DNA from: Okeania sp. KiyG1
GTDB taxonomy: Bacteria > Cyanobacteriota > Cyanobacteriia > Cyanobacteriales > Microcoleaceae
Direction of reading: 5' to 3'
Length of the DNA stretch: 42,404 nucleotides
NCBI RefSeq assembly: GCF_014132355.1
Contig: NZ_BLZO01000145.1
Span: 1-42,404 of the forward strand
How positions within the stretch are numbered: the stretch's first letter is position 1; each line of letters starts with the position of its first letter. A program made the position numbers and the translations under genes. This document shows positions 1 through 42,404 of this stretch, piece after piece. The notes beneath the pieces are model-generated. The model worked only from the letters and a program-made list of their open reading frames with translations, was not told the DNA's origin and did not search any database.

Positions 1-582
1 GCGGTGTCATGCCTATTAAAAAATTGACCACCGAAGAATAGACTTACTCCAAGACTGGGTACTAAGCTGAACATGGAGACAAATTAAATGAGTGGGTTGC
101 TGCTGTACCCGCCCTGCAACTTCTTAAACCGCTCCAGGGTACCCCTCATTGGATCACACCCCACCCCCTAGTGCGTTCGGTGCGAAAAAATGCATTCCGT
201 GAGGTACGTGAACCCCTCTCCATTCCGCCAGCAGCACTCTCACAATCAAGCAAACACATCCTGGCATAATATCCTTTTTTTAAACGTAAGCGACCCATAA
301 ATAAACATCGGAAGCCCGTGAGGTACAAATCTTAAATAGGGTATAAGAGGCTACAAAACCGAACCGCAGAGACCGTCGAAGGTGGCTGAACTGCACATTG
401 AGTTGACACGTCGCAATCAAACATTACAAAAAATAATCAAAAAAATGATATGTAAGGCATAACCGCGAGCTGAGCTCACCAAGACCTGAAATTTAAACAA
501 CGCCATAGGCCATAGTTAGAGCCATTTTTTCACCCAAGTGAGCGACCAGTCTATTAAGTGTACCTCACAATCCTGATGCAAA
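1..582. other. Non-coding or decayed stretch, no gene recognised
   Basis: I find no open reading frame with recognisable protein content here. Base composition is more GC-rich than most of the window, and several in-frame stops interrupt anything that looks coding, which fits an old pseudogene region ahead of the metH fragment. Confidence 0.4.
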
Positions 583-970
583 GCGGCAAATGCCAGTGGT
601 TCGAAAAAAGTCCGCATGCTGTTGAATGAAGATCATTGGGATGGGTTATTGGCTAACGCTAAATCCCAGGTCAAAGAAGGCGCGCAGATCCTCGACGTAA
701 ACGTGGATTACGTCGGGCGTGATGGAGAGAGGGATATGCGAGAACTGGTATCGCGACTGGTGACTAATATCACCCTCCCACTGATGCTCGACTCCACCGA
801 GTGGACAAAAATGGAAGCCGGTCTCAAGGTCGCTGGGGGCAAATGTTGGCACGATCCACCAATTATGAAGATGGAGAAGAGCGATTTTTTAAAGTCCTGC
901 AATTGGCAAAAGCATAAGGTGCAGGTGTTGTCATCGGCTGTATCCATGAAGAGGGAATGGCTCGTTGGAA
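583..970 (+). pseudogene. metH: Fragment of cobalamin-dependent methionine synthase (pterin-binding domain)
   Basis: Translation from about 583 gives the MetH folate-binding segment: [12 protein letters not shown], then [36 protein letters not shown] and [13 protein letters not shown]. After about position 850 the homology continues in another frame ([20 protein letters not shown], stop, [16 protein letters not shown]), so there is at least one frameshift and one stop. MetH is normally about 1,200 residues; only about 125 remain, with no catalytic zinc domain and no B12 domain. The fragment is GC-richer than its surroundings. It cannot make a working enzyme. The start of an uninterrupted frame at 616 is not a real start. 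Confidence 0.8.
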
Positions 971-1142
971 GAATTATCCCAAGATTGTTCTACCATAATC
1001 AGTCCAAAATCCGCTCCTTTTTAAGCAGTCTACAACAAAAACCTTGTACTTTTTCAAGACCTAAAAAGGCTACAACCAATATCAGTCAATGCGCGCGATA
1101 TTTAATCACCCAGCCCTAAATAGACAACTCCCAAGCCTGATC

Positions 1143-2024
1143 TTACCTGATCCCTTCTCTAATTATCTTTTCAAGAATTAAAATAGGGCGGCTCCTGCTT
1201 CGGCAACGGCATGGTCTTGCTCTCCCGACCCCCACTAACCCCAATTCCCCTACTACAAGTCCCTCACTGTAAAGGGGTATTCCCCCAGCAAAAATCATGA
1301 TTTTGCCATTGTTAGAGGCATGAATCCCAAAAAATTGTCCTCCTGATTGACTCTGTTCGGCTAAATCTTTAGTGGCCTGATTGAACGCCCGCGAAGTATA
1401 CGCTTTTTTAATAGATATATCGATACTTCCGATCCAAGCTCCATCCATTCGTACATGGGCTACCAGATTTCCTGCTTTATAAAACTGATACAAAGCGTCA
1501 CATAACGTGACAATTTGATGTTTACTTCCTGCTGTACGGACGTTGCATGCAACGTCCCAACAGTCGGCGGTTACTCATCCACAGGCATTAACGGTCAAGC
1601 CAACCGCATTTATTCACCTTATACTTAAATTTAAGTCTTTGTCAATAGTGCATCAATAGTGCTTCCTATCCAGAAATGCTTAAGCAGATAAACGTTCAAC
1701 CCGACCAATGAAAGCCATTAGAGCAGAAGATACAAATTTCATGCTCATAACTATCTGTGGAGCAATCGGGAAGAGTCTACCAACTACTATATCTAGTAGG
1801 AACAAAGGGCAAGAAAAGTTCCACAAATGGCGTATAATTTCTGATGTTGCGCAAGTCCTGTAAGTATCGTACTATATCGCTTACATACGCAAATTATCAA
1901 CTAAGTCAAAACTCCCTCATCCACTACTGCTATATTCATTGGTTGACCAATTTCGAGTGCTTTTTTTTCGGCAGCACTAATTACTCTTCTGGCATCTTCT
2001 AATGTAACCATTAATCCCTCCATT
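1143..2024 (-). pseudogene. Disrupted second copy of the GlcG/HbpS-family gene
   Basis: The two ends match the intact gene at 10818-11225 closely. The N-terminal part lies at about 1912-2024 (reads MVTLEDARRVISAAEKKALE on the minus strand). The rest lies at about 1143-1471 (HVRMDGAWIGSIDISIKKAY and FGIHASNNGKIMIFAGGIPL). About 440 bp of foreign sequence separates them, and the C-terminal end is frameshifted after the SEGLVVG segment. Flanking non-coding DNA on both sides (about 1110-1142 and 2025-2290) also matches the flanks of the intact copy. This is therefore a segmental duplication followed by insertion and decay. Confidence 0.85.
1472..1911 (-). mobile_element. Insertion in the GlcG/HbpS copy, probable tnpB-element remnant
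   Basis: This block is absent from the intact paralogue, so its limits are set by comparison: left edge after ATTTCCTG, right edge before CTCCCTCATCC. The minus strand near 1500-1620 reads NAVGLTVNACG, then KHQIVT, which resembles the variable C-terminal tail of cyanobacterial tnpB proteins. The embedded palindrome near 1540-1560 (GACGTTGCATGCAACGTC) is a common cyanobacterial repeat. No transposase catalytic region is left. The insertion is clear; its assignment to IS200/IS605 is an inference. Confidence 0.5.
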
Positions 2025-2071
2025 GGATTTGACTTTAGATGTCTGTTAATTTAGCTGATTGGGTTATATAT

Positions 2072-2164
2072 TCAGGACTTACGCTGAGATTCTATATATA
2101 GTGAGGGCGAATGCCATTCGCCCCTACAGATGGTGCTTAAAAGGTCGATTTGCGTAAGTCCTGA
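2072..2164. mobile_element. 93-bp MITE with 13-bp perfect inverted ends
   Basis: The element starts TCAGGACTTACGC and ends GCGTAAGTCCTGA, a perfect 13-bp terminal inverted repeat, with TAT on both outer sides. The corresponding place in the duplicated segment near 11265-11280 lacks it, giving an empty-site comparison. The interior holds a GCGAATGCCATTCGC palindrome of the GGGGCG repeat family. It has no coding capacity. Confidence 0.85.
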
Positions 2165-2359
2165 TATTGAGACATTAAGTAGACTAGCAAATTACAGGCT
2201 ATTAGACAATACCATTTTATGATCTCTAAATTTCAGTCAATCTCGGTATCAATTGAGCCAAATTTCTGTCTTAGCTAGGTTGAATTTTTCCTTGAACTCT
2301 GAAAATATCAGATATGGTAATGTTTATTTAGTTTATCTTAGAAAAATAAATGCAAAGTC

Positions 2360-3685
2360 ATGCACACAACAGCAATTGATTTTATACAGCGTTTTACAGG
2401 AAAGGATTTAAGCAATCGAAATATACTCCAAGAGTTTTCAGATCAAGTCATATTCTCTAGTTGGTTAAAAAAACAATACCCTAATACGTCACAAGAAATG
2501 TACAATGCCATGCTGTTGGTGGCACGACCATATTTTGAGTATAAAGATACGCCCGTATACGTTGTATCATTGGTCGATACACTTTTTATTACGGGGCGTA
2601 GTGACTCTAGCATCAGCTTTATCCGACCTAGTACTTTAGGCACTCAAAAACAAATGATACTTGATGTACCACATGCCGGAACCTTACCACCTTCTTGTGT
2701 TGATGGACTATTATTTGATGACGTAATTGCTGATGAATCCGTATGCTCTAGCAATCCTTACACAATTTGGAATCAAGCAGATGTTGGGGTTTTGGAGGTA
2801 TCTGGAAGTATTTGGCAAAATCATCAAAATTTTGTCTGTGGTTCGGCAGTATTGACAAATTTAATTATCAGCAATGGCAATCGCGCTCCAGCAAAAGAAG
2901 GTAGAACTAATCAGGTCTACAATACACACACTTATCGTGGGACTCCTCTATACAAAGATATTTCTCAGCCTACGGTCGAAACAAAACTAGGGTTAAAAAA
3001 GAATCATGATTTGAGTATTGCTGTAGCTGGAGCATGTCGTGCTGCTGCGTATATGACAAATCCGAATTATCCTATTATCTGTTTAGAACCACATAGTTAT
3101 TCAGCATTTTCCCATGAAATACTCGATGCGTTATTTTCACCAAAACTAGATGGTATGAACTTAACTAAATTTGCACCGCACAATGGTGGTACAGATACCA
3201 AAGCACTACTAGATTATCTGCGCAATACCCATGACTTGAAATCGTATCAAGAGTTAGTTAGACCATTGGTGTCAGTCCTAGATGTCTCAAGTCCTGACGA
3301 GCCAGATAAATACAGTACTGTTAATCGATCTCAAATGGAAGCTTTTGTCGATCCCTTTATAAGCATGATACGGGAGACTTCTAACAGACTACCCATTAAT
3401 ATTGATAATTGGGAAAAATCGCGTCCTGATGTTTATGGTGCTACCAATACTATTCTGAAAAGGTTAGAAGAAGTGATAAAAAAAGCCAATTATTATCTTG
3501 ACATTAATGATGACAACCTAATATCAAAAACCATAAATACGCTGACAATTGAATATAATAGGGGACTTGTAACATCCAACGAAACCTCTAACATCCACAC
3601 CAGTGAACAAGATTTTTACGAGCGTTGTCAATTGGTCGGTGCGGCATTTGTAGCCGGCATCAAGAATATGCAAAATCTGTGGTAA
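2360..3685 (+). CDS. Protein of unknown function, weak resemblance to N-formylglutamate amidohydrolases
   Basis: A clean 441-codon frame with AT-rich codon use like other resident genes. I do not recognise it with certainty. Around residues 97-106 it has ILDVPHAGTLPP, resembling the N-formylglutamate amidohydrolase signature in which the His helps bind metal. Further on it has NGNRAP and YRGTPLY, comparable to the DLNR and G-x-P-I-Y motifs of that fold, and later EPHSYS. The second half (APHNGGTDTKALL, then a helical C-terminus) does not fit that family well. No signal peptide or membrane segment is visible. It stands alone: broken glcG copy upstream, transposon debris downstream. The start ATG at 2360 is the first in frame. 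Confidence 0.55.
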   Translation: MHTTAIDFIQRFTGKDLSNRNILQEFSDQVIFSSWLKKQYPNTSQEMYNAMLLVARPYFEYKDTPVYVVSLVDTLFITGRSDSSISFIRPSTLGTQKQMILDVPHAGTLPPSCVDGLLFDDVIADESVCSSNPYTIWNQADVGVLEVSGSIWQNHQNFVCGSAVLTNLIISNGNRAPAKEGRTNQVYNTHTYRGTPLYKDISQPTVETKLGLKKNHDLSIAVAGACRAAAYMTNPNYPIICLEPHSYSAFSHEILDALFSPKLDGMNLTKFAPHNGGTDTKALLDYLRNTHDLKSYQELVRPLVSVLDVSSPDEPDKYSTVNRSQMEAFVDPFISMIRETSNRLPINIDNWEKSRPDVYGATNTILKRLEEVIKKANYYLDINDDNLISKTINTLTIEYNRGLVTSNETSNIHTSEQDFYERCQLVGAAFVAGIKNMQNLW

Positions 3686-3693
3686 TAATGTAT

Positions 3694-3787
3694 CCGCTCA
3701 ATAAATGGGGGCGGACTACCAGTTTAGGAAGGATTTTACGCCATTTGAGCCTTGCCATTTACCGATTTACCCCGGATTATTGAGCGG
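3694..3787. mobile_element. 94-bp MITE-like inverted-repeat element
   Basis: CCGCTCAATAA at the left is matched by TTATTGAGCGG at the right, with further pairing inside (GGGG against CCCC). It starts 9 bp after the stop of the upstream gene and could also act as a transcription end in RNA form. There is no coding content. Confidence 0.55.
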
Positions 3788-3789
3788 TT

Positions 3790-3843
3790 ACCGAAAAATT
3801 GGGTTTAAAGCCTCGCCCTTGTAGGGCGACTTTTTATTTTTAT
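3790..3843 (+). mobile_element. Left end of an IS200/IS605-type (tnpB) element
   Basis: The subterminal hairpin CGCCCTTGTAGGGCG in the context GGGTTTAAAGCCTCGCCC is the same as the reversed ends at about 7536-7590 and 9645-9690, which sit next to tnpB N-termini. Here the tnpB gene that should follow is missing. An IS630 copy follows within a few bases, and the matching right end is found beyond it at about 4925-5095. Confidence 0.75.
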
Positions 3844-3845
3844 GT

Positions 3846-4893
3846 TACAGCGCTTTTCAGATGAGTGAACCACAAAAGTGTAAAATGTAACTAAAGACAA
3901 AATAGTTATCTAGAGCGATCGCCAAACGAAAAAATGGCCAGACCATATTCACCAGATTTACGTCTTCGTGTGATTAGAGCCTATCAAAACAAAGAAGGTT
4001 CTCAACGTCAAATAGCACAAAGATTTCAAGTTAGTTTGACTTTTGTCCGTAATTTCAGAGCGGCATTATCGAAACACAGGAACTGTGAATCCAAAACAAC
4101 ATGGAGGAGGACCCAAGACTAAAATTGAAAATTATTTTGATTTTTAATGAGCGCAGAAAATTCAACAAAAACCAGATATTTTACTTTGTGAATTATGCCA
4201 GTATTTTCAAAGTAAGACAGGAGTAAAAGTTAGTGTATCAACAATGTATCGAACGCGTGAAAAACTCAATATAACTAGAAAAAAAAGTATTTGTGCTTCG
4301 GAACAAGAGAGAGAAGATATTAAGCAAAAACGCTACGAATATCGAAAATGGTTGGATTTAATAGATATACATAATTTAGTATTTGTTGATGAATCAGGGG
4401 TTAATTTAGGCATGACTCGTGCTTATGGCAGAGGAACAAGAGGAGAAAGAGTAGTCACAAATACTCCTAGAAATCGAGGTCGCAATACAAGTGTATTAGG
4501 GGCATTAAGTATAGATGGTTTAATTGCATCAATGACAGTAATTGGCAGTACAAATAAAAAAATATTTGAAGTATATATTGAACAAATTTTAGTACCTCAA
4601 TTATGGCCTGGAGCAATTGTATTGATGGATAATTTAAGTATTCATAAAGGGCCAAGAATTGAAGAATTAATTAACTCAGCAGGAGCAAAATTAATATTTT
4701 TACCAGCTTACTCTCCAGATTTGTCACCTATAGAATTATGCTGGTCAAAATTTAAAAATTTCCTCCGTTCTTATGAGGCCCGAACTTCAGAACAATTGGA
4801 TCGAGTTATTAGTTTAGCGATCGCTCAAATAACTGAAGATGATGCCGTGGGTTGGTTTGAACATTGTGGTTTATTCATATGAAAACCGCTGTA
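3846..4893 (+). mobile_element. IS630-family insertion sequence
   Basis: The ends form an imperfect inverted repeat of about 25 bp: left CAGCGCTTTTCAGATGAG, right complement CAGCGGTTTTCATATGAA. Both are bordered by TA, the usual IS630/Tc1 target duplication. The element carries a single broken transposase gene. It lies between the left and right ends of a tnpB element, replacing or following loss of the tnpB gene. Confidence 0.85.
3934..4882 (+). pseudogene. IS630-family transposase, frameshifted
   Basis: The N-terminal part (3934 to about 4080) is the IS630 helix-turn-helix: MARPYSPDLRLRVIRAY, then GSQRQIAQRFQVS. The frame then shifts (TGTVNPKQHGGGPKTKIE) and breaks again near 4140. From 4244 the DDE domain is open: LVFVDESGVNL carries the first Asp, IVLMDNLSIHK the second, and YSPDLSPIELCWSKFK the final Glu. 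It ends TEDDAVGWFEHCGLFI. The catalytic triad is intact, so activity would require two frame changes. A natural programmed frameshift cannot be excluded for the first break, but the second argues for a dead gene. Confidence 0.85.
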
Positions 4894-4924
4894 AGTGAAT
4901 TGAATATATGCTATAGTGTTATTA

Positions 4925-5095
4925 GTTGCCGGGGGGCACTCGGAAACTCTAAACGGACGTGGAGGGAAGTGTTAGACTACCGCCAAGGAAGCAGCACCCT
5001 GTGTTAGCGACAGCTATGCGAAGCAAAGCGTCAACCCGCCGAGGAGCTATGGCTCAGTAGGAATCCCCGTGCCTAACGGCCGGGGAGGATGTCAA
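4925..5095 (+). ncRNA. Orphan omega-RNA-like right end of a tnpB element
   Basis: The segment ends GAATCCCCGTGCCTAACGG, CCGGGGAGGATGTCAA, the terminal hairpin typical of cyanobacterial IS200/IS605 right ends, which in tnpB elements also forms the 3' part of the guide (omega) RNA. The preceding GC-rich, structured about 130 nt resembles the omega-RNA scaffold region and contrasts with the AT-rich surroundings. A second, diverged version of the terminal hairpin lies at 8021-8060 on the minus strand next to a tnpB gene. No tnpB lies between this end and its left end at 3790, so any RNA would have to work with a TnpB from elsewhere. Confidence 0.6.
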
Positions 5096-5168
5096 GTAAT
5101 AATTCCCATGTAGTGGAAAGAATTGGCGAGTTTTTCGCCCTACTGATGGCCTTCTATTTGATGATCAG

Positions 5169-5315
5169 GGCGTTGCTGAATTGAAGTATGAATGCGCGAT
5201 TGTTTAGCTCTGGTAAAGCCCCTAAATCCCCCAATTTTGGGGGACTTTTAGAGTTTTATTCCCCCCAAAATTGGGGGGCCAGGGGGGCAAAATCATACCC
5301 AGAATCAGCAACGCC
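5169..5315. mobile_element. 147-bp MITE with IS1-like ends (GGCGTTGCTGA family)
   Basis: It starts GGCGTTGCTGAATTGAAG and ends ATTCAGCAACGCC-type (AATCAGCAACGCC), flanked by the 7-bp direct repeat TGATCAG. The interior is two palindromes rich in runs of G and C. A second copy in the opposite orientation is at 23227-23435. The same terminal bases bound the larger element at 7931-9856, which carries a fragment of an IS1-type transposase, so this is probably its non-autonomous derivative. Confidence 0.8.
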
Positions 5316-5363
5316 TGATCAGAGTCGTTTTTATCATAGTTCAAGCGATCGCCTGATCATCTC

Positions 5364-5882
5364 TTAAGTTTCGGTCAATCTGGGAATCAATTGAGCTAAA
5401 TTACAAGGACGATTACGAGAATCAAGTTGCTCTTTGATAATACTCCATCCTGTTTGACAAGCACCACTAGAACCAGGTAAACAAAAGATATAAGTACCGT
5501 TAGCTACGCCTGCCAAAGTTCGAGACTGAATGGTAGAGGTTTTAATTTCTTGATAGGAAATCATCCGAAATATCTCACCAAACCCTTCAATTTCTTTGTC
5601 TAAGAGTGGTTTAATGGCTTCTGGTGTACCATCTCGTCCTGTAACTCCGGTACCACCAGTAGTCAAAATTACTTGGACAGATTCATCTGCAACCCATCTA
5701 GATACTACAGCACGAATTTGGTAAATGTTATCGGGAACGATAGTTTTTTCTGCTAATAAATGACCTGTTGTGGTTAAATTATCCACTAATATTTTGCCCG
5801 ATTTATCATCAGCTTCGGTTCTTGTATCAGAAACGGTTAGTACGGCGATTTTTAAGGGTAGTAAAGATTCGTTTTGATTCAT
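5364..5882 (-). CDS. moaB: Molybdenum cofactor biosynthesis protein B (MoaB/MogA family)
   Basis: 172 residues, the normal length for MoaB. The MoCF/MogA-like molybdopterin-binding fold is recognisable from LKIAVLTVSDTR near the start, LTTGGTGVTGRDGTPEAI at about residues 93-110 (the molybdopterin-binding loop) and PGSSGACQTGW at about 136-146. MoaB is placed at the molybdopterin adenylylation step of Moco synthesis, although in many bacteria the catalytic step is done by MogA and the role of MoaB is less clear. It is cytoplasmic. The start MNQNESLLPLK has no competing upstream ATG. It is convergent with nothing; downstream lies a MITE. No other moa/moe gene is in the window. Confidence 0.9.
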   Translation of the reverse strand: MNQNESLLPLKIAVLTVSDTRTEADDKSGKILVDNLTTTGHLLAEKTIVPDNIYQIRAVVSRWVADESVQVILTTGGTGVTGRDGTPEAIKPLLDKEIEGFGEIFRMISYQEIKTSTIQSRTLAGVANGTYIFCLPGSSGACQTGWSIIKEQLDSRNRPCNLAQLIPRLTET

Positions 5883-5906
5883 TTTTGTGATTTTTGTTAT
5901 TTTTAA

Positions 5907-6491
5907 TTAATGTAGGGGCGGTTCGCGAACCGCCCCTACAGGGAAATAATTTTCTACTTCTAAAACACTTTTACCAAAACAACTATTGACAATTGTTGTC
6001 ACGCGATCGCTATTTAAGTTAGGCAGAGAATTGCTTATTGTTAATTCTAAATATCCTGAATCACCATAAACAAAGAATCTAACTTTATTATTTTCCCACA
6101 GCCAAACTTCAGGAATCTTTAAGTATTGATATTTAGTTAAATCGTCGATACTCCCTGATGTTAGATTTATTTCTACTGCCAAATCTGGCTTGTCTTTGTC
6201 TATTTCAAAACAGTAAGCTACATCAGGTTCTTTCCCTTCAATTCCATCTTCCTTAAGAGTAGTTTGATTGTAAGGAAACAGTGCAAGGTTGTTTTGACGG
6301 CAGTAAGCCCAAATAATTGCTCTAATATAATCACCAATTAATTCATGGTTACGTCCTGGGGACACGATAGTAATAACTCCATTGCGAAATGAGACTCGTT
6401 TACTAGGCAAATCTAAACTAATATATTCAGCCCAAGTTGTATTAGTAATTGTGCTAATTCGATCGCTTTTTTGTGTTCCAATAGTTAACAT
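5907..6491 (-). CDS. Uma2-family (DUF820) restriction-endonuclease-like protein
   Basis: 194 residues. Features of the Uma2 PD-(D/E)xK fold are visible: ELIGDYIRAIIWAYCRQNN, then EPDVAYCF carrying the active-site Asp, then KPDLAVEINLTSGSIDDLTK carrying the second acidic residue, and YLKIPEVWLWENN. The usual third motif E-x-K is here E-x-N, which could reduce activity. Uma2 proteins are expanded in cyanobacteria and their substrates are mostly unknown. The last residues (AVREPPLH) are encoded by a 30-bp palindromic repeat at 5911-5940, so the original C-terminus has been replaced. moaB lies just downstream on the same strand. Confidence 0.85.
   Translation of the reverse strand: MLTIGTQKSDRISTITNTTWAEYISLDLPSKRVSFRNGVITIVSPGRNHELIGDYIRAIIWAYCRQNNLALFPYNQTTLKEDGIEGKEPDVAYCFEIDKDKPDLAVEINLTSGSIDDLTKYQYLKIPEVWLWENNKVRFFVYGDSGYLELTISNSLPNLNSDRVTTIVNSCFGKSVLEVENYFPVGAVREPPLH
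5911..5940. repeat. 30-bp perfect palindrome of the TGTAGGGGCG family
   Basis: The left half TGTAGGGGCGGTTCG is followed by its exact complement. It supplies the last codons of the Uma2 gene. Relatives occur at 6697-6745, 7174-7217, 9083-9110, 16406-16433 and 25798-25821. Confidence 0.85.
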
Positions 6492-6696
6492 TTTTACTTA
6501 GGGGATATAGTTATTTCGTTACTAATCTAGAATATCAGACTAAAAATCTAAATATTAGCCTTATTAGCGGTCTTAAATCTTTGTGCCATCGCTAAATGTG
6601 GCAAAGGTTTTGATACCTAAATCTATACCTACTGAATTATCAGTTTGAGGCAAGATTTCTGGTTGTATTTCTACTACAAAACTTAAGGAATATCTA

Positions 6697-6745
6697 GTAG
6701 GGGCGATTCGCGTTTGCGCAGCATTCCGCAGGAAATCGCCCCTAC
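6697..6745. repeat. GTAGGGGCGATT palindromic repeat inside tnpB relic
   Basis: The outer arms GTAGGGGCGATT and AATCGCCCCTAC enclose a GCGCAGCATTCCGCAGG core. The same core motif occurs in the GTAAGCATT MITEs, so two repeat types are combined here. Confidence 0.7.
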
Positions 6746-6761
6746 AATCTTTAATTACTGT

Positions 6762-6966
6762 GTAAGCATTCAGGCGTCAGCCATCAGCTATCAGTTATTA
6801 CTTTTAGTTTAGGATAAAAGCAATATTTAATTGTCTTACTGCAAAAGTTGCCTCCCTTGCCCTTAAAATCTATATTAATTTAAACACTGTCCTTAAGGGT
6901 AGAGTCTTGTTGCTGATAGCTGACAGCTAATAGCTGTTTGCGCAGCATTCCGCAGGAAATGCTTAC
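6762..6966. mobile_element. 205-bp MITE, GTAAGCATT family, 8-bp target duplication
   Basis: It begins GTAAGCATTC and ends AAATGCTTAC, with ATTACTGT duplicated on both sides (6754-6761 and 6967-6974). The related tnpB at 8920-8950 shows the uninterrupted version (ATTATTGTTACTGATGATGG). Subterminal sequence is rich in TCAGCTATCAG-type short repeats and the interior is AT-rich. Other copies lie at 18743-19012, 40285-40604 and, truncated, 35529. Confidence 0.9.
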
Positions 6967-7173
6967 ATTACTGTTACTGATGATGGAGCTGTAGGTAACT
7001 CTCTTGACCATACTATTTTCAGCTCTCCAATCTTAGCCAAATAAACTTTGTGTTGACCAACTTTAAACCTCCCTTTGTAAATCTAGCAGTTTGCTTTGAC
7101 TTTCTAATGCATAAATTTAGGAGGTTTAACAGGTCTACCTTTTCTCTTGCCTTTTGTCGAACTGAAAAAGTTT

Positions 7174-7217
7174 TGTAGGGGCGTTTGCTGACGCATAGCT
7201 CCGAATGGCGCCCCTAC
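7174..7217. repeat. TGTAGGGGCG palindromic repeat inside tnpB relic
   Basis: The arms TGTAGGGGCG and CGCCCCTACG surround a TTTGCTGACGCATAGCTCC core. It truncates the first tnpB reading frame. Confidence 0.7.
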
Positions 7218-7535
7218 GGTTTAAATCATTCAAAGATTGCTGCAATGGTATAGCAGAAACTTCTGATAACCATTCTCTGTATTCAGTCTTTTTAGCTTGA
7301 GTAATAAAAAGTTTTTGTAGCTCAGAATTAATGGGTTTTTTTCTCCTGAAGTATACTTTTTTTTTGCAGCAAGCTAGACTATCATTCCAAACCACACGGA
7401 CACAAGCAAATAGCTTTGCTAATTGGTGTTTTTGTCCCGGTGTGGGATAAATACGATACTTAAATCTAGCTTTCATAATTTGACTCTTAAGCTAACATTT
7501 AGGATAACATATTTATTGACATAAAATCAACTAAA

Positions 7536-7590
7536 AAGTCGCCCGCTTATGGGCGAGGCTTTAAACCCAATTTTCTGATAAATACTTGAA
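7536..7590 (-). mobile_element. Left end of an IS200/IS605-type element
   Basis: The hairpin CGCCCGCTTATGGGCG followed by AGGCTTTAAACCCAATTTTC is the reverse-oriented equivalent of 3790-3843. It lies about 60 bp upstream of the tnpB start at 7476, as expected for the element's left end. Confidence 0.75.
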
Positions 7591-7602
7591 GATTACACCT
7601 GT

Positions 7603-7923
7603 ATGTTAGAATTAACTACTATCAAACAAACAGCCCTCGATTATCTCTTGTCCAATCTGGAAGTATTTCCAGAACATCGTCACTTGTTTGAGGTTGTAGG
7701 TGCAACCTGTTTTGATAATAATGAGTGGATGATTAACATTAGTATTGTCGGTTTAATAGGTAAATATTGGAATGTTTTTGTCGATGGCAACACGGGAAAA
7801 ATTTTACCAGACTGCGAGTTTAATACAGATTGCCAAGACTTGAATGAACCCCATCAATATTCCCATTTGCCCGACTATTTAAATCAACTGCTCAATCACC
7901 TGACTGCCAGAGTTTCTAGGTAA
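7603..7923 (+). CDS. Conserved-looking hypothetical protein, 106 aa
   Basis: Not recognised. It is a soluble, acidic small protein: a helical start (TIKQTALDYLLSNLEVF), then alternating strands (EWMINISIVGLIGKYWNVFV, DGNTGKILPDCEF) reminiscent of small PepSY-like alpha/beta folds, and a helical tail. No signal peptide. Seven bases after its stop an IS1-like element begins (7931). Removing that element would put this gene directly upstream of the Zur site and hisI at 9915, so the two may once have been neighbours in one intergenic unit. Confidence 0.6.
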   Translation: MLELTTIKQTALDYLLSNLEVFPEHRHLFEVVGATCFDNNEWMINISIVGLIGKYWNVFVDGNTGKILPDCEFNTDCQDLNEPHQYSHLPDYLNQLLNHLTARVSR

Positions 7924-8020
7924 ATTAAATGGCGTTGCTGATTAGTAATGATCTATGCTTATGTAGGAAAAGTTTGAAATTTTAGATAGTGCAGCAGAAG
8001 ACGAAGTTCTTTCATCTGTG

Positions 8021-8145
8021 TTGACATCCTCTCCGACCTAAAGGTACGGAGATTCCCTTCTATCAATCAAACAGACGCTCGCTGAAAGAATGATTCAGAG
8101 CGGGTTGACACATCACAGTTAGCAACTGCCTTTTTACGAGCAGAT
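8021..8145 (-). ncRNA. Probable omega-RNA scaffold / right end of the tnpB element
   Basis: This lies directly downstream of the tnpB stop and ends in the hairpin GAATCTCCGTACCTTTAGG, CGGAGAGGATGTCAA. In characterised TnpB systems the guide RNA overlaps the end of tnpB and the right end of the element. That role here is inferred from position and from the shared terminal hairpin with 4925-5095. Confidence 0.5.
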
Positions 8146-9415
8146 TTACGCCGACTCCGTGTCCGTTTTTGATATAATCGACCGCTGTCCGTCGGCGACT
8201 GTATTGAAAAGAGATAATTGCACAGGTGTTTCCAATATTTCAGTCTCAACCTTGGTTATCGGTTGCACTGTTTCAACTATTGGGGTATTTAAAATATTGA
8301 TGGCAGCATTGATATCACGGTCATGGAAAGCACCACAGTTCAAGCACGTCCACTCCCTAACGCCTAATTCTTTTTTACCACCTTTAAATCCACAACATGA
8401 ACATTTTTGAGTTGTAGCTTCCCATCTAGAAATAACTCTAAATTCTCTGCCATATTTTTCTGCTTTTCCCTCTAATAATGTCCTAAAAGTTCTCCAACCT
8501 AAATCAGAAATAGCTTTAGCTAGTTTTCTGTTTTTAATCATTCCTGAAACATTAAGGTCTTCCAAAACAATGGTGTCATACTTACGAACTAAATCAGTAG
8601 ATAATTTATTAAGGAAGTCTGTACGTTTGCGCAGCATTCCGAAGGAAATGTCTTTGACTTTAGCATGGAGTTTTGCTACCCTTAAATTAGCTTTTTCACG
8701 ACGTTTACTGCCTGGTCTTTTTTGGCTAGCTTGCGTTGAAATTTTGCTAACTTCTTAAGGTTTTTTTTCAATGGTTTTGGTGCTAATATTTTCTCACCAT
8801 TAGATAAAGTAGCAAATGTACTAATACCTAAATCTATACCAATAGAACTTTCAGTTTTAGGTAAGTAATCAACAGATGTTTCTACTACAAAACTCAGGAA
8901 ATATCTATTGGCTGAATCCTTGATTATTGTTACTGATGATGGAGGGTTAGGAAGTGGTCTTGACCAATGTACTTTTAGGTTTCCAATCTTGGCTAAATAT
9001 ACCTGATCTTGACCAGGCTTAAATCCTCTTAAACTAAATCTAGCTGTCTGTTTTGACTTACGCTTTTTTAATTTTGGAGGTTGTACGGGCGAACGGCCGT
9101 TCGCCCCTACCCTTTACGTTTACCCGTAACTGAATTGAAAAAGTTTTGATATACTTGGTGCAAATCATTCAATGACTGTTGTAATGGAACTACTGATACT
9201 TCAGTTAACCAAGCTCTTTCAATTGTCTTTTTAGCTTGAGTAATAAATACTTTTTGTAATTCGGTATTACTAGGTTTTTTATTGTTAGCTTTAAACTCTT
9301 GAATACAATGAGTTAAACTATCATTCCAAACTACTCTAACACAACCGAATAACTTTGCTAATTGTATTTGTTGTATTAAGTTGGGATAACATCTATACTT
9401 GTATCTTGCTTTCAC
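8146..9415 (-). pseudogene. tnpB: tnpB RNA-guided nuclease, nearly complete but frameshifted
   Basis: The N-terminus at 9415 reads MKARYKYRCYPNLIQQIQLAKLFGCVRVVWNDS. A palindrome at 9083-9110 breaks the frame after FFNSVTGK. The middle contains ESSIGIDLGISTFATLSNGEK-type RuvC-I sequence (8820-8870). A single-base frameshift lies near 8727 in a run of A. The C-terminal part is open: IVLEDLNVSGM has the catalytic Glu, CSCCGFKGGKK and CLNC form the zinc finger, and HDRDINAAINI has the last Asp. All three RuvC acids are present, so loss of function is recent. A 30-bp repeat unit is inserted in frame near 8612-8642, adding DISFGMLRK. Confidence 0.85.
9083..9110. repeat. 28-bp GGGGCG-family palindrome inside tnpB
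   Basis: The arms GTACGGGCGAACGG and CCGTTCGCCCCTAC are complementary except for one base. It causes the frame break in tnpB. Confidence 0.8.
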
Positions 9416-9510
9416 TATTTTTGACCATAATTACTAACACTGAATATTTACAGCGTAGCGCTTTGTTATATATTTATTATAATATATTTGTGGGTACATT
9501 GTGGGGTTTT

Positions 9511-9690
9511 ATGAAAGATAAAACATTAAAAGTTAGACTATCAAGCAAGAGATTAGATAAGTTAAGATTATATGCTTTGATAAAGGAAAAAAGTATGACC
9601 CAAATAGTAGAAGAAATGATTGATGATTTGCCTAATCCAGAATTAAAGTCGCCCTATAAGGGCGAGGCTTCAGACCCACTTTTTCGGTGA
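9511..9690 (+). CDS. Small ribbon-helix-helix (CopG/Arc-like) protein divergent from tnpB
   Basis: 59 residues from the ATG at 9511: MKDKTLKVRLSSKRLDKLR, then YALIKEKSMTQIVEEMIDDL. The order (short beta strand KTLKVRLS, helix, turn, helix SMTQIVEEMID) is the ribbon-helix-helix DNA-binding fold. A longer upstream frame opens at 9355, but it overlaps the tnpB 5' end and looks non-coding. The last residues (KSPYKGEASDPLFR) are encoded by the element's left-end hairpin. It is oriented away from tnpB, about 95 bp apart, and could repress the shared intergenic promoter or bind the element end. That role is inferred. Confidence 0.7.
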   Translation: MKDKTLKVRLSSKRLDKLRLYALIKEKSMTQIVEEMIDDLPNPELKSPYKGEASDPLFR

Positions 9691-9697
9691 ATAGGGT

Positions 9698-9823
9698 TGA
9701 CTCTTAGGGGATTCAACGAATTAACGACCACATATTCGACATTGGAAACACTGTTGGCCAGGTCTTAGGCCATTTTTCCTGGTGTGGGTGGAGTTACATT
9801 TTGGACATATCATGTTCTGGATT
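9698..9823 (-). pseudogene. N-terminal fragment of an IS1-type (InsA-like) transposase
   Basis: From an ATG at about 9823 the minus strand reads [20 protein letters not shown], then [10 protein letters not shown], a stop, and FVESPKS. Two C-x-x-C pairs form the zinc ribbon found at the N-terminus of IS1 InsA proteins. It stops where the tnpB element begins. Its position about 33 bp inside the terminal repeat at 9856 fits an IS1-like element. Confidence 0.7.
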
Positions 9824-9877
9824 CTACAACATTTATCATTACATTTCAGCAACGCCAATTAAACACTGCTTTGTATG

Positions 9878-9892
9878 TAATAATGATTATCA
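9878..9892. promoter_or_regulatory. Zur-type operator upstream of hisI
   Basis: TAATAATGATTATCA matches the cyanobacterial Zur consensus TGATAATNATTATCA at all but one position. The core AATGATTATCATT is a perfect palindrome. It ends 22 bp before the hisI ATG, a position suited to repression. A stronger site of the same kind lies at 13461-13483 in front of the zinc transporter genes. A Fur site would look similar; the zinc context favours Zur. Confidence 0.7.
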
Positions 9893-9914
9893 TTCATTAC
9901 AAAATTTAGCTAAC

Positions 9915-10400
9915 ATGAATCCCCTATTTACCGCTCGCACTTCCGTAGAACAGGTTGAGGAAGGTTTGTTACTTGCGCCCAAATTTGATGCCAATGGTTT
10001 GATTCCAGTAGTTACCACAGATGTCAACACGGGTGAATTGCTGATGCACGCCTATATGAACGAAGAGGCGTTAGTTAAAACCATTGAAACGGGAGAAGCT
10101 CATTATTACAGTCGCAGTCGTCAGCAGCTATGGCATAAAGGTCAATCTAGTGGACTGGTGCAAAAAGTACAGCAGTTAGCTATTGATGACGACCAAGATT
10201 GTCTGTGGATGCAGGTTAAAGTAGCTGGTTCGGGTGCTAGTTGTCACGTGGGTTATCGTTCTTGTTTTTATCGCCGTATTCCTACGGGAAAAAGTGCAAG
10301 TGAATCCCAGGAACCAATTCAGTTAATATTTACCGAAACGGAGAAAACCTTTGACCCGAAAACAGTGTATGGTGATGCTCCCAACCCAACAAAATTGTAA
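9915..10400 (+). CDS. hisI: Phosphoribosyl-AMP cyclohydrolase (stand-alone HisI)
   Basis: HisI opens the adenine ring of phosphoribosyl-AMP in histidine synthesis. The start at 9915 ([17 protein letters not shown]) is chosen because a longer frame from 9801 runs through the transposon end and the operator and looks non-coding. The 161 residues hold the expected motifs: [23 protein letters not shown] split over residues 28-49, [17 protein letters not shown] at 64-80, DDDQDC with the Mg-binding Asp residues at about 91-95, and the zinc cysteines C96, C110 and C117. There is no HisE domain, although cyanobacteria often have a fused HisIE, so this may be a second, zinc-responsive copy. The Zur-type site just upstream supports that idea. 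Confidence 0.88.
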
Positions 10401-10817
10401 ATTTACTTCAACCGTAGGAATAAAACTGTAGAAAATCGTGACAGCTTTTATCTTGATATTGAATTAACCAATACTGGCGCTCTTGCCGCATCTCACTATT
10501 CCCATCCTCCGGAATGCTACGCAAACGGCAGTAAATGCCTCTGGGAATTTCTTTCTAATTATTGCTCTGCTGATTAAATATCAGATGGATTACGTTGAGC
10601 GCGACGATGTAACGTAACTTGAAAATCATGCCAATGGTTCTCTATCCAGATTGGAGGATTATGATGCTTCCGACGTAAGGTAGCACGGATTTGATAATCG
10701 AAAATTAGGGACTGCGTAATCACTTGTAACTATGAAGGTAGAATCAAGCCAGAAGAAATAAATAGACTCCTCTAAGCCTGATTTTACCTTATCCATCTCA
10801 AATGATGTTTTCCAGAA
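10401..10817. other. Intergenic stretch with gene debris
   Basis: Apart from a short minus-strand reading frame (see 10574-10720) and one GCGTAGCATTCCGG repeat near 10505-10525, I see no structure. From about 10735 the sequence matches the flank of the broken GlcG/HbpS copy at 1110-1142. Confidence 0.45.
10574..10720 (-). pseudogene. C-terminal gene fragment, unidentified
   Basis: The minus strand reads VITQSLIFDYQIRATLRRKH, then HNPPIWIENHWHDFQVTLHR and a stop. The residue mix and codon use look like real protein, and the frame begins abruptly after a stop, suggesting the tail end of a lost gene. The family was not recognised. Confidence 0.35.
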
Positions 10818-11225
10818 TTAAAATGCGGCGGTTCCAGCTTCAGCTACGGCATGGTCTTGCTCTCCCGACCCCCCACTAACTCCAATTCCCCCCACTACTT
10901 GTCCCTCACTGTAAAGGGGTATTCCTCCAGCAAAAATCATGATTTTGCCATTATTAGAGGCGTGAATCCCAAAAAATTGGCCTCCTGATTGACTCTGTTC
11001 GGCTAAATCTTTAGTGGCCAGGTTGAACGCCCGCGAAGTATACGCTTTTTTAATGGAGATATCGATACTTCCGATCCAAGCTCCATCCATTCGTACATGG
11101 GCTAATAAATTTCCTCCCCCATCCACTACTGCTATATTCATTGGTTGACCAATTTCGAGTGCTTTTTTTTCAGCAGCACTAATTACTCTTCTTGCATCTT
11201 CTAATGTAACCATTAATCCCTCCAT
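10818..11225 (-). CDS. GlcG/HbpS-family (PF03928, formerly DUF336) protein
   Basis: Family members bind heme (HbpS), occur as accessory genes of glycolate oxidase loci (GlcG) and form the C-terminal part of PduO; the exact role here is unknown. Diagnostic segments are VTLEDARRVISAAEKKA, MNIAVVDGGGNLLAHVRMDG, AYTSRAFNLATKDL, FGIHASNNGKIMIFAGGIPL and GGIGVSGGSGEQDHAVAEAG. The annotated frame starts MEGLMVTL; the second Met (11213) matches the usual family start better. It is a cytoplasmic-type protein of about 131-135 aa, intact, with a broken duplicate at 1143-2024. The cytochrome b561 gene lies just upstream on the same strand, a possible heme link. Confidence 0.85.
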   Translation of the reverse strand: MEGLMVTLEDARRVISAAEKKALEIGQPMNIAVVDGGGNLLAHVRMDGAWIGSIDISIKKAYTSRAFNLATKDLAEQSQSGGQFFGIHASNNGKIMIFAGGIPLYSEGQVVGGIGVSGGSGEQDHAVAEAGTAAF

Positions 11226-11379
11226 TGGACTTGACCTTAGATGTCTGTTAATTTAGCTGATTGGGTTAACTTATATTAAGACTTTAAGTACACTAGCAAA
11301 TTACAGGCTATTAGACAATAGCATTTTATTATCTCCAAGTTTCAGTCAATCTCGCTATCAATTGAGCCAAATTTGTGTC

Positions 11380-11961
11380 TTAGCTAGGTTTAATTTTTCT
11401 TTTACTAATACGTCGCCAAAATGCTTTGACTACCTTGAATTGATCGATCGCGTGTAAGATAATAAATGCTAAAAAAGTATAACCTAACCAAAAATGTATG
11501 CTTCGACCTAAGTCTACTAAGTCACTATTCTGGGGAAATAAATCAGGTAAGGTTAGACCAAAAAAGCGGACATTATTGCTTTTAAAGGAGTTAGAAAAAA
11601 AGAAACCACTAATAGGAACACCCCACATAAAGATATAAAGAGAAGTATGCAGAGCTACTTTTTGCATCCATGGAAAACTATACTTGGGCAATCGCTTAGT
11701 ATATTTCTTCCACCACACTCGTAATAGAGTTAAAATTCGCCAAGTTAATAAAGCCATTGCCAATACTCCTAGAGACTTATGGAAATCATAAAGAAAGTTT
11801 CGTCCAAAGACTTCTCTAGGCAAACGCGACATAAAAGCACCAACTATAAATATAATAATGTAACAATTAAACATCCACCAATGGATCGACATTAAATTTT
11901 TGTAAGCAGAATTTTTCTCGATTTGTTTGTTTTTGAAGCTTGAGCCATGATTTTCCCGCAA
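11380..11961 (-). CDS. Cytochrome b561-family di-heme membrane protein
   Basis: 193 residues with four membrane helices and well-placed histidines: SIHWWMFNCY in helix 1, DFHKSLGVLAMALLTWRIL in helix 2, VALHTSLYIFMWGVPISGFF in helix 3, and IHFWLGYTFLAFIILHAIDQF in helix 4. This matches the YceJ/CybB type of prokaryotic cytochrome b561, which passes electrons between quinol and other carriers in the membrane. The N-terminal 20 residues are polar and cytosolic. The last codons border a segment duplicated near 2290, so the duplication that made the second glcG copy stopped at this gene's 3' end. Confidence 0.85.
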   Translation of the reverse strand: MRENHGSSFKNKQIEKNSAYKNLMSIHWWMFNCYIIIFIVGAFMSRLPREVFGRNFLYDFHKSLGVLAMALLTWRILTLLRVWWKKYTKRLPKYSFPWMQKVALHTSLYIFMWGVPISGFFFSNSFKSNNVRFFGLTLPDLFPQNSDLVDLGRSIHFWLGYTFLAFIILHAIDQFKVVKAFWRRISKRKIKPS

Positions 11962-12184
11962 GTTATTTTGCAGTGATACTATTTCAAAGTTTTAATTTTA
12001 ACATTTAATATCAATGGCTTTGTTGCAGGAATATCCTGGAATGCTTGCAGTACAATGCTTTTGCATTAGCAAAGTTTATTGATAAATTCTTATTTCATTA
12101 GTTTCTACAAATAGCAACTATTGTATGCAATTTTCATTCAACAGTTAATCACCCTACACAGTGCTGACTCTAAGGAGTTCTGAT

Positions 12185-12199
12185 GGGGCCGCTTGCCCC
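12185..12199 (-). terminator. Hairpin downstream of znuA
   Basis: GGGGC, a 5-base loop CGCTT, and GCCCC lie 14 bp past the znuA stop. There is no clear U-run, so a terminator role is only suggested. Confidence 0.35.
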
Positions 12200-12212
12200 A
12201 GAAGCATCGGGC

Positions 12213-13202
12213 TTACTCAAACTCCGAACAGGTGCCCCCCAAGCCGGTCACAATGGTGCAGGTGTTGTAAACCAGCATGCCCTGATAGCTGCCTGCGGGA
12301 GTGCCCTTTTCCCCGATGCCGTCAGCAATCAGCACATCCTCTGAAATATTCACGCCCGCCTCATTGGCGACGGTGCCCAGCACCTTGTCGTTGGCGGTTA
12401 GCTCCGCAAACAAAATGGGGACGCCGATCGCCTTAATTCTCTCGGACAGGGATTTAACCTCGGCTGCTGTGGGTTCTTCCTCGGTTGAGAGCCCCAGCAG
12501 GGTACCTTCGACCACCATACCATAGGCTCTGGCGTAATAGCTCATGGCATCGTGGGTGGTAATCAGACGGCGCTGATTCTCTGGAATGGTGGCAATTTGT
12601 TTGGGAATCCAGGCGTCTAAGCGCTCCAACTTACTGGTGAGTGCATCAGCATTGCTGGTGTAGGTCTTGGCATTGTCGGGGTCGATTTTAATCAGGGTTT
12701 GCTTGATTTGCTTTACCATGCGGATGCCGTTTTCAACGTCATGCCAAATGTGGGGATCGGGTTCTTCCTCCACTTCAATAATGTCCTGGACGGCTTCTTC
12801 GTGTACCGCCACTTTGGGGGCTGGGGTGGTGCTTGCTTCCGCCATCTCAATAATCGACGGCTCAAAGTTCATCCCCGCGTAGAACACGGCATCCGCCACC
12901 TCGATCGCCCGTCGGTCAGACGGCCTAGCTTGATATGTGTGCGGGTCTTGTTCGTAGTCGATCAGACAGTTTGGTTCCAACACCCCCGCCGCAATTTGCT
13001 CCACCATGCTGCAGAGAACGCTGTAGGAGGCGACGACCTCCGGAGTCCCGCCATCTGCCTGGGCGATTTCATCGGTGTCTCTTCCTTCCCTCTGAGTGGC
13101 GATCGTCTCCGCAGTGCCGCCACCAGCCGCCAAGCCAACCACAACTGCTAAAGCCGCAAAAATACCTGCAAAACGAGGCTTTGACTGAAATAAAAAACGC
13201 AT
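12213..13202 (-). CDS. znuA: Zinc ABC transporter substrate-binding protein (ZnuA-like)
   Basis: A periplasmic binding protein of the cluster 9 (Zn/Mn) family. The start at 13202 (MRFLFQSKPRFAGIFAALAVVV) is preferred over the longer frame from 13322: it gives a signal peptide and has AGGAG-type sequence just upstream. Of 329 residues, likely metal ligands are H88 (DPHTY), H151 (DPHIWHD) and H217 (TTHDAMSYY). A His at the third position is the zinc-type pattern; manganese proteins carry Glu there. E267 and D294 are also conserved. The loop before H151 is rich in Glu rather than His, unlike many ZnuA proteins. It is divergent from znuC across a Zur-type palindrome. Codon use is GC-rich compared with neighbours. 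Confidence 0.85.
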   Translation of the reverse strand: MRFLFQSKPRFAGIFAALAVVVGLAAGGGTAETIATQREGRDTDEIAQADGGTPEVVASYSVLCSMVEQIAAGVLEPNCLIDYEQDPHTYQARPSDRRAIEVADAVFYAGMNFEPSIIEMAEASTTPAPKVAVHEEAVQDIIEVEEEPDPHIWHDVENGIRMVKQIKQTLIKIDPDNAKTYTSNADALTSKLERLDAWIPKQIATIPENQRRLITTHDAMSYYARAYGMVVEGTLLGLSTEEEPTAAEVKSLSERIKAIGVPILFAELTANDKVLGTVANEAGVNISEDVLIADGIGEKGTPAGSYQGMLVYNTCTIVTGLGGTCSEFE

Positions 13203-13460
13203 TGAAGTCTCCTGAATAACTATATAATCGAGAAAATATCTCATTAAGTCCATAACATGACCGTGCCAAACAAACCCAGTCTGCATCTGTAACAGAAGGT
13301 TATCGCAACTGAGCAGACTCAAAATTCAGTAGCTCCCTTGGCAACCCTCTGGAAGTCTTATCTAGCAACATTATGAAGCCAAACGACAACTCTCAATTCC
13401 CCTCAACTGGGAAATTGTTAAATTTTGATATATATTTGCAATAGTATATCATTATTATAG

Positions 13461-13483
13461 AATATGATAATCATTATCATATT
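13461..13483. promoter_or_regulatory. Perfect 23-bp Zur-type palindrome between znuA and znuC
   Basis: The centre TGATAATCATTATCA is an exact match to the cyanobacterial Zur box, and the symmetry extends 4 bp further on each side. It lies 38 bp upstream of the znuC ATG and about 260 bp upstream of the znuA start, so it may serve both directions or mainly znuCB. An additional AT-rich partial repeat precedes it (about 13445-13460). Confidence 0.85.
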
Positions 13484-13520
13484 TTTTCATTTTCTATTCA
13501 CTTTTTTCTAGAGGCAGACT

Positions 13521-14240
13521 ATGCTGATCGTTCAAGATTTGTCCGTGAGGTATCGCAGTTTCACGGCGCTCAACAATGTGAGTTGTACCTTTGACGCTGG
13601 CGAGTTAGTGGCCATTCTTGGTCCAAACGGGGCCGGTAAAAGCACGATGGTTAAGGCAATGCTGGGGCTGATTCAGTCGGCTACGGGTACCGCCTTGCTG
13701 AAAGGGAAACCTCTGACACAGCAGCTTTCGCAGGTTGCCTACGTGCCCCAACGATCGCAAATTGATTGGGACTATCCCGTCACTGTCTGGAATGTTGTCA
13801 TGATGGGTCGTACCCTGGAAACCGGGCTGTTTCGTCGGCCCAGTCGCCAATCTCGCGAGCTGGTGAAGGCGGCGCTACAGCGGGTGGGGATGTATGAGTA
13901 TCGCGATCGCAGCATCAGCGACCTATCCGGCGGGCAGCAGCAGCGGGTCTTTTTAGCCCGCGCCCTGGCCAAAGAAGCCGAACTCCTGATTCTGGATGAA
14001 CCCTTCAATGGAGTGGATAAGAAAACGGAATCCATTATGTTCGACATTTTTAACGAGCTGAAAGCCCAGGGCAAAATCTTGCTGATCATCAGCCATGACT
14101 TCAGCGAAACCCTGGATAATTACGATCAGCTATTATTGCTGAACAAGCACGTTGTCGCCAAAGGCCCGCGCCACGAAGTCATGACAGAAGATAACCTGGT
14201 GACTGCCTACGAAGGACCCGTACTGTTTGTCACCGCCTAA
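13521..14240 (+). CDS. znuC: Zinc ABC transporter ATP-binding protein (ZnuC-like)
   Basis: 239 residues with a complete ABC ATPase: Walker A GPNGAGKST (residues 34-42), Q-loop around VPQRSQIDWDYPVTVWN (75-91), signature LSGGQQQR (135-142), Walker B LLILDEPFNGVD (155-166), and switch His in IISHDF. The IDWDYPV segment after the Q-loop is typical of the Zn/Mn subfamily. It energises uptake with ZnuB and ZnuA. The Zur palindrome lies immediately upstream. The downstream permease gene is 286 bp away, an unusually wide gap filled by a three-unit repeat. Confidence 0.92.
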   Translation: MLIVQDLSVRYRSFTALNNVSCTFDAGELVAILGPNGAGKSTMVKAMLGLIQSATGTALLKGKPLTQQLSQVAYVPQRSQIDWDYPVTVWNVVMMGRTLETGLFRRPSRQSRELVKAALQRVGMYEYRDRSISDLSGGQQQRVFLARALAKEAELLILDEPFNGVDKKTESIMFDIFNELKAQGKILLIISHDFSETLDNYDQLLLLNKHVVAKGPRHEVMTEDNLVTAYEGPVLFVTA

Positions 14241-14289
14241 CCTCTACACCATCGGAATTGATAAATCATATCAAATCCGGTAGCATTGG

Positions 14290-14455
14290 TGTAATTAGAT
14301 GGGGAGATGGGGAGATGGGGGGACCCACCCCTAACCCCTCCCTGGAGGGGAATGTGGGGGATGGGGGACCCACCCCTAACCCCTCCCTGGAGGGGAATAT
14401 GGGAGGATGGGGGATGGGGACCCACCCTAACCCCTCCCTGGAGGGGAGAAATATT
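14290..14455. repeat. Three tandem G/C-rich units between znuC and znuB
   Basis: Units of about 55-60 bp, each containing ACCC(CT)AACCCCTCCCTGGA and a run of GGGGATGGGG. This family is common in AT-rich cyanobacterial genomes, as at 17637-17690. It sits inside what should be a single transcription unit and could form strong structure in the znuCB message. Confidence 0.85.
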
Positions 14456-14526
14456 TGGTAATCGTTGAAGATGGAACATTTTTTACGTGCCGAATTAAAC
14501 GGATTTGATATCAAAAGGAGAATTTC

Positions 14527-15351
14527 TTGAACGTACTACTTGAACCGCTCAACTTTGAATTCATGCGCAATGCTATGATTATGGGAATTTTGCTAGGCAT
14601 TTTGTGCGCTGTCGTGGGCAGCTACATGATCGTGCAGCAGATGAGCATGATGGGGGACATGATTGCTCACTCTGTCATGGCCGGGTTGCCGGTAGCCGTG
14701 TTTCTGAGGTTGCCCCTGTCGGTGGGGGCGCTGGTGGCGGGGGTGGTGAGTGCCGTCATGCTATCGGGGATTGAGTCGCAATCCCGGGTCAAGGTGGATG
14801 GCGTAATGGCATTGATCTTTTCATCGTTTTTAGCGATTGGCACAACACTGGTAACAGTTTTGCCAGGAGCCAACCGTATCGATGTGATTCACATTTTGTT
14901 TGGCAACATCCTGGGGGTTAACCAGGGCGATCTGAAGCTGACCTTCGGCATCACGTTCATCATTGTGCTCGGCGTCTGGCTGTTTTACAAAGAGCTGTTG
15001 TTTTACACCTTTGACCCCATTGGGGCTCAGGCCGGTGGCATGAGGGTGCACTGGTATTACCTCGGGATAGTCACCGCCATTAGCCTGACGGTGGTTGTCA
15101 GTCTGCAAACCGTAGGAGTTTTACTGGTGATGGGTATGCTGGTGGCACCTGGGATGACGGCTTATCTGCTGGTCAAAGAGCTGCACCAGATGATGATTTT
15201 GGGCAGCTGTCTGGGGGCATTTGCCAGTATTGCCGGGATGTATTTGAGCTACTACCTGGATATTCCTTCGGGGTCTTCCATCGTTCTAGTAGCTTTTGGG
15301 CTTTTTCTGCTGGCGTTCCTGTTCACCTTCTTGAAAACTAGACAAAGCTAG
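14527..15351 (+). CDS. znuB: Zinc ABC transporter permease (ZnuB-like, ABC-3 family)
   Basis: 274 residues, strongly hydrophobic, with seven or eight membrane helices. Family segments include MGILLGILCAVVGSYMIVQQ, MMGDMIAHSVMAGLPVAVF (the conserved D-x-x-x-H), LFGNILGV, and GVLLVMGMLVAPGMTAYLLV near the end. The start is TTG at 14527, supported by AAGGAG 7-12 bp upstream; the next ATG would remove the first amphipathic segment. It forms the channel part of the zinc importer with ZnuC. GC-rich codon use like znuA and znuC suggests the three genes arrived together. Confidence 0.9.
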   Translation: MNVLLEPLNFEFMRNAMIMGILLGILCAVVGSYMIVQQMSMMGDMIAHSVMAGLPVAVFLRLPLSVGALVAGVVSAVMLSGIESQSRVKVDGVMALIFSSFLAIGTTLVTVLPGANRIDVIHILFGNILGVNQGDLKLTFGITFIIVLGVWLFYKELLFYTFDPIGAQAGGMRVHWYYLGIVTAISLTVVVSLQTVGVLLVMGMLVAPGMTAYLLVKELHQMMILGSCLGAFASIAGMYLSYYLDIPSGSSIVLVAFGLFLLAFLFTFLKTRQS

Positions 15352-15439
15352 GCATTTGCCATCGGTGAGTGCAAATGATTTTGTGGCTCACCCGTTTCAA
15401 TGTGTACTTGCACAGAAAGTTGATGTTCCGCCCTGAACG

Positions 15440-15470
15440 AAGTCAGAAGTCAGAAGTCAGAAGTCAGAAG
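15440..15470. repeat. Short tandem repeat AGTCAGA x4
   Basis: AGTCAGA is repeated head to tail in the gap after znuB. A similar single motif occurs at 17620-17640. No function seen. Confidence 0.8.
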
Positions 15471-15529
15471 TTGTTAAAGTTAGCAGAGTTTGTCTAGGAA
15501 TGTCAACAATAGCTGTTTGTCAAGTTGTC

Positions 15530-16138
15530 TTAAGTAGGAGTGACAGAACTCCGTTCCCCTCTTTTAAAGAATTTAATCCCATTCCAAATCAAGAAACTGT
15601 GGATAAAAGTTAGAGCGATCGCCCAGACTATATTCTTAACAAAAATCCTCCCTAAAATAGCTACTGTTAAACCATGTCCGTCTCCCACCATTAACGTAGC
15701 AGTCAGTAATATTATCCCTTCAAACAAGATATATCCTATAACTAAACTAGCACTCAACCATAAATAATACCTCCAGATTTTTTGCTCAATAAATTTAGGT
15801 TTAATACTAGCTACAATTGTTACTAATAATGTTCCCAAACCCATCACTAATCCCCAAGTCAAAGATTCTAAAGTCTGAGGATATTGACGGAGAGTAAAAC
15901 CATAGAATTGATTAACTAGCCAAATTATTATTGAGGAAATTATCGCCTGTTTTCTATTAAGTGTCACCCCACTAATAGCAGCAAAACCTACTAAGGGAAC
16001 GTGAGGATAAATAATACTACTAGCACTGCCAATAGTAATTAACAAAAATTGCCATAGACGAGAACGAGACATTGCTTTTTCAGCATGACTCCAAACATTA
16101 TAATTTTCCTGCGAATCAACTGTAATTTTATTATTCAT
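15530..16138 (-). CDS. Small polytopic membrane protein (paralogue of 20815-21465)
   Basis: 202 residues, five or six membrane helices, for example LWQFLLITIGSASSIIYPHV, AIISSIIIWLVNQFYGF, WGLVMGLGTLLVTIVASI, YYLWLSASLVIGYILFEGI and VWAIALTFIHSFLIWNGIKF. It is nearly identical to the protein at 20815-21465 over 190 residues. Size and topology would suit a substrate-binding (S) component of an energy-coupling-factor transporter, and the paralogue sits in a B12-riboswitch locus next to cbiM, so a cobalt or corrinoid link is plausible but not shown by any motif I know. Both copies keep intact frames. A remnant of the RTX gene that follows its paralogue is found at 17504-17557. Confidence 0.75.
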   Translation of the reverse strand: MNNKITVDSQENYNVWSHAEKAMSRSRLWQFLLITIGSASSIIYPHVPLVGFAAISGVTLNRKQAIISSIIIWLVNQFYGFTLRQYPQTLESLTWGLVMGLGTLLVTIVASIKPKFIEQKIWRYYLWLSASLVIGYILFEGIILLTATLMVGDGHGLTVAILGRIFVKNIVWAIALTFIHSFLIWNGIKFFKRGERSSVTPT

Positions 16139-16214
16139 AAATCTTGATTCCTACTATTTTTCAACAATCAGTTTTCCGTATTATAATTGATAGATATTTT
16201 TCCCTCCATACTTT

Positions 16215-16281
16215 ATCAAAACAATTAGGTCTAAAACCCCGCTTTTTAAGGCGAAATATTTTTGGAGAGTTGCTCAAATCC
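16215..16281. repeat. Inverted-repeat partner A of 17694-17760
   Basis: It contains AAAACCCCGCTTTTTAAGGC followed by GAAATATTTTTGGAGAGTTG. The complement recurs almost exactly at 17694-17760. The hairpin core resembles IS200/IS605 left ends. Together the two copies bracket the ferredoxin-domain gene and the two fused relics, about 1.5 kb. Confidence 0.75.
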
Positions 16282-16405
16282 TCGTTACAAAAATAACTTA
16301 CAGCAAATTCCACCTTGGTGAGGTATACCCACGCGAGCAAGATGCTCGCACTGGGAAGATTCAATTATTAATATCTGTACTTCATATACTCGGAATCTGC
16401 TCTAT

Positions 16406-16433
16406 GTAGGGGCGAATGGCCATTTGCCCCTAC
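16406..16433. repeat. 28-bp GTAGGGGCGAATGGCC-type palindrome
   Basis: Arms GTAGGGGCGAATGG and CCATTTGCCCCTAC; a member of the GGGGCG palindrome family, here just after a gene end. Confidence 0.8.
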
Positions 16434-16467
16434 TGACTTCGTTAACTGAATATTCCATACAACATTC

Positions 16468-17334
16468 CTACTTAGGATATAAATTTTTAGATAACTTCAC
16501 CCCTGCTAATAAATGCTCTTTAACAATACTTTCAGCCACATTAGGAGTAACGCGAGTGTACCAAGTTCTGTCTCCCGAATAAAACACCACCGGACCCATT
16601 TTGCAAACTTCCAAACAGCCAGAAGTAATCACATCTATATCTAATTCTGATGTTTTTACCGCAGTTTGTAAAGCCTCAAAAATTGGCTGCCACTTCCGAG
16701 AGGGATAACAACGACTCGACCGACAAACAGATAAATAAGGTCGTTTTAAAGGATTACTATTAAAAGGAATTGGACGAGTTCCTAAAACATAAATTTCTCG
16801 TAACTCCTCATAAAGTGCAAGTTTAGAAAACTCCGCTTTTTTCTCTGGCAAATAATCCTCATCTTCCCCTAAAAATGGATTCGGCAAAAATATCGTCATT
16901 AACTTTTCTGCCGCCCCATTCCAAAACTGAATCCCCCAACTTTTTGCCACTCCTTCAGGGTTTAAGCGACGATACAATGCTGCCCGACTTAAAAGACGTT
17001 TTTCTCTTAATTCTATTGGTGTCGTACAGTGAGGTCCTCCTAAATTTTTTTCTAAGCATAAATGAAGGTGCCAAGCGGGAGTTGCTACTGTCAAATAACC
17101 ATCATAAATTAAGCAAAGTTTTGGAGGTTCAGTAAATTCTAATTCTAGTACCCCACCTTCAACAACATGACCTATTTGAACTTGCTGCCACTGTTGCTGA
17201 ATTAATGTATATAATAGGGGACCAGTGACATCTATTGTAGTAGGAAAATCTTCATATTCTATCGTTCCACCTTTAGGATTTTTTTCCGATACCGTGCGTT
17301 TTAATGGTGTCACCCATTGATTAAATTCACTCAT
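16468..17334 (-). CDS. (2Fe-2S) ferredoxin-domain protein, 288 aa
   Basis: The C-terminal about 100 residues form a thioredoxin-like [2Fe-2S] ferredoxin domain with the ligand pattern SVCRSSRC and SGCLEVCKMGPVVFY. The cysteine spacing fits this family rather than plant-type ferredoxins. The N-terminal about 180 residues (PAWHLHLCLEKNLGGPHC, LSRAALYRRLNPEGVAKSWG, FWNGAAEKLMTIFLPNPFLG) form a domain I recognise only as one found fused to this ferredoxin in cyanobacteria, with no assigned reaction. Presumably an electron-transfer or iron-sulfur protein of the cytoplasm. It lies between the two copies of the membrane-protein locus and is bracketed by inverted repeats. Confidence 0.8.
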   Translation of the reverse strand: MSEFNQWVTPLKRTVSEKNPKGGTIEYEDFPTTIDVTGPLLYTLIQQQWQQVQIGHVVEGGVLELEFTEPPKLCLIYDGYLTVATPAWHLHLCLEKNLGGPHCTTPIELREKRLLSRAALYRRLNPEGVAKSWGIQFWNGAAEKLMTIFLPNPFLGEDEDYLPEKKAEFSKLALYEELREIYVLGTRPIPFNSNPLKRPYLSVCRSSRCYPSRKWQPIFEALQTAVKTSELDIDVITSGCLEVCKMGPVVFYSGDRTWYTRVTPNVAESIVKEHLLAGVKLSKNLYPK

Positions 17335-17503
17335 TTTAGTTCCCTGGATTTAAAGTTTGTTTATCAACAAAATACCTCAAAAGTAGGGGTTTGATCTCCA
17401 AACCCTTGCAAAAGACCAGGTATATTTTAGTCAATACTATTTAATTATACTTGTTGATTCTTCCCTACTCCCTACTCCCTACTCCCTATTCCCTTCCACT
17501 GAA

Positions 17504-17557
17504 TTAAATAACATTAATTATACCGATCGCTTCTAAATCAAAACCACCAGAAGTCGC
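17504..17557 (-). pseudogene. Last 17 codons of a lost RTX/surface-protein paralogue
   Basis: The minus strand reads ATSGGFDLEAIGIINVI and a stop, against ATSGGFDLEAIGVINVI at the end of the intact protein at 21768-23111. The 3' flank (CCCTATTCCCTTCCACTGA) matches too. The remainder is missing and the sequence jumps directly into a transposase fragment. Confidence 0.9.
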
Positions 17558-17558
17558 A

Positions 17559-17611
17559 ACTGAAGATGATGCCTTCGGTTGGTTCAACCACTGTGCTCTA
17601 TTTAGGAATGA
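17559..17611 (+). pseudogene. Extreme 3' fragment of an IS630 transposase gene
   Basis: It reads TEDDAFGWFNHCALFRNE and a stop, matching the end of the transposase at 4244-4882 (TEDDAVGWFEHCGLFI). It is fused to the RTX relic without any terminal inverted repeat, so it is a deletion or recombination scar rather than a clean insertion. Confidence 0.8.
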
Positions 17612-17693
17612 GATTAATAAAGTCAGAACTCAGAAGTCAACCCACCCCTAACCCCTCCCAACCCACTCCTAACCCTCCCAGGAGGGAAGTAGG

Positions 17694-17760
17694 GGATTTG
17701 AGCAACTCTCTAAAAATATTTCGCCTTAAAAGGCGGGGTTTTAGACCCATATTATTTTGA
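17694..17760. repeat. Inverted-repeat partner B of 16215-16281
   Basis: GGATTTGAGCAACTCTCTAA, AAATATTTCGCCTTAAAAGG, then CGGGGTTTTAGACCC. Nearly the exact complement of partner A, opposite in orientation. Confidence 0.75.
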
Positions 17761-17867
17761 TCAAATAAAACCGGATAAAATTAATTACCCTCAAGAGGTT
17801 TATGTGGCAGAAACCAGATTTTCCCGGTCTTATTTAATTTCCGTTCCTTACCTGAAAATTGCTGTCA

Positions 17868-18572
17868 TTAATTCACAACTTGACAATATTCTTCATACAC
17901 GCCATCAAGTAGTAAATTTAAAGCGTCTACTGCTGTTGCTGCTGCTGTTAATGCTTCCTGTTTTTGAGCATCAGTTTCACAGAGTTTTACTAATGCTTCT
18001 CGCGTAACTTGGCTGTGAATTTCATCGGCTTTTTCATGTACTTTAAAAAATGCCAAAGCTGCTTCAGAATTAATGTCGTAAAATTCTTTTAAACCAGCAA
18101 TTTTAGTAGTAGCTACTTCGGGAATTTGGGATTCATAAGCATAGAGAGCAGCTAAACCTTTTGCTGGATTTTCACTGCGGGATAACTGTTGCAAAAGCTT
18201 CACAGATTCCTGAGTTTTTGCTAGGTGTTCCCGCTCTTTAACTGCTTCTCTTTTTACACCCAAACCTTCTGCAAAACGCAACCATAATTCTGGGTGATTT
18301 GCCGCTCCCATTTCTTCTTCCATAAGATTTTCTAGGAGCATTTTTCTGATTTCTAAGTCGTCACAAGCTGCGTGAGTAGCACTAACATAAGTAGGGAAAT
18401 AATGAACTTGTAGATAATATTCTTGAGCGTACTCTTGCAACATTTCTAAAGATAATTTTCCTTCATTCCACATTTGATAGAATTGGTGCTTAAGTAAATG
18501 TTGTTTTTCAATAATTTCGTCTAATTGAACAAGAAACTCTTGAGCGGTCATTTTTGTATTTTCAATTAACAT
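17868..18572 (-). CDS. CADD-family dimetal oxygenase, probable self-sacrificing p-aminobenzoate synthase
   Basis: The family (Chlamydia CADD; TenA/heme-oxygenase-like fold) makes p-aminobenzoate for folate using one of its own tyrosines. All metal ligands known in CADD are present with a constant offset of five residues: E86, H93, E147, H179, D183 and H186. The lysine (K157) and the tyrosines (Y32, Y48) at the positions reported as important in CADD are also there. The protein has 234 residues, is all-helical and has no signal peptide. An internal ATG at 18551 (MTAQEF) could be the true start. This would supply folate precursor where pabABC is missing or oxygen chemistry is preferred. It stands alone. 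Confidence 0.85.
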   Translation of the reverse strand: MLIENTKMTAQEFLVQLDEIIEKQHLLKHQFYQMWNEGKLSLEMLQEYAQEYYLQVHYFPTYVSATHAACDDLEIRKMLLENLMEEEMGAANHPELWLRFAEGLGVKREAVKEREHLAKTQESVKLLQQLSRSENPAKGLAALYAYESQIPEVATTKIAGLKEFYDINSEAALAFFKVHEKADEIHSQVTREALVKLCETDAQKQEALTAAATAVDALNLLLDGVYEEYCQVVN

Positions 18573-18742
18573 GATTGTTCGGCAAATGTAAGAATATTTA
18601 CATATACTATCATAGTTTTTTTATTGTCAAGAAGTGAATAGATTTTATCGAAATAAACTGTTAATAAAGAATAATTTTTTATTCGACAAAATTTTTTTAA
18701 TGGTATAAATCGAAAAGTAAATGACTTTTTGTGTAAAATAAA

Positions 18743-19012
18743 GTAAGCATTTCCTGCGGACTGCTGCGCAAACAGCTATTAGCAGTCAGCTAGCCTCCTG
18801 CGGAGGAACTTTCCTACGGAATGCTACGCAAACGTTAACAGCTTTTTAATGAATAAAACAAGGGTTCTTTTAATTTATACTACATTTTTAAGCAGATTAT
18901 TATTGAAGCATAAGAACAACGAATTTAAGTTGTGAATCTATACAATTCTATAGAAGGAAATGTAGATGTGTCTTGGAAGCTGATAGCTGATAGCTGAGTG
19001 CTGAATGCTTAC
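18743..19012. mobile_element. 270-bp MITE, GTAAGCATT family, 8-bp target duplication
   Basis: It starts GTAAGCATTTCCTGCGGACT and ends GCTGAATGCTTAC, flanked by AAAATAAA on both sides (18735-18742, 19013-19020). Subterminal short repeats (AGCTGATAGCTGA) and GCGCAAAC motifs are as in the copy at 6762-6966. The AT-rich middle differs. Confidence 0.9.
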
Positions 19013-19041
19013 AAAATAAAGATATAATAAATCACCAAATT

Positions 19042-19509
19042 TTAAATATGATGATTATTTTGATATTCAGAGGAATATTGAGATGGAAATTCATCCCAAC
19101 TTTTGATTACTTGCTGGTAACAATCAGGCGGACTAATCGGTAAATTAGTAAGATAAAAGAAAGTAACATAACTGCCAGACTCTAACATAAAAACTACATC
19201 TTTTTCAGGGTTATAATTATCTACTGCTTCTAAAATATGAGCATTCATAAAGTGTGTTTTAAGGAGGACAGTATCGGGTGCTTTTAACCAGGCATTGAGA
19301 AGAGGTGCAAGATTATTACGAGGCACAAAATGTACTTTAAATGTTTCTCCCGTTGCACCAATAATAGGTGAATTTGTACTGCAAATAATTAGACCCCGTT
19401 GGCTACTTAAATAACCTTGCCAAGCATTATATCCTATAGATATTAAATTAGTAGCAATAAACTCTTGTTGCCAATTATGTAAATAATTTTCTTGCTCCAT
19501 TTGATTCAA
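19042..19509 (-). CDS. Hypothetical protein, 155 aa
   Basis: Not recognised. Soluble and of mixed alpha/beta character, with a striking regularity of hydrophobic strands (GLIICSTNSPIIGATGETFK, FKVHFVPRN, DVVFMLESGSYVTFFYLTNL) and an acidic, Ser/Tyr-rich tail. Clean frame with an ATG start; a second Met at residue 4 could also be used. No operon partner: a MITE lies downstream and AT-rich repeats upstream. Confidence 0.6.
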   Translation of the reverse strand: MNQMEQENYLHNWQQEFIATNLISIGYNAWQGYLSSQRGLIICSTNSPIIGATGETFKVHFVPRNNLAPLLNAWLKAPDTVLLKTHFMNAHILEAVDNYNPEKDVVFMLESGSYVTFFYLTNLPISPPDCYQQVIKSWDEFPSQYSSEYQNNHHI

Positions 19510-19619
19510 TAACCTATATAATTAAACTACAGCGTACTTCCTCCGACAGGAAGCTAACTGAAATTAAAGGGTAAATATTTGTTTGTTCCCCTACTCCCTC
19601 AGATTATTTGTTGGGAGGT

Positions 19620-19850
19620 TGGGAGACTCATTCTGTAGGGTTACCGAATAATTAATAATTAATAGTTAATAATTAATAATTAATAGTTGATAGTCAATAA
19701 TTATTCATTCAACAATTCAGGTTGAAAGCCTCCCCTTGGATAAGGGCAAAAATTTTCCTTTGAGTCAATCCCCTTCTTTGAAGAAGGGGTAATTATTAAT
19801 TATTAATTGTTCATTATTAATTACTGAATAACGCACCCTTACTATCTGAG
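19620..19850. repeat. AT-rich TTAATAATTAA repeats with a remnant element-end hairpin
   Basis: Many copies of AATTAATAATTAATAGT on both sides of AAGCCTCCCCTTGGATAAGG and AATCCCCTTCTTTGAAGAAG. The hairpin resembles an IS200/IS605 left end. Related blocks lie at 21520-21700 and 35110-35275. Likely palindrome-associated relics; no gene. Confidence 0.6.
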
Positions 19851-19890
19851 TAAAAACTTTTATTGCGACATCCGCAATAGAACCAGATAC

Positions 19891-20541
19891 CTATCGCACT
19901 TTTTCTGGCAATAATTCAGGTTTAACTTTTTGCAGAAATCTAACTATCATCGCCGTAAATACTCCCTCAACTAACATTAGTGGGATGTGAGCAATTACCA
20001 ATGTAGTCATGATGGTCGAACGTTCGGCACTAGCATCTAGATCCAAAGGAATATTGGCAATCAGAATCACAAATACTGCTAAAACGGTTATTGCCACCCC
20101 ACTAGCACCAGCCACAAATCCGAAAATACTCGTCCATAAAGAATTTTCTAATCCCACTCGGTGACGAAACTGAAATAAATAGTGGGCGAAAATTGCTGGC
20201 ACACCTGCTGTCAACCCATTAATACCTAAAGTAGTTAAGCCACCGTGCTGAAACATCACTGCTTGCAGAAACAAACCTACTAAAATAGCTGGAAAAGCAT
20301 AATAACCTAATACTACGCCCAAAAGACCGTTAAGCAAAGGGTGAACGCTGCTTGGCGGAATTGGCAGTTTGATCGAAGAAGCCACAAAAAATGTGGCAGC
20401 TAGTAGGGAAGCTTTGGGAATACTTTCGGTGGGATTTTGTTCTCGTTTTATTTTGCGTAAAAAGTACCATGTTGTCAAACCTGTTAGTGCGTAACCACCT
20501 ATACAAGTTGATGCTGGTAAGTAACCGTCAGATATGTGCAT
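19891..20541 (-). CDS. cbiM: CbiM-type membrane component of a cobalt/nickel ECF transporter
   Basis: It starts with the hallmark MHISDGYLPASTCIGGYALT; the His at position 2 belongs to the N-terminal metal-binding structure of CbiM/NikM. Other family segments are KLPIPPSSVHPLLNGLLGVV with the second His, FQHGGLTTLGINGL, and the C-terminal IAHIPLMLVEGVFTAMIV. 216 residues and about six to seven helices, the usual size. CbiM normally works with CbiN, CbiQ and the ATPase CbiO; none of these is in the window, so partners must be elsewhere. It is the last gene on the strand after the B12 riboswitch, surface protein and membrane protein, but gaps of about 270-300 bp containing repeats separate them. 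Confidence 0.9.
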   Translation of the reverse strand: MHISDGYLPASTCIGGYALTGLTTWYFLRKIKREQNPTESIPKASLLAATFFVASSIKLPIPPSSVHPLLNGLLGVVLGYYAFPAILVGLFLQAVMFQHGGLTTLGINGLTAGVPAIFAHYLFQFRHRVGLENSLWTSIFGFVAGASGVAITVLAVFVILIANIPLDLDASAERSTIMTTLVIAHIPLMLVEGVFTAMIVRFLQKVKPELLPEKVR

Positions 20542-20581
20542 TGATTTAAGTGCAGTTTTAATTTTTTTTTGAATTTAATAG

Positions 20582-20814
20582 TTAGAGCTTGCTGATTAAA
20601 TATAAAAGCATTGATAGATAAAAGTTTTAGCTGTTTTAGGTTGAAAAAAGTGCGCCTGTTTTCGGTAAAGATTGCTCAAAAAACTAGCATTTTGTGCAAG
20701 AGTTGGGCAGAACAATTTTGGGACAAAACGCCCGCTCCTACCTCCTCTACATTCCCATTTATCCTGTCTCCTGTCTCCTACCCTCAACCATAAGACTTTT
20801 TCAGCAAACCCTAA
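20582..20814. mobile_element. Probable MITE between cbiM and the membrane-protein gene
   Basis: TTAGAGCTTGCTGATTAA at the left and the complement of the right end TTAGGGTTTGCTGAAAAA are similar. The interior has GTTGGGCAGAACAATTTTGG and T/C-rich short repeats typical of this family in cyanobacteria. It fills the gap that should hold any cbiM leader. Confidence 0.5.
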
Positions 20815-21465
20815 TTAAAAACGACGCCCGTAAGCGGGGGGGCGACAGTTAACTTCAGGAGTAGGAAATAAGTTAGAATTTTCGTATCTTTTAGAGAATT
20901 TAATTCCATTCCAAATCAAGAAACTGTGGATAAAAGTTAGAGCGATCGCCCAAACTAAATTCTTAACAAAAATCCTCCCCAAAATAGCTACTGTTAAACC
21001 ATGACCCTCTCCCACCATTAAGCTAGCAGTCAGTAATATTATCCCTTCAAACAAGATATATCCTATGACTAAACTAGCAGTCAACCATAAATAATACCTC
21101 CAGACTTTCTCTCCCATAAATTTAGGTTTAATACTAGCTAAAATTGTTACTAATAATGTTGCCAAACCCATCACAACTCCCCAAGTAAAAGATTCTAAAG
21201 TCTGGGGATATTGACGGAGAGTAAAACCATAGAATTGATTAACTAACCAAATTATTATTGAGGAAATTATCGCCTGTTTTCTATTAAGTGTCACCCCACT
21301 AATAGCAGCAAAACCTACTAAGGGAACGTGAGGATAAATAATACTACTAGCACTGCCAATAGTAATTAACAAAAATTGCCACAGACGAGAACGAGATATT
21401 GCTTTTTCAGCATTATTCCAAACATTATAATTTTCCTGGGAATAAACTGTAATTTTATTATTCAT
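20815..21465 (-). CDS. Small polytopic membrane protein in the B12-riboswitch locus
   Basis: 216 residues with the same helices as the 15530-16138 paralogue (LWQFLLITIGSASSIIYPHV, AIISSIIIWLVNQFYGF, YYLWLTASLVIGYILFEGII, VWAIALTFIHSFLIWNGIKF). The last about 15 residues (CRPPAYGRRF) differ from the paralogue and are encoded by a GC-rich hairpin of transposon origin, so the natural end is probably near KRYENSN. It lies between the RTX/surface gene and cbiM on the same strand. Candidate ECF S component or other cobalt/corrinoid permease by context only; no diagnostic motif was recognised. Confidence 0.75.
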   Translation of the reverse strand: MNNKITVYSQENYNVWNNAEKAISRSRLWQFLLITIGSASSIIYPHVPLVGFAAISGVTLNRKQAIISSIIIWLVNQFYGFTLRQYPQTLESFTWGVVMGLATLLVTILASIKPKFMGEKVWRYYLWLTASLVIGYILFEGIILLTASLMVGEGHGLTVAILGRIFVKNLVWAIALTFIHSFLIWNGIKFSKRYENSNLFPTPEVNCRPPAYGRRF

Positions 21466-21519
21466 AAACCTTGATTCCTGCCATGTTTCAAAAGTCAGTT
21501 TTCCATAGATGAGATATCA

Positions 21520-21700
21520 AAACAAGCTTTCAATAATTGACAATTGATAATTGATAATTGATAATTACTTCTCCCTAAAAGGAAGAGGATTGAATAAAAG
21601 GAAAAAAAATTTTTTCCCCCTTAAAGGGGAGGCTTCAAGGCGCGAATTATTTAATTATTTAATTATTTAATTATTAATTATTCGGTAATTAGGTTATCTT
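21520..21700. repeat. AT-rich direct repeats with element-end hairpin
   Basis: Repeated TTGATAATTGATAATTGATA and TTATTTAATTATTTAATTAT flank CCCCCTTAAAGGGGAGGCTT. Same type of relic as 19620-19850. It lies between the membrane protein and the surface-protein gene. Confidence 0.6.
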
Positions 21701-21767
21701 AAATCTATAGAGTTTGGAGACCAAACCCCTACAAAATATCCCTCTATTCCCTATTCCCTTCCACTGA

Positions 21768-23111
21768 CTAAATAACATTAATTACACCGATCGCTTCCAA
21801 ATCAAAACCACCGGAAGTCGCAGTTGGTGGGGCAGTTGTCCAAGGGTCGAAAATGGGGTTTCCTGTGGCATCTAAAAAGCTACCATTACCAGGAATATCT
21901 ACAATACGAACAAACTGAATAGCATTAATATCTACTGCACCGGATGTCACTGACGGATCGTTAATTAAGTCATCTAAGTCAAAAGGAGTTCCCCAGGAAC
22001 TGCCAAAAAATTCTCCCTCAAACTCAGAAGCATTATTAACGTGTTTGCCAGCTAAATTATAAACTTGTGTGGGGTCGATGACATCAAAACTACCTAATGG
22101 TTGCTCTGTCAAAGAGTCGCTAGGAAAACGAGCAAAATTTACCCCATCGCTGGAAACTTCAACGAATGCTAGTTCGGCAAAAATACCGCCGAGATTATTG
22201 AAACCATTTTCAAATACTGCAAAATCTGCTCCTGCACCATTACTAATACCAGAGTCAAAGGTTAAAGTAATCTCTCCTGGTGGTACACCTGCGTCTATTT
22301 GTTCTTGAGTTAGATCGCCCAGTGAAGCAATATCAATAAAATTATCTGTTCTAGCAGTAGGTCCTAATGTTAGTTCGGGAGTTTGGAATCTTTCATCGAC
22401 TCCTGGTGCAGGGGAATAATTTTGAAATCCTGTTGCCCATGCTGCAAATATGGGATTAACAACACTATCCGGTCTTATTAACCCTTCACCCTCAGAACTA
22501 ATAAAACCAGGGATGGCAGAATCTATTTTTCCTGGGTCTTGGGTGGAACTGGAATAAGGTCCTAGTTGTTGGACAAATATTCTAAATTGGTCTTCGGAAA
22601 GTTCGCTGCTGTTAACACCTGAGAGGATGGCTAAAAATTCTCCTGTGACTGCATCTTGAACAATTGTGCTGTCAGCTAGTTCATTACTACCTTGAAATAT
22701 ATTGAGGTCTTCAAAAGTTATTCCTCCTAATAAACCAATTGCATCTTGTTCTAGATTAAAGTCAGTAATTAAGTCTGCTTGGTTAATATCTGGGTCTCCC
22801 GTTGGTGGTTGATTTTGTCGTTGAAGAACAAAATTATCGAAACCGTCTCCCCCAGTTAAGGTGTCTGTACCTACATCTCCATAGATATTATCGCTGCCAA
22901 GGTCTCCAGAGATATTATCGTTCCCTTTACCACCCCGCAGCGTGTCGTTACCTGCATTTCCGTTGAGAATATCGTTGCCTTGGTTGCCACTAATTAAGTC
23001 TCCACTTTCCAGACCATTGATTGTGTCATCTCCTGCTAAACCAAATATTTCGTCTGCATCTGAACTACCTGTGAGGAGTTCACTATTTTCTGTTCCTATT
23101 ATTGTTGTCAT
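21768..23111 (-). CDS. RTX-repeat secreted/surface protein in the B12-riboswitch locus
   Basis: 447 residues in two parts. Residues about 1-95 are RTX nonapeptide repeats (GLAGDDTINGLESGDLISGN, GNAGNDTLRGGKGNDNISGD), which bind calcium and usually go with type I secretion. Residues about 200-447 form a second domain with FAAWATGFQNYSPAPGV, ADFAVFENGFNNLGGIFAEL, AFVEVSSDGVNFARFPSDSL, YNLAGKHVN and FDLDDLI. This resembles cell-surface proteins from other bacteria that accompany corrinoid or cobalt uptake genes; I state that from memory and as an inference. There is no Sec signal peptide, consistent with RTX export. A relic of a second copy is at 17504-17557. The cobalamin riboswitch is about 670 bp upstream. 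Confidence 0.75.
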   Translation of the reverse strand: MTTIIGTENSELLTGSSDADEIFGLAGDDTINGLESGDLISGNQGNDILNGNAGNDTLRGGKGNDNISGDLGSDNIYGDVGTDTLTGGDGFDNFVLQRQNQPPTGDPDINQADLITDFNLEQDAIGLLGGITFEDLNIFQGSNELADSTIVQDAVTGEFLAILSGVNSSELSEDQFRIFVQQLGPYSSSTQDPGKIDSAIPGFISSEGEGLIRPDSVVNPIFAAWATGFQNYSPAPGVDERFQTPELTLGPTARTDNFIDIASLGDLTQEQIDAGVPPGEITLTFDSGISNGAGADFAVFENGFNNLGGIFAELAFVEVSSDGVNFARFPSDSLTEQPLGSFDVIDPTQVYNLAGKHVNNASEFEGEFFGSSWGTPFDLDDLINDPSVTSGAVDINAIQFVRIVDIPGNGSFLDATGNPIFDPWTTAPPTATSGGFDLEAIGVINVI

Positions 23112-23226
23112 TTTATTTCTTTCTTAAATGTATGCAAGACTTTCTGTCGCAACTTTTTTGCTAATACCAAAGCTGTTGCGATCGCTATTAATCCCACCGT
23201 TAACTATCGCTTCTATTACTTTTTTT

Positions 23227-23435
23227 GGCGTTGCTGATTCTGGGTATGATTTTGCCCCCCTAACCCCCCAAAATTGGGGGGAATAAAACTCTAAAAGTCC
23301 CCCTTTTTATCCCCCTCCAGTCCCCCTTTCCAAGGGGGAAGCCAGAGGATGCTGCGCTTTTTGTTAAATGGGGGACCAGCGGGGGCTTTACCAGAACAAA
23401 ACAATCGCGCATTCATACTTCAATTCAGCAACGCC
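23227..23435. mobile_element. 209-bp MITE, GGCGTTGCTGA (IS1-like) family
   Basis: Ends GGCGTTGCTGATTCTGGG and AATTCAGCAACGCC, with CTTTTTTT duplicated on both sides. It is inverted relative to the 147-bp copy at 5169-5315 and about 60 bp longer because of an internal G/C-rich palindrome (AAGGGGGAAGCCAGAGGATG) related to 24011-24136. It sits between the riboswitch and the surface-protein gene. Confidence 0.85.
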
Positions 23436-23568
23436 CTTTTTTTTAACAACAGTAGATTCTGAAGCACTTTTTGTACTTTTTGCTAACTTTCTAGCTATTA
23501 TTTTTTTCTTCTTATTGAATAGGGCAAAAGGGAAAATTGCATAGAGGAGATTCCCACCCCAAGCAATT

Positions 23569-23751
23569 TTAAGCGCGGTGATTATGGTGGGGTATTAAAT
23601 CCACAAAAGAAAAGATAACTGCTAATTTATTTCTTTTAAGTAGTAGCTGTTTCCCAGAGTTTGGTTTAAATAAGCTTTGTCTAAATATCTGTAGCGAAAG
23701 GTTCTTATTTAGAGCTAATTCCCTTTTTGTCAATACTATATTAGTCATCAT
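23569..23751 (-). CDS. Possible small ORF directly after the B12 riboswitch
   Basis: 60 codons (MMTNIVLTKRELALNKNLSLQIFRQSL and onward) beginning about 30 nt after the 3' side of riboswitch stem P1, with a purine-rich CGAGG before the start. Basic and without recognisable domains. It could be a real regulated small protein, a leader peptide, or the 5' stub of a lost gene whose remainder was replaced by the MITE at 23227-23435. Position is the only strong argument for translation. Confidence 0.4.
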   Translation of the reverse strand: MMTNIVLTKRELALNKNLSLQIFRQSLFKPNSGKQLLLKRNKLAVIFSFVDLIPHHNHRA

Positions 23752-23782
23752 CCATACCTCGCAGATGTTCTATAAAGTTACT

Positions 23783-23910
23783 ATTCAATCGGCGGGCATT
23801 CTGACTGAGAGATAATAAAGTATCTCATCACAGTTGCGGGACAGCGACGGATTTACACCGAACTTTCCCCGTTTCCTCTAACGGCTGGTCTCCATTAGAA
23901 CCGATTGATT
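23783..23910 (-). promoter_or_regulatory. Cobalamin riboswitch
   Basis: On the minus strand the conserved order is complete. P1 5' strand is AATCAATCGG; then come GGGGAAAGTTCGGTGTAAAT, CCGTCGCTGTCCCGCAACTG (the B12-box type core), GAGATACTTTATTATCTCTC (a stem), AGTCAGAATGCCCGCC and the closing P1 strand CCGATTGAAT. B12 binding normally represses downstream expression. The genes following on this strand are a 60-aa ORF, the RTX/surface protein, the small membrane protein and cbiM. No clear terminator was seen before the 60-aa ORF, so control may be at translation start. Confidence 0.93.
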
Positions 23911-24010
23911 ATAATATTAAAGCACAGCTCCTAAATTAATGCAATACTTTGACAAAAATTTTTTTTTGCTAACTGTAGCATTTCCCAAGCTTGTGAGGTA
24001 CAGTTTTGGA

Positions 24011-24136
24011 GATCCCCCCTAACCCCCGTTTAACAAAAAGCGCAGCATCCTTCTGGCTTCCCCTTCCCAAGGGGGACGGGAGGGGGATTAAGGGGGAACT
24101 GGAAGTCCCCCTTTTTAAGGGGGATTTAGGGGGATC
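24011..24136. repeat. Palindromic GATCCCCC element
   Basis: Arms GATCCCCCCTAACCCCC and GGGGGATTTAGGGGGATC enclose a second hairpin (CTTCCCCTTCCCAAGGGGGA). It is a common cyanobacterial interspersed repeat. It lies upstream of the riboswitch, between it and the propeller gene end. Confidence 0.75.
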
Positions 24137-24273
24137 ATAAATGTATTTCATAACTGTGGGAATTGCTATAGATATTCTGGTGGTGGTGCATAGTAATGGT
24201 AGAGAGAGTGTGGGGGATGGGGAGATGGGGGATGGGGAGTGTGGGAGAAATTAAAAAATATATATCCTCACCA

Positions 24274-25533
24274 TTACCATGCAGGACTACCGATATTCTG
24301 ACTCCAGACAAAAATATCCCGACTATTATTATTATCTCCAACTACTAAATTAGTCGCAAAAGAATCAAAAGCGACAACTTCCCCGGAAGCAGAAATCGTC
24401 GGATTAAAAGAACTAAAATTTCCTTCTAACCCCCGATCGTTTACTGATATTTTAGTCGTGACACCATTTAGCAAATCCCGCACGAATATATCATTGGTGC
24501 CATTGCTATCTCCAGGCACCAATAACGGGTCGAAAGAATCAAAAGCTACAAACCTACCATCACCAGAAATCGTCGGTGCAAAGGAACTTCTACTAACTTG
24601 ATTACCAAAAATATCCACAGAGACGCGAGTCGTGATGCCATTTAGTACATCGCGCACAAATATATCTCTGACACCATTTGTATCTCCCGGTACTAGATTA
24701 GTTGCCGTAGACTCGAAGGCGATAAAGCGACCGTCCGCAGAAATAGAAGGAGTGATGGAACTGAAATCTCCTTGGTTCCCTAAAGGATCTACCGAAATAC
24801 TGCTGGTAATCCCAGTTAGGGTATCGTGCCAAAAAACGTCTCTGGTATTATTGGTGTCTCCTGCCACAATATTAGTCGCAAAAGAGTCAAAAGCGATAAA
24901 GCGACCATCAGCAGAAATAGTGGGGTTGAAAGAACTAAAATTTGCTCGATCGCCCAGAGAATTTTTAGATATTTGGGCAGTTATACCAGTTAGGGTGTCA
25001 TGTAGAAAAATATCTCTGGCGTTGTTAATATCTCCCATAACTAGGTTGGTTGCATCAGACTCAAAGGCAATGAAGCGACCGTCAGCAGAAATAGTGGGGT
25101 TTATTGAGGCAGCATTGCTTTGGTTGCCTAGAGAATCTACCGATATTCTTGTAGTTGTACCAGTTAAGAGGTCTCTGAGAAAAATGTCTGTTGTATTATT
25201 GCTATCTCCTGGCACTAAATTAGTGGCATTAGAAGCAAAGGTTACAAAGCGACCATCGCCAGAAACAGAAGGATGAAAAGAATTGAGATTTCCCCCAGAC
25301 CCAAAAGAGTTTACCGAAACAATATCTGTAGTTTGAGTTTGTCTGTCTGTAATGAAAATATCTGTTTGGTTGTTGGTGTCTCCTATTACTAAGTTGTTGG
25401 CAGCAGATTCAAAAGCAATATAATTACTATCGCCAGAAATAGATGGATTAATGGAAAAGTTATTTCCTTCATTTTCTTGAAAATTTACTGATAAGCGATC
25501 GATATTTGTTTGCGGAATAATGTTTGTAACCAT
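24274..25533 (-). CDS. Seven-bladed TolB/PD40-like beta-propeller protein
   Basis: 419 residues made almost only of seven repeats of 58 residues, each of the form (N)PTISADGRFIAFES-ATNLV-GD-N-RDIF-D-LTG-T-ISV. Seven blades suggest one closed propeller; the first strand (IDRLSVNF) and the last repeat, which lacks the final strand, would complete each other. Each blade has an Asp-rich G-D-x-N-x-x-x-D loop that could bind calcium. There is no Sec signal, membrane segment or RTX tail, so its location is uncertain; similar proteins in cyanobacteria are usually secreted. No adjacent gene suggests a partner. Confidence 0.8.
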   Translation of the reverse strand: MVTNIIPQTNIDRLSVNFQENEGNNFSINPSISGDSNYIAFESAANNLVIGDTNNQTDIFITDRQTQTTDIVSVNSFGSGGNLNSFHPSVSGDGRFVTFASNATNLVPGDSNNTTDIFLRDLLTGTTTRISVDSLGNQSNAASINPTISADGRFIAFESDATNLVMGDINNARDIFLHDTLTGITAQISKNSLGDRANFSSFNPTISADGRFIAFDSFATNIVAGDTNNTRDVFWHDTLTGITSSISVDPLGNQGDFSSITPSISADGRFIAFESTATNLVPGDTNGVRDIFVRDVLNGITTRVSVDIFGNQVSRSSFAPTISGDGRFVAFDSFDPLLVPGDSNGTNDIFVRDLLNGVTTKISVNDRGLEGNFSSFNPTISASGEVVAFDSFATNLVVGDNNNSRDIFVWSQNIGSPAW

Positions 25534-25612
25534 GCTCAGGCAATAAAAGTCTACGTTATTGACTCAGTAATAATACATCCAAATTTGAGGTTTTGTTGTC
25601 ATAAGTTCGATT

Positions 25613-25753
25613 TATGACCAAAGTAGAGGTCAATTGGGAGAAGATTTTAATGATATTTTAAATTGGAAACGGTCAGAAATTTTGCCAGTTATTGGAGTGG
25701 ATGGTTATGATTATATTCCTGAACTTTTGGTGAAATATCAACAGTCTCTTTAG
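25613..25753 (+). pseudogene. C-terminal gene fragment, unidentified
   Basis: The plus strand reads YDQSRGQLGEDFNDILNWKR, then SEILPVIGVDGYDYIPELLV and KYQQSL before a stop. It has the character of a real protein end but no recognisable domain and no start. Remnant of a lost gene is the simplest reading. Confidence 0.4.
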
Positions 25754-25797
25754 TTTTTTGTGGAGCAGAATATGTTTTTCACTCGCATAACTATAGT

Positions 25798-25860
25798 AGG
25801 GGTTAACGGCCGTTAACCCCTAAAGATGGTGTCTAATTTCACGTTTTGCGTAACTTCTGT
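25798..25860. repeat. Palindrome and degenerate MITE end
   Basis: AGGGGTTAACGG and its exact complement form a 24-bp palindrome (25798-25821). The following GATGGTG and TTTGCGTAACTTCTG match the right half of the MITE at 2072-2164 (GATGGTGCTTAAAAGG, TTTGCGTAAGTCCTG). The left end is not clear. Confidence 0.55.
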
Positions 25861-25934
25861 CTAAATCTAGAATTAAGCCATTTTTCTCAAGTCCTACTTT
25901 AGCTGCGTCAGTTTTGGTCAAGAGCAAGCAAAAC

Positions 25935-26840
25935 TTACTCTGGTTTTGCCCACCCCTTAACAATAGCCATGACAATATTGACGTAGGAGTTATCTAGAGC
26001 TTCTTTGATAGCTGCTTCACCACCAGCTTGTAACGCACAACCAACCCGACGCTTAAAACTAGGTGTAGTTTCATCATTAACATAGATAATTTTTTCACTC
26101 TCAGTCGCAGTAGGGTTAGTTTCCTCCAACTGCTTTAGGAGTTGTTGAATTTCTTTTGCTGCATCAGCTAAAGTCTGCTTTTCCTTAGACTGATATAAAG
26201 TATTGTTATTGTTTTCTGCATGAAAGTTTTTCCCTACAGCAACAGCTTGTTCAACATTGAAAGTATCTCCCATAATTCCCTCTCCTTTTACGTCAACCAA
26301 TAACGGAATGTCTTCATCGTTCTTAAAAAGCTTGACAAATGTCCAACCAAGAAGTTCTGTGTAACCAAAGGAAACAGTGGCATTGACAAGATTTCCAGCA
26401 AAAGGAATAAAACCAAGTATGGCTTTGACTCCAAAAGCACCAATACCAACTCCAACACTGGAGCCAAGTAGTGCTGCTGCTGTACTCTTATTCAGCTTTC
26501 TTCCAAATACTTCTCCTAACTGAATAATCATTCCAATGTGTATAGTTATCAGAACAGGAGTATCTAACCCAAAAGCTGCTCCTTGAGCCAAAGCACCAGA
26601 TGCTGCTGCTGCACTTCCTGAAGCAGTATGAATAATAACTTCAAGTTTTGAAAAGTCCTCGTTCTTTAAAAAAGGTCGTACCTCTTCTTTAATAGGGTCA
26701 GTTTTTTCTTGATAGAATTTGCGTGCTTTTTCTACAGATTCTTCTATAGAAGGCTGCACCTTGTCCTTAATTGTTGGCTCTATTTTTTCCTTGTATAATT
26801 CGCGCCCTTTGTTTATCAATTTCTTCACGTTCATACTCAT
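25935..26840 (-). CDS. Stand-alone membrane-effector module, tandem paralogue of the C-terminus of 27175-29715
   Basis: 301 residues. Residues 8-60 are a charged amphipathic region (GRELYKEKIEPTIKDKVQ, then EESVEKARKFYQEKTDPIKE). Residues about 70-170 are hydrophobic (ASGALAQGAAFGLDTPVLIT, GMIIQLGEVFGRKLNK, GFIPFAGNLVNATVSFGYTE), resembling DUF697-type membrane domains with an alternating Gly-rich pattern. Residues about 220-301 are a helical tail (DAAKEIQQLLKQLEETNPTA, AGGEAAIKEALDNS). It aligns with residues 550-846 of the caspase fusion with very high identity, also at DNA level and into the 3' flank, so it is a tandem duplication. It lacks protease and ATPase. It could be a co-effector, a decoy or an inhibitor. 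Confidence 0.75.
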   Translation of the reverse strand: MSMNVKKLINKGRELYKEKIEPTIKDKVQPSIEESVEKARKFYQEKTDPIKEEVRPFLKNEDFSKLEVIIHTASGSAAAASGALAQGAAFGLDTPVLITIHIGMIIQLGEVFGRKLNKSTAAALLGSSVGVGIGAFGVKAILGFIPFAGNLVNATVSFGYTELLGWTFVKLFKNDEDIPLLVDVKGEGIMGDTFNVEQAVAVGKNFHAENNNNTLYQSKEKQTLADAAKEIQQLLKQLEETNPTATESEKIIYVNDETTPSFKRRVGCALQAGGEAAIKEALDNSYVNIVMAIVKGWAKPE

Positions 26841-27174
26841 AAGAACCTTAGCGTATTACAAAAGTTTTTTGATTGCCAAAGCTAGGGATACCAGGAGCAA
26901 ATTTAACTTATTTGTTGTCTCATCCAAAACCTATGAACTTATGCAAAGAAAAACCTTCCTGATTATGATTCCTAAGCTCGATATATTGATAAGCTAGCCT
27001 GTTTTTTCAGAAGTTTAATCATGGAAAGGAGTTATTATTTGCAAAATGTCCACTTTCAGATTTTTTCATTATGACAACTTTCTATAACCTCCAAGCAATT
27101 GCTGCTATTTTCCGGATAAATAAAATTTCTAATCTCTTTTAGTTGTGTCAGTTTGCGTCAAAAGCAAGTCCTAC

Positions 27175-29715
27175 TTACTCTGGTTTTGCCCACCCCTCAA
27201 AAATGGCTACTACAGTATTGACGTAGGAGTTATCTAGAACTTCTTCGATAGCTGCCTCACCACCAGCTTGTAACGCACCAACAACCCGACCCTTTAAACT
27301 AGGTGTAGTTGCAATATTAACATAAGCAATCTTTTCATCCTCAGTTGCAGTAGGGTTAGTTTCCTCCAACTGCTTTAAGAGTTGTTGAATTTCTTCTGCT
27401 GCTTCGGCTAAACTCTGCTTTTCCTCAAAGTGATAGAACGTATAATTGTTGTCTGAACTGGAGTTTCTCCCCACAGCACCACCTTGTTGTTTAAGTTCTT
27501 TAATGTTGTAAGTATCTCCCATAATTCCCTCTCCTTTTAGAGCAACCAATAACCTACTGTCTTCATCGTTCTTAAAAAGCTTGACAAATGTCCAACCAAG
27601 AAGTTCTGTGTAACCAAAGGAAACAGTGGCATTGACAAGATTTCCAGCAAAAGGAATAAAACCAAGTATAGCTTTAACTCCAAAAGCACCAATACCAACT
27701 CCAACACTAGAGCCAAGTAGTGCTGCGGCTGTATTCTTATTCAGCTTTCTCCCAAATACTTCTCCTAACTGAATAACCATTCCAATGTGTATAGTTATCA
27801 GAACAGGAGTATCTAACCCAAAAGCTGCTCCTTGAGCTAAAGCACCAGAGGCGGCTGCTGCACTTACTGAAGCAGTATGAATAATAGCTTCAAGTTTTGA
27901 AAAGTCCTCGTTCTTTAAAAAAGGTCGTACCTCTTCTTTAATAGGGTCAGTTTTTTCTTGATAGAATTTGCGTGCTTTTTCTACAGATTCTTCTATAGAA
28001 GGCTGCACCTTGTCCTTAATTGTTGGCTCTATTTTTTCCTTGTAGAATTCCCGCCCTTTGTTGATCCAGTTTCCTATTCCTGTAGAGGTCTGTACCTTTT
28101 CCTTGTATTGGTTAACTATATTCTTATTATCTGGTATGGTTCTTCTGTTGGTGCGGCGTAATAAACGGATATATGTAGTTGGTCCTGGCAATTCTCTACA
28201 AATAATACTATCAGAGCCATTTTCTTTTATATATTCCTTAAATATATCAAAACCACGGCCAATTCCTTCAAATGCCAAGTTTAAAAGATAAAACGAAATA
28301 GCTTCATCAACTGGTCTTGATATAGGTGCTATACAATCAATTAGCTGATTCCAGGATAACTCTGGTAAGAATCTACCCGGACTGTAAACTTCAAGTGCTT
28401 CTGGTGTAATACTAACTTTTACTGTTCCTTCTAATTGGTAATCTCTGTGAGCAATAGCATTAGAAATTAGTTCCCGCGCCACTTGAATATCGATTTCTTC
28501 TACTTTATGGCTAAGTCCATCTCCTCCTATGTATGATATACTTTCTGTATATTTTTTGACTTTTTCCACAAGTTGTTTAACTTGGGAACTTAAAGGACCT
28601 CTTATGTCTTCTCTAACAATACTCGATTCTCTGGGTCTTCCAACGATAAAAACAGACCTAGCCTGGGAGTATATCATTTCAGGTCTTTTGTGAAAGCAGA
28701 GGACGGCAGATTTATGAAGTACATTTCTGCCTCCATCTTGAATGCGGGAATAAAGCTTTAGTTTCCATAGGACTTCCTCTAAATTAGCTGTCTTATAAAG
28801 TTCTGGCTCGACTTTATTAGCGTATTTCTCTAGAAGTTCTAAATCTATATCTTCAATAGTAGCTTCTGGGCAAGGATGTCTATTAGGGTCAGTTTGTTCG
28901 TAGAGAATTTTTAGCTCTTCAGGTGTTCTTATAGAATGACTTGATTTAAAATTTACCGGAGTTAAATCTTCCTTCTTTTTCCCTTGAGCAATCCAAATTT
29001 TTTTCTCAGCTCTATCGAGATGAAAAACTGAACGTTGTGGAAACTTTGAGTATTTTTCTTCTGTTTCTAATTTATTATTAATATAACTAACTATATCTTC
29101 AACATAAATTTTTCCATCATTTGTGCCCTTTCCATCAAGACTTGTTTCAATGCCAGTGCAAAAAATATCTGTAAACAGTCCAGACGAACCATCTGGTAGC
29201 TCCTTACTTTTTTGAGTCTTTCGAGAGGAAGCGATAATAGCAATTCCTTGAGGAATATCATCCTTTTTTATAGAGTTAAAAATATTATCGTCTAAATTTT
29301 TATTCCCTTCTACAGCAGCTCCACTATGGCAAGCATCAAGAATAATAATGGCACGTTGAACTCCTGCCATATCTAACTCATTCATTAAATTTTTGAACGG
29401 ATACCACTCTGAATTATCCAACCCCATTTTTAGACAATATTGATTATTTCCTAGAATACCTCCATGTCCTGAAAAGTAGAATACTAACTGAGTTTTGATA
29501 TCCCAATTTTTTAGAATAGACTTCAAAATTTTTTCAAATTGCTCTCTATTTTGACAGTCATGTATTGGTGTAGATCCATTGGCCGGACACATTCCCTGCT
29601 CTGGGTTAGTCAGAATAGAGTAAACTCTTGAAACATCTTGCCTTCCTCCCTTTAGCTCTTCACCAGTTAAAGGATTCAAGACTAAAGCAATTCTTTTTGG
29701 TGAATCTTCTGACAT
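27175..29715 (-). CDS. Caspase-like protease fused to GHKL ATPase-type domain and membrane effector
   Basis: 846 residues, at least four parts. (1) Residues about 5-245: C14 caspase/metacaspase-like p20, with catalytic His84 in YFSGHGG and Cys129 in ILDACHSGA. (2) About 290-525: AlbA_2/RecG-C-like region with GHKL (HATPase_c_4) N-box ARELISNAIAHRDYQLEG and EVYSPGRFL, and the preceding AVLCFHKRPEMIY segment. (3) About 550-605 charged amphipathic helices, then 610-715 a DUF697-like hydrophobic domain (LITIHIGMVIQLGEVFGRKL, AILGFIPFAGNLVNATVSFG). (4) 766-846 a helical cyanobacterial tail (EAAEEIQQLLKQLEETNPTA). An EACC1-like gene lies 6 bp upstream. Fusion of protease, NTPase and membrane module suggests a regulated cell-death or immunity effector; cleavage by the caspase might release the membrane part. 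The domains are seen; the function is inferred. Confidence 0.85.
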   Translation of the reverse strand: MSEDSPKRIALVLNPLTGEELKGGRQDVSRVYSILTNPEQGMCPANGSTPIHDCQNREQFEKILKSILKNWDIKTQLVFYFSGHGGILGNNQYCLKMGLDNSEWYPFKNLMNELDMAGVQRAIIILDACHSGAAVEGNKNLDDNIFNSIKKDDIPQGIAIIASSRKTQKSKELPDGSSGLFTDIFCTGIETSLDGKGTNDGKIYVEDIVSYINNKLETEEKYSKFPQRSVFHLDRAEKKIWIAQGKKKEDLTPVNFKSSHSIRTPEELKILYEQTDPNRHPCPEATIEDIDLELLEKYANKVEPELYKTANLEEVLWKLKLYSRIQDGGRNVLHKSAVLCFHKRPEMIYSQARSVFIVGRPRESSIVREDIRGPLSSQVKQLVEKVKKYTESISYIGGDGLSHKVEEIDIQVARELISNAIAHRDYQLEGTVKVSITPEALEVYSPGRFLPELSWNQLIDCIAPISRPVDEAISFYLLNLAFEGIGRGFDIFKEYIKENGSDSIICRELPGPTTYIRLLRRTNRRTIPDNKNIVNQYKEKVQTSTGIGNWINKGREFYKEKIEPTIKDKVQPSIEESVEKARKFYQEKTDPIKEEVRPFLKNEDFSKLEAIIHTASVSAAAASGALAQGAAFGLDTPVLITIHIGMVIQLGEVFGRKLNKNTAAALLGSSVGVGIGAFGVKAILGFIPFAGNLVNATVSFGYTELLGWTFVKLFKNDEDSRLLVALKGEGIMGDTYNIKELKQQGGAVGRNSSSDNNYTFYHFEEKQSLAEAAEEIQQLLKQLEETNPTATEDEKIAYVNIATTPSLKGRVVGALQAGGEAAIEEVLDNSYVNTVVAIFEGWAKPE

Positions 29716-29721
29716 TAACCT

Positions 29722-30147
29722 TTACCTCTGCTTCAGTATTTGAACTTCAATATATTCATCTTCAACAGAAGGTTGGAGTTGATGCTGATGTATTATTTCT
29801 TGCAGTTCTATAAGCTTTTCTTGCGACAAGTTTTTGAGTAAATGCTTTTCCTTACGAGTCCGAGTATAGACAATAACAAGTAGAGAATACTTCAGTTCTA
29901 ATTCCCCATTCTGTTGTCTTGACTCCCAGTATTGTAAAGTAGTGAAAAAGGTTTGAATACCAGTTAGAGTTAATGAAGCAATGGTTAAACCTATTATTAA
30001 ACCACTATCTCTCATCCCAACTTGAGGCTCTGTTTTTTCAATCTCTACAGATAAGTCACATTCTTTTTCTATAAGATTAGCAAGTTCTTTAAAATAAAAA
30101 GAATCCTCTTCTGTAATATCTCCCTCTAGCTTAATATAAGCTTTCAT
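29722..30147 (-). CDS. EACC1-like (effector-associated constant component) membrane protein
   Basis: 141 residues. The layout matches EACC1: an N-terminal strand-helix unit (MKAYIKLEGDITEEDSFYFK, LIEKECDLSVEIEKTEP), the conserved turn QVGMRDSGL, then one membrane helix IIGLTIASLTLTGIQTFFTT and a W-E-S-R boundary. An extra C-terminal part (about 80-141, helical, IELQEIIHQHQLQP) is unlike the minimal family. EACC1 proteins are known as constant partners of peptidases, often caspase-like or trypsin-like, in predicted NTP-dependent conflict systems. Stop to next start is 6 bp, so it is co-transcribed with the caspase fusion and probably forms a membrane-bound sensor or adaptor for it. Confidence 0.75.
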   Translation of the reverse strand: MKAYIKLEGDITEEDSFYFKELANLIEKECDLSVEIEKTEPQVGMRDSGLIIGLTIASLTLTGIQTFFTTLQYWESRQQNGELELKYSLLVIVYTRTRKEKHLLKNLSQEKLIELQEIIHQHQLQPSVEDEYIEVQILKQR

Positions 30148-30339
30148 AGCAATATTATGTAAAATAAACTTATTCTAGATAAATAATCCTATTATAGAAC
30201 CGTAATAAGAATACTGTCAATATTTGCGAATGCTATCAACAGATTATCAAATATAGTTATACAATACTAGAGCGATCGCTACTCCACAATTAAAGATAAT
30301 TTTTAACGCTAACCTTTTTAATTTCTGACTTTTTTTCCT

Positions 30340-30873
30340 CTACTCATCCACACTAAAACTACAAACATTTTTCAACACAAAACCATTATTTTCATTCACC
30401 AAATCACCCCTACATAACACGGGAAAACGTTCTTGATATGCCCTAATAGCTGTCACATAATCCTGGTCAAATAATCTCAATTTTATCCGTTCCAACCTAT
30501 TCATAACTACTCCCATTAAATCAACTTCTCCACTCAATTTATCTCCTTCCGGAGACCTCATCCTCACAACTAATCCCTGTATCTCCATATTAGGCAAATT
30601 AGTAATTAAGTTTTGCATAATTTCTAACTCAGTTTTATCCTCAAACTTAGCTAAATTTTCCACTAATAAATTTATAGTTATAGGAAAATCAACTACTTCT
30701 CGGTTCAAGGGTAAAACCAGAGTTAAATTAGACAATTTATTGCTCCAAATAATTGCCTCATTTTCAATCTCTCTTAGCTGCTGCCAACCTCGTTTTTCTA
30801 AATAATTAGCTACAACTTCCGGCTGAATATTTTTCAATAAATCAATATCTTTATCTTTAATAATTAAATTCAT
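30340..30873 (-). CDS. Hypothetical protein, 177 aa, upstream of the EACC1-caspase pair
   Basis: Not recognised. It begins with a helix and a sequence like VVANYLEKRGWQQLREIENE, similar in tone to small proteins whose N-terminus forms a YLxxxGW helix, then VLPLNREVVDFPITINLLVE and a strand-rich part with VVRMRSPEGDKLSGEVDLMG. The cysteine pair and tail are LCRGDLVNENNGFVLKNVCS. Soluble, no signal peptide. It lies 190 bp upstream of the EACC1-like gene on the same strand, so it may belong to the same conflict locus, but the gap leaves this open. Confidence 0.65.
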   Translation of the reverse strand: MNLIIKDKDIDLLKNIQPEVVANYLEKRGWQQLREIENEAIIWSNKLSNLTLVLPLNREVVDFPITINLLVENLAKFEDKTELEIMQNLITNLPNMEIQGLVVRMRSPEGDKLSGEVDLMGVVMNRLERIKLRLFDQDYVTAIRAYQERFPVLCRGDLVNENNGFVLKNVCSFSVDE

Positions 30874-30986
30874 AACCCTTCTACAGCATTCGCGATCGCG
30901 GAGCGGAACGGAGTTTTATCGCGCAAGCGTAACGTAGTTTTATCGCAGAGCGGAACGGAGTTCTATCGCTAAAACACTATACTTTT

Positions 30987-32270
30987 TTAGTTGAATAAAT
31001 AGTCATGCGTAGGGGCGAACGAACCCTTATAGTCTTTATAATATCACAAAAATTGTGAGGATGCAGCCGAAAATACTTTGACGCGCTGATTTTTTTTGAG
31101 CTTCACAAAATGAAAATTTTATTAGTTTTCCATTCGGGGGGTAGATAGAAAGATGCGATCACAGGAAAAACCAGCATATCTGCTTATTGAGCTTCACAAA
31201 ATGAAAATATGAAAATATTTCTGGCATTGCTTTTGGGGAAAGTTCCTGAATACTGAATATTTAATTGTCTATTAGTAACGAATCTTAGTTGAATAAAAAG
31301 TCATGCGTAGGGGCGAACGACCCCTTATAGTCTTTATAATATCACAAAAATTGCGACGATGGAACTAAAAATCCTTTGGCGCGCGATTTTTTATGAGCTT
31401 CACAGAATGAAAAAGTTGGTGGCTTTCCATTCAGTAGAGATAGATAGTAAAGATGCGATCGCGGGAAAAAACCAGCATATATTTATTAGAGCTTCACAAA
31501 ATGAAAATATCTTTGGTATTACTTTTGGGGAAAGTTCCTGAATACTGAATATTTAATTGTCTATTAGTAACGAATCTTAGTTGAATAAAAAGTCATGCGT
31601 ATAGACGAACAAACCTTTATAGTCTTTATGATATCACAAAAATTGTGAGTATGGAACTGAAAATCCTTTGACGCGCGATTTTTTTTATGAGCTTCACAGA
31701 ATGAAAGTTTTGGTGTTTTCTACTGAGCAGGGATATATACAAAGATTCGATGATGGGAAAAACTAGCATATATTTATTAGAGCTTCACAAAATGAATATA
31801 TCTCTGGTATTGCTCCTGGAGAAAATTCCTAAATACTCCATCGCTTCTGAGTAAGAAAATTTAGTTGAATAAAAAGTCATGCGTATAGACGAGCGACCCC
31901 TTATAGTCTTTATAATATCACAAAAATTGTGAGAATGGAACCGAAAATCCTTTGACGCGCGATTTTTTTTAGAAGCTTCAGGGAATGAAGGTGTTGGTGG
32001 TTTTCCACTCAGGAAGATAGATGGAAAGATTCGATCACAGGAAAAAACCAGCATATATGTTTATGGAAGCTTCACAAAATTGAAGATATCAAGAAATTCC
32101 TGAATACTTGATCGCCTTTGAGCAAGAAAATTTAGTTGAATAAAAAGTCATGCGTATAGGCGAACAAACCCTTATAGTCTTTATAATATCACAAAAATTG
32201 TGAGGATGGAACCGAAAATCCTTTGACGCGCGATTTTTTTTAGAAGCTTCACAGAATGCAAAAGTTAGCA
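30987..32270. repeat. Tandem array of five ~270-300-bp units
   Basis: Units begin TTAGTTGAATAAA at 30987, 31285, 31577, 31861 and 32132, a spacing that falls from 298 to 271 bp. Every unit has AGTCATGCGTA, TAGTCTTTATAATATCACAA with a TATAAT-like box (TATGAT in the third), the palindrome TCACAAAAATTGTGA, ACGCGC(T)GATTTTTTTT and GAGCTTCACARAATG twice. The last unit is shortened. Several short ORFs cross the units in both strands but differ in frame from unit to unit, so translation is unlikely. Function unknown. Confidence 0.85.
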
Positions 32271-32447
32271 CTAGCTAACATAGCGATCTAACCAAATTAA
32301 TCTTCTGACTCTAATCTTAAAAGTAGGGGAGTATTTTTAAATCTTTTTCCTGTATTGCCTCTATTTCACTCCCAGAAAATATCAGGAACGGGAAAATATC
32401 AGGAACGGGCAAGATGCCCATTCCACAAGGGTTTTATAAGGCATGGC

Positions 32448-34673
32448 TTAAAAAAATTCACTGAAGTTGCCAATATTAACATCATTAATATTACTGCCAG
32501 GATCTACATCAACAACTGGATCGACAGTAGTTTGAGAGAAGCCAAATTTTTGTACTTCTCGTACTGTGTAAGTATTGGGAGGTAAATCTTCAAAAGAATA
32601 GAAACCAAATTCATCAGTTATAGTTGCAGGTTCCCCAATATCTAAGAGACTATTGTTATTCAAATCTAGATACAAAGTGAAGTTATCTAAACCATTTTCT
32701 CCAGGGTCTAATATTCCATTAGCATTTCCATCATTAAATTTAATCCCATTAATTTCACCCCGGTTACTGACATTCCCAATATCGACATTTGTAATGTTAC
32801 TTCCTGGAGTTACATTAATAATTGGGTCGGGAGTAGTTTGGTCAAAATTTGGTGCTTGAGTTTCCCTAATTGTATAAGTATCTGGGGGTAAATCTAGGAA
32901 AGAATATTCACCATTAACACCAGTAATAGTTGGAGGTTCTCCATCATCCAAGAATCCATTTTGATTCAGGTCTAAATATAAAGTAATATCTGATAAACCT
33001 AATTCTCCATCGTCGAATATTCCATTAGCATTCGTATCATTAAATTTCGTGCCACTAATTTGACCACGATTATTTACATTGCCAATATTGACATTTGTAA
33101 TATTACTTCCTGGAGTTACATTGATAATTGGGTCGGGAGTAGTTTGGTCAAAATTTGGTGCTTGAGTTTCCCTGATTATATAAGTATCTGGGGGTAAATC
33201 TAGGAAAGAATATTCACCATTCACACCAGTAATAGTCGGAGGTTCTCCTTCATCAAAAAATCCATTTTGGTTGAGGTCTAAATATAAAGTAATATCTGAT
33301 AAACCTAATTCTCCAGGGTCTAATATTCCGTTAGCATTAGTATCATTAAATTTCGTGCCACTAATTTGACCACGATTATTTACATTGCCAATATTGACAT
33401 TTGTGATGTTACTTCCTGGAGTTACATTCACAACAGGTTCGGGAGTAGTTGGAGCAAAACCTGGTGGAGAAATTTCTCTCAATATATAAGTATCTGGGGG
33501 TAAATCTAGGAAAGAATATTCACCATTAGCACCAGTAATAGTTGGAGGTTCTCCCTCATCCAAAAATCCATTTTGATTGAGGTCTAAATATAAAGTAATA
33601 TCTGATAAACCTAATTCTCCAGGGTCTAATATTCCATTAGTATTTGTATCATTAAATTTCGTGCCACTAATTTGACCCCGGTCACTTACATTGCCAATAT
33701 TAACTATCAGATTACTACCCGGAGTGACATTTAAAATTGGGTCGGGGGTAGTTGAAGCAAAACCTGGTGGAGAAATTTCTCTCAATATATAAGTATCTGG
33801 GGGTAAATCTAGGAAAGAATATTCACCATTAGCACCAGTAATAGTTGGAGGTTCTCCCTCATCCAAAAATCCATTTTGATTGAGGTCTAAATATAAAGTA
33901 ATATCTGATAAACCTAATTCTCCAGGGTCTAATATTCCATTAGTATTTGTATCATTAAATTTCGTGCCACTAATTTGACCCCGGTCACTTACATTGCCAA
34001 TATTAACTATCAGATTACTACCCGGAGTGACATTTAAAATTGGGTCGGGGGTAGTTGAAGCAAAACCTGGTGGAGAAATTTCTCTCAATATATAAGTATC
34101 TGGGGGTAAATCTAGGAAAGAATATTCACCATTAGCACCAGTAATAGTTGGAGGTTCTCCCTCATCCAAAAATCCATTTTGATTGAGGTCTAAATATAAA
34201 GTAATATCTGATAAACCTAATTCTCCAGGGTCTAATATTCCATTAGTATTTGTATCATTAAATTTAGTACCGCTAATTTGACCGCGGTTACTGACGTTGC
34301 CAATATTACCAATATTAATATTTGTCAGATTACTACCCGGAGTTACATTTACAATTGGAGTGGGAGTAGTTTGATTAAAACCTGGTTGCTGAATTTCTCT
34401 GATTGTATAAATATTAGGAGGTAGGTCATTAAATAGATAACCCCCAAAATTATTAGTAATATTGGCAGGTTCGTTGAAGTCTAGAAAACCATTGTTATTA
34501 ATATCTAAGTAGATGGTGAAATTAGATAATCCAAATTCATCCGGATCTAATTGACCATTACCATTAGTGTCATTGAATTTTAAGCCACTGATACTACCTG
34601 TCGTATTAATTTGAGATGCTTCTATTTCTGTTACTTCTAATAATTCTTCTTTTTCTGCTATTAATTCCGCCAT
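32448..34673 (-). CDS. SdrD B-like repeat protein with paired calcium loops
   Basis: 741 residues in seven units of about 99. Each unit starts ISGTKFNDTNTNGILDPGE and continues LGLSDITLYLDLNQNGFLDE, GEPPTITGANGEYSFLDLPP and DTYILREISPPGF, the SdrD B/Cna-B-like beta-sandwich. Two Asp/Asn-rich loops per unit (D-T-N-x-N-G-x-x-D and D-L-N-Q-N-G-x-x-D) look like EF-hand-type calcium sites. Three consecutive units are almost identical at DNA level (about 33480-34280), showing recent expansion. No N-terminal signal peptide (MAELIAEKEELLEVTEIEAS), no LPxTG and no RTX tail, so export is unclear. Likely a surface or sheath structural protein. Confidence 0.85.
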   Translation of the reverse strand: MAELIAEKEELLEVTEIEASQINTTGSISGLKFNDTNGNGQLDPDEFGLSNFTIYLDINNNGFLDFNEPANITNNFGGYLFNDLPPNIYTIREIQQPGFNQTTPTPIVNVTPGSNLTNINIGNIGNVSNRGQISGTKFNDTNTNGILDPGELGLSDITLYLDLNQNGFLDEGEPPTITGANGEYSFLDLPPDTYILREISPPGFASTTPDPILNVTPGSNLIVNIGNVSDRGQISGTKFNDTNTNGILDPGELGLSDITLYLDLNQNGFLDEGEPPTITGANGEYSFLDLPPDTYILREISPPGFASTTPDPILNVTPGSNLIVNIGNVSDRGQISGTKFNDTNTNGILDPGELGLSDITLYLDLNQNGFLDEGEPPTITGANGEYSFLDLPPDTYILREISPPGFAPTTPEPVVNVTPGSNITNVNIGNVNNRGQISGTKFNDTNANGILDPGELGLSDITLYLDLNQNGFFDEGEPPTITGVNGEYSFLDLPPDTYIIRETQAPNFDQTTPDPIINVTPGSNITNVNIGNVNNRGQISGTKFNDTNANGIFDDGELGLSDITLYLDLNQNGFLDDGEPPTITGVNGEYSFLDLPPDTYTIRETQAPNFDQTTPDPIINVTPGSNITNVDIGNVSNRGEINGIKFNDGNANGILDPGENGLDNFTLYLDLNNNSLLDIGEPATITDEFGFYSFEDLPPNTYTVREVQKFGFSQTTVDPVVDVDPGSNINDVNIGNFSEFF

Positions 34674-35783
34674 ATATAACTCCTTTTACTATAGAAGGTA
34701 TCTATATTCTTGAATGTTATTTTTCTGTGTATTTAATCTTATTGGTTTGAGAACAATATTTTTGTGTGCCAAATCTAGTTCAAAATAATTCCATCTGCAA
34801 GTCTCAATTTAAAATTCTGAGCTATGTTGATAAATCCGGATAGATAACTCAGTTTTATTGCTGATATAGCAGAAGGAAGAAAGAAGAAGGAAAAATATTA
34901 TGTTATCTGAGTTTTAAGCTTTTGATTTGTCCTAACCTTTGCTTCGACTGCTATACCTAAATAAACCTTGAAGAAAGTTGTAGGTGGTAGGTTAATAATT
35001 TCAAAAAGCCATGAGAAATTTGTCGTAATATCCTTAATATTTGTGGGTTAATCTATAGGATATTAAAACTTGATGGTTGAGATATGATTGTTAATTTTAT
35101 AGAATCAAAAATACTTCATTAATTGATAATTGATAATGGATAATTGATAATTACCTCTGGTTAAAACCGTCCTTGATTGAATATAAGGAAATATTATTTC
35201 TTTTTTCCCCTTAAAAGGGGAGGCTTTAAACCATAATTATTTAATTATTAATTATTAACAATTAATAATTCGGTAATAATGTTCCGGGGTTTTTCAGATA
35301 AACCTACGACATAAATCGGATGGTAAATGCTAGATATATTCTCGATAAAATTCATTAATATTGCTAGATTGATGCTCTCTTTGTCTTATGAATGAAAAGA
35401 TATAAATTTCGATATTTTCTATTTATAAAGAGTGATTCTCTATTTTTCTCTTACAAAAAACTTTTTTATCTCTTACTGTTTTCTCAAATATTTAATTTCC
35501 CGTTCAAAACTTAAAAGTCAGTTGCAAAGTAAGCATTTCCTGCGGAATGCTGCGCAAACAGCTATTAGCTGTCAGCTTTTCCTACGGAATGCTGCGCAAA
35601 CAGCAAAAAAAGGGGGTTTTAATGAAAATAGACTGTTTCAGCCAGCTTTTATAGTCAGTTATTAAATAATTTAAAAATATCGAATAACTTTTTTGCTAAT
35701 CTGAGCAAATTTAATGTTAATTATTCTTATGTTGACTTCTCCCTCGCTCCTCTACTCCCCCACTCCCCTACTATATATATTGA
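34674..35783. other. Gene-free stretch with AT-rich repeats and truncated MITE
   Basis: Contents: ATTGATAATTGATAATGGAT-type repeats and an element-end hairpin (CCCCTTAAAAGGGGAGGCTT) at about 35110-35275; a GTAAGCATTTCCTGCGGAAT MITE left end at 35529 that lacks the matching right end; a second GGAATGCTGCGCAAACAG unit at 35585; no convincing gene. The upstream part (34674-35100) shows no structure I can name. Confidence 0.55.
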
Positions 35784-37310
35784 TTACCATAATAAATTAG
35801 GCTGTCTTCTGGGAGGATAATTTCTTCTTTCTACTTGGTTTTTATTTGGTCTCCATTCAACAGAGTCTGGCGGTAAACTTCTTTCATTTAGAGCATTTAA
35901 AAAACTGGAAATTTCTGGGTCGTTAGGCTTAAGTTTCAACGCTTGTTGAGCAACTTCTCTAGCTTCTTGATACCGCTCTAAACGATAAAGAACTTCCCCT
36001 TTTCCCAGCCAAGCATCAACAAAATTAGACTTTAATCGAATTGCTCGATCGTAAGCAGCGATCGCTTCTTTATATTCTCGAAAATGTTTTGTTAAAATAT
36101 TTCCTCTCAGATACCAAACTACAAAATCATCTGGCTTGTATCTAATTACTTGATTAAAAGATATTAATGCGTCGTGAGGTCTATCCAAATAAGCTAATAA
36201 GGCACCTTTGTCTCGCCAAGCTAAATAAAAATCTGGTTTAATTTTTACTGTTTTTTTATAGGCATCAATTGCTCTATCATGTCTACCTAAAGCTGATAAT
36301 ACATTTCCTTTTCCATACCAAGCAGGATGAAAATTTTCTCTGATTTTTATTGCACGTTCAAAAGCTATTAATGCTTCTTCAAATCTCTCCAATCTATACA
36401 AATGATTCCCACGATTTGCCCATGCTGCTGCACTAGAAATATCTGTTGTTTCTGGAACTTTTAAATAAGCTTCTATAGAAAAAGCTTCTTTTTCAGTTAG
36501 TTCTGGTGGTGGGAAATTTTCCAACTGAAAATTTAATCTCATATTGAACTTATCTGCTAATTGTAAAAAGGTACTAATGGGAATTCCATAACTAAAACCA
36601 GTACTCACTCTCTCCACTGAATTAGACTTTTCATCATAAATTTTTGTACCTTCAGAAGCACCATGAATTCCAATTAATCTTCCTTGAGTATCTAAAATAG
36701 GTGCGCCACTCAAACCTAACTCAGTAATATTGTTATAAAAAAGTTCATAACCATTAGAAACCGGGTCTTTGATAAAAGCTAATTCATAATCTTGATTAAT
36801 TAATAATCCCGGACTAAATAAAGGTTCTCTTTGGGAAAAAGGTAATCTCGATGCAGGCCAACCAGACACAAAAATATGACGAAATTCAGCTTGATAATCA
36901 TAATCAGCTAAAGTAGCTATTTGATACTTTTTCTGACTCCGAAATTCTAAAAGTGCTAAATCTACTCCTGGTAATTTAATTATTCTTTGATAATCAATTT
37001 TATGTCTTTCTCCATCTTTGGTAATAACTGTATATTCATCTTGGGTTTCTATAACGTGCTTGGCAGTTAAAACATAATAAGTGTCTTTTTTACGAGAAAT
37101 TATTACACCAGAAGCTGGATTTATCGAATCAATTAATACTGTAAATTCTGTGGCAATTTGATTAATTTCATCTGCCATTAAAGCTTTAGCAGTAGGTTGA
37201 ATTAAAAAAATTACTGTAGAAGGAAAAAGTAAGAGAGAGGAACTCAGAAGTAATGGCTGAATTGGGAATAATAAATTCACAAAAGTCCATAGATAATTTT
37301 TAAAGTTCAT
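35784..37310 (-). CDS. Exported trypsin-like serine protease with TPR repeats
   Basis: 508 residues. Residues 1-45 are a hydrophobic leader or anchor. The trypsin-like domain has His85 (LTAKHVIE), Asp117 (PGVDLALLEF) and Ser201 in ITELGLSGAPILD; the usual G-x-S-G-G-P is G-L-S-G-A-P here. From about 285 onward five or six TPRs follow (AWANRGNHLYRLERFEEALI, AWYGKGNVLSALGRHDRAID, and so on), a scaffold for protein contacts. Likely acts in the periplasm or at the surface. The gene start at 37310 is copied several times in the array just upstream (37311-38097). A second trypsin-like gene and a COP23 gene follow further upstream on the same strand. Confidence 0.85.
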   Translation of the reverse strand: MNFKNYLWTFVNLLFPIQPLLLSSSLLLFPSTVIFLIQPTAKALMADEINQIATEFTVLIDSINPASGVIISRKKDTYYVLTAKHVIETQDEYTVITKDGERHKIDYQRIIKLPGVDLALLEFRSQKKYQIATLADYDYQAEFRHIFVSGWPASRLPFSQREPLFSPGLLINQDYELAFIKDPVSNGYELFYNNITELGLSGAPILDTQGRLIGIHGASEGTKIYDEKSNSVERVSTGFSYGIPISTFLQLADKFNMRLNFQLENFPPPELTEKEAFSIEAYLKVPETTDISSAAAWANRGNHLYRLERFEEALIAFERAIKIRENFHPAWYGKGNVLSALGRHDRAIDAYKKTVKIKPDFYLAWRDKGALLAYLDRPHDALISFNQVIRYKPDDFVVWYLRGNILTKHFREYKEAIAAYDRAIRLKSNFVDAWLGKGEVLYRLERYQEAREVAQQALKLKPNDPEISSFLNALNERSLPPDSVEWRPNKNQVERRNYPPRRQPNLLW

Positions 37311-38097
37311 AGCAGAAGGAAGAAGTAAGAAGGAAGATGGAAGATGGAAGATGGAAAAATCAAGAATTTAAGAAGGAAGAAGGAAGATGGAAGATGGAAG
37401 ATGGAAAAATCAAGAATTTAAGTAGGAATCAACATTTACGAAACTCCATAGATAATTTTGAAATCCATATTTGATAATTCAGCACTCAGATGGAAAATTA
37501 AGAATTTAATTAGGAATCAACATTTACGAAACTCCATAGCAGAAGAAAGAAGGAAGATGGAAGATGGAAGATGGAAGATGGAAAAATCAAGAATTTAAGT
37601 AGAAATCAAAATTAACAAAAGTCGATGGACAATTTTGAAATCCATATTTGATAATTCAGCACTCAGAGGGAAAAATCAAGAATTTAATTAGGAATCAACA
37701 TTTACGAAACTCCATAGCAGAAGGAAGAAAGAAGATGGAAGAAGGAAGATGGAAAAATCAAGAATTTAAGTAGAAATCAAAATTAACAAAAGTCGATGGA
37801 CAATTTTGAAATCCATATTTGATAATTCAGCACTCAGAGGGAAAAATCAAGAATTTAATTAGGAATCAACATTTACGAAACTCCATAGAGAATTTTTAAA
37901 GTTCATGGCAGAAGGAAGAAGTAAAAAGGAAGAAGGAAGATGGAAAAATCAAGAATTTAAGTAGGAATCAAAATTAACAAAAGCCAATGGGAAATTTTGA
38001 AATCCATATTTGATAATTCAGCACTCAGAGGGAAAAATCAAGAATTTAATTAGGAATCAACATTTACGAAACTCCATAGAGAATTTTTAAAGTTCAT
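37311..38097. repeat. Tandem array containing copies of the protease gene's 5' end
   Basis: Four main units of about 180-230 bp (starting near 37311, 37536, 37717 and 37908). Each has GAAGATGGAAGATGG runs, ATCAAGAATTTAAGTAGGAA, TTTACGAAACTCCATAGA and GATAATTCAGCACTCAG. On the minus strand the parts ATGAACTTTAAAAATTCT and ATGGATTTCAAAATT correspond to the first codons of the adjacent protease (MNFKNYLW, written ATGAACTTTAAAAATTATC). Each copy soon hits a stop. Confidence 0.8.
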
Positions 38098-38809
38098 GTT
38101 AGTTCTATTTTCAGCAGCTAATGGTTTTATTGCGTATGTCGCAATAGGAGTTTTTGCTTAGTTCTATTTTCAGCAGCTAATGGTTTTATTGCGTATGTCG
38201 CAATAGGAGTTTTTGCTTAGTTCCATTTTCTGGAGTTAGTGGTTTTATTGCGTATGTCGCAATAGGAGTTTTTGCTTAGTTCCATTTTCTGGAGTTAGTG
38301 GTTTTATTGCGGATGTCGCAATAGGAGTTTTTGCTCAGTTCTATTTTCAGCAGCTAATGGTTTTATTGCGTATGTCGCAATAGGAGTTTTTGCTTAGTTC
38401 TATTTTCAGCAGCTAATGGTTTTATTGCGTATGTCGCAATAGGAGTTTTTGCTTAGTTCTATTTTCAGCAGCTAATGGTTTTATTGCGTATGTCGCAATA
38501 GAAGTTTTTGCTCAGTTCCATTTTCTGGAGTTAGTGGTTTTATTGCGGATGTCGCAATAGGAGTTTTTGCTCAGTTCCATTTTCTGGAGTTAGTGGTTTT
38601 ATTGCGTATGTCGCAATAGGAGTTTTTGCTTAGTTCTATTTTCTGGAGTTAGTGGTTTTATTGCGGATGTCGCAATAGGAGTTTTTGCTCAGTTCCATTT
38701 TCTGGAGTTAGTGGTTTTATTGCGGATGTCGCAATAGGAGTTTTTGCTCAGTTCCATTTTCTGGAGTTAGTGGTTTTATTGCGGATGTCGCAATAGGAGT
38801 TTTTGCTTA
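38098..38809. repeat. Twelve-unit minisatellite, 59-bp period
   Basis: Unit: TTAGTTCTATTTTCAGCAG, CTAATGGTTTTATTGCG, TATGT, CGCAATAGGAGTTTTTGC. ATTGCG and CGCAAT form a short hairpin in every unit. There are two variants of the first half (CAGCAGCTAATGG in units 1, 2, 5, 6, 7; TCTGGAGTTAGTGG in 3, 4, 8-12) and two loops (TATGT or GATGT). The period is not a multiple of three and stops occur, so it is not coding. A single related hairpin (TTTTATTGCGACATCCGCAA) is at about 19858. Confidence 0.9.
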
Positions 38810-39110
38810 GTTCTATCAATAGAGTAAGACTCTTAGTAAAATTAATTTTTTAATTTCAGTAAGAAATTATTTCATCTAAAAATCAACTTTTATGCCGATA
38901 CTCTTTGTATGAAGTTTATTCCTACAACCTTGACCAAGAGAAAGAAAAATTCAGTATTTCAAGCTTCCTACTTTCCTACGGAATGCTGCGCAAACAGCAG
39001 GAGGTACTGTTAACTGATAACTGATAACTGATAACTGAAATGACCTTGAGCTTTCGCGAAACTCTTGACTCATATAGCAGTAGAAGGAAAAGTTAGGACA
39101 GAGCAAAAGC
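38810..39110. other. Intergenic, short repeat fragments only
   Basis: It contains one CCTACGGAATGCTGCGCAAA unit (about 38972) and four AACTGATAACTGATAACTGA repeats near 39010-39040, both typical of ends of the GTAAGCATT MITE family. Nothing else recognised. Confidence 0.5.
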
Positions 39111-40076
39111 TTAAAACTCAGACAACGCCTGATTTTTTCTTCTTCTTTCTGCTATACATGAAGTTGGCAAAATAGGAGGAGAAAATTTCCAATTCACCAC
39201 ATCAATAAAATCAGGAAAAAATAAATAATTGAAAATCTTACTACTAGCAGTTCGATCGACTTTAATAGTTGGTACAGATGCGAACTGGGGAGCTAATTTA
39301 GCCACAGTTTCAATGGGAATAGCAAATGCTAAATGACTCATTTGTTGACGCAAATTAATATTAGGTTGCTCGCCATCACGATACACATAAGGATTCCCCC
39401 ATAAAGGATAAGCGTGCATTCCATTAATACCAATAACTTGCCCGTAAATATTCAGTAGAGGACCACCACTCATTCCCTTTTTAATCAAATTAGTGTAGCC
39501 AACTTGATAACCTTTTTCTAAAGGTTTATCAGACAATATTGACACTTTTCCCCTGGTAAATAAAAACTCTCTATCTTGAGGTTTTTCTAAAATAGGAAAC
39601 CCAGCAGCAAAAATTTTATCCCCTTGAACAAGAGTATGAGAATTTCCTAGAGATGCAACATTGTAGGTAGAATTAGTGCTGCGAAATTGTAATAGAGCTA
39701 AATCATTTCCTTGAAAACCTTCATTTTCTATTTGATTTGCTTCATAGAAATTACCATCTGGAGTTTGAATAAGATAAGATTTATCTTGAGTATCTAAAAC
39801 GTGCTGATTAGTAACAATTGTATAGATTTGCTCTTGCCGTTTTAAAATAATTCCTGAACCCCAACCATTTTCAGAAATAACTTTAACTGTGATTGATTTA
39901 GCTAAACTTTTAAGCTCTTCAATAGTACAAAAATCATTACAGTCAGTACAATTTTGAACTTGTATTTGAGTTTCTGAACTTTTGAAGTTATCAAAATTTT
40001 TAGGAAGTGCTTGTATTGGCAAACAAAATAACCCATTACCAAAACAAACCGTTAATATCAGCGATCGCCAATTCAA
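39111..40076 (-). CDS. Secreted trypsin-like serine protease
   Basis: 321 residues with a signal peptide (MNWRSLILTVCFGNGLFCLP, cleavage likely near QALP). The catalytic triad is complete: His92 (VTNQHVLD), Asp125 (QGNDLALLQF) and Ser203 (KKGMSGGPLLN). A Cys-rich stretch before the domain (QNCTDCNDFCTIEE) may form disulfides. The fold start GWGSGIILKRQEQIYTIVTN is shared with the TPR protease at 35784-37310. It acts in the periplasm or outside the cell; the substrate is unknown. A COP23-domain gene lies about 650 bp upstream on the same strand. Confidence 0.88.
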   Translation of the reverse strand: MNWRSLILTVCFGNGLFCLPIQALPKNFDNFKSSETQIQVQNCTDCNDFCTIEELKSLAKSITVKVISENGWGSGIILKRQEQIYTIVTNQHVLDTQDKSYLIQTPDGNFYEANQIENEGFQGNDLALLQFRSTNSTYNVASLGNSHTLVQGDKIFAAGFPILEKPQDREFLFTRGKVSILSDKPLEKGYQVGYTNLIKKGMSGGPLLNIYGQVIGINGMHAYPLWGNPYVYRDGEQPNINLRQQMSHLAFAIPIETVAKLAPQFASVPTIKVDRTASSKIFNYLFFPDFIDVVNWKFSPPILPTSCIAERRRKNQALSEF

Positions 40077-40284
40077 AGGATATTACTCCATTACCGAAAA
40101 TTTCTGGTCTAAAGCCTCCCCTTTTATACTAATTCCCATGCATTAATACTATACTTGGCTGGAACTTCAGTTATCAAATAATTAGAACAGGTTTAATAAC
40201 TTATTTCCTAATTATTAGCCAGTTAATGCTAATTATTTTGATGTTTATCTCTCCCCAACTTCCCTACTCCCCAACTCCCTTACT

Positions 40285-40604
40285 GTAAGTATTCAGCCGT
40301 CAGCTATTAGCTATTAGACATTTCCAATAATAAAAAATAAAATTAATTATCGCACAGAAATTATCAATTATTTCCCCTATTCCCTACTCTATACTCCCTC
40401 ATTTGGAGGAGATGTCTATTAATTTTGCGTCCGCGTAAAAGCAACCTTTGAAATTGAAAAAGAACAAAAAGTTACTGTCATGTGTCCCTGGACAAAATCT
40501 GAGAAGTAATTATTCATTACTAATTGCTGAAGAGCGTAGTTCCTCCGGAGGAGCTAGCTGACTGCTGATAGCTGTTTGCGCAGCATTCCGCAGGAAATGC
40601 TTAC
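40285..40604. mobile_element. 320-bp MITE, GTAAGCATT family, 8-bp target duplication
   Basis: Left end GTAAGTATTCAGCCGTCAGC, right end CCGCAGGAAATGCTTAC, flanked by CCCTTACT on both sides (40277-40284, 40605-40612). Subterminal AGCTATTAGCTATTAG and GACTGCTGATAGCTGTTTGC parts are shared with the copies at 6762-6966 and 18743-19012. It is the longest copy and its interior differs. Confidence 0.9.
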
Positions 40605-40726
40605 CCCTTACTTAAGAAAGTGTAGAAAAGTTTTTGAGAATTGGTATTATTGCAGAGGTACTGAAGTCCGCAGTTCCCCTGGAGGAGGCTAACTGATAAC
40701 TGATAACTGATAACTGATAACTGAAA

Positions 40727-41425
40727 TTACCAACCAGTAAAACTAGAACTTTGAGAATTAGTAGAAGACCTGTCATATTTGTTTTTTACTAAATCTTCTA
40801 TGTAGTCATTAAAGTTTAAATAGAAACGGGAACCACTTTCATATAGTGGACCTGTAGAAGCACCAACTCGAATATCAAATAACTTTTGAACTGTTTCACT
40901 AGCACTTTGCTGAGGTTTGAGAGTAAATAATACCCCTTGGCAAGGACCTCCCTTTCTGCCAGAAACACAGATTACCGGTTGACGGTTAACAATACCAGTC
41001 GTAATGTAATCTAGTCTGCCATCGTCATAGAAAAATTGAAATTTATCTGATACTTGACGACAACGAGTAAGGGGACTATATCCAGCAGATAAGAAATAAT
41101 TAGAAACCCAGCGAATAACTGGATAAGTACCTTGTGGTGTTTTGACAAAAGTAGTTGGGATACCATTTTTACCCCGGTCACAATAAAACTTATTAGGTCG
41201 AATTATCGGTTGAACTTCTTTAACTACTGGCTTTGTTTTCTCAGAACAGCTTTCTTTTTCTATACATACATTCTGTTCCTTTCTTTGACATAGTTCTTCT
41301 CTAATTTCACAAAGCAATCTAGATTTTGGTCTAGCATGGGCAGGATTATTGATAGTTAAATTAATCCCTAAGCAGAAAGCAAATGCTAAACATATTTTTG
41401 TACAAATATTGATTTTCATAACCAC
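40727..41425 (-). CDS. COP23-domain exported protein
   Basis: 232 residues. The signal peptide is ICTKICLAFAFCLGINLTIN with an A-H-A cleavage site. A Cys-rich linker follows (LLCEIREELCQRKEQNVCIE). From about residue 80 comes the COP23 (circadian oscillating protein) domain: FYCDRGKNGIPTTFVKTPQG, SPLTRCRQVSDKFQFFYDDG, LDYITTGIVNRQPVICVSGR and QGVLFTLKP. Function of the family is unknown; it is membrane-associated or exported in cyanobacteria. A second Met (residue 3) could be the start. It occurs here with two trypsin-like proteases, so a protease partner or substrate role is possible. Confidence 0.85.
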   Translation of the reverse strand: MVMKINICTKICLAFAFCLGINLTINNPAHARPKSRLLCEIREELCQRKEQNVCIEKESCSEKTKPVVKEVQPIIRPNKFYCDRGKNGIPTTFVKTPQGTYPVIRWVSNYFLSAGYSPLTRCRQVSDKFQFFYDDGRLDYITTGIVNRQPVICVSGRKGGPCQGVLFTLKPQQSASETVQKLFDIRVGASTGPLYESGSRFYLNFNDYIEDLVKNKYDRSSTNSQSSSFTGW

Positions 41426-42313
41426 GAAATCTTGAGATATTTATGTTGTAGGTTATTGCCAATAAATAATTGATATAGCAGAAGGAATAAGTAAGAAGGA
41501 AGAAGTAAGAAGGAAGAAAGAAGAAGGAAAAATCTTACTTACGTTGTCTGAGTTTTAAGCTTTTGATCTGTCCTAACCTTTCCTTTGATTGCTATAAATA
41601 TTATCTATTACTTATATTCTCAACAACCTTCATCCCATTTATCAAGACTTTCGCTCTTGTTCCGGAAAAGCTGTTAATTACTTACATCAGTTTATTGATT
41701 GATACCAAATTCCCTTGTCAAAAACTCTCTACAAAAATAGGTTAAATAATTTTATATCGAGAAGTTAGAGCTATTTATATAATGGGGTTTTGGGAAGAAT
41801 ATTTAGTATGAAATAGTACTTTCAAATTAGATTACGCACGTCAATTTTTCAGATAAAATAACCACAAAATTGGCTTTTTTAATCAGCACTTATACTCCAT
41901 AAATACTTATAATTTAACAGATAAAAAAACAATAAAAATTCAATAAATCTAAATAAATCAAGTATTTATACTTGATTATCTGAAATGATTAGTCAGTATT
42001 ACTCCCTACTAACTAATAACTATTCACTACTGAATACTTGCCCTTTATACTACGCTTTAAAATGCCCAATGTAGGCTTTAAATAACTTGTAAAAAATCTA
42101 TTATCCTAGTCAATTAATTACAGCTAGATTTGTTCGCCATACCTTAGTAACTCGTATCTGCTCCGAAACCAGAAGCTGCACCCTTGTTTCTTAATTCCAA
42201 AATATTTTTATTACAACTCAAATAGGACTGTAATACAGGATAAAAATCTCAAATTCCTGTAGAGAAAAATTTCTCCAATTCAAAATCCTATTAAGATACG
42301 ATTCAACATTTTT
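41426..42313. other. Gene-free stretch
   Basis: AGAAGGAAGAAGTAAGAAGG-type short repeats at about 41475-41535, the same repeat type as 37311-38097. The remainder is AT-rich without an ORF that looks coding. No RNA gene recognised. Confidence 0.5.
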
Positions 42314-42404
42314 CTACTTTTTTTTCCAGTCAATACCTAGTCGTTTTAAGTAATCCCAACCTCTTTGAGGCCAGACATGGTCGCGACCAGTTTTCTGAGC
42401 AATC
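42314..42404 (-). CDS. C-terminal end of an unidentified gene running off the window
   Basis: The minus strand reads IAQKTGRDHVWPQRGWDYLK, then RLGIDWKKK and a stop. The composition looks like real protein. Too short to name a family. Confidence 0.45.
   Translation of the reverse strand, partial: IAQKTGRDHVWPQRGWDYLKRLGIDWKKK

Follow-up and report, generated by a model that had tools for sequence, protein, structure and literature searches.

What two-gene unit is it that joins a small protein to a caspase carrying a GHKL region and a membrane-type end, how did it come to lie where it does, and what might it do? In the window, by which we mean the whole 42,404-nucleotide stretch of DNA analyzed here, a first-pass annotation had described an 846-aa protein with the small gene 6 bp ahead of it, and had divided the large protein into a caspase, a RecG-C-type GHKL region, a DUF697-like module and a helical tail. 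Both the layout and the anatomy held up: the two ORFs lie on the minus strand, the small gene upstream, with a gap of 6 nt. The features are listed below; G, C and L numbers are our handles for genomes, contigs and loci.

27175..29715, minus strand: 846-aa fusion of caspase, GHKL region, hydrophobic module and tail (ORF and domain matches)
29722..30147, minus strand: 141-aa EACC1-like partner (ORF; relatives 3–6 nt ahead of a caspase gene at 9 of 10 places; profile comparison with EACC1)
28981..29715, minus strand: caspase domain, residues 1–245, with His84, Asp127 and Cys129 (Peptidase_C14; residues kept in 10 of 10)
28141..28932, minus strand: RecG-C-type GHKL region, residues about 262–525 (HATPase_c_4 in 6 of 6 homologues at E ≤0.1, one over the cut-off; motifs in 6 of 6)
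28069..28167, minus strand: basic linker after GHKL, residues 517–549 (contains the point, 28148–28153, at which DNA similarity to G499 and G559 stops)
27511..28068, minus strand: DUF697-like hydrophobic module, residues about 550–735 (838 of 932 nt identical to 25935–26840 plus its 3' flank; hydropathy)
27178..27510, minus strand: N/G/Q-rich stretch and helical tail, residues about 736–846 (tail family in 19 genome places; composition)
25935..26840, minus strand: 301-aa stand-alone copy of module and tail (84% protein identity; orthologues in G472:C57 and G559:C147)
27087..30291, no strand: cassette extent absent from the orthologous G472:C57 site, which has 60 bp there
25627..25753, no strand: remnant of a 618-aa TPR gene (its 3' end); the gene lies near the cassette in G559 and G499

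Recurrence of the Gene Pair

A two-sequence profile of the small protein, run against 389 genomes sampled from the order, found it at 15 places in 12 genomes. A full-length caspase ORF came next at 10 of these places, nine of them with a gap of 3–6 nt; in the tenth pair (G000:C72), a stop codon interrupts the small gene, and 175 nt separate it from the caspase ORF. At the other places we found a partial caspase (G572, at a contig end, and G472:C184) or a small-gene remnant lacking the caspase (G394 and G472:C8), and one place (G548) was doubtful. In phylum samples, 2 of 292 genomes had the small protein; a nine-sequence profile recovered it in 3 of 386. A narrow-pattern scan of genome contigs returned four loci, in Okeania (2), Trichodesmium and Microcystis records. 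The pair recurs in other genomes; failure to recur was one of the outcomes that the annotation had said would tell against its reading.

The pair at G559:C89 (L088:573–2195) is flanked by two GTPase-like genes, one of which is weakly DO-GTPase1-like (19.7 bits; cut-off, 27), and farther along lies an ORF that we read as vWA-like.

One Caspase Clade with Many C-terminal Ends

Peptidase_C14 matched the 846-aa protein with 43.7 bits (cut-off, 21.4), and His84, Asp127 and Cys129 are conserved in all 10 aligned sequences, the window included, which confirms a caspase with the catalytic His and Cys first proposed. The Asp two residues before the Cys has a role in the S1 pocket. Compared with the PDB, the caspase profile matched metacaspase-4 at E 7e-5. 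The model for EACC1-associated caspases, NF047832, scored the window caspase at 69.5 bits (72.2 in the genome search) and did not reach its curated cut-off of 140; 9 of 20 other places in the same genome outscored it, and the window's caspase clade is not singled out by this model.

We built a midpoint-rooted FastTree tree of 39 domains, consisting of the 10 pair caspases and one caspase from each of 29 of the 37 loci offered; the remaining 8 loci had no match longer than 130 aa, and the G000:C44 gene entered twice. The 10 partner-linked caspases were monophyletic (support, 1.0), apart from both NF047832-type and actinobacterial caspases. GHKL is present in 6 of the 10, and the parts that follow the caspase differ.

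Window: GHKL, DUF697-like module and tail
G559:C390 and G499: GHKL and a vWA-like end (Pfam VWA sub-threshold)
G235: GHKL and a Hsp70-like end (our own reading; Pfam gives only FtsA, E 0.03)
G469: GHKL and pentapeptide repeats
G555: GHKL alone
G535: ARC6-IMS (Pfam, 3e-20)
G000:C72: ARC6-IMS, assigned by similarity
G559:C89: long helical/TM part with an FHA-like terminus (our own reading; no Pfam match)
G507: tail only, without GHKL or membrane module

These data show that the constant unit is the small EACC1-like protein together with the caspase, to which GHKL is added in 6 of 10 members, and that the C-terminal end is exchangeable. The membrane part is one of several exchanged ends and not a fixed component of the system. 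On a Streptomyces plasmid (L106:2956–5845), a DnaK gene lies about 1 kb downstream of an EACC1-type gene, an arrangement that recalls the Hsp70-like end of G235.

The Small Partner Is Probably a Divergent EACC1-type Protein

Pfam EACC1 (PF19953) gave no match for the window's own 141-aa protein, an outcome that the annotation had named as adverse to its reading; it does not extend to the close relative L089, which scored 20.9 bits (E 3.8e-4; cut-off, 23.6). Alignment of the small proteins to EACC1 with hhalign gave a score of 18.3, above all 200 shuffles, yet a probability of only 1.5%, and an HMM built from 11 actinobacterial EACC1s placed only one of nine cyanobacterial sequences above the best shuffle. 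The EACC1 homology of the window protein is thus drawn from one relative (L089) and from the profile comparison, and by this distant homology the protein appears to be a divergent EACC1-type partner.

Hydropathy of the 141-aa protein peaks at residues 49–68. An AF2 model splits this hydrophobic stretch into a strand (51–56) and a helix (61–79), so that reading the protein as having a single TM helix is uncertain. Of the EACC1 layout with one span that had been proposed, the distant EACC1 homology of the pair was retained, and the TM helix is not plain in the model. Small EACC1-like proteins in which no TM segment is obvious occur in other cyanobacterial caspase loci (L025, L027, L028, L029, L032, L033, L034, L036, L041, L054 and L055), and as a set they match actinobacterial EACC1 by profile.

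The GHKL Region and the Basic Linker

HATPase_c_4 scored the window protein at 13.6 bits, below its cut-off of 26. The same model was found in all six homologues at E 0.1 or better, with L092 over the cut-off (36.2 bits), and the motifs RE[LMI]ISNAI.HR[DN]Y, [SN]PG.F and [IV]GRGF (N-box, G-box) are kept in 6 of 6 GHKL members. The proposed RecG-C-type GHKL region with its N-box is therefore borne out through the homologues, the window protein itself being sub-threshold. A GHKL profile matched PDB entry 3lmm at E 0.004. Most of the plasmid relatives listed for this region are annotated as ATP-binding protein, RNA-binding domain-containing protein or RecG, and the best PADLOC labels on it were argonaute-associated in 6 of 6 members (best E, 1e-16). 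The linker that follows reads RLLRRTNRR in the window, with [IV]R[LV]LR in 6 of 6; its arginines may just form the final strand of GHKL.

The Membrane-type Module and the Tail Match the Adjacent Gene

The hydrophobic stretch of the 846-aa protein covers residues about 608–701 by hydropathy. For the 301-aa copy, three Pfam matches were sub-threshold (DUF697, E 0.2, 11.8 bits; EcsC, E 6e-4; DUF4112, E 0.013), and DUF697 (PF05128) scored the distant small relative L155 at 27.4 bits against a cut-off of 27.7. The module and its relative thus resemble DUF697, as had been suggested, and their scores stay below the PF05128 cut-off; a C terminus devoid of any membrane or DUF697-type match, which would have spoken against the annotation, is not what we saw. 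At L159, L160 and L161, small DUF697-like genes adjoin genes that, read by eye, are putative STAND-type NTPase genes.

The stand-alone 301-aa gene, which the first-pass annotation had overlooked, lies directly downstream of the fusion gene, and its product is 84% identical to residues 540–846. At the DNA level, the fusion from codon about 550 onward agrees with the adjacent gene in 838 of 932 nt (90%), and the match extends 37 nt beyond both stop codons. Protein identity between the two copies is 92% in the module and 72% in the tail. The end of the fusion was probably taken from the adjacent gene. On the simplest history, with its direction inferred, the cassette inserted next to the 301-aa gene and then acquired a copy of that gene as its new end; gene conversion between the two copies is possible.

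The tail matches 19 places in its own genome, two of them inside the window. Tail-bearing proteins of this genome include an AbiTii protein (Pfam, 1.4e-37; PADLOC, 1e-38), a HEAT-repeat protein and pentapeptide proteins, and another genome has a tail-bearing protein of Roc-COR type. The tail is a widespread cyanobacterial C terminus, once fused to AbiTii. At L003:1483–2529 (G000:C105), the AbiTii protein carries the tail at its C terminus, and a tail-bearing HEAT-repeat protein is encoded on the same contig. The 45 residues ahead of the tail are rich in N, G and Q (32% N+G+Q versus 17% in the remainder of the same proteins; 31 sequences, excluding 2 lacking the anchor motif and identical leads). 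By its composition, which is the property measured, this lead recalls amyloid signaling motifs.

Empty, Broken and Differently Ended Versions of the Region

In G472, a genome of the same genus, the sequences corresponding to window positions 25860–27086 and 30292–31499 align only 60 bp apart, versus 3205 bp in the window. Collinearity continues beyond the cassette, with matches of 82–96% and repeats between them, out to window positions 25627 and 37311. G472 has an empty site for the two-gene cassette, with collinear flanks, and orthologues of the 301-aa gene stand alone there (C57) and in G559:C147.

Cassettes are present in G499 and G559 on contigs sharing the window's SdrD-like flanking gene. 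DNA similarity across the small gene, caspase and GHKL is 88% to G499 and 80% to G559; it stops at 28148–28153, codon about 522 at the end of GHKL, where a vWA-like end follows in the relatives. Beside the same neighbors, G394 has only a small-gene remnant left. The order of flanking pieces in G499 differs from that in the window, indicating repeated rearrangement of the region. In G499, L087:3277–6229 contains six copies of the 3'-terminal part of the 618-aa TPR gene, which points to local duplication; one more copy lies at 9725–9863.

Upstream of the cassette, a 177-aa gene (30340–30873) matches the first and last parts of the PADLOC PDC-M02B models, which are about 380 aa long, and looks as though it lacked about 200 internal residues; its relative in G499 is fused to the same tail domain. 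Two trypsin-like peptidase genes also lie near the cassette, at 35784–37310 (with TPR repeats) and 39111–40076. The flanking genes of the window that were scanned with Pfam are mostly ordinary-looking, and viral and defense-island tests gave nothing positive other than the PDC-M02B-like neighbor.

Selection on the Parts of the Cassette

Pairwise dN/dS was calculated by the Nei-Gojobori method (own script) for the window against G499 and G559. Values were 0.34 and 0.32, respectively, for the caspase, 0.40 and 0.37 for GHKL and 0.84 and 0.57 for the small partner; the vWA-like end gave 0.64 between G499 and G559, and the fused and stand-alone copies gave 0.47 in the module and 0.71 in the tail. 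Between the window and G559, dS was 0.75 in the caspase versus 0.33 in GHKL, compared with 0.22 and 0.25 between the window and G499. The contrast in the window/G559 pair suggests a mosaic.

Proposed Function and Alternatives

We lean, by a modest balance of probability, toward reading the pair as a mobile cyanobacterial conflict cassette of two genes, EACC1-type and caspase, with its function inferred; by its sequence, it looks like a cell-suicide or anti-invader device. The EACC1-like protein and GHKL would keep the caspase off and sense or relay a state of invasion or stress. Once freed, the caspase, for which a basic P1 would be expected, might cleave either its own chain, in the Arg/Lys-rich linker that follows GHKL, or partners; Arg-P1 specificity has been described, from modeling, for a cyanobacterial orthocaspase (PMC8283722). 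Cleavage would release or unmask the C-terminal part to act at the membrane, the tail could dock other tail-bearing proteins, one of them an AbiTii fusion in this genome, and the cell in the filament would die or arrest.

This reading draws on the full-length caspase that comes after the small protein at 10 of 15 places, mostly with a 3–6-nt gap; on a single, fully supported clade bearing many different ends; and on the empty site in G472, the relatives with a vWA-like end whose similarity ends at codon about 522 and the module copied from the adjacent gene (838/932 nt). It also draws on the conservation of the catalytic residues (10/10) and GHKL motifs (6/6), dN/dS values of 0.32–0.40 in the caspase and GHKL and 0.57–0.84 in the partner, the fusion of the tail to AbiTii and the publication of the same two-gene design as a predicted conflict system (PMC7159879). 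Against it we count the lack of an EACC1 match in the window protein, the one of nine sequences above shuffle and the hhalign probability of 1.5%; the failure of NF047832 to single out the caspase and of AF2 to give a clear TM helix in the partner; and the linker arginines that are possibly a GHKL strand, the argonaute-associated PADLOC labels and the defense tests that were negative beyond the PDC-M02B-like neighbor.

The caspase could instead be the executioner, with the tail and hydrophobic module only recruiting the protease to membranes or to tail-bearing proteins, which are then cut, and no release of the module. The tail is a C terminus common to many proteins of the genome, G507 combines caspase and tail with neither membrane module nor GHKL, and G555 stops after GHKL, all of which suit recruitment; most other ends (vWA-like, Hsp70-like, pentapeptide and ARC6-IMS) have no visible common addressing signal, which is not a strong objection. 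We regard recruitment as a serious but minority possibility. A protease of membrane stress or turnover, with no role in immunity and with ends that vary as different housekeeping inputs, would fit the lack of a defense-island signal and the mostly ordinary-looking flanking genes scanned. For such a protease, the sparse spread (12 of 389 genomes), the empty, remnant and occupied versions, the fast-changing ends and the fast partner would be unusual, and we consider it distinctly unlikely. It is more improbable still that the end found in the window arose by accident, as a useless read-in of a duplicated neighbor gene: the copy does continue for 37 nt beyond the stop codon, as a segmental duplication would, and in the surveys made this end was seen only in this genome, but the fused copy has stayed open for ∼300 codons, its dN/dS against its sister is 0.47 (module) and 0.71 (tail), and a tail-ended caspase of the same clade stands at another site (G507).

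Within the conflict-cassette reading, we advance more tentatively, as an idea that is rather unlikely in full, that the GHKL ATP-clamp may be a general gating platform (caspase-GHKL-X), an undescribed ATP-gated suicidal protease whose effectors would be captured from the gene beside the insertion site. Here, the N/G/Q-rich, perhaps amyloid-like lead and the adaptor tail would tie the protease to tail-bearing proteins genome-wide, the AbiTii fusion included. If GHKL gates the caspase, it would be another NTP-dependent bacterial cell-death trigger beside STAND, MoxR and GTPase switches, and the shared tail would serve as an adaptor between the system and an abortive-infection protein. The lineage offers a natural experiment, in which one region in related species has the cassette absent, broken or with different ends, and which makes the constant part (partner, caspase and GHKL) separable from the effector. 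It also gives a DNA-level example of how such systems acquire an effector, in this case from the gene next door.

Comparison with Known Systems

The nearest published design is the EACC1-caspase system (Kaur 2020, PMC7159879), in which, as the main text presents it, EACC1 and caspase are constant and up to 50 C-terminal domains alternate; its conflict role is a prediction in that paper as well. Both systems have a small 5' gene, in ours probably of EACC1 type, and a 3' gene whose caspase is N-terminal and whose C terminus varies, in a tight operon, and both are sporadic in multicellular bacteria. The published system is described there as prevalent among actinobacteria, with sporadic occurrence in proteobacteria, whereas ours is cyanobacterial with a very divergent partner, whose TM helix is uncertain in comparison with the published one. 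A GHKL region between caspase and end, present here, goes unmentioned in the main text of that paper. No experimental test of EACC1-caspase systems was found in the literature searched, and to our knowledge they are predictions so far. The first-pass annotation knew of no described system with exactly this fusion order; the order (caspase-GHKL-module-tail) was indeed not found in the main texts of the literature searched, but the general EACC1-caspase design is published.

NF047832-type caspases belong to the same peptidase superfamily, and the window caspase reaches half of that model's cut-off; in the tree, our clade is separate from these and from the actinobacterial caspases. RecG-C/HATPase_c_4 ATP-binding proteins, often with AlbA_2, share the GHKL region and lead-in, whereas here a caspase occupies the N-terminal side and AlbA_2 had no match in the window protein. 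BELL-BASS amyloid signaling pairs (PMC7889193) are alike in combining an effector-like module that is hydrophobic with N/G/Q-rich sequence within a shared C-terminal region, a likeness of composition; unlike them, the present pair has a helical domain after the N/G/Q stretch and no NLR gene.

New here is a cyanobacterial EACC1-caspase lineage of putative mechanism that has GHKL and whose effector end, in the window, is a copy of part of a neighbor gene. New as well are the empty site in a same-genus genome, the vWA-like ends at a locus with the same flanking gene, the neighbor-derived module and the widespread tail.
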